A DNA stretch of 64,000 nucleotides from Desulforapulum autotrophicum (GTDB lineage Bacteria > Desulfobacterota > Desulfobacteria > Desulfobacterales > Desulfolunaceae), in NCBI GenBank assembly GCA_020723285.1, contig DYJE01000006.1, positions 1 through 64,000 on the forward strand, in the 5' to 3' direction. A model generated the notes under the pieces. The model had not been told where the DNA came from. It searched no databases and saw nothing but the letters and a program-made list of their open reading frames with translations. Below, in pieces: positions 1 to 64,000 of this stretch; position 1 is the stretch's first letter, and each line of letters opens with the position of its first letter. A program made the position numbers and the translations under genes.

Positions 1-472
1 TTCCATCCTTTAAATGATGAGCTGGACAGCTCTTTATAGAGAACATTAAATCTTTTATGACACTGGTTTTGATACCTGAAGGGAAATATCATGGGGGCAA
101 AATTCTGTAAACACACAAAATGAGGATTGGGTGATGATGTGTGATGAATGGAGGTGCGTTGCATGATAAGGATGGGGGCATGTGTCGGCTTTCGTGCCTC
201 AAGCCGACCTACGATGGGTTGCAGAAATACGATGGATTGACTAAAAAATGGTGCGAATACAGATCATTTTCTTTGATGTAACTGATCGGACTGTCGAGTG
301 CCATGGACATTGACAGACCAAGTATGATCATGCTACTTTGGCTCAACTTTTTCATGCCGATAAGGATACGCTTACAGTCGTAGTCCACTGTGCCTCTGAA
401 CCGAAATTTCTTTGTCCATACAATCAATGGAACGACGATGCCATCCACACAACCTGAGTCAGAAAGGTCAAA
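1..472. other. Left-edge region with no convincing gene
   Basis: No well-supported gene starts or ends here. A minus-strand open frame at 209-484 is noted separately as a possible transposase remnant. The last part must carry the promoter of the lipoprotein gene that starts at 473, whose ribosome-binding sequence AAAGG sits at about 462-467. I recognise no RNA gene or repeat. Confidence 0.4.
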
Positions 473-484
473 ATGAACACACAA
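209..484 (-). pseudogene. Possible degenerate transposase C-terminus
   Basis: A 91-codon open frame on the minus strand. The middle part (basic FRFRG stretch, then a Cys-Lys-Arg and a hydrophobic helix) resembles the C-terminal tails of some DDE transposases, but I cannot name a family and no catalytic motif is present. It overlaps the start of the divergent lipoprotein gene and would leave no room for that gene's promoter. It may be a decayed insertion-sequence end or a chance frame. Confidence 0.2.
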
Positions 485-943
485 ATTACTAAAACCATTT
501 CCGCCTTCCTCTTCATTTCATTCATTTTTCTGGGTTGTGGAGACAGTCAGAATACTGTCACGGAAGGATATCCGGATGGGACGATAGAAAAACTCGAATG
601 GAACACAGACGGCGGGGGTGACCTGCACTTCTCGATCACCCGTGATGAAGATAGTTTTCAGATCGATGTGGAGAGTTACAACTTTCAAGAGGTTGATAAA
701 ATCTTTGTGCTTACGGATGAGGACCCGGACATTTACGGCATTGTCGAAGATATATTTAACAGAGACATGAATATTTATGATTACGTTTTTACCCCGACAG
801 GCGAAACAGGAACCTGGACAACATTAACCCTCTCATTCTCCGGCGGCCAGGACATCACCATAAACCAGATACAAACCTGGGATAATCGGCTTGGCGACCT
901 TTACGACTTTATAGAAAACGTGGTTCTGGCCGTGCCTCGATAA
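473..943 (+). CDS. Small predicted lipoprotein of unknown function
   Basis: A 156-residue protein with a lipoprotein-type N-terminus: a short basic start, a hydrophobic stretch (residues 9-20), then a lipobox-like FLGC around Cys22, which would be lipidated after signal peptidase II cleavage. The mature part is acidic, rich in Asp, Thr and aromatic residues, and appears beta-rich; I recognise no domain. The ATG is preceded by GAAAGG at a good distance. It converges with the Smr-domain gene at 990, with only 46 bases between them. The role is unknown; exposure at the periplasmic face of a membrane is inferred from the signal alone. Confidence 0.7.
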   Translation: MNTQITKTISAFLFISFIFLGCGDSQNTVTEGYPDGTIEKLEWNTDGGGDLHFSITRDEDSFQIDVESYNFQEVDKIFVLTDEDPDIYGIVEDIFNRDMNIYDYVFTPTGETGTWTTLTLSFSGGQDITINQIQTWDNRLGDLYDFIENVVLAVPR

Positions 944-989
944 AAGGTTACGCCATCCCACAGTATTGAAGAGCCCGGTTTAAAAAAAC

Positions 990-1991
990 TCAGTCAAACG
1001 CCAGATTGTTCAGATAAACCGTCACGGCGCCGCTTCGTGATTTTTTTTCATTTTCCCATTCATAGGAAAGAACAAGGCCGTCTTTCCTGAGTTTATTCAA
1101 AAGGGTTTCAATCACATCCGGCAGAACCGCGCCTTCGTCGGAATGAATCCCTTTGCCCACAATGATCATTACGGTGTGAAGCTGGCTGGCATTCGCGTGT
1201 TTCAGGTAGGTTTCAGCGCGGAATTCGGCCCTTATGGCGGTGTAACCGTGAAGATCCAGCTGGCCCTGGGGCATGGGGTAGCGCGCCAGCTTCTGTTTGA
1301 GCGTCAGAGGCTTGATTCTGGAAGTCTTGACCCCTTTTTCACGCATCATCACATCACGGGTTTTCTGACCGAGGCTGGAGTTCAGCAAACGAAGAAATTC
1401 CCCTTTATCGGATTCACTGCCGTTTTTTCGGATAGGGCCAGGGGCCTCGTTCAGGGGAAGGAAGGGAATTCCATGTCTGTTTTTAACGGACAACTCTTCA
1501 ACAGGCTCACCTTTCCCTGCCGACGGCCCGGCACTGTCTGCAGCCGGTCCTTTTTTTTCTGAGCCGGCGCTTTCCATTTCCAGAAAAAGCGAAAAGTCAT
1601 CCCGGCCGTCCAATATGGGCAAACCGTTCCGGGTTTTTCGCGGCTGCCGGATCTTTCTTTTAGAGGATGTCGCGGGTAAAGGTTTATACGGGTTTGCCGA
1701 AGGTTCTGCCGCGATATTTTCAAGGCGATCCGAAACATCACCGGCCTGAGGGACTTCAGCAAAAAAGTCCGCCATATCCTGGTGTTTCCCGATCACCCGC
1801 ATGCCTTTTCTGTTCCGTTTCAGCTCTTCCGGCCGAAGGACTGCCGGGGGGTTTTCCGTGGCCGTCGCCACTTCGGCAACAGGGTCATGCTGCCGGGGAA
1901 CCGTCACTGTCGCCTTTTCCGGCCTTCCCTCGTCATTCTGGTGCTTCGGCAGCTCCACACCCTTGAACAGTTTTTTCAGTTTTGAAAACAT
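990..1991 (-). CDS. Smr-domain protein (MutS2 C-terminus-like)
   Basis: A 333-residue protein. The last ~85 residues form a Small MutS-Related domain: the LDLHG motif opens it, a hydrophobic strand leads to VGKGIHS in place of the usual TGKG or HGRG loop, and it ends in a strand reading AVTVYL. Smr domains bind nucleic acid and several act as nucleases on DNA or RNA. The first ~240 residues are charged, low in complexity and look disordered, with several short linear repeats of the type NGLPILDGRDDFSLFLE and HGIPFLPL. This domain order (long N-terminus, C-terminal Smr) is common in stand-alone proteobacterial Smr proteins. The precise substrate cannot be read from the sequence. Confidence 0.8.
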   Translation of the reverse strand: MFSKLKKLFKGVELPKHQNDEGRPEKATVTVPRQHDPVAEVATATENPPAVLRPEELKRNRKGMRVIGKHQDMADFFAEVPQAGDVSDRLENIAAEPSANPYKPLPATSSKRKIRQPRKTRNGLPILDGRDDFSLFLEMESAGSEKKGPAADSAGPSAGKGEPVEELSVKNRHGIPFLPLNEAPGPIRKNGSESDKGEFLRLLNSSLGQKTRDVMMREKGVKTSRIKPLTLKQKLARYPMPQGQLDLHGYTAIRAEFRAETYLKHANASQLHTVMIIVGKGIHSDEGAVLPDVIETLLNKLRKDGLVLSYEWENEKKSRSGAVTVYLNNLAFD

Positions 1992-2093
1992 CCGGCGTCC
2001 CCGTTATACATTGTGCAATACCTTGGTCATGTCACCATGTATCACACATGAAACGGTCCGGAAAATAAAAATGACGCCCACGATGCTTCGACA

Positions 2094-3404
2094 TCAATCA
2101 AGCCGCCGGGCAAAGTGCTTGGCCATGGCGATGATGGTCAGCACCGGCGGAATGCCGCCGGATTCGGGAAAGACGCTGTTGTCGCAGACGTAAAGGCCAT
2201 CCACGGACGTCATGAGATTCCTGTCCACCACACGACCGATAGCGCAGGTACCGCCGGGATGTCCGCCGATGCCCTTGGCCACACTGATGCTTGAAGGCTC
2301 CACACCGGCGCGAATCATGATGGAACGGGCAATGTCAAGCCCTTCAGCCATGTTCTTTTCATCGCCTGCCGTCAGGCGTTTGTGAATCCGGCCTTTTTCG
2401 TCCACGGAACCCTGGGGTTCGTCGCACAGTTTCACGAACATCCCCGCAAGCCTGTCCATCTGAAAACCTTTCCGCGCCTCAAGAACACGACCGGCAGCGA
2501 TCTGGGCCATCAGGCCGTTCACCGCCCCCACGTTACCGATAACGCAGCGTCCGATCCGTGACTCGTCGGCAAAGGTGAATGTCATTTCCCTGAACGTCCC
2601 CTGCCCTTTTTTCATCATCCCCACCAGAATCGACATAGGATCTGTAAAAAAATGACGGCCCGCGTCCCGGATTCCCGATTTCTGAAGAATCATGGGGGAG
2701 CCTATGCCGCCAGCGGCAACCACGACTTTCCCCGCTTCCACCGTCATGGTTCCCGAAGCTGTCCGGCCCTGCACCCCAAGCACCCGATTACGGGCAATCA
2801 GGACTTTGCTCACATGGCAGCGGGTGACCAGATGGGCTCCGGCCTTCACGGCGTCATCCACATAACTGCGGGCGGTCCATTTGGCGTTTTTTTCGCAGCC
2901 CATCAGACAGTGGTCGCAGGCAGGATCGCAGGCGGTATAATCGATGAACCGTTCCTGGGGTTTCATGTCGTATCCCAGTTCGCCCGCCGCTTCCACAAGT
3001 TTCAGCGTTCCCTGATAGCCCTTGTAAAACGATTCCGGAACCGGCCGGATATTCAGTTCCTTCCGTGTTTCAGACACTTCCGCGGACAGATCGATGCCCA
3101 GTTTTTCCCAGATGAACGAAGGCGGATCATAGGCGTTTCCGGAGTAGAGCATGGTGGAGCCTCCGGTGGCGATTCCCCGTCGCACCAGAACGCCGTCAGC
3201 GGATTTGCGGATGTCGTACATGGTGGCGTAGGACAAAATATTGCCCACGGACAGGCGGTGGTTTCCTCCCTTTTCAAGAAGAATCACCCGCTCCCCTTTT
3301 CGCGCCAGTTCCCTGGCCACAGTGGCCCCGCCCGGCCCTGTGCCCACAACCACCGTGTCGGCTTTGGTGTAATGCATGCAAGGACAAGGACTATTCATAA
3401 TCAC
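2094..3404 (-). CDS. GMC-family FAD-dependent oxidoreductase
   Basis: A 436-residue flavoprotein. The N-terminal dinucleotide-binding motif GTGPGGATVA (residues ~22-31) and the acidic strand end LLEKGG bind the ADP part of FAD; the C-terminal part carries GGHPGGTCAIG, the GMC_oxred_C signature with its active-site histidine, and the closing VSVDGLYVCDNSVFP-like FAD strand. It is short for the family. A cysteine cluster CDPACDHCLMGC (about residues 157-168) is not a general GMC feature. The start is a GTG (3404) or the ATG two codons on; GGAGGGG lies just upstream. It overlaps the end of the upstream peptidase-like gene by 14 bases, so the two are probably co-translated. The substrate, an alcohol or similar group, is unknown. 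Confidence 0.8.
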   Translation of the reverse strand: MIMNSPCPCMHYTKADTVVVGTGPGGATVARELARKGERVILLEKGGNHRLSVGNILSYATMYDIRKSADGVLVRRGIATGGSTMLYSGNAYDPPSFIWEKLGIDLSAEVSETRKELNIRPVPESFYKGYQGTLKLVEAAGELGYDMKPQERFIDYTACDPACDHCLMGCEKNAKWTARSYVDDAVKAGAHLVTRCHVSKVLIARNRVLGVQGRTASGTMTVEAGKVVVAAGGIGSPMILQKSGIRDAGRHFFTDPMSILVGMMKKGQGTFREMTFTFADESRIGRCVIGNVGAVNGLMAQIAAGRVLEARKGFQMDRLAGMFVKLCDEPQGSVDEKGRIHKRLTAGDEKNMAEGLDIARSIMIRAGVEPSSISVAKGIGGHPGGTCAIGRVVDRNLMTSVDGLYVCDNSVFPESGGIPPVLTIIAMAKHFARRLD

Positions 3405-5304
3405 GGTACCCCTCCGGAATCATCATATACGTGGCCACCATCTCCGTCACACTCCGGGCGATGGGATTCAGAAGATTTTCATCCACCTTGTCAAGGGTGT
3501 CTTCCGCTGTCAACAGATAAGGAGGACTTCCGATCCAGTGGATGAAATCGATCCCGGCGGCGATGTGATAATGCCCGGCTTCTCCAGGCGGCACATCGCC
3601 TATAAGGGTGGAATGGATTTCAAGGGTCCTGTCCGGCGCAGGCACCATGTTCTCAAGCATCCTCGCCGCCGTGGCAATGGCCGTGGGAGACTCGTTGACG
3701 AAAATCAGAGTCAGGGCACCCCGCCCCGTGGTGACCAGGCTGCCGTACCCGTCGTCCACCGCGTCTCTTGCGGCCAGGTGTTCCAGATTGATGTCGATGA
3801 TGACTTTGTCCATGATATCGCGTGCGTGGGTATCGGCAAACATCCGTCCGCCGATGCCTCTGTAATGATGGCCGTCGGTCAGGACGAAAACCAGGGTTTT
3901 CTCCCTCAGGTGGCAAGGAATCCGGGACCAGATGTCCGCCTGGGCCAGAACCATGGCAATTCCCGTTCCGTCTTCGGTGGCACCTTTGTGGCAGGAGTCA
4001 TGATGACTGCTGACCAGAATGATCTCCGGCGACCGCCCTTTGAGAATCCCGTAAATATTGTGACCCTCGCCGGGCCCGACCTGGCCCGTAAGAGTCAGGT
4101 TCGCAGCGAATCCCTGTTCCGCCAGATCCTTCATCTCGTCTTCCAGGTAGGAACTGACCCAGAAGCAGGGCATGGAACGCATCCGGCCGTCGTAGGGCCC
4201 CCAGTGGGTATTGGTGTCTCCGGGGTGGTTTTTCATGATCAGGACAAGACCCGCCGCACCTCTGTCGGCGGCCTGCCAGTACACCGAATCCGGGTAACGT
4301 TCCTCCTCGTATTCCGGCGGAAAATTGGACCGGGCGAAGGTCATGGTGACGGACTGAAAAAAACCAAGCCAGTTTTCCGGATCGGACATCGCGTATCCTT
4401 CTCCGAAAAGAAAGGCCAGAAGCCCGATGGGAAGATCGGGGAACTCACAATCGGCCACCACCACTTTACCGGATATATCCCCTATGGCGTCAAACTCTTC
4501 AGGACTTCCGGCACCGGCCCAGACCATTTCACCTGAAATACTGCCGCCGGTGGGCTTGTCCAGGGTCATGCCGGTGTTGACAGCGTAAAAGGCGTCGATC
4601 ACCACAGCACCTTTTGACGTTTCCACCTCAACGCGCCAGGTGTCCGCCCGGTAGACCGCGTCCAGGGGGAACGCGTCATGGCGGACGTCCATGCCGGGCA
4701 TGGAACCCAGGATTTTCTTGATGTAACGTACTGCAGAAAGGGATTCGGGTGATCCGATGCGCCGGTGTTCCGTGGCGCAGACCCCTTTGACCCAGCCGAA
4801 AATCCGGTCGTTTCCGGGAATGGAAAGATCTCGGATGTCCGGTACGGGAAGGGTGTTGCGCCGCCGTTCCGCCAGATCCCGGACAGTGTAGAAATGGGGA
4901 ACCTGTTTCAGGATTTTTGGAATTCGCTCCATGGTGTCCACCATGCCCCCGGCCATGCTCGGCCTGACCCAGCCCTGGACCCGCCGTGTGGCACCGCCCT
5001 GGAAGATCCAGTAAAGGGGCGTGACCCGGTACCAGTAATACACGCCGCTGTCCGCACTGTCATCGGTGTAGCGCGTTTCACCGCACACCTTGTCATGCAT
5101 CACATAAGGCCCGTCGTAATTCGCCGACCGGTAGATAAAGTACCCCGTGGCGAAACGAATGGGGTCCCAGCTGACGCCAATCTGCCCTTCAAGTGTTCCC
5201 CTCGTGGCACTGACGGCCACATCCAGGTTTGCCGCGTCCGTTCGGACGCAAAGGATCAGGCAGAGCCATACCGCACACAACAGTGTGGTCTTCGATGCAT
5301 TCAT
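3391..5304 (-). CDS. Exported FN3/PA/M28-like peptidase, metal site altered
   Basis: A 637-residue protein with a signal peptide (cleavage after about residue 24, TDAA), a fibronectin type III-like domain (~26-110), an insert resembling a protease-associated domain (~250-405), and an M28 aminopeptidase-like domain (~415-630). M28 enzymes use two zinc ions. Here the first ligands are visible (HHDS at 434-437; Asp445 in EDGTG; Asp504). The position where the catalytic and bridging Glu-Glu pair normally sits reads DGHHYRG, with His479-His480, and the final ligand His expected in the YHTxxDT motif is Leu (LLTAEDT, ~597-603). It may therefore bind metal differently or be inactive. It shares an operon with the GMC flavoprotein. 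Family assignment is confident; activity is not. Confidence 0.75.
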   Translation of the reverse strand: MNASKTTLLCAVWLCLILCVRTDAANLDVAVSATRGTLEGQIGVSWDPIRFATGYFIYRSANYDGPYVMHDKVCGETRYTDDSADSGVYYWYRVTPLYWIFQGGATRRVQGWVRPSMAGGMVDTMERIPKILKQVPHFYTVRDLAERRRNTLPVPDIRDLSIPGNDRIFGWVKGVCATEHRRIGSPESLSAVRYIKKILGSMPGMDVRHDAFPLDAVYRADTWRVEVETSKGAVVIDAFYAVNTGMTLDKPTGGSISGEMVWAGAGSPEEFDAIGDISGKVVVADCEFPDLPIGLLAFLFGEGYAMSDPENWLGFFQSVTMTFARSNFPPEYEEERYPDSVYWQAADRGAAGLVLIMKNHPGDTNTHWGPYDGRMRSMPCFWVSSYLEDEMKDLAEQGFAANLTLTGQVGPGEGHNIYGILKGRSPEIILVSSHHDSCHKGATEDGTGIAMVLAQADIWSRIPCHLREKTLVFVLTDGHHYRGIGGRMFADTHARDIMDKVIIDINLEHLAARDAVDDGYGSLVTTGRGALTLIFVNESPTAIATAARMLENMVPAPDRTLEIHSTLIGDVPPGEAGHYHIAAGIDFIHWIGSPPYLLTAEDTLDKVDENLLNPIARSVTEMVATYMMIPEGYRDYE

Positions 5305-5381
5305 AGAGCCTCCGAATTTTTCATAGAGTGGTTGTCATAAATCTTTTTACGATTGCGCGAACGAGTGACCATCCAACGCCC

Positions 5382-5543
5382 AACGTTGATGGACTCGTAA
5401 AAAGTCGCCCGATGGCTATGGAAAAAGGCCCAGAGGCAAGGCATAGTGTTTGGCCAGGCGCGAAGGCATACATGTAGTATGTCGAGTGTCTGGCCAAACA
5501 CTATAACGCCGCATATGGGACTTTTTACGACGCCATCAACGTT
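5382..5543. repeat. 162-bp inverted-repeat (MITE-like) element
   Basis: The ends are AACGTTGATGG followed by two variable bases and TCGTAAAAAGTC, present as a nearly perfect 25-base terminal inverted repeat (5382-5406 and 5519-5543, two mismatches). Inside lie a second inverted pair (AGTGTTTGGCCAG / CTGGCCAAACACT) and a central palindrome CATACATGTAGTATG. The element contains no gene and would fold into one long hairpin. A shorter inverted pair GTGGTTGTCA / TGACAACCAC flanks it further out (about 5328 and 5582). It lies between the peptidase-like gene and the response-regulator gene. It resembles small non-autonomous mobile elements; no transposase partner is in the window. Confidence 0.75.
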
Positions 5544-5749
5544 CAACATCGATTAAAGGATAACTCCATTTCGGAATACTAATCTGACAACCACTATAAT
5601 CGCTTGGAATTCGTATGCACAATCGGGAGAACCCTGATTTGAAGATTCCGAAAAACCTGAATGGAGCGTGTCATGCCGTTCAAAGAAGATGTAAATCTGG
5701 GATGCATTTTGGAATAAACCATTTTCCCCGAGCCCCTTATCCTTCCGGC

Positions 5750-6409
5750 TCAGGGTTCGAGGTCTGTGATGCCTTCACGCACCGCGTATTTCGTCAGCTC
5801 GGCAACACTGAACAGATTCAGCTTTTCCATGATGTTTTTCCGGTGGGTTTCAACCGTTTTCACGCTGAGGCAAATCCGTTCGGCGATCACGGCTGTTTTG
5901 CGGCCTTCGGCGATCAGCTGGAGCACTTCTTTTTCCCGCACCGACAAAAGGGGCCGGGTGTCGGGCCTTTGATCCTCCGTCGTCACAATGTGAACGTAAT
6001 CCTTGAGGACCATGTCGGAAATCTTCCGGCTTACATAATGTTTCCCTTCCGCCACGGCGTAAACCGCGCTGACCAGTTCGTCAAATATGCAGTTCTTGAT
6101 AAGATAGCCGTTGACGCCCGCTTTCAGCATACCGGTCACATAACTCAAATCCGAATACATGGACAGGGCGATCACCCGGATGTCCGGGAAATCGGCCCTG
6201 ATCTGGCGTGTGGCTTCGGCTCCGTTAAGATCGGGCATCTTGATGTCCATGATCACCATGTCCGGTTTGTACCTTCGGGCGAGCTTCACGGCTTCACGGC
6301 CGTTTTCTGCCTGGGCCACCACCTCGATGTCCTGTTTTTTTTCAAGAAGGGCCTTGAGCCCCTCCCGCGTGATTCCGTGATCATCGGCCAGAAGAATGCG
6401 GATGGTCAT
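5750..6409 (-). CDS. NarL/FixJ-family response regulator
   Basis: A 219-residue two-component regulator. The receiver domain begins RILLADDHG, contains the phospho-acceptor Asp in MVIMDIKMPD and a conserved Lys near YLIKNC. The C-terminal LuxR-type helix-turn-helix reads SVREKEVLQLIAEG and SVKTVETHRKNIMEKL. I take the ATG at 6409 because GGGAGG stands seven bases before it; an earlier ATG at 6436 overlaps the kinase stop (TGATG). It lies directly downstream of the 1622-residue histidine kinase and is its likely phosphorylation partner, acting as a transcription activator or repressor of unknown targets. Confidence 0.9.
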   Translation of the reverse strand: MTIRILLADDHGITREGLKALLEKKQDIEVVAQAENGREAVKLARRYKPDMVIMDIKMPDLNGAEATRQIRADFPDIRVIALSMYSDLSYVTGMLKAGVNGYLIKNCIFDELVSAVYAVAEGKHYVSRKISDMVLKDYVHIVTTEDQRPDTRPLLSVREKEVLQLIAEGRKTAVIAERICLSVKTVETHRKNIMEKLNLFSVAELTKYAVREGITDLEP

Positions 6410-6435
6410 GTCGAGCCTCCCGTGTTTTGATGTCA

Positions 6436-9400
6436 TCAGAAAGAAACCCCGTTGATGGGCTGTTGCCCTGTATCTTCGGGCAGACTGAACACGATTTTCG
6501 TTCCTTTTCCGGGCTCCGATTCAATCTGAAATTCTCCGGCCATATAGCGGACACGTTCCCGTGAAGAAAACAGACCGAATGCCCTGTTTTTCCCCGGTTC
6601 CTCCTTAAGCGGTGTCCGGAATCCCCGCCCATCGTCCACCACGGTCACAGTCAGTTTTTTTTCAGAGTGAACCACGTCAACCAAAACTTTCGAAGCCTGT
6701 GCATGCTTCACACAGTTGAACACCAGTTCACGGACGATCTGAAAAACCGTGACTCTCATCGATTCCGCCACAACGATATGCGGACACCCCCTAATTTCTA
6801 CAGTCAGACCGTGCTTAACCCGTGTTTTGTTCGACAACCATTCGAGGGCCGCCATCAGTCCAAAATCATAGAGAACCGGCGGGCTCAGGTCAAACGTCAG
6901 GGATTGAATATCCTGGGCGCAGCGATCCAGGATTTCGAACACATCACGAAAATCTTTTTGAATTTCTTCTGGATTTCCAGATTCTTGAGCCATGGACAGT
7001 GTCATCCGCATCGTGGTCAGGGCGTGGCCGATGCCGTCGTGAAGTTCCACGGCGATCTTGCGACGGGTCTGTTCTTCCGCGAACATCAGTTCCGCTGAAA
7101 GGGCCCTCAGCCGTTCTTCTTTCCCAATCACCTCAGCGTAAAGCCTGGCGTTTTCAACGGAAATGGCGGACTGTGCTGCGATGAGCCGGAGGGTCCTGAG
7201 TCTCTGTTCCGTGAACACCCCTGAGGTCATCCTGTTTTCAAGGTAAAGGACCGCCGTCATGTCCGCCTGCCTGAACACAGGAAGCACCAGAACCGATTTC
7301 AGGCGGGTTGAACTGACATAAGCGGAGGCCGCGTAATCTCCATCTTCGGCCGCATCTTTCAGGATAACAGGCCGCCCTGTTCGAAGGGTGTAATAGATCG
7401 CCTCGGACAGAAGGTCTTCCCGGCGATCAACAGGTATCGGAGCCTCCGACAATATGAATTCAGGCGATCCGGCCCGGCTTTCAGCTTCGATAAAAAGGCC
7501 CTCCGGGAGTACCGAAAGATACATTCCCCGTGTGGCTCCGGCGTTCTCCATGGTGATCTGCAGAATCTTCCTGAGAAGGGTCTTCAAGTTGATCTCCGTG
7601 GCCAAGGCTCTGAGAGCTTGTTCGACCGACCGCTGATCCACGAGCCGGATCAACGAAAAAGTGCTATGACTGCCATCCCTTGCAAGAAGATCGGCATAGA
7701 TCGCCTGAAGATGTTTGACCACGGCATCTGCACCCCAATATGACCATTTGGCCACCGCCTCTTCCAGATGGGGCCGGGCGTACACGGTCCGATCCCTTTC
7801 CAGCAGGCAATCGGCCGCCAGCTTGTGGGCCAACCCGACATTCTGAATGTAGCCGTTTTTTTCCGCGGCATCCGCTGCCCGTCCATACAGGTTCATGGCC
7901 TGTTCGGCCTGGCCTCCAAGCCGCCTGATTTCGGCTGAAACCAGCAGGAATTTATGCTCAAAATTCCCCGGACAAAGGTTCGCCCACTTTTTCAGTCTGG
8001 CCGCGTTGCGTTTCAAACTTCGGACATTTTTTCTTTTAAGGCTCTTCTCTCCTGTGGTAGCGCAGGCCGCAAGGGTGAGCGAATCATAAAAACAGTATTC
8101 CACCAGGTACAGGGTTCCCACGGGAATATGACCGATTGCCTTGATCTTTTCCGATATCTCCATGCACCGCCGGAAATTCCCGAAATAATAATCGCAGCGG
8201 AGACGGATATTCAGAAACATGAAAAGGGCCAGGGGATTTTTTAGTTGCCGGATTTCATTTTCCCGTCGTTCTTCGTCTTTCCTGCTGATGTTTTCAACGC
8301 CGTCTTTCAGGATGCGGATCATCCGGAGATTGTCCAGATAGTTCCCAGTGATGAACGGATCGTTCAGCCGTTTCATCAGCCCGTAACTGTCTTTGAACTC
8401 CGGAGTGATATCGTCAAGTTTTTCTCCGGCGATCAGTCGTGTCATGAACACGGCGTTGATGCTGTGGCCCGAATAAATCAAGGCCCCGGTTTCCATGCCG
8501 TAATGCCTTGCAAGACGCATGGCCTGAACGCTTTTAGCCGCGTGTTCCCTCCAGCCCACGATAAAAAACCCGAAAACGAAATAGGCCCTGGCCTTGAACG
8601 TGGTGTCATCCATGGACTCAAGGAGTTTCAGGCCCGTTTCGGCAAACATGAATCCTGACCTGTAAAGGCCGAAACCGAAACAGGTGACAAGACCGAAAGA
8701 GATCAGGCCCATGGGGAAAGCCGGGGACATTCCGTGTTTCAGGCAGAATCGGACCGCTCTCACCACCACAGTGACAAAATATTCGGGTCCAAGATAATAA
8801 GCGGGCGTGCCCATATTGATGAAAAGATTCATCGTTTCTTTCTTTTCAAGGTCCGTCAATTCAGGCAAAAGTGACAAAGAGTTCATGGATCGCATCCTTA
8901 AGGCTATCCATGTCCGTGCATACTCCATGGCGACCCTCGCTTTTCCCGGATGCTGAGGCATTGTTTCGCCAAACAGCCTGAGCCCGATGATCCCGTATTG
9001 AACCGCATCACCGATCCGGCCACCGGCTGTATACAGAACGATCCTCAGGTTGATGACCCGTGCTTTGTCCAGCCGCCATTTGGCCTTGCTCAGCTCGTCA
9101 TCGAAAATCCTTTCGGCTTCGGCAATGTGACCCGTCAGGTACTCGCATTCCGCAAGCACCATGAAAAGCTGAAACACCGTGGGGTACGTTGATTCCCATC
9201 GGTCGGCCGGAAGAAGTCCAAGAGCTGCCCGGCTGTATCGGCAGACAGCGTCGAGTGCCGTGGATTTCCTTGCCCGGACCGCCGCCGAAAGGTTCAATTT
9301 GGCGAGTTCCAGTTTTTCACAAGGGCATACCAACAGATCGGAACCCAGATTCATCTGATTGACCGTGTAAAAAAACGATTCATCGTTTTTCACAGACCCG

Positions 9401-11304
9401 GTGTCCTTCATTGACTCGCGTCCGATACTGAGATGGAGCTTCTTTTTCAAGCGGTCTGGAATCATACCATATACAGCCAGCCGGATGCGGTCATGGGTGA
9501 ATTCAAAATCCCAGGCCATGGCATGGCGGATGAATAACCGGTCCAGTGCCGGTCTCAAACTTAATAGTGCCGAGTCACGGTCTTCTCCGCAGAGAGACGA
9601 TAGACTGTCCAGATTGAACCGGTTCCCCAGACATGAGGCCGTAAAAAGGAGATCCAGTGTCTTTTCGGGGAGTTTATCCATGGAGTCCTGAAGAAACTGC
9701 CCCCGGTCATCCACAGGACCTGCGGGGGGCTGGGCTTCCAGATTCCAGATCCACTTTCCCGCGTCAATGTCGAAGTTCAGACGCTTTCCGTCGTATAAGT
9801 TCTGGATCAGCCGCTTGACCAGAAATGGATTACCCTGTGTTTTCCAGTAAATCAGTGAGGACAGTTCTTCACGACTGTTCTTTGTGTTTTTGAACGTGTC
9901 GCCAATCAGTTCATCCACGGCCGTCTGATCGATGGAGGAAAGGATCATCGATACGACACGCCTGCCCTGAAACCGGATGCTTTCAGCGTTCAAATCCTCT
10001 CGGTTGTTCCGGGTATTGTCCCCAAGCCTGAAAGACCCAATAAACAGAATTTTTCCGTGGATGTCTTCTGACAGAAACCATTGAATAAAATCGAGGCTCG
10101 CCGAATCCGCCCATTGAAGATCATCGAGGAACAAAACCACCGGATGGTCATCATCCGGAAGGCTTCTGATAAAATTCGAATACACGTCCCTGAATCTGTT
10201 CCGTGCCTCGACCGGCGGGAGAGGCGGAACATCTTTCCATTGCCCGGTCACATGCTCCAGATCGGGGATGTCGTCGGTCAAGATCTTTCCGCTGGGTGTC
10301 AGGGCACGAACAAGTTTTTGTCTCCAGATGGCCAGGCGATGGGGTTTTTCCGTGAGGATCTGCCGGACCATGTCTCTCAAGCAGGCTTTCAGACCACTGT
10401 AGGGAATCCGTTTGCCAATGGGGTCGTATTTCCCGTAAGCGAAATATCCTCCTCTTTCCCGCACTCGAAGTCCGAATTCATGCACAAGGCTTGTTTTACC
10501 TGTCCCCGGCTCGCCTGAGACCATAAGACACCCCGGCCCTCCTTTAAGCAATCGATCATAAACCATCCTCAGCGTCTCCCTTTCCTTATCCCTCCCGTAC
10601 AGTTTTGAAGGAAACCTGAGTTTATCCGGAACATCATCCGCACCCAGCGCAAAGCTCTCCACATCACCGTGTTTTTCATAATCCCCGATGCAGCGATTCA
10701 AATCCCGCATCATCGATTTCATGCCCTGATACCTATCCTCGGGATTTTTGGCCATCAACTTGAATACCAGCCTTGAAACCATATACGGTGTGTTCCTGGC
10801 CGTAAGGGTCAGACAGACTGGCTGCCTGGCCATATGGCCATGGATCAGTTCAAGAGGGTCATCACTGTCGAACGGAGGGCGGCCCGAAATGATCTCATAG
10901 AAAATTGCACCCAGGGAATAGAACAGTGACCGGGTATCCCCATCACAAAACATCCGGCCGCACTGTTCTGGGGCAAGATACGGAAGAACGTCACGAACGG
11001 CATGAGCGTCCATGAGCATCGGATCATCATGCCGCCCCATCCGGTTCTCCAGGGCGGTCAGCACCACACGGCAGCCCTGTGCTTGCGGCCTCACAATAAT
11101 ATCTGACGGAATCAAGATGTTCATGACCCTGCCGGAGAACTGAAGGGTATCAAGCTCCGCGGCTATGGCCGAACAGAGGTCCAGTTTCTCCAGCAGGCCG
11201 GGTCGCATCCGGGCACACCAGACATACAGGGGGAAGGGGCATCCGTCTTTCGGAATCAAGACTTGATTTGATTGCAATCTGTTTTGATCCCAGAGGTGCG
11301 GCAT
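6436..11304 (-). CDS. Pseudokinase-AAA-TPR-GAF histidine kinase
   Basis: A 1622-residue cytoplasmic sensor. Residues ~30-210 match the C-lobe of a serine/threonine kinase (YLAPEQCGR, FYSLGAIFYEIISGRPPF), but the glycine-rich loop and the HRD catalytic loop are not recognisable, so it is probably a pseudokinase. Next comes a MalT-like AAA ATPase (Walker A GEPGTGKT at 264-271; Walker B VVLFLDDLQWAD at ~389-400), a long helical TPR-like region, a GAF domain (~1200-1340), and a HisKA_3 transmitter with His1422 in ELHDGIGH, Asn1530 and the DDGRGF ATP-lid motif. The start is supported by AGGAG about ten bases upstream, so the missing N-lobe is not a truncation artefact. HisKA_3 kinases pair with NarL-type regulators; one follows immediately. 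Confidence 0.85.
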   Translation of the reverse strand: MPHLWDQNRLQSNQVLIPKDGCPFPLYVWCARMRPGLLEKLDLCSAIAAELDTLQFSGRVMNILIPSDIIVRPQAQGCRVVLTALENRMGRHDDPMLMDAHAVRDVLPYLAPEQCGRMFCDGDTRSLFYSLGAIFYEIISGRPPFDSDDPLELIHGHMARQPVCLTLTARNTPYMVSRLVFKLMAKNPEDRYQGMKSMMRDLNRCIGDYEKHGDVESFALGADDVPDKLRFPSKLYGRDKERETLRMVYDRLLKGGPGCLMVSGEPGTGKTSLVHEFGLRVRERGGYFAYGKYDPIGKRIPYSGLKACLRDMVRQILTEKPHRLAIWRQKLVRALTPSGKILTDDIPDLEHVTGQWKDVPPLPPVEARNRFRDVYSNFIRSLPDDDHPVVLFLDDLQWADSASLDFIQWFLSEDIHGKILFIGSFRLGDNTRNNREDLNAESIRFQGRRVVSMILSSIDQTAVDELIGDTFKNTKNSREELSSLIYWKTQGNPFLVKRLIQNLYDGKRLNFDIDAGKWIWNLEAQPPAGPVDDRGQFLQDSMDKLPEKTLDLLFTASCLGNRFNLDSLSSLCGEDRDSALLSLRPALDRLFIRHAMAWDFEFTHDRIRLAVYGMIPDRLKKKLHLSIGRESMKDTGSVKNDESFFYTVNQMNLGSDLLVCPCEKLELAKLNLSAAVRARKSTALDAVCRYSRAALGLLPADRWESTYPTVFQLFMVLAECEYLTGHIAEAERIFDDELSKAKWRLDKARVINLRIVLYTAGGRIGDAVQYGIIGLRLFGETMPQHPGKARVAMEYARTWIALRMRSMNSLSLLPELTDLEKKETMNLFINMGTPAYYLGPEYFVTVVVRAVRFCLKHGMSPAFPMGLISFGLVTCFGFGLYRSGFMFAETGLKLLESMDDTTFKARAYFVFGFFIVGWREHAAKSVQAMRLARHYGMETGALIYSGHSINAVFMTRLIAGEKLDDITPEFKDSYGLMKRLNDPFITGNYLDNLRMIRILKDGVENISRKDEERRENEIRQLKNPLALFMFLNIRLRCDYYFGNFRRCMEISEKIKAIGHIPVGTLYLVEYCFYDSLTLAACATTGEKSLKRKNVRSLKRNAARLKKWANLCPGNFEHKFLLVSAEIRRLGGQAEQAMNLYGRAADAAEKNGYIQNVGLAHKLAADCLLERDRTVYARPHLEEAVAKWSYWGADAVVKHLQAIYADLLARDGSHSTFSLIRLVDQRSVEQALRALATEINLKTLLRKILQITMENAGATRGMYLSVLPEGLFIEAESRAGSPEFILSEAPIPVDRREDLLSEAIYYTLRTGRPVILKDAAEDGDYAASAYVSSTRLKSVLVLPVFRQADMTAVLYLENRMTSGVFTEQRLRTLRLIAAQSAISVENARLYAEVIGKEERLRALSAELMFAEEQTRRKIAVELHDGIGHALTTMRMTLSMAQESGNPEEIQKDFRDVFEILDRCAQDIQSLTFDLSPPVLYDFGLMAALEWLSNKTRVKHGLTVEIRGCPHIVVAESMRVTVFQIVRELVFNCVKHAQASKVLVDVVHSEKKLTVTVVDDGRGFRTPLKEEPGKNRAFGLFSSRERVRYMAGEFQIESEPGKGTKIVFSLPEDTGQQPINGVSF

Positions 11305-11354
11305 AGAGTATGGCTCCTGATAATCACGGGAAAACCAGTGGTTTGTGGAGACTC

Positions 11355-11394
11355 AAAAAAAAAGGAGGTCAAGCCTTTCGGCCAAACCTCCCCC
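11355..11394 (-). terminator. Intrinsic terminator of the nuo operon
   Basis: On the minus strand a GGGAGGTTTGGCC / GGCTTGACCTCC stem with a GAAA loop is followed by nine T residues. It sits about 25 bases beyond the nuoN stop and before the start of the kinase gene's upstream region. Confidence 0.85.
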
Positions 11395-11416
11395 ATGATT
11401 CAAGCGAAAAAAACGT

Positions 11417-12853
11417 TTAAAGGATGGTACCTGCCGCCATTTTAGCGAAATCCATAAAGACCTGAGGGAATATTCCCATGCCAAGGATGGTTGCGATGAA
11501 AAAAACGCCCAGCGCATATGCGGCGGCATTCAAAGGAATAACCGAAGCTTCATCTTCGCTGGTAAGGAAGGCTGCCCGGACCATGCGAAGATAATAATAG
11601 GCTGAAATACCCGCGTTGATCACGGTGATAATGACCAGGGCATAAAGAGATTTCTGGATGGCCGATGTAAAAATAAAGAATTTGCCCATGAACCCCACTG
11701 TAGGGGGAAGCCCGGCCATGCCGAAGGCTCCGAGGACAAGGGTAAGAGCAAGAAGGGGGGAGTTCTTGTAAAGGCCTTTGAGATCGCTCAGTGTCACGTT
11801 GTCGCCGTTTTTCGACACATGATAAATCACATAAAAGCAGGCGAGATTCATGATCAGATAACCCGCGATGTAATACACGGCTGACGCGTAACCCATGACA
11901 CTGACACAAAGAATCGCAACCATGACATAACCGGCATGGGCGATACTGGAGTAAGCCAGAAGGCGTTTCAGGTCTTCCTGAACCAGAGCTGAAAGATTGC
12001 CGATCACCATGGAAAGTACGGCAAAGGTGGCTAAGATTCCCGTGATCTGGTTCAGTTCAACACCCGCAAAACTCACCAGTCTCAGCAGAAGGGCCACGGC
12101 TCCGACCTTGGGAAGCGTGGCAATAAAACCCGCAGTTTCATTGCTTGCCCCTTCGTAAACGTCCGGAGCCCAGAAATGCATGGGGAACATGGCCAGCTTA
12201 TAGAAAAAGCTGCCCAAAAGAAGAATCAGGGCCACGACCATCAACGGCTGGGTTTTGATCATTTCCGGCAGCACGGGCGCGAGCCTGGCCAGGTAAGTGG
12301 TGTGGGTGTAACCGAAAAGATAGCTCATGCCGTAGAGGGAAATCCCGGTCGCCAGTGCGCCGAACATCACATACTTGATACCCGCTTCCATCTGTTTTCT
12401 GTAACCGCTCTGAAACCTGAAAGGAATAATGACGTAAAGGGAGAAAGATGAAATCTCAAGACTGATGACCATGGTCAGAAGTTCCACGGAACTGACAAGC
12501 AGCACGAGTCCCAGGGTACTCAAGGTCAGAAACATGTAAAATTCCGCCCGGAGTTCTTCGCTGACTCCCTTGAGTCCCTCTCCCAGGAAAATAACGATGA
12601 AAAGACCGAGGCAGAACACGATTTTGAACATCTGGGAAAAGATGTCGATTCGGTAGGCGTCGAAGAACATGAGTTCAGCGGGCTTTCCCATCACAAGCTG
12701 AAACGTGTGAAATGAAATCACCAGCGCAAGAGCCGACAAAGCAAGTGCCGAGCCCTTCAGGGTGGATGCCCGGGGTTTTCCAATGGACAGGAAAAAGAAA
12801 ACCATCGCCATCAACGTCAATGCCAACTCGGGTAAAAATAAAGACATGTTCAT
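11417..12853 (-). CDS. nuoN: Complex I subunit N (antiporter-like)
   Basis: A 478-residue polytopic membrane protein, the last gene of the complex I operon. Family hallmarks are the buried-lysine helix and the FPMHFWAPDVYEGA motif of NuoN, followed by IATLPKVGAVALL. It is one of the antiporter-like channels of the membrane arm that couple quinone reduction to proton (or sodium) translocation. Length and motifs fit intact NuoN. It follows nuoM after about 70 bases and is closed by a strong terminator. Confidence 0.93.
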   Translation of the reverse strand: MNMSLFLPELALTLMAMVFFFLSIGKPRASTLKGSALALSALALVISFHTFQLVMGKPAELMFFDAYRIDIFSQMFKIVFCLGLFIVIFLGEGLKGVSEELRAEFYMFLTLSTLGLVLLVSSVELLTMVISLEISSFSLYVIIPFRFQSGYRKQMEAGIKYVMFGALATGISLYGMSYLFGYTHTTYLARLAPVLPEMIKTQPLMVVALILLLGSFFYKLAMFPMHFWAPDVYEGASNETAGFIATLPKVGAVALLLRLVSFAGVELNQITGILATFAVLSMVIGNLSALVQEDLKRLLAYSSIAHAGYVMVAILCVSVMGYASAVYYIAGYLIMNLACFYVIYHVSKNGDNVTLSDLKGLYKNSPLLALTLVLGAFGMAGLPPTVGFMGKFFIFTSAIQKSLYALVIITVINAGISAYYYLRMVRAAFLTSEDEASVIPLNAAAYALGVFFIATILGMGIFPQVFMDFAKMAAGTIL

Positions 12854-12925
12854 ATTCCTTACATCACTCTTCGTAATAATGGAGAAGAAAGATCAAAAGC
12901 CCATCACGGATATCCGGGGCAGCCT

Positions 12926-14551
12926 TTATCTCATGGCAACCCATTCTCTGATCTGGCGTCCCATATCCATCAAGGCGGCATGATGACCGCTGCCATGCTC
13001 GCCTCCGGGTATGCTCTTCATACCGTCGCCCACCTGATGGAGAAGCTGGGTCACACTGGCATCCATCACATCCATCAGGGGTTTGGGATTCAAACCGATC
13101 CAGAACACGAAACAGACAAGAAAGGTCAGTGTTCCGATTTCCCGCATGTTCAGATCGAACAGCGCATGATGATCGCCGTCACCGTGACCATGATCATCAC
13201 CATGGTCATCATGATGACCGTGACCGTCAGAATCGGCCCAGACCATTTTCTGAACCAGACGAAGCATGTAGGCTGCGGCGAGTATGGCACCGAGAATAGC
13301 AAATCCACCGGCCACCAAATGGGTTTTGAACGTGCCCATAAGAACGAGGAATTCCCCGATGAACCCGTTGGTACCGGGAAAACCGAAGGACGCCAGAGAA
13401 AAGATCACAAGATATGTGACATAAACCGGCATGGCCATTCCAAGCGCCGAGTTCTTGTCGATTTCACGGCTGTGGGTTCTTTCGTAGATGATGCCCACCA
13501 GGATAAACAGTGCACCTGTGGTGACGCCGTGGTTCAGCATCTGCATCATGGCCCCTTTGATGCCGTCGTCGCTCAAAAGAAATATTCCAAGGGTCACGAA
13601 ACCCATGTGCCCCACGCTGGAATAGGCGATGAGTTTTTTGATATCGGACTGCCCAAGCGCCAGATACCCCCCCACTACAATGGAAACCACGGAGAAAAAG
13701 ATCAGGTAGGGCACACAGTAGACCGTGGCCGCGGGTGCCATGGGCAGGCAGAACCGAAGGAAACCATACCCTCCCATTTTCAGAAGGATACTGGCAAGGA
13801 TCACACTGCCCGCCACCGGGGCTTCAACGTGGGCCGCCGGCAACCAGGTGTGAAACGGAAACATGGGAATCTTGATGGCGAAGGCCAGTGTGAACGCCAG
13901 GAAAATCCACATCTGAAAACTGAAACTGTATTCATGGGCCATCAGTTCGGGAATGAAGAAGGTTCCGGTTTTGATGAACAGGGCCACAATAGAGACCAGA
14001 AGGAAGATACTGCCCAGAAGTGTGTAGAGAAAGAACTTGATGGAAGCGTAGTCCTTTCGCTCTCCTCCCCATACGGCGATGAGAAGGTACATGGGTACGA
14101 GCATGGCTTCCCAGAAAATGAAGAAAAGCACGGTGTTGAGACTGACGAACACGCCGATCATGGCTGTTTCCATCAGAAGTGTCACGAGAATAAACTCTTT
14201 GAACCGATCCTTGATGTAAGTCCAGGAGCAGAGCACACAAAGCGGCATCACAAAGGTGGTCAGAAGGACCAGAAGAACACTGATGCCGTCAACGCCCACC
14301 ACATAGTTGAGACTCAGGAAGGGAAACCACTCGGTGACTTCAGCGAATTGATATCTTGAAGTTCCGAAATCCCAGTTCGTGTAAAGGGGAACGGACAAGG
14401 CCGCAGTAACAAGAGTGACTAACAGCCCCCAGGCTTTGATGGCATGGTCCCCTTTCAGGAATAACGTGACGCCGGCCCCCAGGAGAGGCACGATGACCAG
14501 GACCGACAATATGGGATAACTCAGTGTATTATGTATTAAATAATGTTCCAT
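12926..14551 (-). CDS. nuoM: Complex I subunit M with His/Asp-rich loop
   Basis: A 541-residue antiporter-like subunit. The essential Glu in FFIFWEAMLVPMYLL, the lysine in FAIKIPMFPFHTWLPAAH and the LLKMGGYG helix are all present. An unusual hydrophilic stretch very rich in His, Asp and Gly (about 20 residues, encoded near 13165-13235) interrupts the membrane helices in the C-terminal third, and a second His-containing segment lies near the C-terminus. These could bind metal ions, but that is inference. It lies between the NuoL-type subunit and nuoN in the same operon. Confidence 0.93.
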   Translation of the reverse strand: MEHYLIHNTLSYPILSVLVIVPLLGAGVTLFLKGDHAIKAWGLLVTLVTAALSVPLYTNWDFGTSRYQFAEVTEWFPFLSLNYVVGVDGISVLLVLLTTFVMPLCVLCSWTYIKDRFKEFILVTLLMETAMIGVFVSLNTVLFFIFWEAMLVPMYLLIAVWGGERKDYASIKFFLYTLLGSIFLLVSIVALFIKTGTFFIPELMAHEYSFSFQMWIFLAFTLAFAIKIPMFPFHTWLPAAHVEAPVAGSVILASILLKMGGYGFLRFCLPMAPAATVYCVPYLIFFSVVSIVVGGYLALGQSDIKKLIAYSSVGHMGFVTLGIFLLSDDGIKGAMMQMLNHGVTTGALFILVGIIYERTHSREIDKNSALGMAMPVYVTYLVIFSLASFGFPGTNGFIGEFLVLMGTFKTHLVAGGFAILGAILAAAYMLRLVQKMVWADSDGHGHHDDHGDDHGHGDGDHHALFDLNMREIGTLTFLVCFVFWIGLNPKPLMDVMDASVTQLLHQVGDGMKSIPGGEHGSGHHAALMDMGRQIREWVAMR

Positions 14552-14587
14552 ACCTTCCCATTCTTCCTCAGTGATAAACCCGAATAT

Positions 14588-16396
14588 TTAAACCGCAAGC
14601 ACCACGGCAATCAGAACGATGAATAGCAGAGCCACGGCAAATCCGATGTACTGCTGAATCCTGCCTGTTTCAATCTGCCTCAGATGATCACCGCCGTTCA
14701 CCACGGATTGAGCCGAACCGTCAATGACCCAGTCGATGGCCTCCTTGTCAAACCAGGAAAAAAACGTCGCCACAAGCATGGTGGCCCGGATTCCGATACG
14801 GTTCCATACGTTGTCCGCAAACTCGTTCACTGCGTTGAGCGGTTTGGACGCGAACCACATGAATACCCGTGCCCCTTTCCTGTAAAACCAGTCAAGGTCC
14901 AGGCTCATGTAAGGCTTGGGTTTCAGAATCTTGACCATCAGGTAGAAGCCGAAGCCCGTGAAACCCAGAAGCTGCAATGTTTCTGACAGGTGATAGGACG
15001 TGTAGGGATCCCATTCCACAGGTGTCGGCAGCATCTCGTACAGCCAGTTAAAACCGAACAGATGCCCTTTAAAACCCAGGGCGATGCAGAAAAACGCCGC
15101 CATGGCCATTCCGAGGTTCATGTTCCATGGAGCGTCCTTGGCTTCGATGTCGCACTCTTCCGTGGATTTGCCGCCGAACCAGACAAAATAGGGAAGCTTG
15201 ATGCCCACGGAAAGGAAAGTTCCCACGGCCGCAGCAAGAAGCATGATCATGATGCCCACCATGTGATGTTCACCGGCGGCGGCGATGATCATGGATTTGC
15301 TGATGAACCCGCTGGTGAGGGGAAAGCCGGAAATCGATATGCCACCGATCACCGTAAATATGAGGGCCAGCGGCATTTTGGCATAAAGTCCTCCAAGCTC
15401 GTTCAATTTGGACTTCCCGGTCATTTCAAGGACAGCCCCAACCCCCATGAACAGGAGGGCTTTGTAAAGGATGTGGGCGTAGGCATGGGCGCAGGCTCCG
15501 TTGATGGCCATGGCCGTTCCGATGCCCACCCCGCAGACCATGTATCCCACCTGACTGACGATATGGTAGGCCAGAATCCGCCGGGCGTCGTTTTCAATCA
15601 CCGCGTAGGCGACGCCGTAAAGGGTCATCACCGCACCCATGATGGCCAGAATTTCAAAACCCGGAAAGGCTCTTGCAAGAACGTACACAGCTGTCTTCGT
15701 GGTAAAGGCGCACATGAAAACCGCCCCGGTGACCGTGGCTTCGGGATAGGCATCGGGAAGCCAGGCGTGAATGGGCGGAACAGCCGCGTTCAGCATGAAC
15801 CCGATCATGATCAGATAATCGGCCAGAGTTGCGCCTTCAGCGGCGATCTGCTCGAAACGGAGCCCTTCGATGCCGACATTCTTGTATCGGAGGAAGATAC
15901 CGGCGAGAAGAATCAGACCGCCAGCCGTATGAACCAGCAGATACCTGAATCCTGCCTCGATGGATTTCTTTTTCTTTCTGTACCAGACCAGGAACGTGGA
16001 GGCAAAAGCCATCAGTTCCCAGAAGATGAAAAGGGTCAGGTAATCCCCGCAGAGGGTGACCCCCAGGGAGCCGGCTACATAGAGATACGCCGCCATATGC
16101 TGGCCGCTCTCGTTCACATGAAGGCCATAGATGCTTCCGATCAGGGCCATGATGGTGAACACGTTGAGAAAGACAAAGGTCAGCTTGTCCACCCGTCCGA
16201 AAATCAGATCGAAACCCATGTACCGTGTGACACCGAAACTTTCGGGCAGATGGTAGATCTGAATGATCGCCAGAACCGGAATCACCACCAGAACCACTTT
16301 CTGAAGGCTGATGTGAATGCGTTTCAGCAACGGAAGCAACAAGGCACCCAGAATGAACAACGTCGCCGGATGCATAAAAATACTGCTACTTATCAT
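14588..16396 (-). CDS. nuoL: NuoL-type antiporter subunit of complex I
   Basis: A 602-residue polytopic protein of the NuoL/MrpA-D family: LFIFWELMAF carries the conserved Glu, and AAVPPIHAWLPDAYPEATVTGAVF with TTKTAVYVL carries the conserved Lys and His positions. The C-terminal extension ends in a segment IETGRIQQYIGFAVALLF like the end of NuoL, consistent with a lateral helix. Databases often label such genes Na+/H+ antiporter subunit D. I choose the ATG at 16396 because GAGG lies six bases upstream; it overlaps the end of the small membrane gene by 11 bases. Which ion it moves cannot be read from the sequence. Confidence 0.85.
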   Translation of the reverse strand: MISSSIFMHPATLFILGALLLPLLKRIHISLQKVVLVVIPVLAIIQIYHLPESFGVTRYMGFDLIFGRVDKLTFVFLNVFTIMALIGSIYGLHVNESGQHMAAYLYVAGSLGVTLCGDYLTLFIFWELMAFASTFLVWYRKKKKSIEAGFRYLLVHTAGGLILLAGIFLRYKNVGIEGLRFEQIAAEGATLADYLIMIGFMLNAAVPPIHAWLPDAYPEATVTGAVFMCAFTTKTAVYVLARAFPGFEILAIMGAVMTLYGVAYAVIENDARRILAYHIVSQVGYMVCGVGIGTAMAINGACAHAYAHILYKALLFMGVGAVLEMTGKSKLNELGGLYAKMPLALIFTVIGGISISGFPLTSGFISKSMIIAAAGEHHMVGIMIMLLAAAVGTFLSVGIKLPYFVWFGGKSTEECDIEAKDAPWNMNLGMAMAAFFCIALGFKGHLFGFNWLYEMLPTPVEWDPYTSYHLSETLQLLGFTGFGFYLMVKILKPKPYMSLDLDWFYRKGARVFMWFASKPLNAVNEFADNVWNRIGIRATMLVATFFSWFDKEAIDWVIDGSAQSVVNGGDHLRQIETGRIQQYIGFAVALLFIVLIAVVLAV

Positions 16397-16634
16397 AATA
16401 ATCCTCATCCTGCTTCAGCCAGTTGTTGTACAAACCCTTGAAAATGACCACCATGGCGAGACACACCGCTGTTCCGAAAATGGACCAGAAACCGATGATG
16501 GTGTCGCCGAAGAAATGCGGTACATGCCGTTCGGCAAAATAATCGAAAACGATCGCAAACAGAAGATAAGCGAAAAACACATACTTCAAGATATGCGCCC
16601 GGTCCCTGAGATAAGTGATCAGCTTAGCCATCAT
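16386..16634 (-). CDS. Small two-helix membrane protein in complex I operon
   Basis: An 82-residue protein with two predicted membrane helices (about residues 15-34 and 43-66) separated by a short loop RHVPHFFGD and ending in an acidic tail. Its start overlaps the stop of the upstream antiporter-like gene (ATGA) and its end overlaps the start of the next, so it is translationally locked into the operon. I do not recognise it as any canonical Nuo or Mrp subunit. It could be an accessory membrane subunit that joins the two NuoL/MrpD-like modules, but that is inference from position and topology. Confidence 0.75.
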   Translation of the reverse strand: MMAKLITYLRDRAHILKYVFFAYLLFAIVFDYFAERHVPHFFGDTIIGFWSIFGTAVCLAMVVIFKGLYNNWLKQDEDYYDK

Positions 16635-18163
16635 AACCCCGCTATTCCTTTAATGATATGTCCAAAAAAACCTGTATCGGCAGAAGCGACGACCTTGATG
16701 AAGAAATCGGGATAAAAACCGAAGATCACAGAGAATATGGCTGTAATGGTCAACGGAACCACCATGAACATGATCAGGGGGTTTTTCTCAAGGTTCGACG
16801 TAGCTCCCTCATCCTCGGGAAGCGGTTTTCCGAAAAACGCCTGAATGACGATGGGAACGAAGTACCCGGCGTTCAGAAGACTGCTCACCAGAAGAACGGT
16901 CAGAATGATCCAGTTGTGAAGATCCATACTTCCAAGCGCCAGATACCATTTGGACACGAAGCCGCAGACCGGAGGAACACCGATCATGCTGAGGGCCGCA
17001 ATGGAGAACGCAACCATGGTAAAGGGCATTCGGTACCCGAGACCGCCCATTTCCTTGATGTCTTTCTTACCCGATGCCACAAAAATGCAACCGGCGCAGA
17101 AGAACAGCGTGATTTTGGAGAAGGCGTGGTTTGAAATATGAATCAGCCCACCGGTGACGCTGTTGGGCGTCAGCATGGCCACGCCGAGAAGAACATAGGA
17201 AAGCTGACTGACCGTGGAATACGCAAGCCGTGCCTTCAGATTGGTTTTGGTCAGGGCAATGATGGACGCCGCCAGAATGGTGAACGAGACGAAGTATGCG
17301 GTGAACATGCCGAGGCCCGTGTCATGGAGAAGCCGGGTTCCGAAAACCGACAGCATGACCCGGGATGTGGAGAACACACCGACTTTCACCACCACCACCG
17401 CGTGGAGAAGCGCACTGACCGGTGTGGGAGCCACCATGGCCGACGGCAGCCAGTTGTGAAGGGGCATGATCCCGGATTTGGCAAACCCGAACAGGAACAT
17501 CAGGTACGTCACGGTCACCAGGGTTCTGTTGGCACCTTCGGGCAGAATGCCATTCACGATACCTGAAGCGTCGAAGTCCAGGGTGTGGCACTGGATGTAA
17601 AGAAGAACCATACCGGTAAGAAGGAACGCCTTGGACGTGAAGAAAAGGTAAACGATGTATTTTTTTCCACCTTCGTACCCTTCCTCGTCCTGATGATGCA
17701 TGACCAGAGGATAGGTGGCGATGGAGACGATTTCATAAAAAAGATACAGGGTGAACAGGTTCCCGGCAAATGCGGCACCCATGGCTCCACCCACGGAGAT
17801 GGCGTAACAGACATAAAACCGTGTCTGGGCGTGTTCGTTCAGTCCACGCATGTACCCCACGCAATAAAATGCCGCCAGGATCCACAGAAACGACGAGGTG
17901 CCGGCAAACAGAAGCCCCATGCCGTCCAGCCTGAATTTGACGCTGACACCGGGAAACAGGGTGAAAAAGGTGTGTTCCAGTGACGCTCCGGCAAGGACCT
18001 GGGGCAGAAGATTCATCACGGACATGAACGTCAGAACGGCCCCGATCACGGACCAGGATTCACGCAGATTGGGTTTCTTCGCCGAAGTCATCAGCAGAAT
18101 AGACGTGATCATGGGAATGGCCGTCGTCACAAAAATCAAGCTGGGTGTGTTTGCAATATCCAT
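16631..18163 (-). CDS. MrpD/NuoL-like antiporter subunit
   Basis: A 510-residue polytopic protein with the conserved Glu in LFYEIVSIATYPLV and the KSGIMPLHNWLPSAM and LHAVVVVKVGVF motifs of the proton-conducting antiporter family. It is the third of four antiporter-like subunits in the operon (with NuoL-type, NuoM and NuoN), one more than in the standard bacterial complex. It is closer in character to MrpD than to NuoL because it lacks the long C-terminal extension. It starts 66 bases after nuoK and overlaps the small membrane gene. Confidence 0.85.
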   Translation of the reverse strand: MDIANTPSLIFVTTAIPMITSILLMTSAKKPNLRESWSVIGAVLTFMSVMNLLPQVLAGASLEHTFFTLFPGVSVKFRLDGMGLLFAGTSSFLWILAAFYCVGYMRGLNEHAQTRFYVCYAISVGGAMGAAFAGNLFTLYLFYEIVSIATYPLVMHHQDEEGYEGGKKYIVYLFFTSKAFLLTGMVLLYIQCHTLDFDASGIVNGILPEGANRTLVTVTYLMFLFGFAKSGIMPLHNWLPSAMVAPTPVSALLHAVVVVKVGVFSTSRVMLSVFGTRLLHDTGLGMFTAYFVSFTILAASIIALTKTNLKARLAYSTVSQLSYVLLGVAMLTPNSVTGGLIHISNHAFSKITLFFCAGCIFVASGKKDIKEMGGLGYRMPFTMVAFSIAALSMIGVPPVCGFVSKWYLALGSMDLHNWIILTVLLVSSLLNAGYFVPIVIQAFFGKPLPEDEGATSNLEKNPLIMFMVVPLTITAIFSVIFGFYPDFFIKVVASADTGFFGHIIKGIAGL

Positions 18164-18229
18164 AAACTATTAAACCTTCTCAATAAATACCCTAAAGAAC
18201 GTAAACAGGATACACTTCCATTCGTAACC

Positions 18230-18550
18230 TTATCCCTGAAGCCCGTTGACCTCTTCCGGATCGCTCGTCCTGTATCGTCGATAGACAGCCAGAACGAAAC
18301 TCACCACGATGGCCGCTTCAGCCGCAGCGATTCCCATGATGAACAATGTGAAAATCTGACCTACAGCAGGGTCCGGGGCAGTAAACTTGTTGAATGCCAT
18401 GAAGTTCAATCCGGCCCCGTTAAGAACGAGCTCAGTTGAAACAAGCATTCCAATAAATGTCTTGTGACGGATCATCCCATAAATGCCCATGACAAGAAGA
18501 AGCACGGCAAGAATAAGATAGGTGTTTAGATTCTGACTTAAGTACATCAA
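18230..18550 (-). CDS. nuoK: Complex I subunit K
   Basis: A 106-residue, three-helix membrane subunit homologous to MrpC. The TELVLNGAGLNFMAF helix holds the conserved membrane glutamate (the Glu36 equivalent), and MGIAAAEAAIVVSFVLAVYRR holds the second. The start overlaps the nuoJ stop by four bases. NuoK is part of the ion path next to the quinone-binding subunits. Confidence 0.93.
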   Translation of the reverse strand: MMYLSQNLNTYLILAVLLLVMGIYGMIRHKTFIGMLVSTELVLNGAGLNFMAFNKFTAPDPAVGQIFTLFIMGIAAAEAAIVVSFVLAVYRRYRTSDPEEVNGLQG

Positions 18551-19077
18551 ACTTCCTCCTCCCTTCCGCCCCGGGCCAGAATGATGGAACCCACGATGGC
18601 GACAAGAAGCACCACCGAAATCAGCTCAAAGGCGAGGCAGTAATTCAAAAGGAGGCTTTTCCCGATCCATTCGATGGAAAAGTCCCCTGTGCTTTCGGCT
18701 GCTTTGGACCAGACCGTCCGGCCGATGGCCACCGTAAAAAGAAGAACAGCCGCCACACCCGATGCGGCGATTCCCAGAACCATGTTGCGGCTCATGATGT
18801 TTCTTTCAGCACTTTCTCTGGGGGTGTAGCCCACCATGATCCCGAACACGAGAACGATACAGACAGCTCCCATGTAAATCAGAATCTGCATCATGGTGAG
18901 AAACATGCTGCCAAGATAGAAATACAAACCCGCCACACCGAGAAGACACACGGCAAGGCCAAGGACGGAATGCATGAGTATCCTCGCCTTCACCGCCAGC
19001 CATGCCCCGGAAAGCGTCAGCAGGATAAACGTTATGAACAGTGCTTCAGCTATGAATTGATACGTCGCGTTCATCAT
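18547..19077 (-). CDS. nuoJ: Complex I subunit J
   Basis: A 176-residue membrane subunit. The central GSMFLTMMQILIYMGAVCIVLVFGIMVG segment contains the helix that in known structures kinks with a pi-bulge during turnover (QI-Y-GA-x-VLF is the family signature). It overlaps nuoI and nuoK by four bases at each end, indicating tight translational coupling. Confidence 0.93.
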   Translation of the reverse strand: MMNATYQFIAEALFITFILLTLSGAWLAVKARILMHSVLGLAVCLLGVAGLYFYLGSMFLTMMQILIYMGAVCIVLVFGIMVGYTPRESAERNIMSRNMVLGIAASGVAAVLLFTVAIGRTVWSKAAESTGDFSIEWIGKSLLLNYCLAFELISVVLLVAIVGSIILARGGREEEV

Positions 19078-19514
19078 TTCCCCTCAAGCCGTTTGATCAG
19101 GTCAAAGTGAAATTCCTGCCTGGAAAAACCCGCCAGTTCGTATTCACTGGAAAAGGTCAGTGCCGTCCGGCTGCATGACTCCACACAGATACCGCAGAGA
19201 CTGCACTTGGTAAAATCATAATCAAAGACCGTCAGAACCTTGCCCTTGACCCCTTCCCTCTTTTCACCTTCAACGGTCAGACATCCGCAGGGGCAATTCT
19301 TCGCGCACATGCCGCAGACAAGACAGTTGTGCCTGCTGTCGTTTTCATCGAACCTGACCAACTCGATATGTCCCCTGATATTCGGGGTCACGTCGATTTT
19401 CTCCCTGGGGTACTGAACGGTAACCACAGGCTTGATAATAGCCTTGAATGTCACCCCCAGACCAATGAGAAGGCTTTTGCCACCGGTATAAATGTCTCTG
19501 AAATATCCGCTCAT
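19074..19514 (-). CDS. nuoI: Complex I subunit I, 2x[4Fe-4S] ferredoxin-like
   Basis: A 146-residue peripheral-arm protein with two CxxCxxCxxxC motifs (CLVCGMCAKNCP and CSLCGICVESCS) that hold clusters N6a and N6b and pass electrons towards NuoB. I place the start at the ATG at 19514, which overlaps the nuoH stop as ATGA; a longer frame to 19580 would run inside nuoH. In this operon NuoI is the outermost electron carrier, since NuoE, F and G are absent. Confidence 0.93.
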   Translation of the reverse strand: MSGYFRDIYTGGKSLLIGLGVTFKAIIKPVVTVQYPREKIDVTPNIRGHIELVRFDENDSRHNCLVCGMCAKNCPCGCLTVEGEKREGVKGKVLTVFDYDFTKCSLCGICVESCSRTALTFSSEYELAGFSRQEFHFDLIKRLEGK

Positions 19515-20515
19515 ATCATCTTCACTAAAAAGGCTGTTATTAAAAGATTGACCAATGAAAAGGGAATCAGGTACTTCCACGCGAGATTCATGAGCTGGTC
19601 AAAACGAACCCTGGGGTACGTCCATCTCACCCAGATCATCACCAGCATCAGTACGAATACTTTGGAAAGAAACCAGAACGCGCCCATCAGGGGGCCACTG
19701 GCCAGACCGAAAGGACCGTTCCAGCCGCCCAGGAACATGATGCTTGCGATGGAAGCCATGATGAACAGGTTTCCGTATTCGGCCACGGCAAAAAGGCCGA
19801 AACCGAATCCGCTGTATTCGGTGTGGAATCCGGCGGTGAGTTCGCTTTCAGCCTCGGGGAGATCGAAGGGGGCCCGGTTTGTTTCGGCGCATCCGGCGAT
19901 CAGGTATATCACGAAAGCCACGAACAGGTTCGGATAAACCGCAAACCAGAGCCAGCCGCTCTGAGCTTCGACGATTTTCTGGAGATCGAATGATGCCGTG
20001 GTTAAAACCACGGAAAGAAGCGAAAGAAGAATCGGAATCTCGTAAGCGATATTCTGTGCCACGGAGCGCATGGCACCAAACATCGAATATTTGTTGTTCG
20101 AACTCCACCCGGCAATGAGAATGGCGAAGACGTTGATCGACGCCATGGCAATGATGTAGATCAGGCCGATGTGGAGGTTGATTCCGTAAAGCGCCTTGCT
20201 GAAAGGCAGGGCCGCGAAAATCATCACCACCGGCGTGAAGCAGAGGAGAGGTGCCAGACGGAAAAGGAAACGATCGGCATCTCTGGGAACGATAAGCTGT
20301 TTGGCCAGCATTTTAACGCCGTCCAGAATCATCTGGAGCCAGCCCTGGACACCGATTTCCATCGGCCCCCAGCGGCGCTGAATCCGGGCCGCGATTTTTC
20401 TTTCGAGATAACCCATGACAATGGCGTTCAGAAAGACGATGCCGATAAGAACCAGAAAAGCAATGAGCATCCGAAGCAAGCTGTACGTTTGAATCAAGTC
20501 GATAATCTGTTGCAT
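19511..20515 (-). CDS. nuoH: Complex I subunit H
   Basis: A 334-residue membrane subunit that forms the quinone tunnel with NuoB and NuoD. Signatures are GYLERKIAARIQRRWGPME near the N-terminus and CAETNRAPFDLPEAESEL in the loop that faces the quinone site. It follows nuoD after only five bases and overlaps nuoI. Confidence 0.95.
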   Translation of the reverse strand: MQQIIDLIQTYSLLRMLIAFLVLIGIVFLNAIVMGYLERKIAARIQRRWGPMEIGVQGWLQMILDGVKMLAKQLIVPRDADRFLFRLAPLLCFTPVVMIFAALPFSKALYGINLHIGLIYIIAMASINVFAILIAGWSSNNKYSMFGAMRSVAQNIAYEIPILLSLLSVVLTTASFDLQKIVEAQSGWLWFAVYPNLFVAFVIYLIAGCAETNRAPFDLPEAESELTAGFHTEYSGFGFGLFAVAEYGNLFIMASIASIMFLGGWNGPFGLASGPLMGAFWFLSKVFVLMLVMIWVRWTYPRVRFDQLMNLAWKYLIPFSLVNLLITAFLVKMI

Positions 20516-20520
20516 AGTCC

Positions 20521-21639
20521 CTACCTGTCGATTTCCGGAATGACCAGATCAAGGCTTCCCATGGCGGACACCAGATCCGCGATGAGCATCCCCGTGCACA
20601 TTTCTTCCAGTAAGCTCAAATTTGAATACGAAGGCACCCTGATCTTCAGTTTGTAGGGTACTTCACTGCCGTCACCCACCAGGTAATAGGTTAAAACACC
20701 CCTTGCCGTTTCCACGGAAAAGCTGCAATCCCCTTCCTGAAGTTTGGCTCGCTTGGGTTTCGCGAGAACCGGCCCGTCGGGCAGTTTGTCAAGGGCCTGT
20801 TCGATAATGCGAAGACTCTGCTCCAGTTCGCAGATTCTCACATAATAGCGGTCAAGTGAGTCGCCGTTTTTTCCTGTGGGGATATCGAAATCAAAATGGG
20901 AATAAACGGAATACGGCTCGCTTTTCCGGATGTCGTAAGCGATTCCCGAACCACGGAGCGTGGGGCCTGTGGCGCCGTATCTCCTGGCCATATCTGCGGT
21001 GATGATGCCCACGCCCTCGGTTCGTTTGATAAAAATCACGTTTCCTGTGACAAGGTCGTTGTACATGGGGATGCGTTTACGGAAATTTTCGATGAACGCC
21101 CGTGTCCGTTTAATAAACGTATCGTCGATATCCTTGAGAACACCTCCGACACGGTAGTAGCAGTAAGTAAGCCGTGAACCCGTGATGTCTTCAAGGGCAT
21201 CCAAGATGTCTTCACGGTCATCGAACGCGTAAAGTATGGGGGTAAACGCGCCAAGGTCTAAAACATAGGCCCCGATTCCCAGAAGATGGCTGGCGATCCT
21301 GTTCATTTCAGACGTGATCACCCGGATGTATTCGGCTCGTTCAGGCACTTCGATACCGGCCATCCGCTCGATCAGGGCCACATATCCATGATTGAATGGC
21401 ATGGCTCCCACGTAGTCCATACGGCCTGTATTTGGATAGAATCCCGGCCATGTCCGCGATTCGGCCATTTTTTCCTGCATTCTGTGGCCGTAGCCCAGAA
21501 CAGGATCGATTCCCATGGCGTATTCCCCATCCATTTCCAGGATGACACGAAGAACTCCGTGCGTCGCGGGATGCTGAGGCCCCATGTTCAACAGGAAACG
21601 ATGCTTGTCGGTTGTTTCGAATTTTGTCATCGTTGACAT
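20521..21639 (-). CDS. nuoD: Complex I subunit D (49-kDa type)
   Basis: A 372-residue peripheral subunit related to NiFe-hydrogenase large subunits. It opens with NMGPQHPATHGVLRV, whose His reaches into the quinone pocket, and ends with DLVSAMGSLDLVIPEIDR. It is not fused to NuoC. I take the ATG at 21639, which has GGAG eight bases upstream; a GTG at 21648 overlapping the nuoC stop is the alternative. Confidence 0.94.
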   Translation of the reverse strand: MSTMTKFETTDKHRFLLNMGPQHPATHGVLRVILEMDGEYAMGIDPVLGYGHRMQEKMAESRTWPGFYPNTGRMDYVGAMPFNHGYVALIERMAGIEVPERAEYIRVITSEMNRIASHLLGIGAYVLDLGAFTPILYAFDDREDILDALEDITGSRLTYCYYRVGGVLKDIDDTFIKRTRAFIENFRKRIPMYNDLVTGNVIFIKRTEGVGIITADMARRYGATGPTLRGSGIAYDIRKSEPYSVYSHFDFDIPTGKNGDSLDRYYVRICELEQSLRIIEQALDKLPDGPVLAKPKRAKLQEGDCSFSVETARGVLTYYLVGDGSEVPYKLKIRVPSYSNLSLLEEMCTGMLIADLVSAMGSLDLVIPEIDR

Positions 21640-21644
21640 CTCAT

Positions 21645-22172
21645 TCACTCCGCAGCCGTTTGTTCTTCTTTTGTCTTTTTGACGGGTTTCATTTCTGCGT
21701 CACCGCCAGATTTCCGGGTAATGGTTTCAACGTTCACCAGCTTGTCTGCATGTTTCAGAAGCGGTTTCAGGTCTGCGTCTTCTTCGCTCAGCAAGAGGGT
21801 CCGCAGGTCTGCATGACCCGTGAAAACAACGCCGTAGAAATCGTGGGTCTCACGTTCGTGCCAATTTGCTCCGTGATATATATCGCATATGGTGGGTATT
21901 TCACCCTGAGCGTTCGCCATGGCCTTGGCATTGATGCGGCAGGCTTCATCAAAATGGGCGAACTGGTAGACAACCTGAAAACACGGGGTCACATGAACTG
22001 CACTGACAAAATCGATATAGAACCCGCAGTCAAGCATGGCTTGAGCGAAATCCCGGACCTGCGATTCCGTTAGTTTCACTTCAAGATGGTAACCGCATTT
22101 TTTATAATCGGATTCAGCAACGTCAAAGGAGCCAGATTTTAAAATATCCAGGGTATTCTTCATTAAACTCAT
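21645..22172 (-). CDS. nuoC: Complex I subunit C (30-kDa type)
   Basis: A 175-residue peripheral subunit. The signature is [21 protein letters not shown], where NuoC packs against NuoD. I use the ATG at 22172, which overlaps the nuoB stop as ATGA; the frame is open further upstream. The C-terminus is Lys/Glu rich and looks flexible. Confidence 0.92.
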
Positions 22173-22762
22173 ATCTTGATCACCTCCGGCTTTTCCGGCA
22201 TCTTTCGCTGTGGCCATGGCTGGCGACCACCCGTGATCTTTTCCTGAAGCTTCAAAATCCCCTCGATCAGGGCTTCAGGCCGCGGCGGACATCCAGGAAT
22301 ATAGACATCCACCGGAATCAGTCGATCAACACCTTCGATGACGTTATAATTTTCTTCAACAGCAAAAGGCCCGCCGGAAATGGCGCAGTTCCCCATGGCG
22401 ATAACCCATTTAGGGGCCGGCATCTGTTCGTAGAGCGTGATGACTGCCGGAGCCATTTTTTTATTAACCGTTCCTGAAACAATCAGAAGGTCACATTGCC
22501 TGGCTGACGGGCGGAAAACTTCGGCACCGTATCGGGCCATGTCGATTCTGGCCATACCGGTGGCCATCATTTCTATGGCGCAGCATGCAAGACCGAAAGT
22601 CATGGGCCACAATGAATTGGCCTGACAGACTTTGAGAACCTTATCCGTCAAAAGAAGCTGACTCAGCATCGCTCCCTGGTGCTCTATGGCTCCCTGCTCG
22701 TACTCTTCACGCAACGATTGCGTGAAGGCATTGATGCTTTTTATTTTACTTTCCTCGCCCAC
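22169..22762 (-). CDS. nuoB: Complex I subunit B, cluster N2
   Basis: A 197-residue peripheral subunit carrying the terminal [4Fe-4S] cluster N2. The ligands are the adjacent cysteines in LACCAIEMM, the Cys in [10 protein letters not shown], and the Cys in [12 protein letters not shown]. It reduces quinone at the junction with NuoD and NuoH. The start is uncertain: a GTG at 22762 lies inside the end of nuoA. Confidence 0.94.
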
Positions 22763-23136
22763 GTGAAGACTCCTTTGGCCCAGGCATAAACGATGGCCAG
22801 TGACAGAATTCCAACAAAAATGAAAAGCTCCGAGATCCCCCTTGCCGGACTCACAGCATCCGTGTTGTAAATTGTTGCAACCGGAAACAAATAGAGAACG
22901 TCCACATCAAAGGCGAGGAAAATCAGGGCGTAAAGATAATAGGAAATCCCGAAACGGTAATCCCACATCTGTTTGAAAGGTTCGACGCCGCATTCATAAG
23001 CCTGGAATGAACGTTCATATTCGGTTGTTTTCGGCCTGATATAATAAGATATGACAAATGGAAGAAACACGGCAATCGTGCCTCCTGCCATAAACAAGAC
23101 AATATACATGTAATCAGTGAGGCAACTTTCAGTCAT
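22741..23136 (-). CDS. nuoA: Complex I subunit A
   Basis: A 131-residue, three-helix membrane subunit and the first gene of the operon. The loop [21 protein letters not shown] and the helix [15 protein letters not shown], with conserved acidic residues, are diagnostic. GGGAGG stands eight bases before the ATG. The C-terminus overlaps nuoB. Confidence 0.94.
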
Positions 23137-23384
23137 TCAACAGACCTCCCAATTCCTATGGAACGGCGCAACGGGGGTATTCCCGTCAGAGTTCATTCAG
23201 TTGTTAAAATTAAGTATGGCAGGCGAAGAAATCCGCCTTGCAACCAAACGGATTTCGGGACACTATTATAAACAATAGACGATAAGTCAAGGGGTTTTTG
23301 TCGCTATTTTTAAACAATCATTTTAGATTGCTAATTTCCTTATTTTATTTTTTTTATAACAGAAACAACCGACAGATGTTACGA
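23137..23384. other. Upstream region of nuo operon
   Basis: This 248-base gap holds no gene. It contains the nuoA ribosome-binding site, a sigma-70-like promoter candidate (described separately), and an A/T-rich stretch up to the end of rluD. I see no clear operator or riboswitch. Confidence 0.5.
23263..23290 (-). promoter_or_regulatory. Candidate promoter for the nuo operon
   Basis: On the minus strand TTGACT is followed by TATAAT after 14 bases or by TAATAG after 16 bases. The position, about 130 bases before nuoA, suits the operon promoter. Spacing to the best -10 is short, so the exact -10 is uncertain. Confidence 0.45.
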
Positions 23385-24422
23385 TCAATGAATTTTTTCA
23401 CTTAAAGATTGAATATCTTCGATCACTATCGCCATATCTGCCGGAAGCGGTGCTTGAAAGCTCATGGTTTCAAGGGTCGAAGGATGCTGTATCGTAATCC
23501 TTCGGGCGTGGAGCATCTGCCGATCAGTCGACGCAAGAATCTTCATTTCCTGCTGGTTTGTCCTTGCGGGGTGAACGTTCATGCGTGACGTGTACACCCC
23601 GTCACCCACGACAGGATGATGAATGGAATGGCAGTGAACCCTTATCTGATGGGTTCTCCCGGTTTCAATCTCACAGCGGATCAGGGTTGAATGATGGTAT
23701 CGTTGTTCGACGTGATAATGTGTCACTGCCTTTTTCCCGCCGGAGCGCGCCACGCTCATCCTTTTCCGATCCACAGGGTGTCGACCGATCGGAGCATCAA
23801 TGGTTCCGGAATCCTGCTGAAAACGTCCGTAAACCAGAGCAACATACTCTTTTCTCACATCCCGGACCTGAAATGATTCAGACAGCTTCATAAGCGCCTT
23901 CTGGTTCCTGGCGATGATCATGACACCCGATGTATCCATATCGAGCCGGTGCACAATCCCGGGACGACTGTCGTTGTCTCCTGAAGCTATATCGGGATAA
24001 TGGTAAAGCAGACCGTTGACCAGAGTTCCAGTCCAGTGACCTGGAGCAGGATGAACAACAAGACCTGCCTGCTTGTTGAGCACGATGATTTCTCGATCTT
24101 CGTATAAGACATCCAGGGGAATGTTTTCTGGCGCGAATTGAACAATGTCCGGTGGGGGAACAATGCCGGAAACCTTGTCTGAAGGTTTGAGTCTGTAGGA
24201 TGGTTTTTTTAGGGTATCGTTAACTTTGACATCACCCTGCTCTATCAGTCGACAGGCTTTTGTCCGTTGAACGCTGTCTATCTTTTCGGATAAAAACACA
24301 TCAAGGCGCTTACCCGCATCGCTTTCATCAGCTTCCAGGGCAAAGACGCCTTGATCAATTTCCTCGATGTAAGATTCCAAAGACAACGATCTAACTGGCG
24401 GGTTTATCAAACAATGACTCAA
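23385..24422 (-). CDS. rluD: RluD-type 23S rRNA pseudouridine synthase
   Basis: An S4 RNA-binding domain (AGKRLDVFLSEKI to about residue 90) precedes a RluA-family catalytic domain with HRLDMDTSGVMI, whose Asp is the nucleophile, and the KEYVALVYG motif. RluD-type enzymes modify uridines in helix 69 of 23S rRNA; the exact specificity within the family cannot be fixed here. No in-frame ATG precedes the S4 domain: the frame opens with TTG (24422) inside carD, and a later TTG near 24385 is also possible, so the start is uncertain. Confidence 0.85.
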   Translation of the reverse strand: MSHCLINPPVRSLSLESYIEEIDQGVFALEADESDAGKRLDVFLSEKIDSVQRTKACRLIEQGDVKVNDTLKKPSYRLKPSDKVSGIVPPPDIVQFAPENIPLDVLYEDREIIVLNKQAGLVVHPAPGHWTGTLVNGLLYHYPDIASGDNDSRPGIVHRLDMDTSGVMIIARNQKALMKLSESFQVRDVRKEYVALVYGRFQQDSGTIDAPIGRHPVDRKRMSVARSGGKKAVTHYHVEQRYHHSTLIRCEIETGRTHQIRVHCHSIHHPVVGDGVYTSRMNVHPARTNQQEMKILASTDRQMLHARRITIQHPSTLETMSFQAPLPADMAIVIEDIQSLSEKIH

Positions 24423-24906
24423 TTTCAGCCATCATATCTTTTTCACTCATGTCTTTTGCTGTGCAAAGTTCTTTAAGTAAGAGGCTCTGGGCGGTATCAA
24501 GGAGTTTTCTCTCTCCGAAGGACAGGTCCTTTGTCAGCCTCAAGAGAAAGAGATCACGAAAAACTTCGGCGACATCAAAGAGGGAACCGGTCTTGATTTT
24601 GTCCATGTATTCGCGATATCTTCTGTTCCAGGTTTGATTGTCCAGTGAGCAGTCTTTCTTCTTGGTGATGATCTCGTACACTTTGGGGATGTCTTTTTCT
24701 CCGATCAAGCTTCGGAGACCCACCGATTTGACGTTGCTCGTCGGAATCATGATGACCATTCCATTTTCAAGGACTTTCATAATATAGAAATCCATATCAG
24801 AACCGCCGATTTCACGGGATTCAATGGATTCGATCCGTCCGACGCCATGGGCCGGGTAAACTGCCAGATCGCCAACCTGAAATTCTCTTGCCAATTCCTG
24901 TGCCAT
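24391..24906 (-). CDS. carD: CarD-family RNA polymerase-binding regulator
   Basis: A 171-residue protein with the N-terminal CarD/TRCF RNAP-interaction fold (FQVGDLAVYPAHGVGRIESIE) and an all-helical C-terminal half. CarD proteins bind the RNAP beta subunit and stabilise open promoter complexes, often at rRNA promoters. AGGTGG lies six bases before the ATG at 24906, which decides that start over an upstream one at 24936. It overlaps the rluD frame downstream. Confidence 0.9.
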   Translation of the reverse strand: MAQELAREFQVGDLAVYPAHGVGRIESIESREIGGSDMDFYIMKVLENGMVIMIPTSNVKSVGLRSLIGEKDIPKVYEIITKKKDCSLDNQTWNRRYREYMDKIKTGSLFDVAEVFRDLFLLRLTKDLSFGERKLLDTAQSLLLKELCTAKDMSEKDMMAEIESLFDKPAS

Positions 24907-25100
24907 TTTCACCACCTGTGAGAGACGCCGAGTCAAAAAATCCGCAAACCATGGATGAGATATGATCCTGCCGTGGTTCGAACACTATATAACCATTGTG
25001 GATTTCAAAAAGACCGCCGTGCTGCGCTCATAAAAAAATTAGTAAGACTCAAATCAAACACCCCAGTGTTATACCACAAGTGAACATTTCGTTCAATAAA

Positions 25101-25128
25101 AAAAGGGGTGTGGAATACCACACCCCTT
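25101..25128 (-). terminator. Intrinsic terminator after hppA
   Basis: A perfect 11-bp stem AAGGGGTGTGG / CCACACCCCTT with a four-base loop. On the minus strand it is followed by a run of T residues, about 40 bases beyond the hppA stop. Confidence 0.93.
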
Positions 25129-25168
25129 GATGACTCACATCGTAAATCCGACGAATCGGATCAACAAA

Positions 25169-27190
25169 TTACCCGATAAAAGGAACGAGAAGAAGAGCCA
25201 CAACGTTGAGGATCTTGATCATCGGGTTGATTGCGGGACCGGCGGTGTCTTTGTAGGGGTCACCTACGGTGTCACCGGTAACGGCTGCTTTATGGGCATC
25301 GCTGCCTTTTCCGCCGTAGTTTCCGCTTTCAATGTATTTTTTAGCATTGTCCCAAGCTGCACCACCGGTGGTCATGGAGATACCCACGAAAAGACCGGTT
25401 ACGATACTGCCGATGAGAAGTCCGCCGAGGGCTTCTGCACCGAGTACGAAACCCACGATAACGGGAACGATAACGGGGAGAAGAGCGGGGATCATCATTT
25501 CGGAAAGAGCGAATTTGGTGACGATGTCAACGCAAGCTGCATAGTCGGGTTTCGCGGTTCCTTCCATGATGCCTGGGATTTCTTTGAACTGACGACGAAC
25601 TTCTTTAACAACTGCATGACCGGCTTTACCAACGGCTTTCATAGCCATGGCACCAAACAGGTAAGGCAGAAGACCACCGATGAAGAGACCGATGAGAACG
25701 TCAACCTGAGAAAGGTCGAAAGTCAGTTTTTTGCCAGCGTGAACGAATTCCTGAGTGTAAGCTGAGAAAAGAACCATGGCTGCAAGAGCAGCGGAACCGA
25801 TAGCATAACCTTTGGTTACAGCTTTGGTGGTGTTACCTACTGCATCGAGAGGATCGGTAACGGCGCGAACAGCTTCGTCCATTTCTGCCATTTCAGCGAT
25901 ACCGCCGGCGTTGTCAGTGATGGGACCGTAAGCATCGATGGCGATAACCATACCGGTCATGGAGAGCATGGAAACAGCGGCAACAGCGATACCGTAAAGA
26001 CCGGCATAGTGATTGGCGGTGTAGATCGATGCACAGATTGCAAGAACAGGTGCAGCGGTAGATACCATACTTACAGCAAGACCGGCGATCATGTTGGTAC
26101 CATGACCGGTGGTTGATGCTTCAGCGATACCTTTAACAGGAGAGTAGATACCTGTGTAGAACTCGGTGATCACAACGATAACAACGGTGAGAACAAGACC
26201 AACAAGGGCACTTGCATAGAGCTGGGCTACAGTCAGGTCACCAATGTTGCCGATTTTTTTGAACGCGAAGAAGAAAGCAGCGGCAGCGATGATGGCGGCA
26301 CCGAACTGACCTTTGTAAAGAGCGCCCATGATGTAGTCATCATTTTCGCCAAGACGTACAAAGAATGTAGCGATACCTGAAGCGATAATCGAAATGGCAC
26401 CGAGAACCAGAGGCAGGATAACAGCCATGCTTTCTTCGGGGAAAAGGATCTGACCAAGAACCATGGCGGCAACGGTCGTTACAGCATAGGTTTCGAAAAG
26501 GTCAGCCGCCATACCGGCACAGTCACCGACGTTGTCACCGACGTTGTCAGCGATGGTCGCGGGGTTTCTGGGGTCGTCTTCGGGAATACCGGCTTCAACT
26601 TTACCCACAAGGTCAGCACCAACGTCAGCACCTTTGGTGAAGATACCGCCGCCGAGACGGGCAAAGATGGAAATCAAGCTGCCGCCGAAACCAAGAGCAA
26701 CGAGAGCCACGTTGATTTCTTTTGCATCGACGCCTTCAGCTACGAGGAAGGTGTAAAGACCGGCGCAAACGGTAAGAGCAAGACCGGCAACGATCATACC
26801 GGTAACAGTACCGCCTTTGAAAGCCATTCTGAGACCGGCGTTCAGACCATTACGGGAAGCTTCTGCAGTTCTGACGTTGGCGATAACGGAAACGCGCATT
26901 CCGATGTAACCAGCCATGAAAGAAGCGAGGGCACCGATAACGAAACCGGCCGTTGCATAAAGACCATAACCAGGAGCGAAATAAATAATTGTGGCAAGTA
27001 CAATACCTGCTGCGCCCATGCTTTTCGCCTGTCTGTTAAGATAAGCGATGGCACCAGCTTTGACTGCGTCTGCAATCTCGTTCATTCTTTCGTTACCGGC
27101 AGGAGCTGCCTTTACGACGATTGCCATGGCGATTGCGAAAGCAACACCGGCAAGACCCGCGTAAGTACACAACAACGGTAAATTTTCCAT
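25169..27190 (-). CDS. hppA: K+-independent H+-pumping pyrophosphatase
   Basis: A 673-residue integral membrane enzyme that hydrolyses pyrophosphate and pumps ions. Substrate-binding motifs include [20 protein letters not shown] and [20 protein letters not shown], with a matching acidic motif near the C-terminus. The key site reads [10 protein letters not shown]: the lysine (residue 456 from this start) marks the K+-independent class, all characterised members of which pump protons; the K+-dependent class has alanine there. The ATG at 27190 has GGAGG upstream; an earlier ATG at 27202 overlaps that ribosome-binding site. In sulfate reducers it can conserve energy from the pyrophosphate released in sulfate activation. 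Confidence 0.95.
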
Positions 27191-27232
27191 TCTTACCTCC
27201 ATTAAGTTGTTAAAAAATTAAAACCACTTTCA

Positions 27233-27799
27233 CTATCTCAAACAATTAAAATTGTTCATAGCCACTGTTAATCCATTTTTGATAACAGAGACAACCGCCT
27301 CTCCAGCCCTCTCAACCACCTTGTTCATGACCTCTGTTTCTTCTGCAGAGAATCTTCCCAAAACGTGGCCAGTTACATCTTTTTCACCGTCTGGGCGGCC
27401 GATGCCGATACGGAGCCGGGGAAAATCTCGGGTTCCGAAGGCATCAATAAGAGATCTTATCCCATTGTGACCCCCGTGCCCCCCTTTGTCCTTTATCTTT
27501 ATCCTTTCAAATGTGAGATCAATATCGTCATAAACAACGAAAAGATCCTCACTGGTCAGTCCGATATAGTCAGCAAGCTTCCGTAACGGAAAACCGCTTC
27601 TGTTCATATAAGCCATGGGCTTTGCAAGAATGACATCAACCCTTTCAATGATTCCTTTGCCATAAACAAGATCGAATTTCTGCTTTGAAAGAGGTATCCC
27701 ATATTCGTGAGAAAGTCGGTCAATGACAAAAAAACCGGCATTATGCCTTGTTTTTTCATATTTTTCTCCGGGATTTCCCAATCCGGCGACAAGAATCAT
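27233..27799 (-). CDS. pth: Peptidyl-tRNA hydrolase
   Basis: From the ATG at 27799 the protein has 188 residues, the usual Pth length. Motifs are VAGLGNPGEKY, the catalytic His region KTRHNAGFFVID, the FVVYDDIDL loop with the catalytic Asp, and GGHNGIRSL. It frees peptides from prematurely released tRNAs. The frame is open to 27892 with further ATGs (27832, 27892) and none has a clear ribosome-binding site, so the start is uncertain. It lies between rplY and hppA on the same strand. Confidence 0.93.
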   Translation of the reverse strand: MILVAGLGNPGEKYEKTRHNAGFFVIDRLSHEYGIPLSKQKFDLVYGKGIIERVDVILAKPMAYMNRSGFPLRKLADYIGLTSEDLFVVYDDIDLTFERIKIKDKGGHGGHNGIRSLIDAFGTRDFPRLRIGIGRPDGEKDVTGHVLGRFSAEETEVMNKVVERAGEAVVSVIKNGLTVAMNNFNCLR

Positions 27800-27898
27800 C
27801 TTTTTATCCGACTTCAATCCTTCAAGCTCCATGAATTTTAAAAGATCAGATGTTTCAATTAAAAATACAAAAAACACATCCCGACCAACCAAACGGGA

Positions 27899-28498
27899 CT
27901 ATTTATCTGAACCCTCATCTTTTCCAGAAGATTTGGGCGGTACGACTGTAACGACTGTATAGTTGACATCCGAAGGAATTTCAATGCCCTCGATTTTGAT
28001 GTCCATCACATGAATCGAATCGGCCATACCAAGACCTGAAATGTCAAGCTTGATGCTTTCAGGAATGTCCAAAGGCAGACAAAGGACTTCGAGTTCGCGC
28101 CGAGCGACCTGAAGAGTTCCCCCGAACTCCACACCTTTCGATTTCCCGAATGTTTCAACGGGAACTGAAACCTTAACTTTCTTGTTGAGATCAATTTCAA
28201 CAAAATCGGCGTGCAGGAGTTCTTTTTTCATGGGGGAAAGCTGAACGTCCTTGACAATCGCCGGACATTTTTTTGTTTCAACGCCCTGTCCATCAAAAAC
28301 AGACAGGCTCACAAGAACCTGCGCGCTTTCGCTCATTTTGAAGGCCGTTTCAAACGATTTGGCATCAACGGACAGAGTCACGGGTTCAGTCTTCGGACCA
28401 TAAAGAACCGCAGGAATGCTGTCGTTGCGCCTGAGTTCGCGCGAGATTCCCTTACCTGTCTTTGTTCTTATATTTGCTTTCAGCTCGAAAAGTTCCAA
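27899..28498 (-). CDS. rplY: Ribosomal protein bL25 (CTC type)
   Basis: A 199-residue protein of the long TL5/CTC form: an N-terminal 5S rRNA-binding beta barrel (residues ~1-95; GKGISRELRRNDSIPAVLYG) and a C-terminal beta domain (GTLQVARRELEVLCLPLDIPE). It ends in a charged tail. Its place between prs and pth is a widely conserved arrangement. Confidence 0.94.
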   Translation of the reverse strand: MELFELKANIRTKTGKGISRELRRNDSIPAVLYGPKTEPVTLSVDAKSFETAFKMSESAQVLVSLSVFDGQGVETKKCPAIVKDVQLSPMKKELLHADFVEIDLNKKVKVSVPVETFGKSKGVEFGGTLQVARRELEVLCLPLDIPESIKLDISGLGMADSIHVMDIKIEGIEIPSDVNYTVVTVVPPKSSGKDEGSDK

Positions 28499-28535
28499 AA
28501 GATAATCCTCCTAAATCACAGTACAATTTAAAATA

Positions 28536-29477
28536 TCATATAAACAATGTGGTTACCGAATCGCCCCTGTGGCTCCTGATAATTGCCTCGCCCACAAGGG
28601 GAGCGATGGACATCACACTGATCTTCTCACACCGTGCGGCTTCCTCGCTGAGCGGTACGGTATCGGTGGTCACCAGCGATTTCAAAGCAGATGCTTCGAT
28701 CCTACCCACGGCCGGCCCGGAAAGGACGGCATGGGCGCAGCACGCATGGACCTCGCGGGCACCCTTTTCACATATGGCATTGGAAGCTTCGGTCAACGTT
28801 CCTGCCGTATCCACCATATCGTCAAGAATAATGGCAACCTTATCCGAGACGTTCCCGATAACAGCCATGGCTTTGGCTTCATTGGGTTTGTCTCTTCGTT
28901 TATCCACGATGGCCAAGTCTGCATCAAGCCTTTTTGCAAAAGCCCGGGCCCTTTCAACACCACCCGCATCCGGAGACACAACCACAAGATTCGTATCGCA
29001 GAATTTCTGTCGTATGTGATCGATCAGAACGGGCGCTGCATATAAATTATCAACGGGAATGTTAAAAAAACCCTGGATCTGCCCAGCATGGAGATCCATG
29101 GTGATGACTCTGTTTGCACCTGCATTCGTGAGGAGATCCGCCACCAGCTTTGCTGAAATGGGAACTCTTGGCGCTACTTTTTTGTCCTGCCTTGCATATC
29201 CATAATAGGGAACAACCGCAGTGATACGCGATGCTGATGACCGTCGCATGGCGTCGATCATCAGAAGAAGTTCCATGAGATTGTCATTGACGGGATTACA
29301 GGTGGATTGAATGATAAAAACATCTTTCGATCGGACGTTTTCCTTGATTTCAATCTGTATTTCGCCGTCACTGAACCGGTTGACCTTGGCGCTGCCCAGT
29401 TTCTTGAAAAGATATTTCGAAACCTTTTCAGCCAGGCCCGGATTGGAGTTGCCGGCAAATATCGAAAGATCGTTCAT
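28536..29477 (-). CDS. prs: Ribose-phosphate pyrophosphokinase
   Basis: A 313-residue PRPP synthetase, making PRPP from ribose 5-phosphate and ATP for nucleotide, His and Trp synthesis. Seen motifs are [20 protein letters not shown], the flexible [11 protein letters not shown] loop, [17 protein letters not shown] and the PRPP-binding [12 protein letters not shown] use the ATG at 29477, preceded by AAGGGA; an in-frame ATG at 29498 is less likely. Confidence 0.95.
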
Positions 29478-29517
29478 TTTTCCCTTATCCCGGATCATTT
29501 AATATAAAAAATGCAAA

Positions 29518-29592
29518 TGGCTGGGGCGGGAGGATTCGAACCTCCGAATGCAGGAATCAAAATCCTGTGTCTTACCGCTTGACGACGCCCCA
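29518..29592 (-). tRNA. tRNA-Gln (anticodon UUG)
   Basis: A 75-base cloverleaf on the minus strand: acceptor stem TGGGGCG pairs with CGCCCCA, the 3' GCCA including CCA is encoded, the anticodon stem CAGGA/TCCTG encloses loop TTTTGAT giving anticodon TTG, and the T arm reads GGAGGTTCGAATCCTCC. It lies between ispE and prs, in the same direction. Confidence 0.97.
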
Positions 29593-29596
29593 ATAT

Positions 29597-30457
29597 TCAA
29601 ATGATCATTTCAGCCAGAAACACTTTCCAGTTTCTGCAACCTTCATGATGAGCCACATAGCTTTTCAACGTGTCGTAAGCTTCTTTGGCTGCATTCGTCT
29701 CTGAATAAAGACCGAAAACGGAAGAACCGCTGCCGGACATTAAAACTCCGCGAGCGCCATGAATCGCCAAGACATCCTTTAAAATCTTGATCTCACTGCA
29801 GATTTCTATTGCAGGCAATTCAAGATCATTGAAAAGATGATTAATCGGGTCCACCAACCCTTTATACAACAGAGGACTTTTAATTTTTTTTTCTTTTTTT
29901 GTCAATCCAAAATTCAGTTTTTTATAGACGAGAGGCGTAGAAACATGGGTCCCGGGAAACAGGACAATAACATGATAACCTTTTATATTTTCGACATAAT
30001 TTATCAGCTCGCCACGACCTTGTGCCCATGCGGGTCTGCCCTTGATAAAGAAAGGAACATCCGATCCAAGCTCTGCCCCCATGGCCATCAGTTCTTCGTC
30101 TTCAAAGGGATTTCCATGGAATGCATTCAGGCCCGACAGCACCGTGGCGGCGTTGCTGCTCCCCCCCCCAAGCCCTGCCCCCACCGGAATATTTTTTTCA
30201 AGATGTATGGTCACAGGATTTCCATAACCTGATCGGTTCATGAACATCATCGCGGCTCTCAAAGCCAGATTCGATTCGTTTTCAGGTACATCAGGATGGT
30301 CGCACACAATCGAAAAGCCACGCTTGTCCGTCGTGATTCTTATCCTGTCATAAAGAGAAATGGCGGTCATCAGCATGACAAGCTCGTGGTATCCGTCCGC
30401 TCTCTTGCCCACCACCTCAAGATACAGGTTGATTTTCGCCGGTGATAAAAGATCCAT
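29597..30457 (-). CDS. ispE: 4-diphosphocytidyl-2-C-methylerythritol kinase
   Basis: A 286-residue GHMP kinase of the non-mevalonate isoprenoid pathway. It opens with SPAKINLYLEVVGKRADGYHE, and the phosphate-binding motif PVGAGLGGGSSNAA and the C-terminal LMSGSGSSVFGLY complete the family signature. It stands just upstream of tRNA-Gln and prs, a conserved order, and just after the DUF1844 gene. Confidence 0.95.
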   Translation of the reverse strand: MDLLSPAKINLYLEVVGKRADGYHELVMLMTAISLYDRIRITTDKRGFSIVCDHPDVPENESNLALRAAMMFMNRSGYGNPVTIHLEKNIPVGAGLGGGSSNAATVLSGLNAFHGNPFEDEELMAMGAELGSDVPFFIKGRPAWAQGRGELINYVENIKGYHVIVLFPGTHVSTPLVYKKLNFGLTKKEKKIKSPLLYKGLVDPINHLFNDLELPAIEICSEIKILKDVLAIHGARGVLMSGSGSSVFGLYSETNAAKEAYDTLKSYVAHHEGCRNWKVFLAEMII

Positions 30458-30468
30458 ATCGAATTCTG

Positions 30469-30801
30469 TTATTTCGCTTCCTTTTCTCTGACATACATCA
30501 GACGCAGGTCATGAAGGATGTTTTTCAACAGCTGGTTTTCATCGTCCGTCAGATTGCCCTTTGTTTTTTCCTCGATCATTCCCAAAATATCGATGGTCTG
30601 CTTGGCAAGGACAAGATCTTTGAGTATACGGTTGCTGCCGGGTTCGCCGATCACGCCCAAATGCACAAGTGCCGAGGAGTTCAGTGAAAAAATAAATGTG
30701 GAAAAATCGATTTTCGGCATCTTCGGATCATGCTGGGCTGCCTTCGGGGAATCGCCCATGACAAAGTCCGCATTTCCGGCCATTTTGTTTTCGTCAGTCA
30801 T
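30469..30801 (-). CDS. DUF1844-family protein
   Basis: A 110-residue protein with the DUF1844 core: IDFSTFIFSLNSSALVHLGVI followed by LAKQTIDILGMIEEKTKGNL and a helical end. Function of the family is unknown. GGAGAT lies seven bases before the ATG at 30801, so I reject the upstream start at 30819. It is soluble in appearance and precedes ispE with an 11-base gap. Confidence 0.85.
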   Translation of the reverse strand: MTDENKMAGNADFVMGDSPKAAQHDPKMPKIDFSTFIFSLNSSALVHLGVIGEPGSNRILKDLVLAKQTIDILGMIEEKTKGNLTDDENQLLKNILHDLRLMYVREKEAK

Positions 30802-30916
30802 ATGTAATCTCCATACCAAGCGTAAATATGAAATACCTGCCCAAGACCTTCATCAAGAAACTCCGACAATTTATAAATAATCATAAATAAATCGGCAAGT
30901 GTTTTACGTTGAACAA

Positions 30917-31825
30917 TCACCCATCGGTCTTCCCAACCATCCGAAGTATTTCTTGGTATATAAGCTGACGGCTGACCTTGTGTTTTCTTGCCATTTCCTT
31001 TGAAAGAGAAGATGCGGAACAAGACCCTGCTGCAAGACCGGCTTTGATTTCTTCAAGGATATCCTCCATGGATGCGGGTACTTCCTCTGCTCCTGAAACA
31101 AGAACCGTGATCTCTCCCTTGATCGGACCCCGCCCTGACAATTCCGTCAGGATAAAGGACAAGTTTCCCCGGATAAACTCTTCGTGAAACTTTGTCAGTT
31201 CACGGGCCACAACGGCTTCCCTGTCACCCAGAACCTCAATCAGGTGTTCAAGAAGATCAGCAAGGCGGTGGGGAGACTCATAAAGAATCATGGTCTTTCG
31301 TTCATTTTTCATCTCCTCCAGTTGTTCGCGATGCCGTCTTTTTTTTCTTGACAGAAAACCCAGAAAAACAAAACTGTCCGTTGCGAGGCCAGATGCGCAT
31401 AGCGCCGTCATGGCAGCAGAAGGCCCCGGAACAGGAACCACCGGCACCCCGCTTAAAGCAGCCCGGCGAACCAGCTTGTAACCGGGGTCTGAAATCGATG
31501 GGGTTCCTGCATCCGATGCAAGAGCGACGGATTCCCCCTTCCTCAAACGTTCAAGCAGAGAATCCGCCCGACTTGATTCATTGAAATCGTGGCATGACAC
31601 AAGGGGGGTTTTAATCTGAAAATGAGCGAGCAGCTGTCCGGTGTGACGGGTATCTTCTGCGGCGATCACGTCCACACCCCGAAGAATTCCTATGGCTCTT
31701 AAAGTAATGTCCATAAGATTCCCGATGGGCGTCGCGACAATATAAAGCGTCCCACCTCTGGGGCTCTGGGATTCGGGAAGTTCAGGTATGGAAAGCATGC
31801 TTGACCCATTCGATTCGTTTATCAT
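30917..31825 (-). CDS. rsmI: 16S rRNA C1402 ribose methyltransferase
   Basis: A tetrapyrrole-methylase-fold SAM enzyme that 2'-O-methylates C1402 of 16S rRNA. Motifs are LYIVATPIGNLMDITLRAI, AAEDTRHTGQLL, ASDAGTPSISDPG and PVPGPSAAMTAL, and the C-terminal helical extension is present. The start may be the ATG at 31825 (GGA upstream, overlapping yraN) or the ATG at 31798. Confidence 0.93.
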   Translation of the reverse strand: MINESNGSSMLSIPELPESQSPRGGTLYIVATPIGNLMDITLRAIGILRGVDVIAAEDTRHTGQLLAHFQIKTPLVSCHDFNESSRADSLLERLRKGESVALASDAGTPSISDPGYKLVRRAALSGVPVVPVPGPSAAMTALCASGLATDSFVFLGFLSRKKRRHREQLEEMKNERKTMILYESPHRLADLLEHLIEVLGDREAVVARELTKFHEEFIRGNLSFILTELSGRGPIKGEITVLVSGAEEVPASMEDILEEIKAGLAAGSCSASSLSKEMARKHKVSRQLIYQEILRMVGKTDG

Positions 31826-32144
31826 TGTTTTCCGAAAGAATGGCTATGACGTCAAACCGGGCCCTCGATCCCGTCTTTTTCATTTCCTTGAGCCAGGATT
31901 CCGCAACCTTGACCATCTTCCGCTGTTTCCTTAGAGTCACTGCCTCTTTCGGAGAGACAGGTCCGCCTTTCTCCCTGGTTTTAACCTCGGCAAACACGAT
32001 CACGTCGCCGTCAAGGGCTATGACATCGATTTCGCCCAGCCTGTTCCGGTAATTCGTTTCGATGATGCGGCAGCCGTTCTTTTTGAGAAACCGAACAGCC
32101 TCACGCTCACCCGCCATCCCAAGAATTTTTCTCACATCAAACAT
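31782..32144 (-). CDS. UPF0102 (YraN) nuclease-like protein
   Basis: A 120-residue protein with a restriction-endonuclease-like core: GEREAVRFLKKNGC, then NRLGEIDVIALDGDVIVFAEVKTR with the D...ExK catalytic pattern. It is related to Holliday-junction resolvases, but its role is not settled. GGGGAT seven bases before the ATG at 32144 fixes the start; upstream residues in the same frame run into rnhB. The rnhB-yraN pairing is common. Confidence 0.88.
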   Translation of the reverse strand: MFDVRKILGMAGEREAVRFLKKNGCRIIETNYRNRLGEIDVIALDGDVIVFAEVKTREKGGPVSPKEAVTLRKQRKMVKVAESWLKEMKKTGSRARFDVIAILSENNDKRIEWVKHAFHT

Positions 32145-32181
32145 GGTCGATCCCCATGAACAGCGGAATGAAAAGAACGTT

Positions 32182-32826
32182 TCAGACGAACTCTTTGACC
32201 CCGCCGAAACTTTTCCGGTGAATGTGGCAGGCTCCGAACCGGGCGATGGTTTCCCTGTGCATCTTTGTGGGATAGCCTTTATGTTTTTCAAATCCGTACT
32301 GAGGATATTCCAAAGCGTAACGGTCCATCAACCTGTCACGGGTCACTTTCGCTATGATTGATGCGGCAGCGATGGAAACACTTAAGGAATCGCCCTTTTT
32401 GATCGGGGCCTGAGGCAGGGGGGATGGCAGGGTAAAAATGCCGTCGATCAGCAGGAAGTCCGGTTTCGCCGATAAATGTTCCACGGCGCGGACCATGGAA
32501 AGAAGTGACGCCTGCAGAATGTTCAGCCGGTCAATTTCTTCATGATCGGCGATACCCACGCCGACAGAAAGGGCTTGGGAATGGATGTCATCGAACAAGC
32601 GCTCTCTTTTAGCGGCGCTGAGCTTTTTTGAGTCATTCACTCCGGCCACAGAAAATCCCGCCGGGAGTATGACAGCCGCTGAAACAACCGGGCCGGCAAG
32701 GGGGCCCCTTCCGGCTTCGTCAACGCCTGCAACGAGCAAAAAGCCGCTTGAAGCGGCTTTTTTTTCATACATCCACATGTCGTCTGTTCCGGAAGTGTAT
32801 GTTCGGAAATGTCGGTCTCTTTCCAT
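32182..32826 (-). CDS. rnhB: Ribonuclease HII
   Basis: A 214-residue RNase HII that removes ribonucleotides from DNA-RNA hybrids. The catalytic DEAGRGPLAGPV motif (VAGVDEAGRG) and the later acidic residue in FLLIDG are present, as is IIAKVTRDRLM. AAGGGA precedes the ATG at 32826. Codons about 21-30 contain a terminator-like hairpin (described separately). Confidence 0.95.
   Translation of the reverse strand: MERDRHFRTYTSGTDDMWMYEKKAASSGFLLVAGVDEAGRGPLAGPVVSAAVILPAGFSVAGVNDSKKLSAAKRERLFDDIHSQALSVGVGIADHEEIDRLNILQASLLSMVRAVEHLSAKPDFLLIDGIFTLPSPLPQAPIKKGDSLSVSIAAASIIAKVTRDRLMDRYALEYPQYGFEKHKGYPTKMHRETIARFGACHIHRKSFGGVKEFV
32738..32765 (-). terminator. Terminator-like hairpin inside rnhB 5' end
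   Basis: A perfect 10-bp stem AAAAAGCCGC / GCGGCTTTTT with a five-base loop lies in the coding sequence just before the catalytic motif of rnhB. On the minus strand it is followed by five T residues, on the plus strand by eight. It could end part of the rplS transcription or act antisense; nothing else proves function. Confidence 0.5.
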
Positions 32827-32847
32827 TTTTCCCTTCCCTGGGAAAAA

Positions 32848-33192
32848 TCAGTTTCGGAGTTCCTTGATTCGAGCTGCTTTTCCGCGGAGATCGCGGAGAT
32901 AGTAAATCTTGGACCGTCTGACCCGGCCACGGCTTACAAGCTCGATTTTTTCAATGGACGGTGTGCACATGGGGAAAACACGTTCAACGCCGATTCCACT
33001 GGAAATCTTACGTACCGTGAACCGTGCGTTGGCACCGCCGCCTGTTTTGCTGATAACCACGCCTTCGAAAATCTGAATACGTGTTTTTTCACCTTCAATA
33101 ATCTTGACATGCACCTTTACAGTGTCACCGGCCTTGAAGACAGGAAAATCAAGACGAAGTTGCTCATTTTCAATTCTGCTGATGATATCCAT
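32848..33192 (-). CDS. rplS: Ribosomal protein bL19
   Basis: A 114-residue ribosomal protein. [35 protein letters not shown] and [24 protein letters not shown] are the bL19 signature. It belongs to the rpsP-rimM-trmD-rplS group, here interrupted by a SPOUT methyltransferase gene between trmD and rplS. Confidence 0.96.
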
Positions 33193-33312
33193 TGTTATCT
33201 CCCAATCATAAATCTCATGATAATGTCTGAAATTAAAAAATCCGATAGTCTATATCAGACATTATCAAAGTCCGTCAACCCACAATCCGAAATCAGACGA
33301 AAAATCCGTCAA

Positions 33313-33873
33313 TTAGTGCCCGTTACCGGACAGCAGTCTGTCTAAAACCACTGTAACGGCAGACCTCACGGACAGATGGTTGTAATCCCCGCACCCTTTC
33401 ACGGGCTCAATCAGATAATCTGCCCGGTCAATGAGTTCCGATGTCAACCCCCAAGCTGTCCCAAAAAGGAGGAGCGCGCAACCGATCTGGGGGAGTCTGT
33501 CCCTCATTTCCTGAAATGTCACCGATTTATCGTTTTTTCTGGCACTTGTCGCCAGGATGTGAACGGGCATCTCCGTTTCACGTCCGATACGTTCGATGGC
33601 ATCTTCCAGGGTGTCCGTCAGCCTGACGATGCTGAACGCTTCGCGGCGAGCCGGGTTGATACGGCCTCCCGATCCTTCTGTCCAGTGCCGGATCACCTGT
33701 GCGGCAAGAATCTTCTGGTCTTCGAGGGGATTGACCACATAATACCCCTTCACACCGTAAGTTCTGGCTGCACGCGCAATGTCGTGGAGATCGAGATTTG
33801 TAATGGCTGAACAGATCACGTCCCCTTTTTTATTCACCACAGGATGGTGAATCAGAGCGATGTATAAATCCAT
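33313..33873 (-). CDS. SPOUT-type RNA methyltransferase (PF09936-like)
   Basis: A 186-residue protein that matches the SAM-dependent Methyltrn_RNA_4 group: it starts YIALIHHPVVNKKGDVICSA, contains DLHDIARAARTYGV, and has the knot-forming LLLFGTAWGLTSELIDRADYLIEPVKG and NHLSVRSAVTVVLDRL. The group sits in ribosomal/trmD operons in several deltaproteobacteria and some thermophiles; in others it is fused to TrmD. The RNA target is not established to my knowledge. Confidence 0.82.
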   Translation of the reverse strand: MDLYIALIHHPVVNKKGDVICSAITNLDLHDIARAARTYGVKGYYVVNPLEDQKILAAQVIRHWTEGSGGRINPARREAFSIVRLTDTLEDAIERIGRETEMPVHILATSARKNDKSVTFQEMRDRLPQIGCALLLFGTAWGLTSELIDRADYLIEPVKGCGDYNHLSVRSAVTVVLDRLLSGNGH

Positions 33874-33970
33874 GGTTCACAAATCCGAAACAACCAGCCC
33901 AGGCAAACGGCTGGCGCTGTTCTTAGCCAGCGATTCCGTATGACGGTTCAAAAATGAAAGCCGGACCAGC

Positions 33971-34723
33971 TCAGCTGTTATCGATAATACGGCTCAGACG
34001 GTCTCGCCATCGTGTCAATATCCGTGCCTCTTCTTTTGAAAACACGGAGTCCTCCATCAGATCGGGCCGTTTCAGAAACGTGCGCACAAGGGAAGACTCA
34101 AGCCGCCAGCTTTCGATGGCCGCGTGATTCCCTGAAAGAAGGATGTCCGGAACGCTTTCCCCATGATATACAGCAGGCCTTGTATAATGGGCATGTTCAA
34201 GCAATCTTCCGGTAAACGAATCTTTTTCAGCCGATTCCTCTCCACCCAGAACGCCCGGAATCAAGCGGATCACGGCATCCATGACCACCAGAGCCGCCAG
34301 TTCTCCGCCGGTCAGCACATAATCCCCGATGGAGATTTCTTCATCGACGGCATGGGCCACCACCCGTTCGTCAATGCCTTCGTATCTTCCGCAGACAAAG
34401 ACAAGCCCGCTGCACAAAGACAAGTTGCGGGCCATTTCCTGGTCAAACGGTCGACCCTGGGGAGTCATGTGAATGACACGTGCCCCGGGGCACCGCTCTT
34501 TTGCCGCATGAATGGCGGCAGTCAACGGTTCGGGTTTCATGACCATACCGCAGCCCCCGCCGTAAGGTTTGTCATCCGTGACCCGGTGCCTTCCCGAAGC
34601 ATAGTCCCTGATATTCGCAGCGGAAGCCCGGATATAGCCCTCTTCCGCAGCCTTTCGGAACATGCCGTACTGCAAATAGGGCTCGACCATTTCCGGAAAA
34701 ATGGTAAGTACGGTAAAATCCAT
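33971..34723 (-). CDS. trmD: tRNA (guanine37-N1)-methyltransferase
   Basis: A 250-residue trefoil-knot methyltransferase that makes m1G37, which prevents frameshifting. Seen are GGGCGMVMKPEPL, VCGRYEGIDERV, ISIGDYVLTGGELAALVVMDAV and the C-terminal helical domain. The ATG at 34723 overlaps the rimM stop; a GTG one codon earlier is possible. Confidence 0.96.
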   Translation of the reverse strand: MDFTVLTIFPEMVEPYLQYGMFRKAAEEGYIRASAANIRDYASGRHRVTDDKPYGGGCGMVMKPEPLTAAIHAAKERCPGARVIHMTPQGRPFDQEMARNLSLCSGLVFVCGRYEGIDERVVAHAVDEEISIGDYVLTGGELAALVVMDAVIRLIPGVLGGEESAEKDSFTGRLLEHAHYTRPAVYHGESVPDILLSGNHAAIESWRLESSLVRTFLKRPDLMEDSVFSKEEARILTRWRDRLSRIIDNS

Positions 34724-35244
34724 CACAGGCCTTCGGGTAGTTCTACAGTCATGGTTCCGTTGTCAAGATCCACGGATTTGATCACGGACTCCAGAGCAGG
34801 TATGAATCGTTCGTCGCCATGTCCCTTGACGACGTAGACATCGTTGCTGCCGGTTGGGAAAATGGACGTCACCTTGCCGAGGCACTCTCCCTTCACGGTA
34901 AAAACCGATAAGCCGATGATATCCACCCAGTAGTACTCCCCCTCATCGAGTTCGGGGAATTTCTCCCTGGATATGAATATATCGGCTCCAATCAATCGCT
35001 CGGCGCTGTCGATATCGTCTATTTCATGGAATTTCAGAAGAATCTTTCGTTTGTACGGGGATACACCCTGAATTGTCAAACAGCTGTCCCCCAACCGTGG
35101 CGGGAGGTTTTTGCCACGGATCAGAAGTTTCTCACCTGTTTTATAGAGGTCCAGAGATTCGGTGTGGGAGTTGACTTTCAAGTTCCCGTGGAGGCCGTGA
35201 ACTCCCGTTATCTGACCGATTAAAACGTAATCCTCCTCAGCCAT
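34723..35244 (-). CDS. rimM: 16S rRNA processing protein RimM
   Basis: A 173-residue two-domain protein (RimM N-terminal barrel, PRC-barrel C-terminus) that helps assemble the 30S head. It starts YVLIGQITGVHGLHGNLKV and carries YYWVDIIGLSV and DVYVVKG. I use the ATG at 35244; a TTG at 35256, directly after the khpA stop, is an alternative. Confidence 0.94.
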   Translation of the reverse strand: MAEEDYVLIGQITGVHGLHGNLKVNSHTESLDLYKTGEKLLIRGKNLPPRLGDSCLTIQGVSPYKRKILLKFHEIDDIDSAERLIGADIFISREKFPELDEGEYYWVDIIGLSVFTVKGECLGKVTSIFPTGSNDVYVVKGHGDERFIPALESVIKSVDLDNGTMTVELPEGL

Positions 35245-35256
35245 CACGTCTTTCAA

Positions 35257-35487
35257 CTATTCAACAATTTCAAGTACCGTTCTTTTTTTGACTTTTGCCG
35301 ATGCCGCGCTCAGAATCGTCCGCATGGCCCTTGCCGTTCTTCCCTGTTTCCCTATCACTTTCCCCAAATCCTCTTTAGCCACCTTCAGCTCAAGTACAGA
35401 AGTCTGGTTTCCCTCCACTTCCGATACTTCAACCTCGTCAGGATTATCAACGAGTGCCTGTGCAATGTAGTTGATCAGCTCTTTCAT
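35257..35487 (-). CDS. khpA: KH-domain RNA-binding protein (KhpA)
   Basis: A 76-residue single KH domain with the GxxG loop in [13 protein letters not shown]. KhpA-type proteins bind RNA and in other bacteria act with KhpB. GGAGATGAGTT precedes the ATG. The position between rpsP and rimM is the widely conserved one. Confidence 0.92.
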
Positions 35488-35531
35488 AACTCATCTCCTT
35501 TTTGGACTTTGAGAATCTGGCTCAGTTGATG

Positions 35532-35783
35532 TTACGCAGAGGCTTGGGTCAGTCCTTTCTTAAGGATATCGTTCACGGTTCCCGTGGGAATGGCTCCCTG
35601 GGCGATCCAGTGTTTCACACGATCTTCCTTCAACGTGACTGCCGCCGGCTCCTGCAAAGGATCGTAAGTTCCCAGAACTTCAAGAAACTTGCCGTCTCTG
35701 GGTGATTCGATATCCGTGACAACAATACGATAAAACGGTTTCTTCTTCGCACCTCTTCTGGCCAACCTGATTTTTACTGACAT
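35532..35783 (-). CDS. rpsP: Ribosomal protein bS16
   Basis: An 83-residue protein starting [20 protein letters not shown], the bS16 signature, with LGTYDP and a conserved helical end. AAGGAG stands eight bases before the ATG at 35783, so the ATG two codons earlier, almost inside that site, is not used. Confidence 0.96.
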
Positions 35784-35795
35784 TCGCATTCTCCT

Positions 35796-37124
35796 TTAAA
35801 ACGGCAGCATTCCCCTCAGTGATCGTATGCCGCCTTTATTGAATTTTTGCATCATTTTCATGACTTGGGTATAATTTTTTAATAATTTGTTTACATCCTG
35901 TACTTTGGTCCCGCTTCCCATGGCAATTCGTTTCCGCCGACTGCCATTGATGATGCCGTGCTTTCGCCGCTCCTCCGGTGTCATGGAGCTGATGATGGCT
36001 TCAATACGAAGGATTTCCCGCTCATCCACTTCCATGTTCTTGAAGTGCTTGTTCGTTGAAACCCCCGGAATCATTTTTAAAAGATCACCGATGGAGCCCA
36101 TTTTCCGGATGGAAATCATCTGGTCCTTGAAGTCATCAAGGGTGAACTGATTCTTACGGAGCTTTTTCTCCAGTTCAGCCGCTTTCTGGACATCCACCAT
36201 CTCCGTGGCTTTTTCAACCAGACTGAGCACATCACCCATCCCGAGAATCCGGGAGGCCATGCGGTCCGGGTGAAAGGGTTCAAAAGCGCTTGATTTTTCG
36301 CCGGTTCCAATAAACTTGATCGGCTTGCCCGTCACGGCCTTAATGGACAAAGCCGCGCCGCCCCGTGCATCACCATCCATTTTGGTCAGGATCACACCAC
36401 CGATATCGAGAGCCTCGTTGAAAGACCCTGCGATATTCACCGCGTCCTGTCCGGTCATGGCGTCGGCCACAAGAAGTATATCGGACGGGTTCAGGACTTT
36501 CTTGATATTCTTCAGCTCTGTCATGAGCTCGTCGTCGATGTGAAGACGACCCGCCGTATCGATGATCAGAACATCACAGCCCTCCTGCTGGGCGGCAACC
36601 CTTGCCTTGCGGCAGATGTCCACGGGGTCCATGTCCGGCGACGAGTCGAACACCGGCAGTCCCATCTGGCTCGCCACTTTTTTCAGCTGGAGAATCGCCG
36701 CGGGTCTGTATACGTCCGCCGGAACAAGATACGGATTTTTACCTTTTTTTCGGATATAGAGGGCGAGTTTCCCCGCCGTCGTCGTCTTACCGGACCCCTG
36801 AAGACCGGCCAGCATCACTGAAACGGGTTTTTCACCCGCAATCACCAGATCGCTATGACTGTCGCCCATCAGCTCGGTCATGCAGTCGTTGACGATCTTC
36901 ACCACCTGCTGGCCCGGCGTCAGGCTCTTCATGACTTCCTGGCCGATGGCGCGCTCTTTCACGCTGGCGATAAAATTCTTCGTCACCTTATAATGGACGT
37001 CAGCCTCAAGAAGGGCCATGCGCACTTCCTTAAGAGCGTCCTCGATATTTTTTTCGCTGAGTTTTCCGTGCCCTTTGAGGTTCTTGAAAACAGAAGCCAG
37101 CTTGTCACTCAAATTTTCAAACAT
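35796..37124 (-). CDS. ffh: Signal recognition particle GTPase
   Basis: A 442-residue SRP54 protein. N domain, then G domain with GLQGSGKTTTAGKLA (P-loop), DTAGRLHIDDEL, TKMDGDARGGAAL, then a Met-rich M domain (from ~300) that binds 4.5S RNA and signal peptides: MGSGTKVQDVNKLLKNYTQVMKMMQKF. It delivers nascent membrane proteins to FtsY. It heads the rpsP group and is divergent from rlmN. Confidence 0.96.
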   Translation of the reverse strand: MFENLSDKLASVFKNLKGHGKLSEKNIEDALKEVRMALLEADVHYKVTKNFIASVKERAIGQEVMKSLTPGQQVVKIVNDCMTELMGDSHSDLVIAGEKPVSVMLAGLQGSGKTTTAGKLALYIRKKGKNPYLVPADVYRPAAILQLKKVASQMGLPVFDSSPDMDPVDICRKARVAAQQEGCDVLIIDTAGRLHIDDELMTELKNIKKVLNPSDILLVADAMTGQDAVNIAGSFNEALDIGGVILTKMDGDARGGAALSIKAVTGKPIKFIGTGEKSSAFEPFHPDRMASRILGMGDVLSLVEKATEMVDVQKAAELEKKLRKNQFTLDDFKDQMISIRKMGSIGDLLKMIPGVSTNKHFKNMEVDEREILRIEAIISSMTPEERRKHGIINGSRRKRIAMGSGTKVQDVNKLLKNYTQVMKMMQKFNKGGIRSLRGMLPF

Positions 37125-37275
37125 ACATTATGGTACCCGTAACCCGATCATTAATGACGTCCGGCCAACCCTTTTCAAATCCGCATCCCTGACAAAACGA
37201 TGGAATTATTATTATTCCCATGGTATGTCAAGAATAAAAAAACTCCTTACTATACACGATATTTTTGGAAAAACC

Positions 37276-38382
37276 ATGAAAAAAAAAGACATTAAGGATT
37301 TTTCTCAATCAAAATTAGCCGAATGGCTCAAGGAAAACGGTGAAAAACCTTATCGTGCCGGCCAGATTTTCAAATGGGTCTATCTCCGTCAGGCGGACAC
37401 CTTTGATGCGATGACCGATCTCAGTAAAAACACCCGTGAATTGCTTGAAACGAATTTTAACATAGGTCGTCTTGAAAAATCAAACATTGAAACATCCCGT
37501 GACGGGACAAAAAAATATCTTTTCATGCTTGAAGACGGTGAATACACCGAGTGTGTTCTGATTCCGGGGAAAGAACGTTACACACTGTGCATCTCAAGCC
37601 AGGTGGGATGTGCCCAAGGCTGCCGGTTCTGCCTGACGGCTCGTGGCGGATTCAAGCGTAACCTCACCACAGCCGAGATCGTGGCCCAGGTCCGGGACAT
37701 TCTCCATGATCTCCCCAGAAAAGAAGGGGATCCCGAGACCGCCAAGCCGTTCCAAAACATCGTTTTCATGGGCATGGGAGAGCCGCTGGCCAATTTCAGC
37801 CATGTGAGCGAAGCCCTTGAGATCATCATGAACACCGATTACGGGCTAAAATTTTCCTCCCGGAAAGTCACCCTTTCCACCTGCGGCCTCATCAACCGGT
37901 TTCAGGAACTGGGCACACAATTCGGCCTGAACCTCGCGGTATCCCTGAACGCCACGGACAACGAAACCCGAAGCCGGATCATGCCCGTCAACAAAACCTA
38001 TCCTTTGGAAAGTCTCATTGACGCCTGTGTCCATTACCCCCTGAACGGCCGGAGCAAAATCACCTTCGAGTACATCCTGATGAAAGGTGTGAACGATTCG
38101 GAAAAAGACGCCCACGAACTGGCCCGCCTGCTTTCCAGGGTCCGCTCAAAAATCAACCTGATCCCGTTCAACGAATTTGAAGACTGCGAGTTCAAACGGC
38201 CGGATGACGCGGCCATCGAACGCTTCCTCACCATTCTCCTCGACAAAGGCTACACCGCCATCGTCCGGAAGAGCATGGGACCCGATATCTCCGCCGCCTG
38301 CGGCCAGCTCCGGGCCAATCAGATACGACCGGGTGAAATGGATAAAAAGGAAACCAGCGACACAACCGTTAAGCCAGACTGA
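37276..38382 (+). CDS. rlmN: Dual-specificity rRNA/tRNA A2503/A37 methyltransferase
   Basis: A 368-residue radical SAM enzyme that methylates C2 of A2503 in 23S rRNA and A37 in some tRNAs. CxxxCxxC is seen as CAQGCRFC, followed by GLKFSSRKVTLSTCGL; the catalytic C-terminal Cys lies in SAACGQL. I choose the ATG at 37276 because it gives the family length; the frame is open upstream to 37018 and into the ffh region. It is transcribed away from ffh. Confidence 0.94.
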   Translation: MKKKDIKDFSQSKLAEWLKENGEKPYRAGQIFKWVYLRQADTFDAMTDLSKNTRELLETNFNIGRLEKSNIETSRDGTKKYLFMLEDGEYTECVLIPGKERYTLCISSQVGCAQGCRFCLTARGGFKRNLTTAEIVAQVRDILHDLPRKEGDPETAKPFQNIVFMGMGEPLANFSHVSEALEIIMNTDYGLKFSSRKVTLSTCGLINRFQELGTQFGLNLAVSLNATDNETRSRIMPVNKTYPLESLIDACVHYPLNGRSKITFEYILMKGVNDSEKDAHELARLLSRVRSKINLIPFNEFEDCEFKRPDDAAIERFLTILLDKGYTAIVRKSMGPDISAACGQLRANQIRPGEMDKKETSDTTVKPD

Positions 38383-38625
38383 CACCGGACGCTCAAAGTT
38401 GATACCTTATTATAACCCTGTCCCGATCAACCGTCTGAAGTGTCCCTTTTTTATACGCCCACTTGCTTCAGATTCGGCCACCCAACATGTTTCAATGCCT
38501 ACGTCCGACATTGTCCAGGCAGAATAATAGTGCTTCGACCTGAAGAAGCCTGTCCAAAAGCATCAATCCGATGACCTTTTCAGCCAATGGGTTCACCGTT
38601 TCCATTATCCCTCGTTTCATAATTC

Positions 38626-39549
38626 TCACATGTATTGTTCAAAAAAATTATAATCCACTTCAAACACGATCTTAGGCTTTACTCCAATTTCCTGTTTTTC
38701 CATCATATCCATTAACATTTCAGCATCAATCAATTCGATAGGCGGAGCACCGTCTCGAACGGCTTCCCGTTTTGCGTCCTCAGAAAAATTCCCAGTGGTG
38801 ATCATAATGCCTTTGTCCGCTCTTCCAATCATCGCATTTCTCAAATCACCAACCATGGCCCTTGAAACGGTCCCCTGATAGCGTTTGCATTGAAAAATAA
38901 CCTTGAAACTGACAAACGGATTCAATTGAAGAGTCCCAAACCCGTCGAACCCACCATCTTTTCCCTTTGGCGTGACGTACAAGTTTTCAAACCCATGCAC
39001 ACGAAGGATGTACTTACATAGTTTTTCAAAGCCATCAGGTGAAATTCTTCGTAAAACACTCAACAACCCTTCCCTGTAAGACAATTCACTGTTTTCAATT
39101 ATTTTTTCATCTTCAGATTCTTCAATTTCTGTGTTTTCAGTTTGTTTTGTAACTCCCTGACGCTCTTTCCTTTCTGCGGCATGAATGGCAACCCATTTCT
39201 TGAAGATTTCTCTGCCATCTGCTTCAGTCAGTTTCGTTTCCCTCCCCTTCGGAGTCAACTTCCATATCCCTCTTTTTTCAGAAGAAAGATAGCCTTCCCA
39301 TACAAGATACTGTCGTGCCCAACAGACCTGATTATGAAACCGGGGTGTGCCAGATTCCATAAGTTCTTCTTTCTTTTCATCAGAAAGTTTCTGATTTCTT
39401 GCTATTAAATCAGAAACTTCATGTGGAGAACCCGAATCTCCAAGCGCCCTAAGAGCATCCAGAAGCGGCCCCATCCACAAAACAAATTCAGCTTTCTTAT
39501 TTTTTCTCTGTTCTGTTGAAGCCACTTTTTCTTTTATCTTTCTTGCCAT
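38626..39549 (-). CDS. Mrr-type restriction endonuclease, solitary
   Basis: A 307-residue protein with a winged-helix N-terminal domain (Mrr_N, ~20-120; LWMGPLLDALRALG and RRGIWKLTPKG-like positions) and a PD-(D/E)xK catalytic domain (~165-285): FEKLCKYILRVHGF, then Asp202 in GGFDGFG and QCK at 220-222 with TTGNFSEDAKREA. E. coli Mrr cleaves modified DNA (type IV restriction) and acts under pressure stress. No methylase or other subunit is adjacent. Between the domains lies an acidic linker. Target modification is unknown. Confidence 0.85.
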   Translation of the reverse strand: MARKIKEKVASTEQRKNKKAEFVLWMGPLLDALRALGDSGSPHEVSDLIARNQKLSDEKKEELMESGTPRFHNQVCWARQYLVWEGYLSSEKRGIWKLTPKGRETKLTEADGREIFKKWVAIHAAERKERQGVTKQTENTEIEESEDEKIIENSELSYREGLLSVLRRISPDGFEKLCKYILRVHGFENLYVTPKGKDGGFDGFGTLQLNPFVSFKVIFQCKRYQGTVSRAMVGDLRNAMIGRADKGIMITTGNFSEDAKREAVRDGAPPIELIDAEMLMDMMEKQEIGVKPKIVFEVDYNFFEQYM

Positions 39550-39650
39550 AATTTCCCTATTTTTTATCGCATCAAGCCTCTATTGAAGCATCCATAACGA
39601 GTGACTGTTGTGCTGAGTTATTAGTATCACTGAAGGTACTGCAACCATTC

Positions 39651-39688
39651 GACGTTGGATGTTGGATGTTCGGTGTTGGACGTTCCTC
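39651..39688. repeat. GTTGGA/GTTCGG short tandem-like repeat
   Basis: About four imperfect copies of a nine- to ten-base unit of the form GTTGGATGTT / GTTCGGTGTT / GTTGGACGTT lie between the GspE-like ATPase and the Mrr gene. I recall similar GTTGGA-type strings between genes in many environmental genomes; function is unknown. Confidence 0.5.
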
Positions 39689-39725
39689 TTTTCCATAGCC
39701 CCAACCCTCAACCTCATCGACTCAA

Positions 39726-41513
39726 TCAATCCGTCCCCCACGTCACCCGCAACACCTCCTCGCAGGTGGTCATCCCGCTCAGCATTTTCTGCACAGCGTC
39801 GCGCCTCAGGGTCACCATACCTTCTTCAACGGCCTTTTCCTTGATGGCCGTAACATCGGCTTCGGAGGTGGTCAGACGTCGGATGGCTTCGGTAAATTTG
39901 AGGATTTCGAATATGGCGATCCGGCCGAGATAGCCGGTACCCCGGCATTTGATGCAGCCCTTGCCCCGGTGGAGGACGGTATCGCCGGGCATGCCCGTAT
40001 CAAGGCCCATGGATTTCAGGGTTTCCTCGCTCACCGTGTAATCTTCCTTGCAGTAATCGCAGATCTTGCGTACAAGCCGCTGGCCCATGACCCCCACCAG
40101 GGTGGCCTGGATGATGTAGGAAGGGATGCCCAGATCCAGAAGACGGGTGATGGCTGACGCCGCGTCGTTGGTGTGAAGGGTCGAAAGGACCAGATGACCG
40201 GTCATGGCAGCCTGGGCCGCGTTTTCAGCCGTTTCGAGGTCTCGCATTTCACCGATCATGATCACGTCCGGGTCCTGACGGAGGATATTCCTCAGAATCG
40301 TTCCGAAAGTGATGCCTACGAGGGGCTGAACCGCAATCTGGTTGAATCCCTCGTGAACCATTTCGATGGGGTCCTCCACGGTGGTGATATTGATGGCGGA
40401 CGTGGAAAGTTTTCGGAGCGTGGAGTACAGCGTGGTGGATTTCCCACTTCCCGTGGGGCCGCAGACCAGAATGATGCCGTGGGGCATCTTGATGAATTCA
40501 TGGTAACGTCCAAGGGACTCCTCTGAAAAACCCAGAGCCGGGAGATCCTGGAACATGGTGTCCGGGTGAAGCACCCTCATCACCACCTTTTCGCCGAAGG
40601 CCACGGGCACCGTGGAAACACGGATTTCCACTTCCACACCGTCCTTGTCTGTTTTGATACGGCCATCCTGGGGTTTTCGTTTTTCCGCCATGTCCAGCCG
40701 TGAAAGGGCTTTGATCCGGCTCACAATGGCGTTATGCACTTTTTTCGGCAGTTTGTACACCACGTGAAGCATCCCGTCGATACGCATGCGCACATGGGTT
40801 TCGTCGCGCATGGGCTCGATGTGGATATCACTGGCGCGCTGGTCAAAGGCATAACCGAAAAGATGGTTCACAGCATTGATGATATGGTGGTCCGTGGACG
40901 GAAGCTCGTCCATGGATTTCAGTTTCACGTACTGTTCCAGATTTCCGAGATCCACGGCAGGCCCTGAGAACATGTTTTCCGCTTCGGCGATGGATTTCTG
41001 GAATCCGAAAAATTCATGGAGGTATTTGAGGGTATCGCTTTTCGAGGTGACCACGGCGCGGATCCGCATATTGGTCACCCGCCTAAGGTCGTCCATCACA
41101 TCCCTGTTGTGGGGATAGGGCGTGGCCACCACGAGTTCACCGTCTTTCATTTCAAGTGGGAGAACCAGGTGTTTCATGGCGAAAGACCGGTGCACCGTGC
41201 TGGTCACCAGATTCAGATTAAGCTTGAGGGGATCTATTTTGCGATAAGGGACGCCCCACTCACTGGCCAGCGCCTGAAAAATATTGTCTTCATCCAGTTT
41301 TTCCGTTTTCCGGTCGGCCCGGTTCATGCCGTAATTCACGATCGCATCCACCATGGTGAGTGGATGATCACCCTTTTTCACAGATGAATTTTTGTTTTTC
41401 AATATCACGCCCTGAAGAATACGTTCTTTGTTGGCGTGAATTTCCTTGGCTTGATCTTTTGTCATCAGCCCTTGTTTGACAAGGGCCTGAAGCACTTCTT
41501 TATCCTGAACCAT
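39726..41513 (-). CDS. GspE/PilB-family secretion or pilus ATPase
   Basis: A 595-residue hexameric motor ATPase. The N-terminal half has an MshEN-like domain (~75-170); the catalytic part carries Walker A GPTGSGKST (352-360), the Asp box TTVEDPIE, Walker B DVIMIGEMRD and the His box. A tetracysteine zinc-binding motif CDYC...CIKC lies near the C-terminus, as in GspE and PilB. It powers type II secretion or type IV pilus assembly; which one cannot be told, because no pilC/gspF, prepilin or secretin gene is present. AAGGGA precedes the ATG. Confidence 0.85.
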   Translation of the reverse strand: MVQDKEVLQALVKQGLMTKDQAKEIHANKERILQGVILKNKNSSVKKGDHPLTMVDAIVNYGMNRADRKTEKLDEDNIFQALASEWGVPYRKIDPLKLNLNLVTSTVHRSFAMKHLVLPLEMKDGELVVATPYPHNRDVMDDLRRVTNMRIRAVVTSKSDTLKYLHEFFGFQKSIAEAENMFSGPAVDLGNLEQYVKLKSMDELPSTDHHIINAVNHLFGYAFDQRASDIHIEPMRDETHVRMRIDGMLHVVYKLPKKVHNAIVSRIKALSRLDMAEKRKPQDGRIKTDKDGVEVEIRVSTVPVAFGEKVVMRVLHPDTMFQDLPALGFSEESLGRYHEFIKMPHGIILVCGPTGSGKSTTLYSTLRKLSTSAINITTVEDPIEMVHEGFNQIAVQPLVGITFGTILRNILRQDPDVIMIGEMRDLETAENAAQAAMTGHLVLSTLHTNDAASAITRLLDLGIPSYIIQATLVGVMGQRLVRKICDYCKEDYTVSEETLKSMGLDTGMPGDTVLHRGKGCIKCRGTGYLGRIAIFEILKFTEAIRRLTTSEADVTAIKEKAVEEGMVTLRRDAVQKMLSGMTTCEEVLRVTWGTD

Positions 41514-41577
41514 AATGTCCCTTTAACCCAATGATCCGGGGCGTTCTGCCCACATGACTTTCTGTAAATACCGGCCT

Positions 41578-41940
41578 TTACCAGTCATCATTGTCCTGGC
41601 CGGGTTCGGGCTGCATGATTTCAATTTCCAGTTTGGGATTGAGAACGAATTTTATTCGACAGCCTCTTTTGATGCTTTCCCTGGTCACAGACTGACCCCG
41701 ACTTGAATAGTACTGAATATCTTTGGAAAGGACATAATCCTGACCTTCAATGTATACACGGTCCATGGTGAACCCTTCAACAGCCCCTGTCTGGATGGGA
41801 TTGCATGAAGACGATCGGACGTGATCCTCATTGACCGGCGGTTCTTCCCCCGACAAGGCAGGGTTCGCAGAAAAGATTACAACCAGAACAATCACAAGGG
41901 CCCTGAGCCCTCCGAGGGGGTTTTCCATCAAGGTCATCAT
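41578..41940 (-). CDS. Small exported protein upstream of GspE-like gene
   Basis: A 120-residue protein with a signal peptide (hydrophobic stretch residues ~11-27, cleavage near NPALS-G). The mature part has two cysteines that could form a disulfide, a KRGCRIKFVLNPKLEIEIM strand pair and an acidic tail. It lies just upstream of, and in the same direction as, the GspE/PilB-like gene, so it may be a periplasmic partner of that system. I do not recognise a family. Confidence 0.65.
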   Translation of the reverse strand: MMTLMENPLGGLRALVIVLVVIFSANPALSGEEPPVNEDHVRSSSCNPIQTGAVEGFTMDRVYIEGQDYVLSKDIQYYSSRGQSVTRESIKRGCRIKFVLNPKLEIEIMQPEPGQDNDDW

Positions 41941-42371
41941 CGTCTGAAACGCCTCTTTTGCCTTGTTGTTTAAGCATGTTCTGACGGGCTATGCCGCATT
42001 TTAAGAGCCTGCACAGCCCTCGCAAGATAACCAGCAACGCCTGTACACGTTTAAGCCTCCGCTCACCCCCCGGTTTTTCACCCCTTTTACGTGCACGATA
42101 TCAATGGACTCCACGATACGCCACTTCTTTTTTTCATCGTCAAAGAGTCCACACACTTTTGATAGCATACCCCCCTTCAGATACAGGATCGGACTTAATC
42201 CGATGAAATTCATTTTTCATATTGAAATCCCATCAGTTGTATTATACGGTGATTGCCATACAATATAAAATCTATATCAAGTTCGTTAGGATATGGGGCG
42301 GACCGCTTCGTTTCTCGAAGTTTATTGATCTGCCTTGAAAATGGGGAATCATGCCTGGGGGAGGTTTTTGA
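41941..42371. other. Divergent intergenic region
   Basis: About 430 bases between the exported protein and the hybrid kinase. It should hold promoters for both directions. A minus-strand 70-codon frame at 42001-42213 is present, but I see no family match or clear ribosome-binding site. Just before 42372 lies GGGGGAGG, the kinase's ribosome-binding site. Confidence 0.4.
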
Positions 42372-45300
42372 TTGGCCAGACGCTCATCGTTTACCGAAAA
42401 TGGAGATCCAGCCGGACAATCCGGAAAACTGTTCAAATTCATTGTTGAAAATTCGAATCAGGGCGTTCTTGTGGTTTTGGATGCCCAGCCGGTTTACATC
42501 AACAAACGGATTCTCGACTACACCGGCTATACCCAGGACGAACTGTTTTCAAAACGGCTCGAAGACCTTATCCACGCCGATGACAGAGATGCCATCGGCT
42601 CCACCTACATCCATCCGGCAAAAAAAACGTATGCCGAGCCCACGGTGTCCTTTCGGATCATCAAAAAGACCGGGGAAACACGGTGGGTCGAAATGCATAC
42701 GGAATGCGTCGCCTGGGGCAACGATCAGGCCACCTTGTGCTTTCTCACGGACATCACCCAGCATAAAAAATATGAAAAAGAGCTGTCCGGTTACCGAAAC
42801 AATCTGGAAGAAATCATTTTAAAACGGACAAACGAACTTCAGGAAACCAGCAAACAACTGTCCGCCGAAATATGCCGGCGTGAAAAAACAGAGAGCGTCC
42901 TCAACGAAAACAGCGACACATACCGCCGGATTCTGGACGATATTCAGGAAGGTTTTTTCGAAATCAGCCTTTCAGGCAAGCTTTTATTCTTCAATAAAGC
43001 CATGTGCGAACTTTCAGGCTATTCCGAAACGGAGCTTGAGGGAAGTCATTACAAAACGTACGCGGCAGAAAAAACGGCAAAAAAACTCTACAAAGTGTTC
43101 AACGCCATCTACACCACAGGGAAACCCGCCAAAATCAGTGATTTTGAAATGATCAAGAAAGACGGCACCACCGGTGTCTTTTCCATATCCGTTTCGCTGA
43201 TCCGTGACAAAGCCGGGAAACCCACAGGCTTCAGAGGCGTGGGCCGTGACGTCACCCAGTTCAAAAAAACGGAGCAGAAGCTGGAACAGGCCAGAGACGA
43301 ACTGGAAAAACGTGTGGAGGCCCGGACTGCAGAGCTGATCCAGACCAACTTCGAACTGATCAAGGCCAAGGAAATCGCCGACCAGTCGGCCCAGGCCAAA
43401 ACCGAATTCCTGGCCAACATGAGTCATGAAATAAGGACGCCTTTGAATGCCATTATCGGCATGTCCGAACTTTTGATGAACACGGAAAATCCTGTGAAAC
43501 AGAAGGAATACCTGAAAATCATCCGATCGTCCTCGTTGTCCCTTTTAGACCTGGTGAACGACATCCTCGATTTTTCCAAGGTGGATACGGGAAAAATGGA
43601 TTTCAAATATGTCCAGTTCAACCTCCAGGATGTCGTCGACAACCTCGCGGATCTTTTCCTTGCCAAAAACATGTCCAAGGAGCTGGAACTGGTCATCGAC
43701 ATCAAAGCCGATGTACCGGAACTCCTTATCGGGGACCCGGTCAGACTGCGCCAGATACTGGCGAACCTTGTGTCCAACGCCTTCAAGTTCACCGAAAAAG
43801 GCGAAATCTGCATCAGCGCCGAAGTCCATTCCATGGAAAACAACCGGACTGAACTCCTCTTCTGCATCAAGGACACCGGCATCGGCATTGATCCGGTTCT
43901 TTACAAAAAGGGGCGTCAGGATCTTTTCGAAGCCTTTGCACAGGCTGACGGGTCCACCACACGGAAATACGGCGGAACAGGCCTCGGGCTTGCCATCTGC
44001 CGCAAGATCGTCACCATGCTGGGGGGTAAAATCTGGGTTGAAAGCACACCGGGCAAAGGAAGCTCGTTCTTTTTCACAGCCATGTTCAGACACAACGGCA
44101 AATCCATGCGGGTAAAACAGGAAATTCCATCCAAAATCAAAGCCCACCGGGTTCTCGTGGTGGAAGACAACCCCTCCACACTGATGGTGATCAAACGATA
44201 CATGGAAGCCTTCGGTTTCAGGGCGGATCTCTCCACAACCGCCGAAGACGCCCTTGAACGATACGAAGAATCCCTGACCCGTGATCCCTATTGCCTCATC
44301 CTCATGGACATCCGTCTCCCCGGCATGGACGGCATCACCGCGGCCCATATCATCAAGAAAAAAAAGGAGGCCCCGTCTCCGCCCATCATCATGATCAGCG
44401 CCGTGGGTCACGAAAACGACCTCGACAGGGCCAAAGAAGCCGGGGTTGACCGGTTTCTCGTCAAACCCCTTCGGCAGTCCCACCTGTTCGACACCATCAT
44501 GGAAATCTACGGTTACGAACCCCAGCGTTCCTGGGATTATGTGCGTAAAGCCAACCGTTTCGAAACATTCCCCGACATCCGCATCCTCCTGGTGGAAGAC
44601 AATGCCGTCAATCAGATGGTGGTGACGGAGATGCTCCAGATTCCGGGAATCACCATCGAGCTTGCGGGCAACGGACTGGAAGCCCTGTCCCGTCTGGCTG
44701 AACATAAATACGACGCCGTGCTCATGGATGTTCAGATGCCTGAAATGGACGGCATCGAGACCACCCGTGAAATCCGGAACACCCTGGGGTTCAATGACAT
44801 CCCCATCATCGCCATGACGGCCCACGCCATGTACGGCGACCGGGAAAAGTGTCTGGCCGCCGGCATGAACGATTACATTCCCAAACCTGTTGACCGTGAA
44901 CGGCTGCTGTCCATTCTCAAACTCCACCTCCAGTCCCCTGCCCTTGAAGGTGACAACGAGGTTGCCCTGGCAAACACTTCACCCTCAGGCATGATCCTTG
45001 AGAGCGGCAGTTCCATGCTTCCGGGGATCGATCTGGACGAAGGGCTCAAACGATTCGGAGATTCCTGGACCCGTTACATGAAAATCCTGTTGAGCTTCAG
45101 CCACAGCTTCATCGATTTTTCTGAAACGGTGACCCGGCTGATCCAGAGCGGCCTGTTCGATGAAGCGGTAATCCAGGCCCATTCCCTCAAAGGGACTGCG
45201 GGCAACATCTCTGCCAACCGTCTCTATGCTGCAGCGGAAGCTTTTGAAAAAGCGCTGAGGGCCAGGATTCCCAACGATATCGGCAAATCATTCGCCCGTG

Positions 45301-45674
45301 TGGACGACGAACTCCGTCTGGTCCTTGAGTCCATTCACCGGGTGACTTTTTCAGAAACCGAAACGCCAGATGACGCCATCCCCGATTCAGACCTTGAGCC
45401 GGAAGTCTCGTTCAATGCCGACAAAGTGTTTGAAATCATTCCCGCATTGCTGGGAACGCTCAAGGATTTCGACCCCGTGGATTCCGAATTCAGACTGGAG
45501 GAACTCAAAGGCTGTTTTTTCGAAAATCAGCCGCACCACGAGTTCGACTCCCTGATCCAGGACCTTGAAACCCATGTCAAGAACTACCATTTTGACGAAG
45601 CCATCGAGGTCCTTGAAAATCTGGGCGGCCAGCTGAAAATCATGGAAGCCGGGATTACGGAACATACGCTGTAA
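42372..45674 (+). CDS. PAS-PAS-HisKA-HATPase-REC-REC-HPt hybrid kinase
   Basis: An 1100-residue cytoplasmic hybrid sensor. Two PAS domains (~20-135 and ~180-295) are joined by a coiled coil. The HisKA domain has His352 in [12 protein letters not shown]; the ATPase domain has Asn469, DTGIGI and GGTGLGLAI. Two receivers follow with Asp646 ([13 protein letters not shown]) and Asp786 ([13 protein letters not shown]), then an HPt domain with His937 in [10 protein letters not shown]. No membrane helix is evident. The start is a TTG with GGGGGAGG seven bases upstream. All phosphorelay residues are present. A DNA-binding output is absent; the REC/HD-GYP gene downstream is a possible partner. Confidence 0.92.
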
Positions 45675-45983
45675 TTTAAAAAAGCCGCAGTGAAACGTTC
45701 ATCGCGGCTTAGACGCGGCTCGTCTCACTACGGACCTGACCCAATCATAACCTTGACTTTTCCGGCTGATATTGTATTCATGATTTATACACCGATTAAA
45801 TTGAATGCTCTTTCGTGTTTCGAACAATGATCCGATTTTGAAAAAAAGCTGGCATGACAGGACAAGACGGGAGGGGATTATCCCATGCCATTTTTTTATC
45901 CGGAACAGAGAGACGTTTATTTTTGACGGGAACGTGCAGCACCATGATAACCTTGAGCCAGGGGAGACTGGGGTTATTAACCC
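45675..45983. other. Gap with a weak hairpin
   Basis: Just after the hybrid-kinase stop lies an AAGCCGC / GCGGCTT stem (about 45680-45708) without a T run, which may be a weak transcription end or pause. Just before 45984 a small GGGTTATTAACCC palindrome overlaps the ribosome-binding region of the next gene. No gene is seen. Confidence 0.4.
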
Positions 45984-47027
45984 ATGAGCATATTATCAAA
46001 CAGACGGATACTTCTGGTCGATGACACCAAGGCCAATATCGATATCCTTGTCCAGACCCTCAAGCAGGACTACAAGCTCGGGGTGGCCCTGAACGGGCCC
46101 AAGGCCATCGAATACTCGAAGTCCAACCGGCTCGACCTGATCCTGCTGGATATCCTGATGCCGGACATGGACGGGTTCGAGGTCTGCCAGCGCATCAAGG
46201 AAAATCCCCTGACCCAGTCGGTGCCCGTCATCTTCATCACAGCCATCGACGACCCCCAGCACAAGCGCAAAGGCCTTGAAATCGGAGCCGTGGATTACAT
46301 CACCAAACCGTTTGACATTTCCGAAGTCCGGGCGCGGGTCAAAACCCACCTGAGCCTTCGGATCACCCAGGAAGAACTCAGCAACCGCAACCTGATTCTC
46401 GAAGAAAAAATCCGGGAACGGACACGGGAACTCAAAGAAACCCAGGTGGAAATCATCAAACGCTTGAGCCTCGCCTCCAAATACCGGGACAACGGAACAG
46501 GCCAGAACGTGGCCCGGATCAGCCGGATGGCGCAAATCCTGGGACTTGCCGCAGGCCTCAACCCTGAGGAAGCGGAAACCCTGGCTCTTTCCAGCATGCT
46601 TCACGATGCCGGAAAAATAGGCATCGCCGATGCCATCCTCCTTAAAAAAGGACGGCTCACCGCCGATGAGTGGCGCGTCATGAAAGGTCACACCACCATC
46701 GGTTCCAAGCTGTTGTCCGGCAGCCGGTCCAGACTGATCCAGGATGCCGAAACCATCGCCCTCACCCACCACGAAAAATGGGACGGCTCGGGCTACAACC
46801 AGGGCCTCAAAGGGGAAGAAATCCCCCTCATCAGCCGCATCGTGGGGATCTGTGATGTGTTTGACGCCCTGATCTCAGACAGGCCCTACAAGCAGGCCTG
46901 GCCCGTTCACCTGGCGTTCCAGGAAATCGAACGGAAAAGTGGGACGGACTTTGACCCGCGGCTGGTCAAACTCTTTGTAGCACTTGAACCCGAGCTGATC
47001 AAAATCATCAAGGAAACGGCGGGATGA
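45984..47027 (+). CDS. REC-HD-GYP response regulator
   Basis: A 347-residue regulator: receiver domain with Asp56 (LILLDILMPDMDG), a coiled coil (~125-165) and an HD-GYP domain, the fold of c-di-GMP phosphodiesterases. The HD pair is His207-Asp208 in MLHDAGKIG, followed by MKGHTTIG and HHEKWDGSGYNQGLKG (262-276). The GYP tripeptide is GYN here and the first helix reads GTGQNVARI where ETGxH is usual, so activity may be altered. It likely converts a phosphorelay signal, perhaps from the upstream hybrid kinase, into a drop in c-di-GMP. Confidence 0.88.
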   Translation: MSILSNRRILLVDDTKANIDILVQTLKQDYKLGVALNGPKAIEYSKSNRLDLILLDILMPDMDGFEVCQRIKENPLTQSVPVIFITAIDDPQHKRKGLEIGAVDYITKPFDISEVRARVKTHLSLRITQEELSNRNLILEEKIRERTRELKETQVEIIKRLSLASKYRDNGTGQNVARISRMAQILGLAAGLNPEEAETLALSSMLHDAGKIGIADAILLKKGRLTADEWRVMKGHTTIGSKLLSGSRSRLIQDAETIALTHHEKWDGSGYNQGLKGEEIPLISRIVGICDVFDALISDRPYKQAWPVHLAFQEIERKSGTDFDPRLVKLFVALEPELIKIIKETAG

Positions 47028-47073
47028 CGCTCTTCTTCACCACGCCGCTTCAGACCGAATCACAGGAACACCC

Positions 47074-47859
47074 ATGAACAACCACACCCTCAATGAACTT
47101 CTGGCCCAGGTGGCCCAGGGAACGCGAAGCGTCGAGGACGCGGCGACTCTTCTCAAACATATGTCCTCGGAAGACATTTCATTCGCAAATATCGACCACC
47201 ACCGGACCATGAGAAAAGGATTTCCCGAAGTGATTTTCGGGGAAGGCAAAACCTCCGCCCAGATCACCGGCATCATGGAACGGATGGCCGTTCAGGAACA
47301 TGTGGTCCTGGCGACACGGGTGGACGCAGCAAAAGCTGAGGACATTCTGAACACCTTTCCCGAAGCCTCGTACCATGCGGATGCGCGCATGGTGATCTGG
47401 AAGAAAAAAGACCCGGACATCACGGGCAACGGAACCATCCTTGTCCTTTCCGCCGGAACCTCCGACATCCCCGTAGCCCGTGAAGCCGCCCTCACAGCCC
47501 GGATGATGGGAAACCGTGTGGAAACCGTGTTCGACGTCGGCGTTGCCGGCATCCACCGGCTTTTCCGGCATAAAACCCTCATCGAAGAAGCCGCCGTTCT
47601 CATCGTGGTGGCGGGCATGGAAGGCGCGCTTCCCAGCGTGGTGGCGGGCATGGTCAGGAACCCCGTCATCGCCGTTCCCACCAGCGTGGGCTACGGCATC
47701 AGTCTGAAAGGCATGACCGCCCTCTTCGCCATGCTCAACTGTTGCAGCTCCAACGTGGCGGTGGTGAACATCGACAACGGTTTCGGCGCGGGCTACATGG
47801 CGTCATCCATCAATCATATTAAAGTAAAAGAAGGGGCGATCTCCGATTCCCCTTCCTGA
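47074..47859 (+). CDS. larB: Nickel-pincer cofactor carboxylase LarB
   Basis: A 261-residue protein of the LarB family, which carboxylates and hydrolyses nicotinic acid adenine dinucleotide in the first step of nickel-pincer nucleotide synthesis. The N-terminal part (FPEVIFGEGKT) and the AIR-carboxylase-like C-terminal part (VLSAGTSDIPVAREAA, GMEGALPSVVAGM, SVGYGIS) match, and Cys223-Cys224 provides the expected catalytic cysteine. LarA, LarC and LarE are not in the window. It starts 46 bases after the HD-GYP gene and may share its transcript. Confidence 0.9.
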   Translation: MNNHTLNELLAQVAQGTRSVEDAATLLKHMSSEDISFANIDHHRTMRKGFPEVIFGEGKTSAQITGIMERMAVQEHVVLATRVDAAKAEDILNTFPEASYHADARMVIWKKKDPDITGNGTILVLSAGTSDIPVAREAALTARMMGNRVETVFDVGVAGIHRLFRHKTLIEEAAVLIVVAGMEGALPSVVAGMVRNPVIAVPTSVGYGISLKGMTALFAMLNCCSSNVAVVNIDNGFGAGYMASSINHIKVKEGAISDSPS

Positions 47860-48049
47860 AAATTCAACTCTTCGACAACCGAAAAGAGAAGCAGGATGAA
47901 TTAAAGATGCGGTTTATCCATCTCATGCTTCATTTCATCCGAATAATCTGCTATGGATTCAAAATGTTTGATCATCCCCTATGGGAAACTCCATGAATCT
48001 GTAATTCTCATCAGAGAGTATTGTTTTGAACCGGAAGAGTGAAAAACGT

Positions 48050-50041
48050 ATGAGTTTGATTTTGCCAATAAATATCCAGAACCTTTTAACCTGCAATGGT
48101 GTAGAATCCCCACGCGTGGAATTCAAGGGAACCTGGGATGAGAAAACAACAGGTTATCAGGTTATTAAAACCATATGCGCCTTTGCCAACGATCTTCAAA
48201 ACCTGAACGGCGGATACATCGTGCTTGGTGTTGAAGAAGAAAACGGAAGAGCAAAATTCCCACTCAAGGGGCTGACGCCAGAGAAAATGGATCCCATCCA
48301 AAAATGGGTGCGAGGTCATTGCAACCAGATCGATCCGACATACCAGCCCGTGTTTTCACCTGAAGTCGTGAATGGTCAGCTTATTCTTGTCATCTGGGTC
48401 CCTGCTAGCGACACACGGCCCCACCGTGCGCCTGATCATGAAAAGGGGGATAGAAAATTTTTTGTCAGAATAGGTTCGGAGTCCGTTGATGCTGAAAAAA
48501 ACGGGGTTCTTGGACAGCTTCTTCAACTAACCGCAAGAGTTCCTTTTGATGATCGCCGAGCGCTTACCGCCCGAACCGAAGATTTGAGGGAAAACAAAGT
48601 CCGTGAATATCTGCGTAACGTAGGCAGCGGGCTGATTGATGAATCGAATACCAGGGAACTCTACAGAAAACTCCGAATCGCTGTCCCTGTAAACGGGCAT
48701 GATGTTCCGAAAAATATCGGTCTGCTGATGTTCAGCGATGATCCCGACAGGCAGGACGCACCATGGTTTCCCGGCGCACGGATCGAGGTGGTTCAATTCG
48801 CCGGATCAGAGTCAGGCAACGTGATCGAGGAAAAAATCTTTCGCGGCGGCATCCACGAGCAGGCCCAGGATGCGTTGCGATACATGGAAGGCATATCAAG
48901 CGCCCATATTGAAAAACAGTCCTCCTCGTTCCAGGTCAAAGGCTGGATAAGTTTCCCCATTCCAGCATTAAGGGAAGCTCTGGTCAACGCCATTTATCAC
49001 AGAAGCTACGAGGGTGTACCTGAACCCGTGAAGATCTATTTCTACCCGGACCGGATCGAAATCATCAGTTACCCAGGTCCTGTTCCAGGCATCCAGAAAA
49101 AACATCTGACTCAAGGGTCTGCGATCCCCCCGGTCCCTGCACGAAACAGACGAATCGGAGAGTTTCTGAAAGAACTTAAACTCGCCGAAGGACGAGGCAC
49201 CGGATTACCCAAATTATACAAAACCATGAGGGAAAACGGATCTCCGGACCCCCGGTTTGATTTTGATGATGATCGAACCTATTTCAGAGCCACCCTTCCG
49301 GCCCATCCTGAGTATGTGGCCATTTCAGCCATGCGGGATGCGGCCCATCTCAGAGCCATAGGCAACGAAGCGGACGCTTTCAAACGAATTGAAGAAACCT
49401 GGAATCGTATGCCCGCATCCCCCACGCTGACTGCTGAATTGATAAGACTTCTCGGCAATCAGGGCAAATCAGGTCATGCGGAAACCATCTTTAAACAATT
49501 CAGGGAGTCGACGTCCATTTCTTTCATACCCTTCGTAACCAACGCCCTGATCGATGTGCTTTTGGACGCCGGGCGACTCGAAGCAGCCGGCAAACTGATC
49601 GAAACACTGCCTCAGTATCTTGAAAAAAATGACGCCATCGAAGCGGCCATCCGGGCAAGGCGTCTTGGTCGCCAGGAACTTGCTCATCGTTATTTTGAAA
49701 GAGCGGGAGACACGGTATTGCATGATTCACGAGCCTTGCATGAATTCGCTCAGACAAAAATCAAACTGGCCAGAAAAATCACGGATCAGAATGTCAAAAA
49801 AATGGATCGTGAAACCCATCGCCGCCTGTTGCTTGAAGCCAAGGAACTGCTTGAACGTGTCGTTCAAACTGATTCGGACAGGATCAGAAAAGGATGGGCA
49901 TGGTTTAATCTTGCGACGGTCAAGAAGAATCTAAAATACCCTTCGCAGGAAATTACGGATGCTTACACACAGGCGGCGGTGCTTGTTCCGGAAGAGCAGC
50001 GTTTTGAAGACGGCCTGAATAAATGGGCTGAAAACCATTAA
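48050..50041 (+). CDS. AlbA_2 / GHKL-ATPase / TPR-like fusion protein
   Basis: A protein of 663 residues. The first ~140 form a Schlafen AlbA_2-type nucleic-acid-binding domain (ESPRVEFKGTW, then IKTICAFANDLQNLNGGYIVLGVE and RKFFVRIGSES). The middle has an HATPase_c_4-type domain with ALREALVNAIYHRSY (N box) and EGRGTGLPKL. The C-terminal ~240 residues are all helical and repeat-like, probably TPR. AlbA_2-HATPase proteins are widespread and often annotated as regulators; some related proteins occur in defence loci. The helical C-terminus is a less common addition. I choose the ATG at 48050 over a TTG at 48026. No partner gene is next to it. Confidence 0.75.
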   Translation: MSLILPINIQNLLTCNGVESPRVEFKGTWDEKTTGYQVIKTICAFANDLQNLNGGYIVLGVEEENGRAKFPLKGLTPEKMDPIQKWVRGHCNQIDPTYQPVFSPEVVNGQLILVIWVPASDTRPHRAPDHEKGDRKFFVRIGSESVDAEKNGVLGQLLQLTARVPFDDRRALTARTEDLRENKVREYLRNVGSGLIDESNTRELYRKLRIAVPVNGHDVPKNIGLLMFSDDPDRQDAPWFPGARIEVVQFAGSESGNVIEEKIFRGGIHEQAQDALRYMEGISSAHIEKQSSSFQVKGWISFPIPALREALVNAIYHRSYEGVPEPVKIYFYPDRIEIISYPGPVPGIQKKHLTQGSAIPPVPARNRRIGEFLKELKLAEGRGTGLPKLYKTMRENGSPDPRFDFDDDRTYFRATLPAHPEYVAISAMRDAAHLRAIGNEADAFKRIEETWNRMPASPTLTAELIRLLGNQGKSGHAETIFKQFRESTSISFIPFVTNALIDVLLDAGRLEAAGKLIETLPQYLEKNDAIEAAIRARRLGRQELAHRYFERAGDTVLHDSRALHEFAQTKIKLARKITDQNVKKMDRETHRRLLLEAKELLERVVQTDSDRIRKGWAWFNLATVKKNLKYPSQEITDAYTQAAVLVPEEQRFEDGLNKWAENH

Positions 50042-50077
50042 ACATTCAAAAAAATCGTCGGATCGGCCAATCATTCC

Positions 50078-50104
50078 TTGACAATTCCGCCATCAAAGTA
50101 TAAA
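50078..50104 (+). promoter_or_regulatory. Promoter of the ilv leader
   Basis: A consensus -35 TTGACA (50078-50083) is followed by TATAAA at 50099-50104 after 15 bases, or by TAAAAG after 17. A transcript from here would begin about 25-30 bases before the leader-peptide start. Confidence 0.65.
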
Positions 50105-50138
50105 AGAGACAAATTACAATAAATTCAAGGTATTTTAA

Positions 50139-50231
50139 ATGAACCGTTACAAAGCCATTCTAAGCATCGTCGTCGTCCTGATCAGCCTGACAGGCATTGT
50201 CCCTGTCCTGGGCGTCATCCGGGTCGGATGA
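50139..50231 (+). CDS. ilv operon leader peptide
   Basis: A 30-codon open frame with AAGG eight bases upstream of its ATG. Sixteen residues are branched-chain: 5 Ile, 7 Val and 4 Leu; codons 7-17 include nine of them, starting ILSIVVVLISL. It lies between a promoter candidate and the ilvD terminator and ends 39 bases before that terminator's stem. By analogy with enterobacterial IlvL/IlvG leaders, ribosome speed through these codons reports the supply of charged tRNA-Ile, -Val and -Leu. The peptide itself has no expected function. Confidence 0.88.
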   Translation: MNRYKAILSIVVVLISLTGIVPVLGVIRVG

Positions 50232-50310
50232 GGTAGATAATGGCTTGACATAACCCAATCATTTCAACATAAAAAGCCGTTATCAGCCGAAAACTGATAA
50301 CGGCTTTTTT
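50152..50310 (+). promoter_or_regulatory. Branched-chain amino acid attenuator
   Basis: Four segments fit a classical attenuator. Segment 1 (50152-50159, AAGCCATT, leader codons 5-7) pairs with segment 2 (50239-50246, AATGGCTT). Segment 2, extended (50236-50246, GATAATGGCTT), pairs with segment 3 (50274-50284, AAGCCGTTATC; one G-U). Segment 3 is the 5' arm of the terminator formed with segment 4 (50294-50310). A ribosome stalled in the Ile/Val/Leu codons covers segment 1 and lets 2:3 form, so transcription goes on; a ribosome at the stop codon covers segment 2 and lets 3:4 form. The pairings are seen in the sequence; the mechanism is inference from known attenuators. Confidence 0.85.
50271..50310 (+). 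terminator. Intrinsic terminator before ilvD
   Basis: A 16-bp perfect stem AAAAAGCCGTTATCAG / CTGATAACGGCTTTTT with a seven-base loop, followed by further T residues. It stands between the leader peptide and the ilvD ribosome-binding site. Confidence 0.93.
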
Positions 50311-50333
50311 AATTTTTAATGGAGAAAGCAAAC

Positions 50334-52001
50334 ATGAAAAGTCAGCAAGTGAAAAAAGGAATCGAAAGAGCCCCCCACCGTTCGCTGTTCAAAGCCATGG
50401 GCTACACCGACACCGAAATCGAACGGCCGCTCATCGGAATCGCCAATTCCGCCAACACCATCATTCCCGGCCATGTCCATCTGAACAAGCTTGTTGAAGC
50501 GGTCAAAGCCGGAATATACATGGCGGGGGGAACCCCCATCGAGTTCGGCATCATCGGCGTCTGCGACGGTATCGCCATGAACCACACGGGCATGAGCTAC
50601 TCCCTGGGCAGCCGGGAGCTGATCGCCGACTGCGTGGAAGTGGTGGCCACCGGCCATGCCCTTGACGCCCTGGTGATGATTCCCAACTGCGACAAGATCG
50701 TGCCCGGCATGCTCATGGCCGCGGCGAGACTCGATCTGCCCACGATTTTCGTCAGCGGCGGCCCCATGCTGGCCGGGCGGCATCCCAAGAACCACAATAA
50801 AAAGGTGGATCTGATCACCGTGTTCGAAAGCGTGGGAGCTGTCCTTTCAAACAAAATGACCGAAGAGGAACTTCACTCCATCGAAGACGCGGCATGCCCC
50901 ACCTGCGGATCCTGCTCGGGCATGTTCACGGCCAATTCCATGAACTGCCTGACCGAAGCCATCGGCATGGGACTTCCCGGCAACGGCACCATTCCGGCCG
51001 TTATGGCGGCAAGGGAACGTCTGGCCAAACAGGCGGGGATGAAAATCATGGACCTTCTGAAAAACGACATCCGTCCCTCAAACATCATGACGGAAAAATC
51101 GTTCAGAAACGCTCTGGCCGTGGACATGGCCCTGGGATGCTCCACCAACACCGTGCTTCACCTGAAAGCCATCGCCCATGAGGCGGGAGTCGACATCAAT
51201 CTTAATCTGATCAACGAAATCAGCAAGATCGTCCCCCACCTCTGCTCCCTTTCCCCCGGCGGGAAAGACCATATCGAGGACCTGAACGCGGCGGGAGGTA
51301 TCCAGTCCGTTCTCAAAGTCCTTTCAGACCAGGGGCTGATCAACGGCGAATGCATCACCGTCACCGGTAAAACCGTAAGGGAAAACACGGCGGCCTGCAC
51401 GGTTCTGAACGAAGACGTGATCCGGCCGTTCCATTCGCCGTATCATAAGGAAGGCGGCCTGGCCGTTCTTTTCGGCAACCTCGCCCCCGACGGATGTGTG
51501 GTCAAACAGTCCGCCGTATTGGACAGCATGCTTCGCCACAAAGGCCCGGCACGGGTGTTCAACTCCGAAGAGGAAGCCAGCAAGGTCATCATGGGCGGCG
51601 GTATCCGAAAAGGCGACGTCATCGTCATCCGTTACGAAGGTCCCATGGGTGGTCCCGGCATGCGTGAAATGCTGACCCCCACCTCGGCCATCGCGGGCAT
51701 GAAGCTGGACGATTCCGTGGCGCTCCTCACCGACGGACGTTTCTCGGGCGGTACCAAAGGCGCGTCCATCGGCCATATTTCGCCGGAAGCGGCCCACGGC
51801 GGCCCCATCGCCATCGTCAAGGAAGGGGACATCATCGCCATCGACATCCCGTCCAAAACCATCACACTGGAGGTTTCGGATGAAGAAATTCAAAACAGAA
51901 TGAAAGACTGGAAAAAACCCGCTCCGAAAATCACCCGAGGCTATATGGCGCGTTATGCAAAGCTGGTGTCATCGGCCAGTGAGGGAGCCATCGTTAAATA
52001 G
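50334..52001 (+). CDS. ilvD: Dihydroxy-acid dehydratase
   Basis: A 555-residue Fe-S dehydratase that makes 2-keto acids from dihydroxy acids in Ile and Val synthesis. Cluster ligands are seen in [12 protein letters not shown] and [19 protein letters not shown]; the C-terminal [19 protein letters not shown] motif is also present. I prefer the ATG at 50334, with GGAG nine bases upstream, over the ATG at 50319. It is the first structural gene after the attenuator. Confidence 0.96.
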
Positions 52002-52081
52002 TTAAATAGGAAAAGATTCGATGAAGCGTCACGGCCAAACCGAATCGGAATCTTGATATATCAATTGGAAGGGAAAAAACC

Positions 52082-53776
52082 ATGAAACTCACAGGCGCAC
52101 AGATCCTGATGAAAGTATTCGAGGAAGAAGGGGTTGACACCATTTTCGGGTATCCCGGCGGTGCCGTTCTCGACATCTACGACGCCCTTGACCGGACCGA
52201 GATCAATCACGTGCTGGTTCGCCACGAACAGGGTGCGGTTCACGCAGCGGACGGGTACGCCAGGGCCGCCAACAAAACCGGCGTATGCCTTGTAACCTCG
52301 GGCCCCGGTGCCACCAACACCGTCACCGGCATCGCCTCGGCCTACATGGACTCCATCCCCATGGTGATCATCACCGGCCAGGTTTCAAGCCATCTCATCG
52401 GAAACGATGCGTTTCAGGAAGTGGATATCGTAGGCATCACCCGCCCATGCACCAAGCACAACTACCTGGTGAAGGACATCCACAAACTGGCGTCGGTTTT
52501 GAGGGAAGCGTTTTACCTGGCCCGGAGCGGACGCCCCGGCCCGGTTCTCGTGGACATTCCCAAGGATGTGTCGAACCTGACCACGACCTATGAAAAACCC
52601 CAGGTGGGCAGCAAAATCGAGATGCGTTCTTACAAACCCACGTACAAGCCGAACATCAAGCAGGTTCAGAAAATCGTGAGCCTTCTGAAAAAGGCGAAAA
52701 AACCCATCATCTTCTCCGGCGGCGGAGCCATTCACTCCGGTGCTGCCGAGGCACTGACCGAGTTCGCCCGGAAAACAAAGATCCCGGTGACCTCGTCGCT
52801 CATGGGTTTAGGGGCCTTTCCCGGAACCGATCCGCTGTGGCTGGGCATGCTGGGCATGCATGGAACCTACAGGGCCAATCTGGCCGTCAGCACCTGTGAC
52901 CTGATGATCGCCATCGGCGTAAGGTTCGACGACCGGGTGACAGGAAAAACCGACGTGTTCGCCAAGAATGCCACCATCGTTCAGATCGACATCGACCCCA
53001 CGTCGATCCACAAGAACATTCCGGTGGCCGTTCCCATCGTGGGCGACTGCCGCATGGCCCTTGAAGAGCTGAACAGCCTCATCGACAACGAAAACATCGA
53101 TGACCTCTGCAACGAACGGGACGCCTGGTTCGCCCAGATCGAAGAATGGAAAAACACCAAACCCCTGGCCTACGAACAGGGTGAGGCCATCAAGCCCCAG
53201 TACGTTATCGACAAGTTTTTCGAACTGACCAAAGGCGAGGCCATCGTGACCACGGAAGTCGGCCAGAACCAGATGTGGGCGGCCCAGTACTACCATTTCA
53301 ACAAGCCGAACCACTTCATCACCTCGGGTGGTTTGGGCTGCATGGGATTCGGTCTTCCCGCCGCCATCGGTGCGCAGATGGCCTGCCCGGACAAGATCGT
53401 TGCGGACATCGCCGGTGACGGCAGCATCCAGATGAACATCCAGGAAATGGCCACCGCCGTTCAGTACGGGCTTCCGGTAAAGATCATCATCCTGAACAAC
53501 CGGTATCTGGGCATGGTTCGCCAGTGGCAGGAGCTGTTCTATAAGAGAAGGTACGCCTCCACCACCCTCGACCACAACCCGGATTTCGTGAAACTGGCCG
53601 AAGCCTTCGGAGCCCTGGGCTTACGGGCAACCAAACCCGAAGACGTTGAGAAAGTACTCAAGGAGGGTCTGGCCTCGCCGAAAACCGTGATCATGGAATT
53701 CATCACGGACCGTGAGGAAAACGTGTATCCCATGGTTCCGGCGGGCAAAGCCATCACGGACATGCTGCTTGTTTAA
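52082..53776 (+). CDS. ilvB: Acetolactate synthase, large subunit
   Basis: A 564-residue ThDP enzyme that condenses pyruvate with pyruvate or 2-ketobutyrate. The catalytic Glu is in LVRHEQGAVHAADGYARA; the ThDP/Mg site reads GDGSIQMNIQEMATAVQ...LNN; the FAD-binding middle domain is present. GGAAGGG precedes the ATG. The regulatory subunit gene follows after 101 bases. Confidence 0.96.
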   Translation: MKLTGAQILMKVFEEEGVDTIFGYPGGAVLDIYDALDRTEINHVLVRHEQGAVHAADGYARAANKTGVCLVTSGPGATNTVTGIASAYMDSIPMVIITGQVSSHLIGNDAFQEVDIVGITRPCTKHNYLVKDIHKLASVLREAFYLARSGRPGPVLVDIPKDVSNLTTTYEKPQVGSKIEMRSYKPTYKPNIKQVQKIVSLLKKAKKPIIFSGGGAIHSGAAEALTEFARKTKIPVTSSLMGLGAFPGTDPLWLGMLGMHGTYRANLAVSTCDLMIAIGVRFDDRVTGKTDVFAKNATIVQIDIDPTSIHKNIPVAVPIVGDCRMALEELNSLIDNENIDDLCNERDAWFAQIEEWKNTKPLAYEQGEAIKPQYVIDKFFELTKGEAIVTTEVGQNQMWAAQYYHFNKPNHFITSGGLGCMGFGLPAAIGAQMACPDKIVADIAGDGSIQMNIQEMATAVQYGLPVKIIILNNRYLGMVRQWQELFYKRRYASTTLDHNPDFVKLAEAFGALGLRATKPEDVEKVLKEGLASPKTVIMEFITDREENVYPMVPAGKAITDMLLV

Positions 53777-53877
53777 CGGCCTTGGGCCGCCCTGTTGACA
53801 TGGGTGGCCACAACGAACGATGAAAGACGACATGCGTCTCACCACGTCTCTTTCATATAAATATAAGGAAACGAACG

Positions 53878-54363
53878 ATGAGCGAAAAAAAACACATACT
53901 GTCCATCCTGGTTGACAACGAGCCGGGAGTTCTTTCCCGGATTGCCGGGCTTTTTTCAGGCAGGGGTTACAACATCGAAAGCCTCAGCGTGGCCCCCACC
54001 AACGATCCAGCGGTGTCCCGCGTCACCATGGTGACCGTGGCCGACGAAGACATCATGGAGCAGATCAAGAAACAGCTCCACAAGCTGATCAACGTCATCA
54101 CGGTTCACGACCTCACCGGCGCAAATTTCATCCAGAGGGAGCTTGCCCTCATCAAGGTGAACGCCAAAAGCGACAACCGTGAGGAAATCCTCCGGATCGT
54201 GAACATTTTCAGGTACAAAATCGTGGACGTGGCCCCGGACAGCTTCATCATCCAGGCCACGGCCAAAGGGGACAAACTGGACGCCTTTATCAAACTTTTA
54301 ACCCCCATGGGTATAAAAGAGATTGTCAAAACAGGCAGTATTGCATTATACAGAGGCAACTGA
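53878..54363 (+). CDS. ilvH: Acetolactate synthase, regulatory subunit
   Basis: A 161-residue regulatory subunit. The N-terminal ACT domain reads ILVDNEPGVLSRIAGLFSGRGYNIESLSV, the valine-binding region, and the C-terminal domain follows from ~80. AAGGAA precedes the ATG. The last ~30 bases contain CAGGCAGT, which can pair with the arm of the downstream terminator. Confidence 0.95.
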   Translation: MSEKKHILSILVDNEPGVLSRIAGLFSGRGYNIESLSVAPTNDPAVSRVTMVTVADEDIMEQIKKQLHKLINVITVHDLTGANFIQRELALIKVNAKSDNREEILRIVNIFRYKIVDVAPDSFIIQATAKGDKLDAFIKLLTPMGIKEIVKTGSIALYRGN

Positions 54364-54433
54364 AAAGATGTTTGATTTGAGCACTGCCTGTCTTATCTTT
54401 GAGCAACAAAGGATTCAGGCAGTGTTTTTTTTT
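54332..54433 (+). promoter_or_regulatory. Conditional terminator between ilvH and cimA
   Basis: The stem CACTGCCTG (54382-54390) / CAGGCAGTG (54416-54424) has an inner CTTTG/CAAAG stem and is followed by nine T residues, ending just before the cimA ribosome-binding site GGAG. A second CAGGCAGT at 54332-54339, inside the end of ilvH, can pair with the same 5' arm, giving an alternative, non-terminating structure. A ribosome finishing ilvH would mask that copy. This may set the ratio of ilv to cimA-leuA expression. Confidence 0.65.
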
Positions 54434-54443
54434 GGAGCAGTTT

Positions 54444-56036
54444 ATGACAAGCACCCATTTGTTCGACACCACCTTACGAGACGGGAGCCAGGGCGAAAAC
54501 ATTAATTTCACCCTGGAAGACAAAATCAAGATCGCCCAGAGACTCGATGACATCGGCATTCACTACATCGAGTGCGGCTGGCCCGGCGCGAGCCCGGCAG
54601 CCATGGAATTTTTCCTGAAAATCCAAAATATTCCCCTGAAACAGACCAAGGTCACGGCGTTCGGTTCCACCCGGCGGCAAGGCATTTTTCCGGAAGAGGA
54701 TGCCAACCTTCAGGCCCTCATCGAATGCGGTGCCCCGGTGATCACCCTTTTCGGAAAAACCTGGGACCTCCATGTGGTGGAGATCATGGGCAACACCCTT
54801 GACGAAAACCTCAAGATGATTGAAGACAGTGTGGCCTTCATCAAACAACACGGAAGGGAGATGCTGTATGACGCCGAACATTTTTTCGACGGCTACAAGC
54901 ACAATCGTGAATACGCCGTCGAGACCCTTCTGGCCGCCGCACGAGGAGGAGCCGACGCCCTGGTGTTCTGTGACACCAACGGCGGCTCACTGCCCCATGA
55001 GATCACGGAAATCATGGAAACCGTGATCCCGATCATGGACGCAAAAGGGTTCAAGGACATGCGCTACGGCATCCACGCCCACAACGACAGCAACATGGGG
55101 GTGGCCAACGCCATTGCGGCGGTCCGGGCCGGTGCCTCCATGGTACAGGGCACCATCAACGGCTACGGCGAACGATGCGGCAACACCGACCTCACCTCGG
55201 TGATCCCCATCCTATGCCTCAAGATGAACGATTCTTGCATGAGCGAGGGGAATCTCAAAAAGCTGAAAAGCCTTTCGCGTTTCGTCAGCGAGACCTCCAA
55301 CATGGTGCCCCTGGCCTCCCGCCCCTTTGTGGGACGGAGCGCCTTCGCGCACAAGGCAGGCGTCCATGTCAGCGCCATCAACAAGAACCCCATCGCCTAC
55401 GAGCACATGGACCCGGCCCTTGTGGGCAATGTGCGGCGCGTTCTTGTTTCGGACCAGTCGGGCAAGAGCAACATCGAGTACAAAGCCAAGGAACTGGGTA
55501 TCGACCTGGATGAGGACGATTTCGATACCCGGAGGTTTGTGACGGAAGTGAAGCTTCTGGAACAGGACGGTTACCAGTACGAGGTGGCCGACGGGTCCCT
55601 CAAGATCCTCATGGACAAGTTCAGGCTGAAATACAAGCCCCGGTTCGAACTGGAAGCCTTCCGGGTCACGGTGGAGAAAGACAAGGAAAGGCCCTGCTCG
55701 TCCCATGCTCTGGTGAAAATCATGGTGGACGGCCAGCGTGAAATCACGGCCGCCGAAGGAGCAGGCCCCGTGAGCGCCCTGGACAACGCCATCCGGAAAG
55801 GGCTTCACAACTTCTACGGGCAGATCGGCAACATGCACCTGGTGGATTTCAAGGTCCGCGTCATCGACGGCAGCGAAGGCACCGAAGCCAAAGTTCGTGT
55901 GCTCATCGAAAGCCGCGACGAAGACGACACCTGGACCACCGTGGGCGTATCCGAAGACATTATCGAGGCGAGCTGGCAGGCCCTGGAAGACAGTTTCCAG
56001 TACAAGCTGGCCAAGTCTCTGGAACATAAAGATTAA
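54444..56036 (+). CDS. cimA: (R)-citramalate synthase
   Basis: A 530-residue enzyme that condenses acetyl-CoA with pyruvate to citramalate, the threonine-independent start of isoleucine synthesis. HLFDTTLRDGSQGENINF opens the TIM barrel; ECGWPGASP and DAEHFFDGYKHN are typical of CimA rather than LeuA; HAHNDSNMGVANA carries metal-binding His residues, and a LeuA-dimer regulatory domain closes the protein. GGAG six bases upstream fixes the ATG at 54444. Confidence 0.93.
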   Translation: MTSTHLFDTTLRDGSQGENINFTLEDKIKIAQRLDDIGIHYIECGWPGASPAAMEFFLKIQNIPLKQTKVTAFGSTRRQGIFPEEDANLQALIECGAPVITLFGKTWDLHVVEIMGNTLDENLKMIEDSVAFIKQHGREMLYDAEHFFDGYKHNREYAVETLLAAARGGADALVFCDTNGGSLPHEITEIMETVIPIMDAKGFKDMRYGIHAHNDSNMGVANAIAAVRAGASMVQGTINGYGERCGNTDLTSVIPILCLKMNDSCMSEGNLKKLKSLSRFVSETSNMVPLASRPFVGRSAFAHKAGVHVSAINKNPIAYEHMDPALVGNVRRVLVSDQSGKSNIEYKAKELGIDLDEDDFDTRRFVTEVKLLEQDGYQYEVADGSLKILMDKFRLKYKPRFELEAFRVTVEKDKERPCSSHALVKIMVDGQREITAAEGAGPVSALDNAIRKGLHNFYGQIGNMHLVDFKVRVIDGSEGTEAKVRVLIESRDEDDTWTTVGVSEDIIEASWQALEDSFQYKLAKSLEHKD

Positions 56037-56055
56037 AATGCTATCTTGACAGTTT

Positions 56056-56195
56056 GCCTCCGGCGGCCCTCCCGGGGGGCCAGATTTTAAAAATCTGGAC
56101 AAATGAATATGGGAACGGCAGGCTTCAGCAGCCAAAGCCATCACCCGTTTGTCAAACTTTTCAAAAGTTTGGCCCCCGGCAGGGCCGCCGGAGGC
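56056..56195. repeat. 140-bp palindromic repeat upstream of leuA
   Basis: A perfect 15-base terminal inverted repeat, GCCTCCGGCGGCCCT at 56056-56070 and its complement at 56181-56195, encloses two palindromes, CCAGATTTTAAAAATCTGG (56080-56098) and CAAACTTTTCAAAAGTTTG (56153-56171). It ends 27 bases before the leuA start. A related copy in the other orientation follows leuA at 57795. Confidence 0.8.
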
Positions 56196-56222
56196 CACCA
56201 TCGAAACATAACGGAGCATTCT

Positions 56223-57761
56223 ATGGAAGACAGAGTCATCATATTCGATACCACTTTGCGGGACGGCGAACAGTCGCCCGGAGCCACCATGAACACGGCG
56301 GAGAAACTCCGCATCGCGTCCAAGCTTGAAGAACTCGGCGTGGATGTCATCGAAGCGGGTTTTCCTGCTGCATCACCCGGTGATTTTGATGCGGTCAGAC
56401 AAATTGCCCAGCAGATCCAGAAATCCACGGTCTGCGGTCTTGCAAGGGCCATCCCCGACGACATCCGCACCTGCGCGGAAGCGGTAAAACCGGCGAAATA
56501 CCCCCGGATTCACACCTTTGTGTCCACCTCGGAAATCCATCTGAAATACCAGATGAAGAAAAGCCAGGAGGAAGTCCTTGAAATCGCACGGCAGGCGGTG
56601 CGTCTTGCCAAAAGCCTCTGCGACGACGTGGAATTCAGTGCCATGGACGCCAGCAGGTCCGACCGGGATTTCCTCTGCCGCGTGTTCGAAGCGGCCATCG
56701 AGGAAGGGGCAAAAACCCTCAACATCCCCGACACCGTGGGCTACGCCATTCCCGAGGAGTTCGCCGCCCTGGTGGACTACGTGATGAAAAACACGAAAAA
56801 TATCGACAAGGCCATTGTAAGCGTCCACTGTCACAACGATCTGGGCCTTGCCACGTCCAACACCCTCGCCGCCATCCGGGCCGGAGCACGTCAGGCCGAA
56901 GTGGCCATCAACGGCATCGGCGAACGGGCAGGAAACACATCCCTTGAGGAAGTGGTGATGAGCCTTAAAACACGGCAGGATCTTTTCAAAGTGGACACCC
57001 GCATCGACACCACCAAGATCGTGCCCATCAGCCGCCTTGTCACCATGATCACCGGTATCCAGGTCCAGCCGAACAAGGCCATTGTGGGAGCCAACGCCTT
57101 TGCCCATGAATCGGGCATCCACCAGGACGGCGTCTTGAAAAACCCCATGACCTACGAGATCATCCGCCCCGAAACCATCGGGCTTCACAGCAACAAGCTG
57201 GTTCTCGGCAAGCATTCGGGCAAGCACGCCATCAGGTCCTACCTCGCGGACATGGGCTACCGCCTCACCGACGATGAACTTCAGAGCGTGTTCGAAAAAT
57301 TCAAGAACCTGGCGGACCGGAAAAAAGACATCGCCGACGAAGACCTCGAAGCCATCGTCAACGAAGGGGTTCTCCGCAGCAGCGCTCTTTTCAAGCTGGA
57401 ATACCTCCACATCGCCAGCGGCACCACCGTGGACCCCATGGCCCATGTGAAGCTCCTGATCAACGGACGTTCCGCCGAAGAAAGCTGCAAAGGCAACGGC
57501 CCCATCGATGCGGCGTACAAGGCCATTGCCAGCCTCACCCGGACCTCGGCCACGTTGATGCGCTTCTCCATCAGCGCCCTCACCGACGGCACCGACGCCC
57601 AGGGTGAAGTGACGGTCCGCCTCAAGGAAGACGGCCTGGTGGCCCTCGGCCGCGGCTCGGACCTCGACATCATCACCGCCAGCGCCAAAGCCTACATCGA
57701 TGGCTTAAACCGCCTGGAACACATGAAAGCCAACCCGGTTCCGGTTCAGGACGGGGTTTAG
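56223..57761 (+). CDS. leuA: 2-isopropylmalate synthase
   Basis: A 512-residue enzyme of leucine synthesis (acetyl-CoA plus 2-ketoisovalerate). IFDTTLRDGEQSPGATM, HCHNDLGLATSNT with metal-binding His residues and GANAFAHESGIHQDG are the LeuA signature; the C-terminal leucine-binding domain (~385-512) is complete. CGGAGC precedes the ATG at 56223. A longer frame from 56103 would begin inside the repeat and is rejected. Confidence 0.96.
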   Translation: MEDRVIIFDTTLRDGEQSPGATMNTAEKLRIASKLEELGVDVIEAGFPAASPGDFDAVRQIAQQIQKSTVCGLARAIPDDIRTCAEAVKPAKYPRIHTFVSTSEIHLKYQMKKSQEEVLEIARQAVRLAKSLCDDVEFSAMDASRSDRDFLCRVFEAAIEEGAKTLNIPDTVGYAIPEEFAALVDYVMKNTKNIDKAIVSVHCHNDLGLATSNTLAAIRAGARQAEVAINGIGERAGNTSLEEVVMSLKTRQDLFKVDTRIDTTKIVPISRLVTMITGIQVQPNKAIVGANAFAHESGIHQDGVLKNPMTYEIIRPETIGLHSNKLVLGKHSGKHAIRSYLADMGYRLTDDELQSVFEKFKNLADRKKDIADEDLEAIVNEGVLRSSALFKLEYLHIASGTTVDPMAHVKLLINGRSAEESCKGNGPIDAAYKAIASLTRTSATLMRFSISALTDGTDAQGEVTVRLKEDGLVALGRGSDLDIITASAKAYIDGLNRLEHMKANPVPVQDGV

Positions 57762-57794
57762 GATGGGTTTATAAAAAAGGGACTGAGTGATCAT

Positions 57795-57860
57795 GCCTCC
57801 GGCGGCCAGCTTCCCCACTTTCGTGAGAACAAGCTTGAAAAGCTGGGCAAACGGGTTGGG
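57795..57860. repeat. Inverted second copy of leuA-flanking repeat
   Basis: Begins GCCTCCGGCGGCC and reads out to AAACGGG. Its reverse complement matches the right half of the 56056-56195 element (CCCGTTTG, then CTTTTCAA, ending GGCCGCCGGAGGC). leuA thus lies between two oppositely oriented family members. Confidence 0.6.
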
Positions 57861-57928
57861 AAGAACGTTTCGTGAGAGCGAAAATCCGGCCCGGCTGAGA
57901 CGCAAGGAATATTTTAAAACAGTGATTC

Positions 57929-57960
57929 AAAGGGCGGACCGTGTGTCCGCCCTTTTGTTT
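57929..57960 (+). terminator. Terminator downstream of leuA
   Basis: Stem AAAGGGCGGAC / GTCCGCCCTTT with a five-base loop, followed by a T-rich tract. It is the likely end of the ilvD-leuA transcript. Confidence 0.88.
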
Positions 57961-57985
57961 CATGGTGACCGGAGCATCTGGGAAT

Positions 57986-58018
57986 AAAAAACATTCCTCC
58001 TCTGATAGGAATGTTTTT
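57986..58018 (+). terminator. Second terminator-like hairpin
   Basis: Stem AAAAACATTCCT / AGGAATGTTTTT with an eight-base loop and a T run, 26 bases beyond the first terminator. It is symmetric and could work in both directions. Confidence 0.7.
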
Positions 58019-58092
58019 CATCAGGCACTGCCATTGCGTTCATGTGAAAGTAGCGTCTGAAACTATCAAAACCAATCACATGGCGCTGATCC

Positions 58093-58294
58093 TGCCCCAA
58101 AGGGGCTGTATACGTTAGCCCAGGGTTGCGGCACAGCCGCTACCCTGGGTATATGTCCGTCCTGTCATCAACCTCGAAGGGGTTGCGGCACTGTTACGCA
58201 ACCCCTTCGGGGTTGAACCTCATGTCTTGCATTGAACCCAGGGTAGCGGCTTTCGCCGCAACCCTGGGCTGTGAGATGAAGCCCCTTTGGGGCA
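58093..58294. repeat. 202-bp nested palindromic element
   Basis: Outer arms TGCCCCAAAGGGGCT / AGCCCCTTTGGGGCA; second arms at 58118-58150 and 58236-58269 (GCCCAGGGTTGCGGC...ACCCTGGGT and its complement, each a hairpin by itself); central arms with AAGGGGTTGCG / CGCAACCCCTT. The whole folds on itself at three nested levels. I recall similar CCCAGGGTTGCGGC strings dispersed in environmental genomes, but I cannot check copy number here. Confidence 0.8.
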
Positions 58295-58394
58295 AAATTT
58301 CAGAAGCCTGTCTTTATCTTCAAGATCAACAGTCCATCTCTATGGGTAAAAAAATGGTGTATCTATCAAGCGACTGGCCCATGTATCTGCAAAC

Positions 58395-58425
58395 AAAAAA
58401 GGCAGCCGGAAACGGCTGCCTTTTT
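58395..58425 (-). terminator. Terminator after chalcone-isomerase-like gene
   Basis: Stem AAAGGCAGCCG / CGGCTGCCTTT with a GAAA-type loop and A/T runs on both sides; it serves the minus-strand gene and may also work for the plus strand. Confidence 0.88.
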
Positions 58426-58459
58426 CAATTTCAAGGGTGCTCAGCAAAAACTCAGGGGA

Positions 58460-59017
58460 TCAGGCTCCCGCGAGTTTGGCTTTGAGGTCGGCCTGAACGG
58501 GGTCTGCGCCCAGCCAGATGCCGAAAAGGGCTTTTTTAAAGGCTTCGCCTTTGATGGTTTTGGCAAGTTTGCCGTTTTTGAAGATGCTGGTGCCTTTGCC
58601 CGGTTCGTAAACCATGTCATAAACGTCATCGAGTTTGATTTCCGCGCTGAAAACGCTGATCATTTCGTCGATTTCTTTTTTCAGGGGAGCGATGTTGCCT
58701 TTGGTGGATTTTTCAAATCCTTCCATGGTGGCGTCGGACATTTTCTTGCTGGTGATCATTTTGGAGGTGATGTGAAGCTTGATGGCGGCCTTGCCGTCAG
58801 TGTTCATCACAGATGCCACATCCTTGGTTTTCGCGGGAACATAAAGCCCGGCTGTATAAGCCTCGATAAAGAATTTTGTCCGGACACCGGAACCGTTGAG
58901 CACTAAATCGGAATCCCCTGCTTTCAAGGTCGCAGGAAGTTTCACCGGATTGGCGGCAAAAGCCGTCGAAGCCATCATTGCACATGCCATAACAACAACC
59001 ATCAAACGTTTCATCAT
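58460..59017 (-). CDS. Exported chalcone-isomerase-like protein
   Basis: A 185-residue protein with a signal peptide (MMKRLMVVVMACAMMASTAFA, cleavage before NPVK) and a chalcone-isomerase-like fold: LVLNGSGVRTKFFIEAYTAGLYVP, KLHITSKMITSKKMSDATMEGF, and ALFGIWLGADPVQADLKAKL. Bacterial members are periplasmic; their ligand is unknown and fatty acids have been proposed for related folds. GGGG upstream and the signal peptide decide the start at 59017 (or the next ATG). Confidence 0.82.
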   Translation of the reverse strand: MMKRLMVVVMACAMMASTAFAANPVKLPATLKAGDSDLVLNGSGVRTKFFIEAYTAGLYVPAKTKDVASVMNTDGKAAIKLHITSKMITSKKMSDATMEGFEKSTKGNIAPLKKEIDEMISVFSAEIKLDDVYDMVYEPGKGTSIFKNGKLAKTIKGEAFKKALFGIWLGADPVQADLKAKLAGA

Positions 59018-59267
59018 AATTACCCCGTGTGTATTAAGTTTATTGTTTAATAAAAGGTATTCCGTCCTTTGATCCTTGATGATGCACCCATGCATCAGGG
59101 GTCTCGAATGAAATACACCCCAATTCTATATCTGTGATTGATGTTGCGAACTTTATTCGGAAGTCTATACAACCCGTTTTTTGGTTAACCATTGATATTC
59201 CGGGTTGAGGCCCTTGTCAACCCTTTTATTATTTGAATATGTTCTTTTGCCGGTGTCCAAAAAAACG

Positions 59268-60188
59268 TCAAACCCTAAGGGACCCGCGAAGGTCACTGAT
59301 GCTTGCCATGTTGTTGTCCTGAAGATACCGGCGGATTCCGTCAACGATTTCGACACTGGCTCCGGGGTTCACAAAGTTTGCCGTCCCCACCTGAACGGCA
59401 CTGGCTCCGGCCACGATAAATTCCAGGGCATCTTCGGCAGTCATAATACCGCCCATGCCGATCACCGGAACCTTCACGGCGGAAGCCACCTGCCACACCA
59501 TGCGCAGGGCCACGGGTTTGATGGCGGGCCCTGAAAGACCGCCCACTTTGTTGGCCAGCTTGGGTTTCCGTGTTTTGAGGTCGATGGCCATGCCGGTGAT
59601 GGTGTTGATCAATGACAGACTGTCAGCCCCGGCGTCCACCACACTTCTGGCCACCTCGGTGATGTCGGTGACGTTGGGTGTGAGCTTCACCATGAGGGGT
59701 TTGCGGGTCACCGCCCGGACAGCGCTCACCACACCCGCGGCCGAACAGGGGTCCACACCGAAGGCAAGGCCGCCCTGGCTGACATTGGGGCAGGAGATAT
59801 TGATTTCCATTCCGGCAATGGACGGAACCTCGTCGGCGATTTCCGCCACCCGGACGTAATCGGCTTCGGTTTTTCCGTAAACATTGATGAACACCGCCGT
59901 GTCGAGCTTCGCAAGTTCGGGCATCTTGTCTTTCACAAAAGCCCTAATTCCGATATTTTCAAGCCCGATGGCGTTCAGCATGCCGCAGGCGGTTTCCACG
60001 ATCCTGGGGGGAGGATTTCCTTTGGAAGGTTCGATGGAAAGGCCTTTGACCACAATGCCCCCCAGCGTGTTCAAATCCACGTAGTCCTTAAATTCAAGAC
60101 CGTATCCGAACGTCCCTGACGCGGTCATCACAGGGTTCTTCAACACAACGCCGCCGACATCCACAGACAGGTCAACCTGACGATTCAT
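59268..60188 (-). CDS. pyrD: Dihydroorotate dehydrogenase B, catalytic subunit
   Basis: A 306-residue flavoprotein of pyrimidine synthesis. NPVMTASGTFGYG, NAIGLENIG, the catalytic-Cys segment NISCPNVSQGG, and VKLTPNVTDI with GGIMTAEDALEFI fit class 1B. The partner PyrK is not adjacent. AAGGAA precedes the ATG at 60188; earlier in-frame starts overlap a terminator. Confidence 0.93.
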   Translation of the reverse strand: MNRQVDLSVDVGGVVLKNPVMTASGTFGYGLEFKDYVDLNTLGGIVVKGLSIEPSKGNPPPRIVETACGMLNAIGLENIGIRAFVKDKMPELAKLDTAVFINVYGKTEADYVRVAEIADEVPSIAGMEINISCPNVSQGGLAFGVDPCSAAGVVSAVRAVTRKPLMVKLTPNVTDITEVARSVVDAGADSLSLINTITGMAIDLKTRKPKLANKVGGLSGPAIKPVALRMVWQVASAVKVPVIGMGGIMTAEDALEFIVAGASAVQVGTANFVNPGASVEIVDGIRRYLQDNNMASISDLRGSLRV

Positions 60189-60212
60189 GGTCATTTCCTT
60201 TGCTATGATAAT

Positions 60213-60258
60213 AAAAAAACGATAAGCGGAATCCCGGCAATCCACGCCGGATATCCGC
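60213..60258 (-). terminator. Terminator after Sel1-repeat gene
   Basis: On the minus strand a stem GCGGATATCCGGC / GCCGGGATTCCGC with a seven-base loop is followed by TTATCG and seven T residues. It separates the Sel1-repeat gene from pyrD. Confidence 0.75.
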
Positions 60259-60344
60259 CTGAACTCATGCTGATCTATTTATGGCAACAAGGCACCGTAA
60301 ACAAGTTTTTTCTTGGATTGTCTGTTGAGGTGAGCTGCATAGCC

Positions 60345-61613
60345 TTATAATGCCGGAACAATCCGGGTTTCTTCCGCCCTGCTGCGATTGACCCAGTCGG
60401 CGGCGAGTCGCCGGGCTTCGGCGATCTGGACAGGTGTCATGTGTTTTTCGATTTGATTTCTCATTTCAACGGCCTGCCCCAGACCGGACACCGCGGAAAG
60501 ACTGAACCATTTGTAGGCTTCGACATAATCACGCTTGACCCCTTTGCCATGGGAGTAAAGCGCTCCGATGTTGTACTGGGCTTTTCCCACATTCTGATCA
60601 GCGGCTTTTTTATACCATTTCAACGCCTTTTCATTGTCTGGGGGAACACCCTTGCCCAGCTCATACATGACACCCAGATAGTAGCATGCCTTGCTCACAC
60701 CGTTTTCCGCCGCCCGTTCATACCACACGGCGGCTTCGGCAGGGTTTTTCCTGACGCCTTTGCCAAGTTCGCACAAAAGCCCGTAGCTGTACTGCGCCTC
60801 GGCATCGCCCTGCCGTGCGGCCAGAAGATACCATCGGGCCGCCTCGACGGAATCCGCCTCCGTCCCCTCACCGTATTCCCACATGACACCCAGCCTGTGC
60901 CGTGATCTGGCGTAGCCCTGCCGCGCGGCCATTTGAAACCAGGTGAACGCCTGGAAAAGATTTTTTTCCACATTCTTCCCCATGGAATAACAGAGCCCCA
61001 TCTGATGCTGGGCCGGAGCGTATCCCTGGGCGGCGGATTTCTCGAACCAGTCCATGGCCTTGCCATCGTTCTGCTCCACGCCTTTTCCGTTGTCGAACAT
61101 CTGGCCCATTCTGAACTGAGCCATCATATTGCCCTGGGCCGCCGATTTTTTGAACCATGAGAACGCCACGCCCGAATCCTGGGGAACCCCTTTCCCGAGA
61201 TAGTACAGTTCCCCAAGGCAGTGCTGGGCCTTGTCGTCTCCCGCAACGGCCCTGGCCACATACCAGGTTCTGGCCTCGTCGTCATAAACAATGAAATCTT
61301 CACCGTCCGCACCCTGACTGAGATATATTTCCTTAAGGTTGTCCAGTGCGCCGTGATGCCCCCTGTTTACCGCTTTTCTGTACCATTTGGCCGCCAGCTG
61401 AAGATCTTCAGCCACCCCCAGGCCCCGATGATGCATAAGCCCCAGGGAATACTGCGCCGCCATGTTTCCCTGGGCACCCAGGTTCAGCAGCCGGGGATAG
61501 GCTTTTCCATATTCACCGTTGATAAATAAGGACAAACCATCGGCTTCACCCGCATAACAAGGTGTTATCAGAAACACGATGGACAGGGCCAGACGGAAAA
61601 GAAAAGGCTTCAC
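60345..61613 (-). CDS. Exported Sel1-repeat protein
   Basis: A 422-residue protein with a signal peptide (MKPFLFRLALSIVFLITPCYA) and about nine Sel1-like repeats of ~36 residues (AQYxLGxMYxxGxGVxxDxxxAxxWYxxAAxxG). Sel1 repeats form a helical solenoid for protein-protein contacts, often in envelope processes. I prefer a GTG start at 61613 with GGAGG upstream; an ATG at 61634 would place seven extra residues before the signal peptide. One repeat, near ALDNLKEIYLSQGADG, is degenerate. Confidence 0.85.
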   Translation of the reverse strand: MKPFLFRLALSIVFLITPCYAGEADGLSLFINGEYGKAYPRLLNLGAQGNMAAQYSLGLMHHRGLGVAEDLQLAAKWYRKAVNRGHHGALDNLKEIYLSQGADGEDFIVYDDEARTWYVARAVAGDDKAQHCLGELYYLGKGVPQDSGVAFSWFKKSAAQGNMMAQFRMGQMFDNGKGVEQNDGKAMDWFEKSAAQGYAPAQHQMGLCYSMGKNVEKNLFQAFTWFQMAARQGYARSRHRLGVMWEYGEGTEADSVEAARWYLLAARQGDAEAQYSYGLLCELGKGVRKNPAEAAVWYERAAENGVSKACYYLGVMYELGKGVPPDNEKALKWYKKAADQNVGKAQYNIGALYSHGKGVKRDYVEAYKWFSLSAVSGLGQAVEMRNQIEKHMTPVQIAEARRLAADWVNRSRAEETRIVPAL

Positions 61614-61762
61614 GGTCTCCTCCACGACGATCATGTTTTATCACAAATTATATTTCTCGTGATTTTAATGAATTGAAATACGTTTCTTTATTTAGTGCAT
61701 GAATGTTTTTATCATCCACTTATCATCATCTGTCAAGAACATTGTCGAGGGAGGACAAATTT

Positions 61763-62065
61763 TTATTCCTTCACATGGAAAACGGCATTTTCGATGTGGC
61801 TCTGTCGGCATTGGGGGCATCGTCCAGGGCGGGTGAATTTTTTCCGGTCCTTGAACACGTACCCGCAGCTCATGCAGCGAAACGGTTCACAGACCAGATG
61901 GAGTCCTTGGTTTTTCAGGGTTTTCTCGATGGATTCCAGATGGCCGGGGATATCCTTCTCCATGATACCCACGGCCTTGGACACATCCCTCATTGTTTTG
62001 GGGCCTTCCCCCAGACAGGCGATGATCGCCTGTCTGACGGACAGACTCCGGTCTTTCGGCACCAT
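61763..62065 (-). CDS. HTH/zinc-ribbon regulator-like protein
   Basis: A 100-residue protein like COG3357: an N-terminal winged helix (RQAIIACLGEGPKTMRDVSKAVGI) and a C-terminal zinc ribbon with CMSCGYVF and CPQCRQS. AAGGAG six bases before the ATG at 62065 fixes the start, so the upstream TTG frame is rejected. It lies directly after the TolC-family gene; the target is unknown. Confidence 0.8.
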   Translation of the reverse strand: MVPKDRSLSVRQAIIACLGEGPKTMRDVSKAVGIMEKDIPGHLESIEKTLKNQGLHLVCEPFRCMSCGYVFKDRKKFTRPGRCPQCRQSHIENAVFHVKE

Positions 62066-62112
62066 GGCGTTCTCCTTGGATCCATTGGAAGTTTCCTTAT
62101 ATTGATTCAATA

Positions 62113-63411
62113 TTACCGGCCCACCGCTCTGTCAAGCCGCGCCCGTGCGATCAGGTAACCGTAAACCGACTTATGGTAGTCGGTCTCGGCCCGGGCCAGG
62201 AATGTTTGAGCTTCAAGCACCTCTGTTGCGGTGGTCACGTTCTGGAGATACCGGCTCCGGGTGATTCGGAAATTCTCTTTGGCCTGCTCCAGGGCTTCTT
62301 CGGCGGTTTTGATGTTCTTTTCCCGGACCTTGACGTTCAGATATTCCTGCTGGGTTTCCAGACGGACCTGATCCTCGGCGGCTTTGACTTTTTCGCTAAA
62401 GGCCCTTTTTTCATAGCGGATGGCTTGGATATCCGCCCGGGTTTTTCCCCACTCGAAAAAGGTCCACCTTGCCTGCACCGAAACACTGGCGTTGTGGTCG
62501 TTGGAATAATCGTTTTCATCTGCGGCGGCGTCATTGCCGTTCCTTTCATACCGGCCCACCAGATTGATTTCAGGATAGCAGGCGCTCCTTGCCCCCGTGA
62601 TTCCCGCATCGTAGATCTCCATAGTCTTTTCCATGACCTGGAGTTCCGGCCTGTTTTTCACTGCATGTGCCATAAGTACCGCCAGCTCCCCCGCATCAGA
62701 GACCGTGGCGTCAACCGGCGTGAGTTCGTAATCCGCATCAAAGTTCCCGCCCATGACAAGGTTCAGCCGGGACAGCGCCAGACGGGCGTCGGCCTTCGCC
62801 TTTTCAAGATCCTGAACCGTCGAGGCTTTGGCGATTTTCGACTTCAGAAGATCGTTCCGGGGAATGACGCCGTGATCGTAAAAACCCTGGGCGTCCCGTT
62901 CCTGGGCATCCAGTGTTTTCACCTGGTCTTCGGCTACTTTTTCCATGCTCCGGGCAAGAAGCGCCTCGTAATACGCCGTTTTCACATCCCGCACCACATC
63001 CTGGGCCGCCTTTTTCCTTTCCAGCGCACGGATATCAGATTCAGACCGGGCCGACTGATAACGTGACACAAGGCCGAACCCTTTGAACAGGGGCTGAACC
63101 ACTATCAGATCCCAATGCGCGCTCTCCGTATCCCCCACCTGACGCGGCACCCCGCCCACCACCTGGTACGGGGCGTCGTCAAGATACATCAGGCTGTAGT
63201 TTGCCGAAGCCTTGGGAAGAAAGTCGGCCCTCCGGCTTTTCAGATTTTCATCGGCACTCAGCCCACGGTTTTCAGCTTCCCTCACCGACGGATTGTTTCT
63301 CAGGGCGTTCTCGACAGCCTGATCAAGATTCAGGTTGCCTGCGGTGGCCGCCGAGGCCCAGGCCATGATCAGACAACCGATCGCGGCACGTTTCATGTGA
63401 TGATACATCAT
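62113..63411 (-). CDS. TolC-family outer membrane efflux protein
   Basis: A 432-residue protein with a signal peptide (cleavage near ATAG) and two halves of the OEP fold: LDQAVENALRNNPSVREAENR opens the first, GARSACYPEINLVGRYERNG and the coiled-coil helices complete the second. It forms the outer-membrane channel of a tripartite exporter with the adjacent ABC-2 permease. AAGGAG upstream supports the ATG at 63411. Confidence 0.9.
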   Translation of the reverse strand: MMYHHMKRAAIGCLIMAWASAATAGNLNLDQAVENALRNNPSVREAENRGLSADENLKSRRADFLPKASANYSLMYLDDAPYQVVGGVPRQVGDTESAHWDLIVVQPLFKGFGLVSRYQSARSESDIRALERKKAAQDVVRDVKTAYYEALLARSMEKVAEDQVKTLDAQERDAQGFYDHGVIPRNDLLKSKIAKASTVQDLEKAKADARLALSRLNLVMGGNFDADYELTPVDATVSDAGELAVLMAHAVKNRPELQVMEKTMEIYDAGITGARSACYPEINLVGRYERNGNDAAADENDYSNDHNASVSVQARWTFFEWGKTRADIQAIRYEKRAFSEKVKAAEDQVRLETQQEYLNVKVREKNIKTAEEALEQAKENFRITRSRYLQNVTTATEVLEAQTFLARAETDYHKSVYGYLIARARLDRAVGR

Positions 63412-63452
63412 ACATCGCTCCTTCATTTTCATTCAGTTACAGACCATGGTCT

Positions 63453-64000
63453 TCAGCTCAGGGTCTTTCGAAACCGCTTCGCCGCCAGCCAGATGAACAC
63501 CACCGCCAGTACGCTCTGCCACAGCACGAAGGGCCACAGGGTTTCAAGGCCGACGCCCTTCATAACGATGCCCCGCAAAATCTGGAGATACCAGCGGATG
63601 GGATTCACATGCGTAATAAGCTGGATGATGTCCGGCATGTTCTTCACCGGAAACATGAACCCGCTGAGCATGACGCCGGGCATGATGCAGAGAAAACTGG
63701 TCAACAGGGCCTGCTGCTGGGTTTCGGCGCTGGCGCTGATCACCAGGGCGATGCCCAGGTTTCCGCAAAGATAGATCCCTGTCAGCAGATAAAGAAGCAG
63801 ATAATCCCCCTTCACCACCACGCCGAAAACAGCGCGGGCGATGATGATCATGACGGTCATGGTGAAGTAGCCGGTGATCATGTAGGGAATGGTTTTCCCG
63901 AAGATGAACTCCATTTTCCGGATGGGTGTCACCATCACCTGCTCGATGGTCCCGATTTCCTTCTCCTTGACGATGCCGATGCTGGTGAGCATGATGCTGA
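63453..64000 (-). CDS. ABC-2 type permease (cut by window edge)
   Basis: The frame is open to the end of the window; 179 or more C-terminal residues are visible. EIGTIEQVMVTPIRKMEFIFGKTIPYM, then five hydrophobic segments with PGVMLSGFMFPVKNMPDIIQLIT and NPIRWYLQILRG, match the YhhJ/YbhR-type membrane part of ABC exporters. With the TolC-family gene downstream it suggests an operon for drug or envelope-component export whose ATPase and HlyD-type subunits lie beyond 64000. Confidence 0.88.
   Translation of the reverse strand, partial: SIMLTSIGIVKEKEIGTIEQVMVTPIRKMEFIFGKTIPYMITGYFTMTVMIIIARAVFGVVVKGDYLLLYLLTGIYLCGNLGIALVISASAETQQQALLTSFLCIMPGVMLSGFMFPVKNMPDIIQLITHVNPIRWYLQILRGIVMKGVGLETLWPFVLWQSVLAVVFIWLAAKRFRKTLS

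What the first reader, a model, noticed from the sequence alone, without database searches (positions are those of the whole stretch)
50139..50310. Complete ilv leader peptide and attenuator
The sequence shows a 30-codon leader with 16 Ile/Val/Leu codons, a promoter candidate before it, and a strong terminator after it. The segments pair in three mutually exclusive ways (50152-50159 with 50239-50246; 50236-50246 with 50274-50284; 50274-50286 with 50294-50310). The stop codon lies 5 bases before segment 2, so a terminating ribosome would mask it. This is the design of classical attenuators, here for ilvD-ilvB-ilvH-cimA-leuA in a likely Desulfobacterota member. I am not aware of a description in this group.
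Basis: partly seen in the sequence, partly recalled or inferred. Interest (0 to 1): 0.8.

Follow-up and report, generated by a model that had tools for sequence, protein, structure and literature searches.

The report
Branched-chain amino acid attenuator in Desulfobacterota
In front of this bacterium's genes for making isoleucine, valine and leucine lies what looks like a classical RNA switch, an 'attenuator' in which a ribosome reading a tiny isoleucine/valine/leucine-rich peptide senses shortage, and a matching element was found in most related genomes examined.

Summary
A 30-codon leader (50139-50231, 16 Ile/Leu/Val codons), three mutually exclusive helices and a strong terminator (50271-50309) precede ilvD-ilvB-ilvH-cimA-leuA. 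Of 50 ilvD upstream regions read from the same order, 41 have an I/L/V-rich leader plus terminator. On 40 aligned leaders all three helices are largely kept, with some compensatory changes in each, thinnest for 2:3. A covariance model matches 254 of 291 genomes of the order, 198 of them among 233 that supplied no training sequence. A gene-blind DNA pattern scan returned 74 stretches; in 72 of 72 testable, ilvD, ilvB, cimA or leuA starts within 500 nt. Outside the order 35 genomes match; the seven best, the only ones read, precede cimA or leuA. A promoter-like motif precedes 38 of 41 leaders. No Rfam family reaches its threshold here. This is a classical ribosome-mediated attenuator, apparently an undescribed family, not a new mechanism. 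Starvation-dependent read-through is untested.

The parts
50078..50106 (+). promoter candidate: TTGACA (50078-50083), 17-bp spacer, TAAAAG (50101-50106)
   Evidence: TTGAC[AT]-N17-TA occurs within 120 nt upstream of 38 of 41 leaders, 0.22 of 41 expected from base shuffles; not reported by the consensus scan
50139..50231 (+). leader peptide ORF, 30 codons, 16 Ile/Leu/Val, stop TGA at 50229-50231
   Evidence: I/L/V-rich leaders of 25-35 aa with terminator in 41 of 50 ilvD upstream regions
50152..50159 (+). segment 1 (AAGCCATT, within leader codons 5-7), pairs with 50239-50246
   Evidence: aligned helix in 40 sequences 82.2% paired; not significant in the window alone
50236..50246 (+). segment 2 (GATAATGGCTT), four bases after the leader stop; pairs with segment 1 or segment 3
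   Evidence: strongly conserved in the alignment
50271..50286 (+). segment 3 (5' arm of terminator); 50274-50284 pairs with segment 2 as antiterminator
   Evidence: 2:3 helix 89.4% paired in 40 sequences; predicted duplex -20.0 kcal/mol
50294..50309 (+). segment 4 (3' arm of terminator), running into the T tract
   Evidence: 3:4 helix 92.3% paired, one column pair U-A 18, A-U 12, G-C 10; hairpin -22.0 kcal/mol
50334..52001 (+). ilvD, dihydroxy-acid dehydratase
   Evidence: TIGR00110 799 bits
52082..53776 (+). ilvB, acetolactate synthase large subunit
   Evidence: TIGR00118 835.8 bits
53878..54363 (+). ilvH, acetolactate synthase small subunit
   Evidence: TIGR00119 213.1 bits
54444..56036 (+). 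cimA, citramalate synthase
   Evidence: TIGR00977 707.3 bits
56223..57761 (+). leuA, 2-isopropylmalate synthase
   Evidence: TIGR00973 708.9 bits

Best explanation
It is a classical ribosome-mediated transcription attenuator that senses charged Ile/Leu/Val tRNA for the ilvD-ilvB-ilvH-cimA-leuA operon. Transcription starts about 25 nt before the leader ATG (inferred from the promoter). With enough branched-chain amino acids, the ribosome reaches the stop codon beside segment 2 and covers it, segments 3 and 4 pair, and transcription ends before ilvD. When the amino acids are short, the ribosome stalls at early Ile/Leu/Val codons over segment 1, which frees segment 2 to pair with segment 3; the terminator cannot form and the operon is transcribed. 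Without translation, 1:2 forms and termination is the default. Shown here: anatomy, conservation, covariation, promoter motif and gene context. Inferred: stalling, termination and read-through.
For: 41 of 50 ilvD upstream regions read carry a 25-35 aa leader (50% I/L/V overall) plus terminator. The three alternative helices are 92.3%, 89.4% and 82.2% paired against at most 57%, 62% and 54% when slid, and their covariation scores (0.167, 0.112, 0.203) exceed all 500 shuffles and every slid version. The model matches 198 of 233 genomes of the order that gave no training sequence. A gene-blind pattern scan gives 74 stretches; 72 of 72 with enough sequence have ilvD (51), ilvB (13), cimA (4) or leuA (4) starting within 500 nt, 69 of them within 200 nt. 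An I/L/V-rich ORF ends at the motif in 72 of 74 by an automatic rule that picks the richest ORF; in the other two one can be read by eye, cut by the locus edge or with a TTG start. Promoter motif in 38 of 41. In leaders Leu codon CTG is rare (4% against 41% in the first codons of ilvD) and CTA enriched (16% against 3%); PMC1183508 (passages) argues that CUA is the most suitable E. coli leu control codon. In its own genome the site is the only strong match.
Against: No expression data. In the window the 1:2 helix is only 8 bp and no better than synonymous recoding of the leader (p = 0.33); only 6 of 40 sequences reach p < 0.05 singly, though 38 of 40 exceed their null mean. Some covariation measures are not special: for 1:2 the number of pairs with double changes (8) is hardly above slid versions (up to 7); further pair types for 3:4 and 2:3 do not exceed shuffles (322 and 247 of 500 as high); 22 of the 28 double-change cells of 3:4 fall in one pair, and 5 of the 9 of 2:3 fall in an end pair that 26 of 40 sequences do not form. 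The sequences are related, so shuffles overstate covariation. 9 of 50 ilvD upstream regions lack the full element. The commonest Leu codons in leaders are CTT (39%) and CTC (31%), not CTA, and pairing needs may explain part of the bias; the window itself uses CTA once and CTG three times. Codon-position statistics for leader coding are weak (132/127/152 differences at positions 1/2/3; 63 synonymous, 222 non-synonymous codons over 19 pairs).
Confidence: 0.93

Rival explanations
1. The hairpin is only the terminator of the upstream gene (48026-50041) and the short ORF is chance.
For: A strong terminator lies 230 nt after that gene's stop.
Against: Leader and terminator recur in 41 of 50 ilvD upstream regions, and the segment 2-3-4 pattern precedes BCAA genes in 72 of 72 testable hits; a conserved promoter motif lies between upstream gene and leader.
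Confidence: 0.02
2. The leader is a uORF acting by another route (translational coupling or Rho), with the terminator constitutive.
For: Codon replacement in the Streptomyces coelicolor ilvB leader is reported to have had no effect (PMC1262725, passages), so I/L/V-rich leaders do not always mean classical attenuation.
Against: Here segment 2 can pair with segment 1 or segment 3 and all three helices are largely kept across 40 sequences; an intrinsic terminator is present.
Confidence: 0.04
3. A riboswitch, T-box or protein-binding leader controls the operon, and the ORF is incidental.
For: Parts of the segment cores (CCGTTATCAG, TGATAATGG) are nearly invariant, more than pairing of two strands alone demands.
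Against: No Rfam family reaches its gathering score at the site; of the six sub-threshold matches the best by score is His_leader, 25.1 bits against 49. The high I/L/V content would need another cause. Tight conservation is expected where each segment has several partners (inference).
Confidence: 0.01

Closest known systems
Enterobacterial ilvGMEDA, ilvBN and leu attenuators (ribosome-mediated)
   Same: I/L/V-rich leader, alternative antiterminator and terminator, stop codon near segment 2, cognate operon (their anatomy is recalled).
   Different: No sequence relation tested or claimed. Here the first gene is ilvD (elsewhere ilvB, cimA or leuA), the operon includes cimA, and segment cores are nearly invariant across an order. 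That the enterobacterial operons are attenuated is stated in PMC1183508 (passage).
Actinobacterial ilvB leaders (Corynebacterium, Mycobacterium, Streptomyces), including the Corynebacterium ilvB-II uORF motif
   Same: Short I/L/V-rich ORF with a terminator before a BCAA gene.
   Different: There the ORF is described as overlapping the terminator hairpin, and codon replacement in Streptomyces had no effect (PMC1262725, passages). The ilvB motif is said to be found only in Corynebacterium (PMC11109978, passages).
ilvD motif WRC-18-2 (Veillonella) and ilvB motif WRC-14-1 (Leptospira)
   Same: Conserved RNA structure upstream of ilvD or ilvB.
   Different: Presented as weak riboswitch candidates found exclusively in those genera (PMC8632094, passages).
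Rfam His_leader (RF00514)
   Same: An attenuator leader; weak match over 50161-50312.
   Different: 25.1 bits against a gathering score of 49; the leader holds no His codon.

Membership tests
Classical ribosome-mediated transcription attenuator | Leader ORF with many codons for the amino acids made by the operon | tested here: met
   16 of 30 I/L/V; 50% I/L/V over 41 leaders, range 36-63%
Classical ribosome-mediated transcription attenuator | Intrinsic terminator between leader and first gene | tested here: met
   16-bp stem plus T tract; 3:4 helix 92.3% paired in 40 sequences
Classical ribosome-mediated transcription attenuator | Antiterminator 2:3 that excludes the terminator | tested here: met
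   89.4% of cells paired, slid controls 14-62%; covariation thin (9 double-change cells, 5 of them in a mostly unformed end pair)
Classical ribosome-mediated transcription attenuator | Protector helix 1:2 that excludes 2:3 | tested here: met
   82.2% paired, slid controls 24-54%; 20 double-change cells against at most 15 slid. Not significant in the window alone (p = 0.33) nor in 34 of 40 sequences singly
Classical ribosome-mediated transcription attenuator | Leader stop placed so that a terminating ribosome covers segment 2 | tested here: met
   Stop four bases before segment 2 in the window; overlapping it in 31 of 41 loci, ending 15-25 nt past its start in 9 of 41
Classical ribosome-mediated transcription attenuator | Read-through rises on limitation of the cognate amino acid and depends on leader translation | not testable with these tools
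   No expression data at hand
Rfam families (His_leader, T-box, riboswitches) | Match at or above the family's gathering score | tested here: not met
   Only a tRNA at 29521-29592 reaches gathering in the window; His_leader 25.1 against 49 bits

The most novel reading that the evidence does not exclude
One ancestral attenuator with a nearly frozen four-segment core has been used across Desulfobacterota for at least four entry genes of branched-chain amino acid synthesis (ilvD, ilvB, cimA, leuA). The leader's control codons were retuned each time: richer in Ile before ilvD and ilvB, richer in Leu before cimA and leuA. It would be a module copied or kept while operons were rearranged rather than invented anew at each operon. 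A hairpin inside the leader would act as a pause signal that synchronises ribosome and polymerase.
Probability: 0.45. Interest if true: 0.6.

Novelty: new member of a known kind. Interest (0 to 1): 0.45.

Why it matters
It gives a comparatively supported example of classical attenuation, with three mutually exclusive helices each largely kept, as a widespread regulator candidate of branched-chain amino acid synthesis in a large, mostly uncultured group. It would justify a new RNA family entry and annotation of the leader ORF, and would let operon regulation be read from genomes alone. The natural variants before four different genes make control-codon choice and operon rearrangement directly testable.

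Tried and rejected
Rejected: chance terminator of the upstream gene (promoter motif and gene context conserved); an Rfam family. The own-genome model match at G000:C70:212050 (E 0.29) is a terminator behind a tRNA-like stretch, judged by eye, not a second copy. Minus-strand model matches at the same places are read as echoes of the palindromic stem. RNAalifold on the whole alignment recovered only the terminator helix, as expected when helices compete; the others were tested by naming them, so they were not predicted blindly. In the 400 nt before the own-genome ilvC match and the best leuC match (the latter below its family's cut-off) no leader with a terminator was seen.

Led nowhere: ten literature searches (the one on an author name) showed no title or abstract start describing this in the group. 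Several listings were capped (25 of 31, 20 of 21, 12 of 40, 10 of 24 and 12 of 23 papers listed), and only open-access text was searched. Vitreschak 2004 and Lopatovskaya 2010 were not held; I cannot exclude that they include deltaproteobacterial ilv or leu leaders. PMC4833913 (passages) counts leader genes in delta-proteobacteria and speaks of a high incidence of attenuation in Proteobacteria, without naming ilv in its main text.

Dropped before counts: L032 (degenerate leader) and L004 (near duplicate of L006) were left out of the 40-row alignment, as were L018 (divergent stem) and seven loci without an element (L019, L036, L044, L047-L050). Of 58 genomes, 50 upstream regions were read; 2 genomes had no IlvD match and 6 were not fetched. 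Loci matched by the model were not read for gene context except ten (L053 and nine others) and those already read as ilvD loci.

Full report
What is there. The leader ORF runs 50139-50231 and encodes MNRYKAILSIVVVLISLTGIVPVLGVIRVG, 16 of 30 residues I/L/V. Segment 1 (50152-50159) can pair with 50239-50246, segment 2 (50236-50246) with 50274-50284, and segment 3 (50271-50286) with segment 4 (50294-50309), the last being a 16-bp terminator running into T residues. Predicted energies are -20.0 kcal/mol for the 2:3 duplex and -22.0 for the terminator hairpin. The whole region folds at -63.3 kcal/mol against a shuffle mean of -44.1 (z -5.1, 0 of 200), an excess to which the terminator contributes much. 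Downstream are ilvD, ilvB, ilvH, cimA and leuA.

Conservation at ilvD. A search of 58 genomes of the order gave IlvD in 56. I read the upstream DNA of 50 of these loci, one per genome: 30 came with the search and 20 were fetched. In 41 of 50 there is an I/L/V-rich leader of 25-35 codons followed by a terminator, usually with a CCGTTATCAGCC-type arm. One more (L018) has a leader and a divergent stem that my terminator rule missed, one (L032) keeps the terminator with a degenerate leader, and seven have none. Four of the seven sit before distant IlvD proteins (about 57-63% identity over the part compared). Six of the seven genomes have a model match all the same (G012, G023, G024, G036, G047, G057; G014 has none), on another contig in the four whose place is listed (G012, G023, G024, G057); I did not read what follows those.

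Covariation. On 40 aligned leaders: terminator helix 3:4, 92.3% of cells paired, 5 of 16 pairs with double changes, the clearest being U-A 18, A-U 12, G-C 10, which holds 22 of the 28 double-change cells. Antiterminator 2:3, 89.4% paired against 88.5% in shuffles, 4 of 13 pairs and 9 cells with double changes, 5 of these in an end pair that 26 of 40 sequences do not form. Protector 1:2, 82.2% paired against 78.7% in shuffles, 8 of 13 pairs and 20 cells with double changes. Covariation scores (0.167, 0.112, 0.203) exceed all 500 shuffles and all slid versions. Sliding one side by 1-3 columns drops pairing to 20-57%, 14-62% and 24-54%. Not every measure is special: slid versions of 1:2 still have up to 7 pairs with a double change, and further pair types for 3:4 and 2:3 do not exceed shuffles. 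Shuffles keep composition but not relatedness, so these numbers are not probabilities. Against synonymous recoding of each leader, the best 1:2 pairing exceeds the null mean in 38 of 40 sequences, but singly reaches p < 0.05 in only 6; the window gives p = 0.33 (the codon pool was drawn from the same leaders, which makes the null severe). The case for 1:2 therefore rests on the set. A further hairpin inside the leader, just 5' of segment 2, recurs: 70.7% paired, covariation 0.299 against 0.240 shuffled, but the number of pairs with double changes (7) equals the shuffles. It is not evident in that form in the window.

Why the cores hardly change. Segments 1 and 3 both pair with 2, and 3 also with 4, so a change in one needs matching changes in up to three others (inference). 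Conservation of multiply interacting attenuator segments over long distances is noted in PMC1262725 (passages).

Distribution. A covariance model of segment 2 to terminator (R1) matches 254 of 291 genomes of the order and 127 of 138 genera at E <= 0.01. The 40 training sequences come from genomes G000-G057, of which 56 of 58 match; among the other 233 genomes 198 match. E-values from the short calibration are rough and gene context of these matches was not read. In a draw of 395 genomes of the phylum 50 match: 15 in the order and 35 outside it. The seven best outside the order were read: five precede cimA and two leuA, all seven with I/L/V-rich leaders; the weaker 28 were not read. A DNA pattern for segments 2-3-4, holding no gene information, matched 74 stretches in the one-genome-per-species collection. 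I searched downstream for five proteins only (IlvD, IlvB, IlvH, CimA, LeuA). Two stretches end before a gene could be seen; in the other 72 the nearest of the five is ilvD 51, ilvB 13, leuA 4, cimA 4, starting within 500 nt, 69 of 72 within 200 nt. By record title, counted by eye, 54 of 74 are Desulfobacterales-type names, 18 'Deltaproteobacteria bacterium', 1 'Proteobacteria bacterium' and 1 'Desulfuromonadales'.

Promoter and codons. TTGAC[AT]-N17-TA lies within 120 nt upstream of 38 of 41 leaders, against 0.22 of 41 in base shuffles; in 37 of the 38 it starts 50-84 nt before the leader start, in L043 115 nt before. The stricter consensus scan reports none in the window. In leaders, Leu codons are CTT 39%, CTC 31%, CTA 16%, TTA 6%, CTG 4%, TTG 4%; in the first codons of ilvD CTG is 41% and CTA 3%. 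Ile prefers ATT (67% against 39%). PMC1183508 (passages) argues that CUA is the most suitable E. coli leu control codon and cites CUG replacements in the S. typhimurium leu leader that reduced sensitivity. Part of the bias here may come from pairing needs, since segment 1 and the inner hairpin lie in the leader. The window leader uses CTA once and CTG three times, so it is not typical. Leaders before leuA and cimA are richer in Leu (22% and 24%) and poorer in Ile (13% and 17%) than those before ilvD and ilvB (Leu 17% and 18%, Ile 20% and 23%), from only 4, 3, 50 and 13 leaders.

Mechanism. Anatomy, conservation, covariation, promoter motif and gene context are shown; ribosome stalling, termination and read-through are inferred. 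In 31 of 41 loci the stop codon overlaps segment 2, in the window it ends four bases before it, and in 9 of 41 it ends 15-25 nt past the start of segment 2. In the first two cases a terminating ribosome would cover segment 2 (a reach of up to 12 nt past the stop is given in PMC4833913, passage); in the third it would have just read through it.

Novelty. No Rfam family reaches its gathering score here. Ten literature searches of open-access text, one of them on an author name and several with capped listings, showed no description in this group. Passages of five papers were seen by term search; a sixth, PMC2965389, held none of the terms in its main text. Two comparative studies likely to be relevant were not held. 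The kind is long known; the family and its reach appear new, subject to those two papers.

Noticed in passing
own genome G000:C22, upstream of a trpE-like match at 43987-45357 (-), locus L162: A different attenuator candidate: leader MNGNAKNMTSDSIRRWWWRGCIGPADTLISPQG with three Trp codons in a row and a terminator starting 161 nt before the match; the match scores 511.2 bits, just under the family's cut-off of 517.7.
   Followed up: partly
loci L071, L073, L077, L078 (outside the order): cimA-type leaders share a pattern (I/V-rich, then a Leu-rich run such as SLLLLLLVV, ending near PGLIM or TGLMM); L073 shows an inner hairpin CAACAGGG / CCCTGTTG.
   Followed up: partly
locus L032 (G045): Leader apparently decayed to short ORFs while the terminator stem is kept; a TTGACA sequence lies between them, suggesting loss of attenuation and a new start.
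   Followed up: no
locus L018 (G050): Divergent version in which segment 2 (GGGCAGGTAGCGG) and the stem (CCGTTACTTGCC) appear by eye to have changed together.
   Followed up: no
window 48026-50041 (+): Upstream gene has a Schlafen AlbA_2 domain, a RecG-C-like ATPase domain and weak TPR matches.
   Followed up: no
window 47074-47859 (+): larB, nickel pincer cofactor biosynthesis.
   Followed up: no
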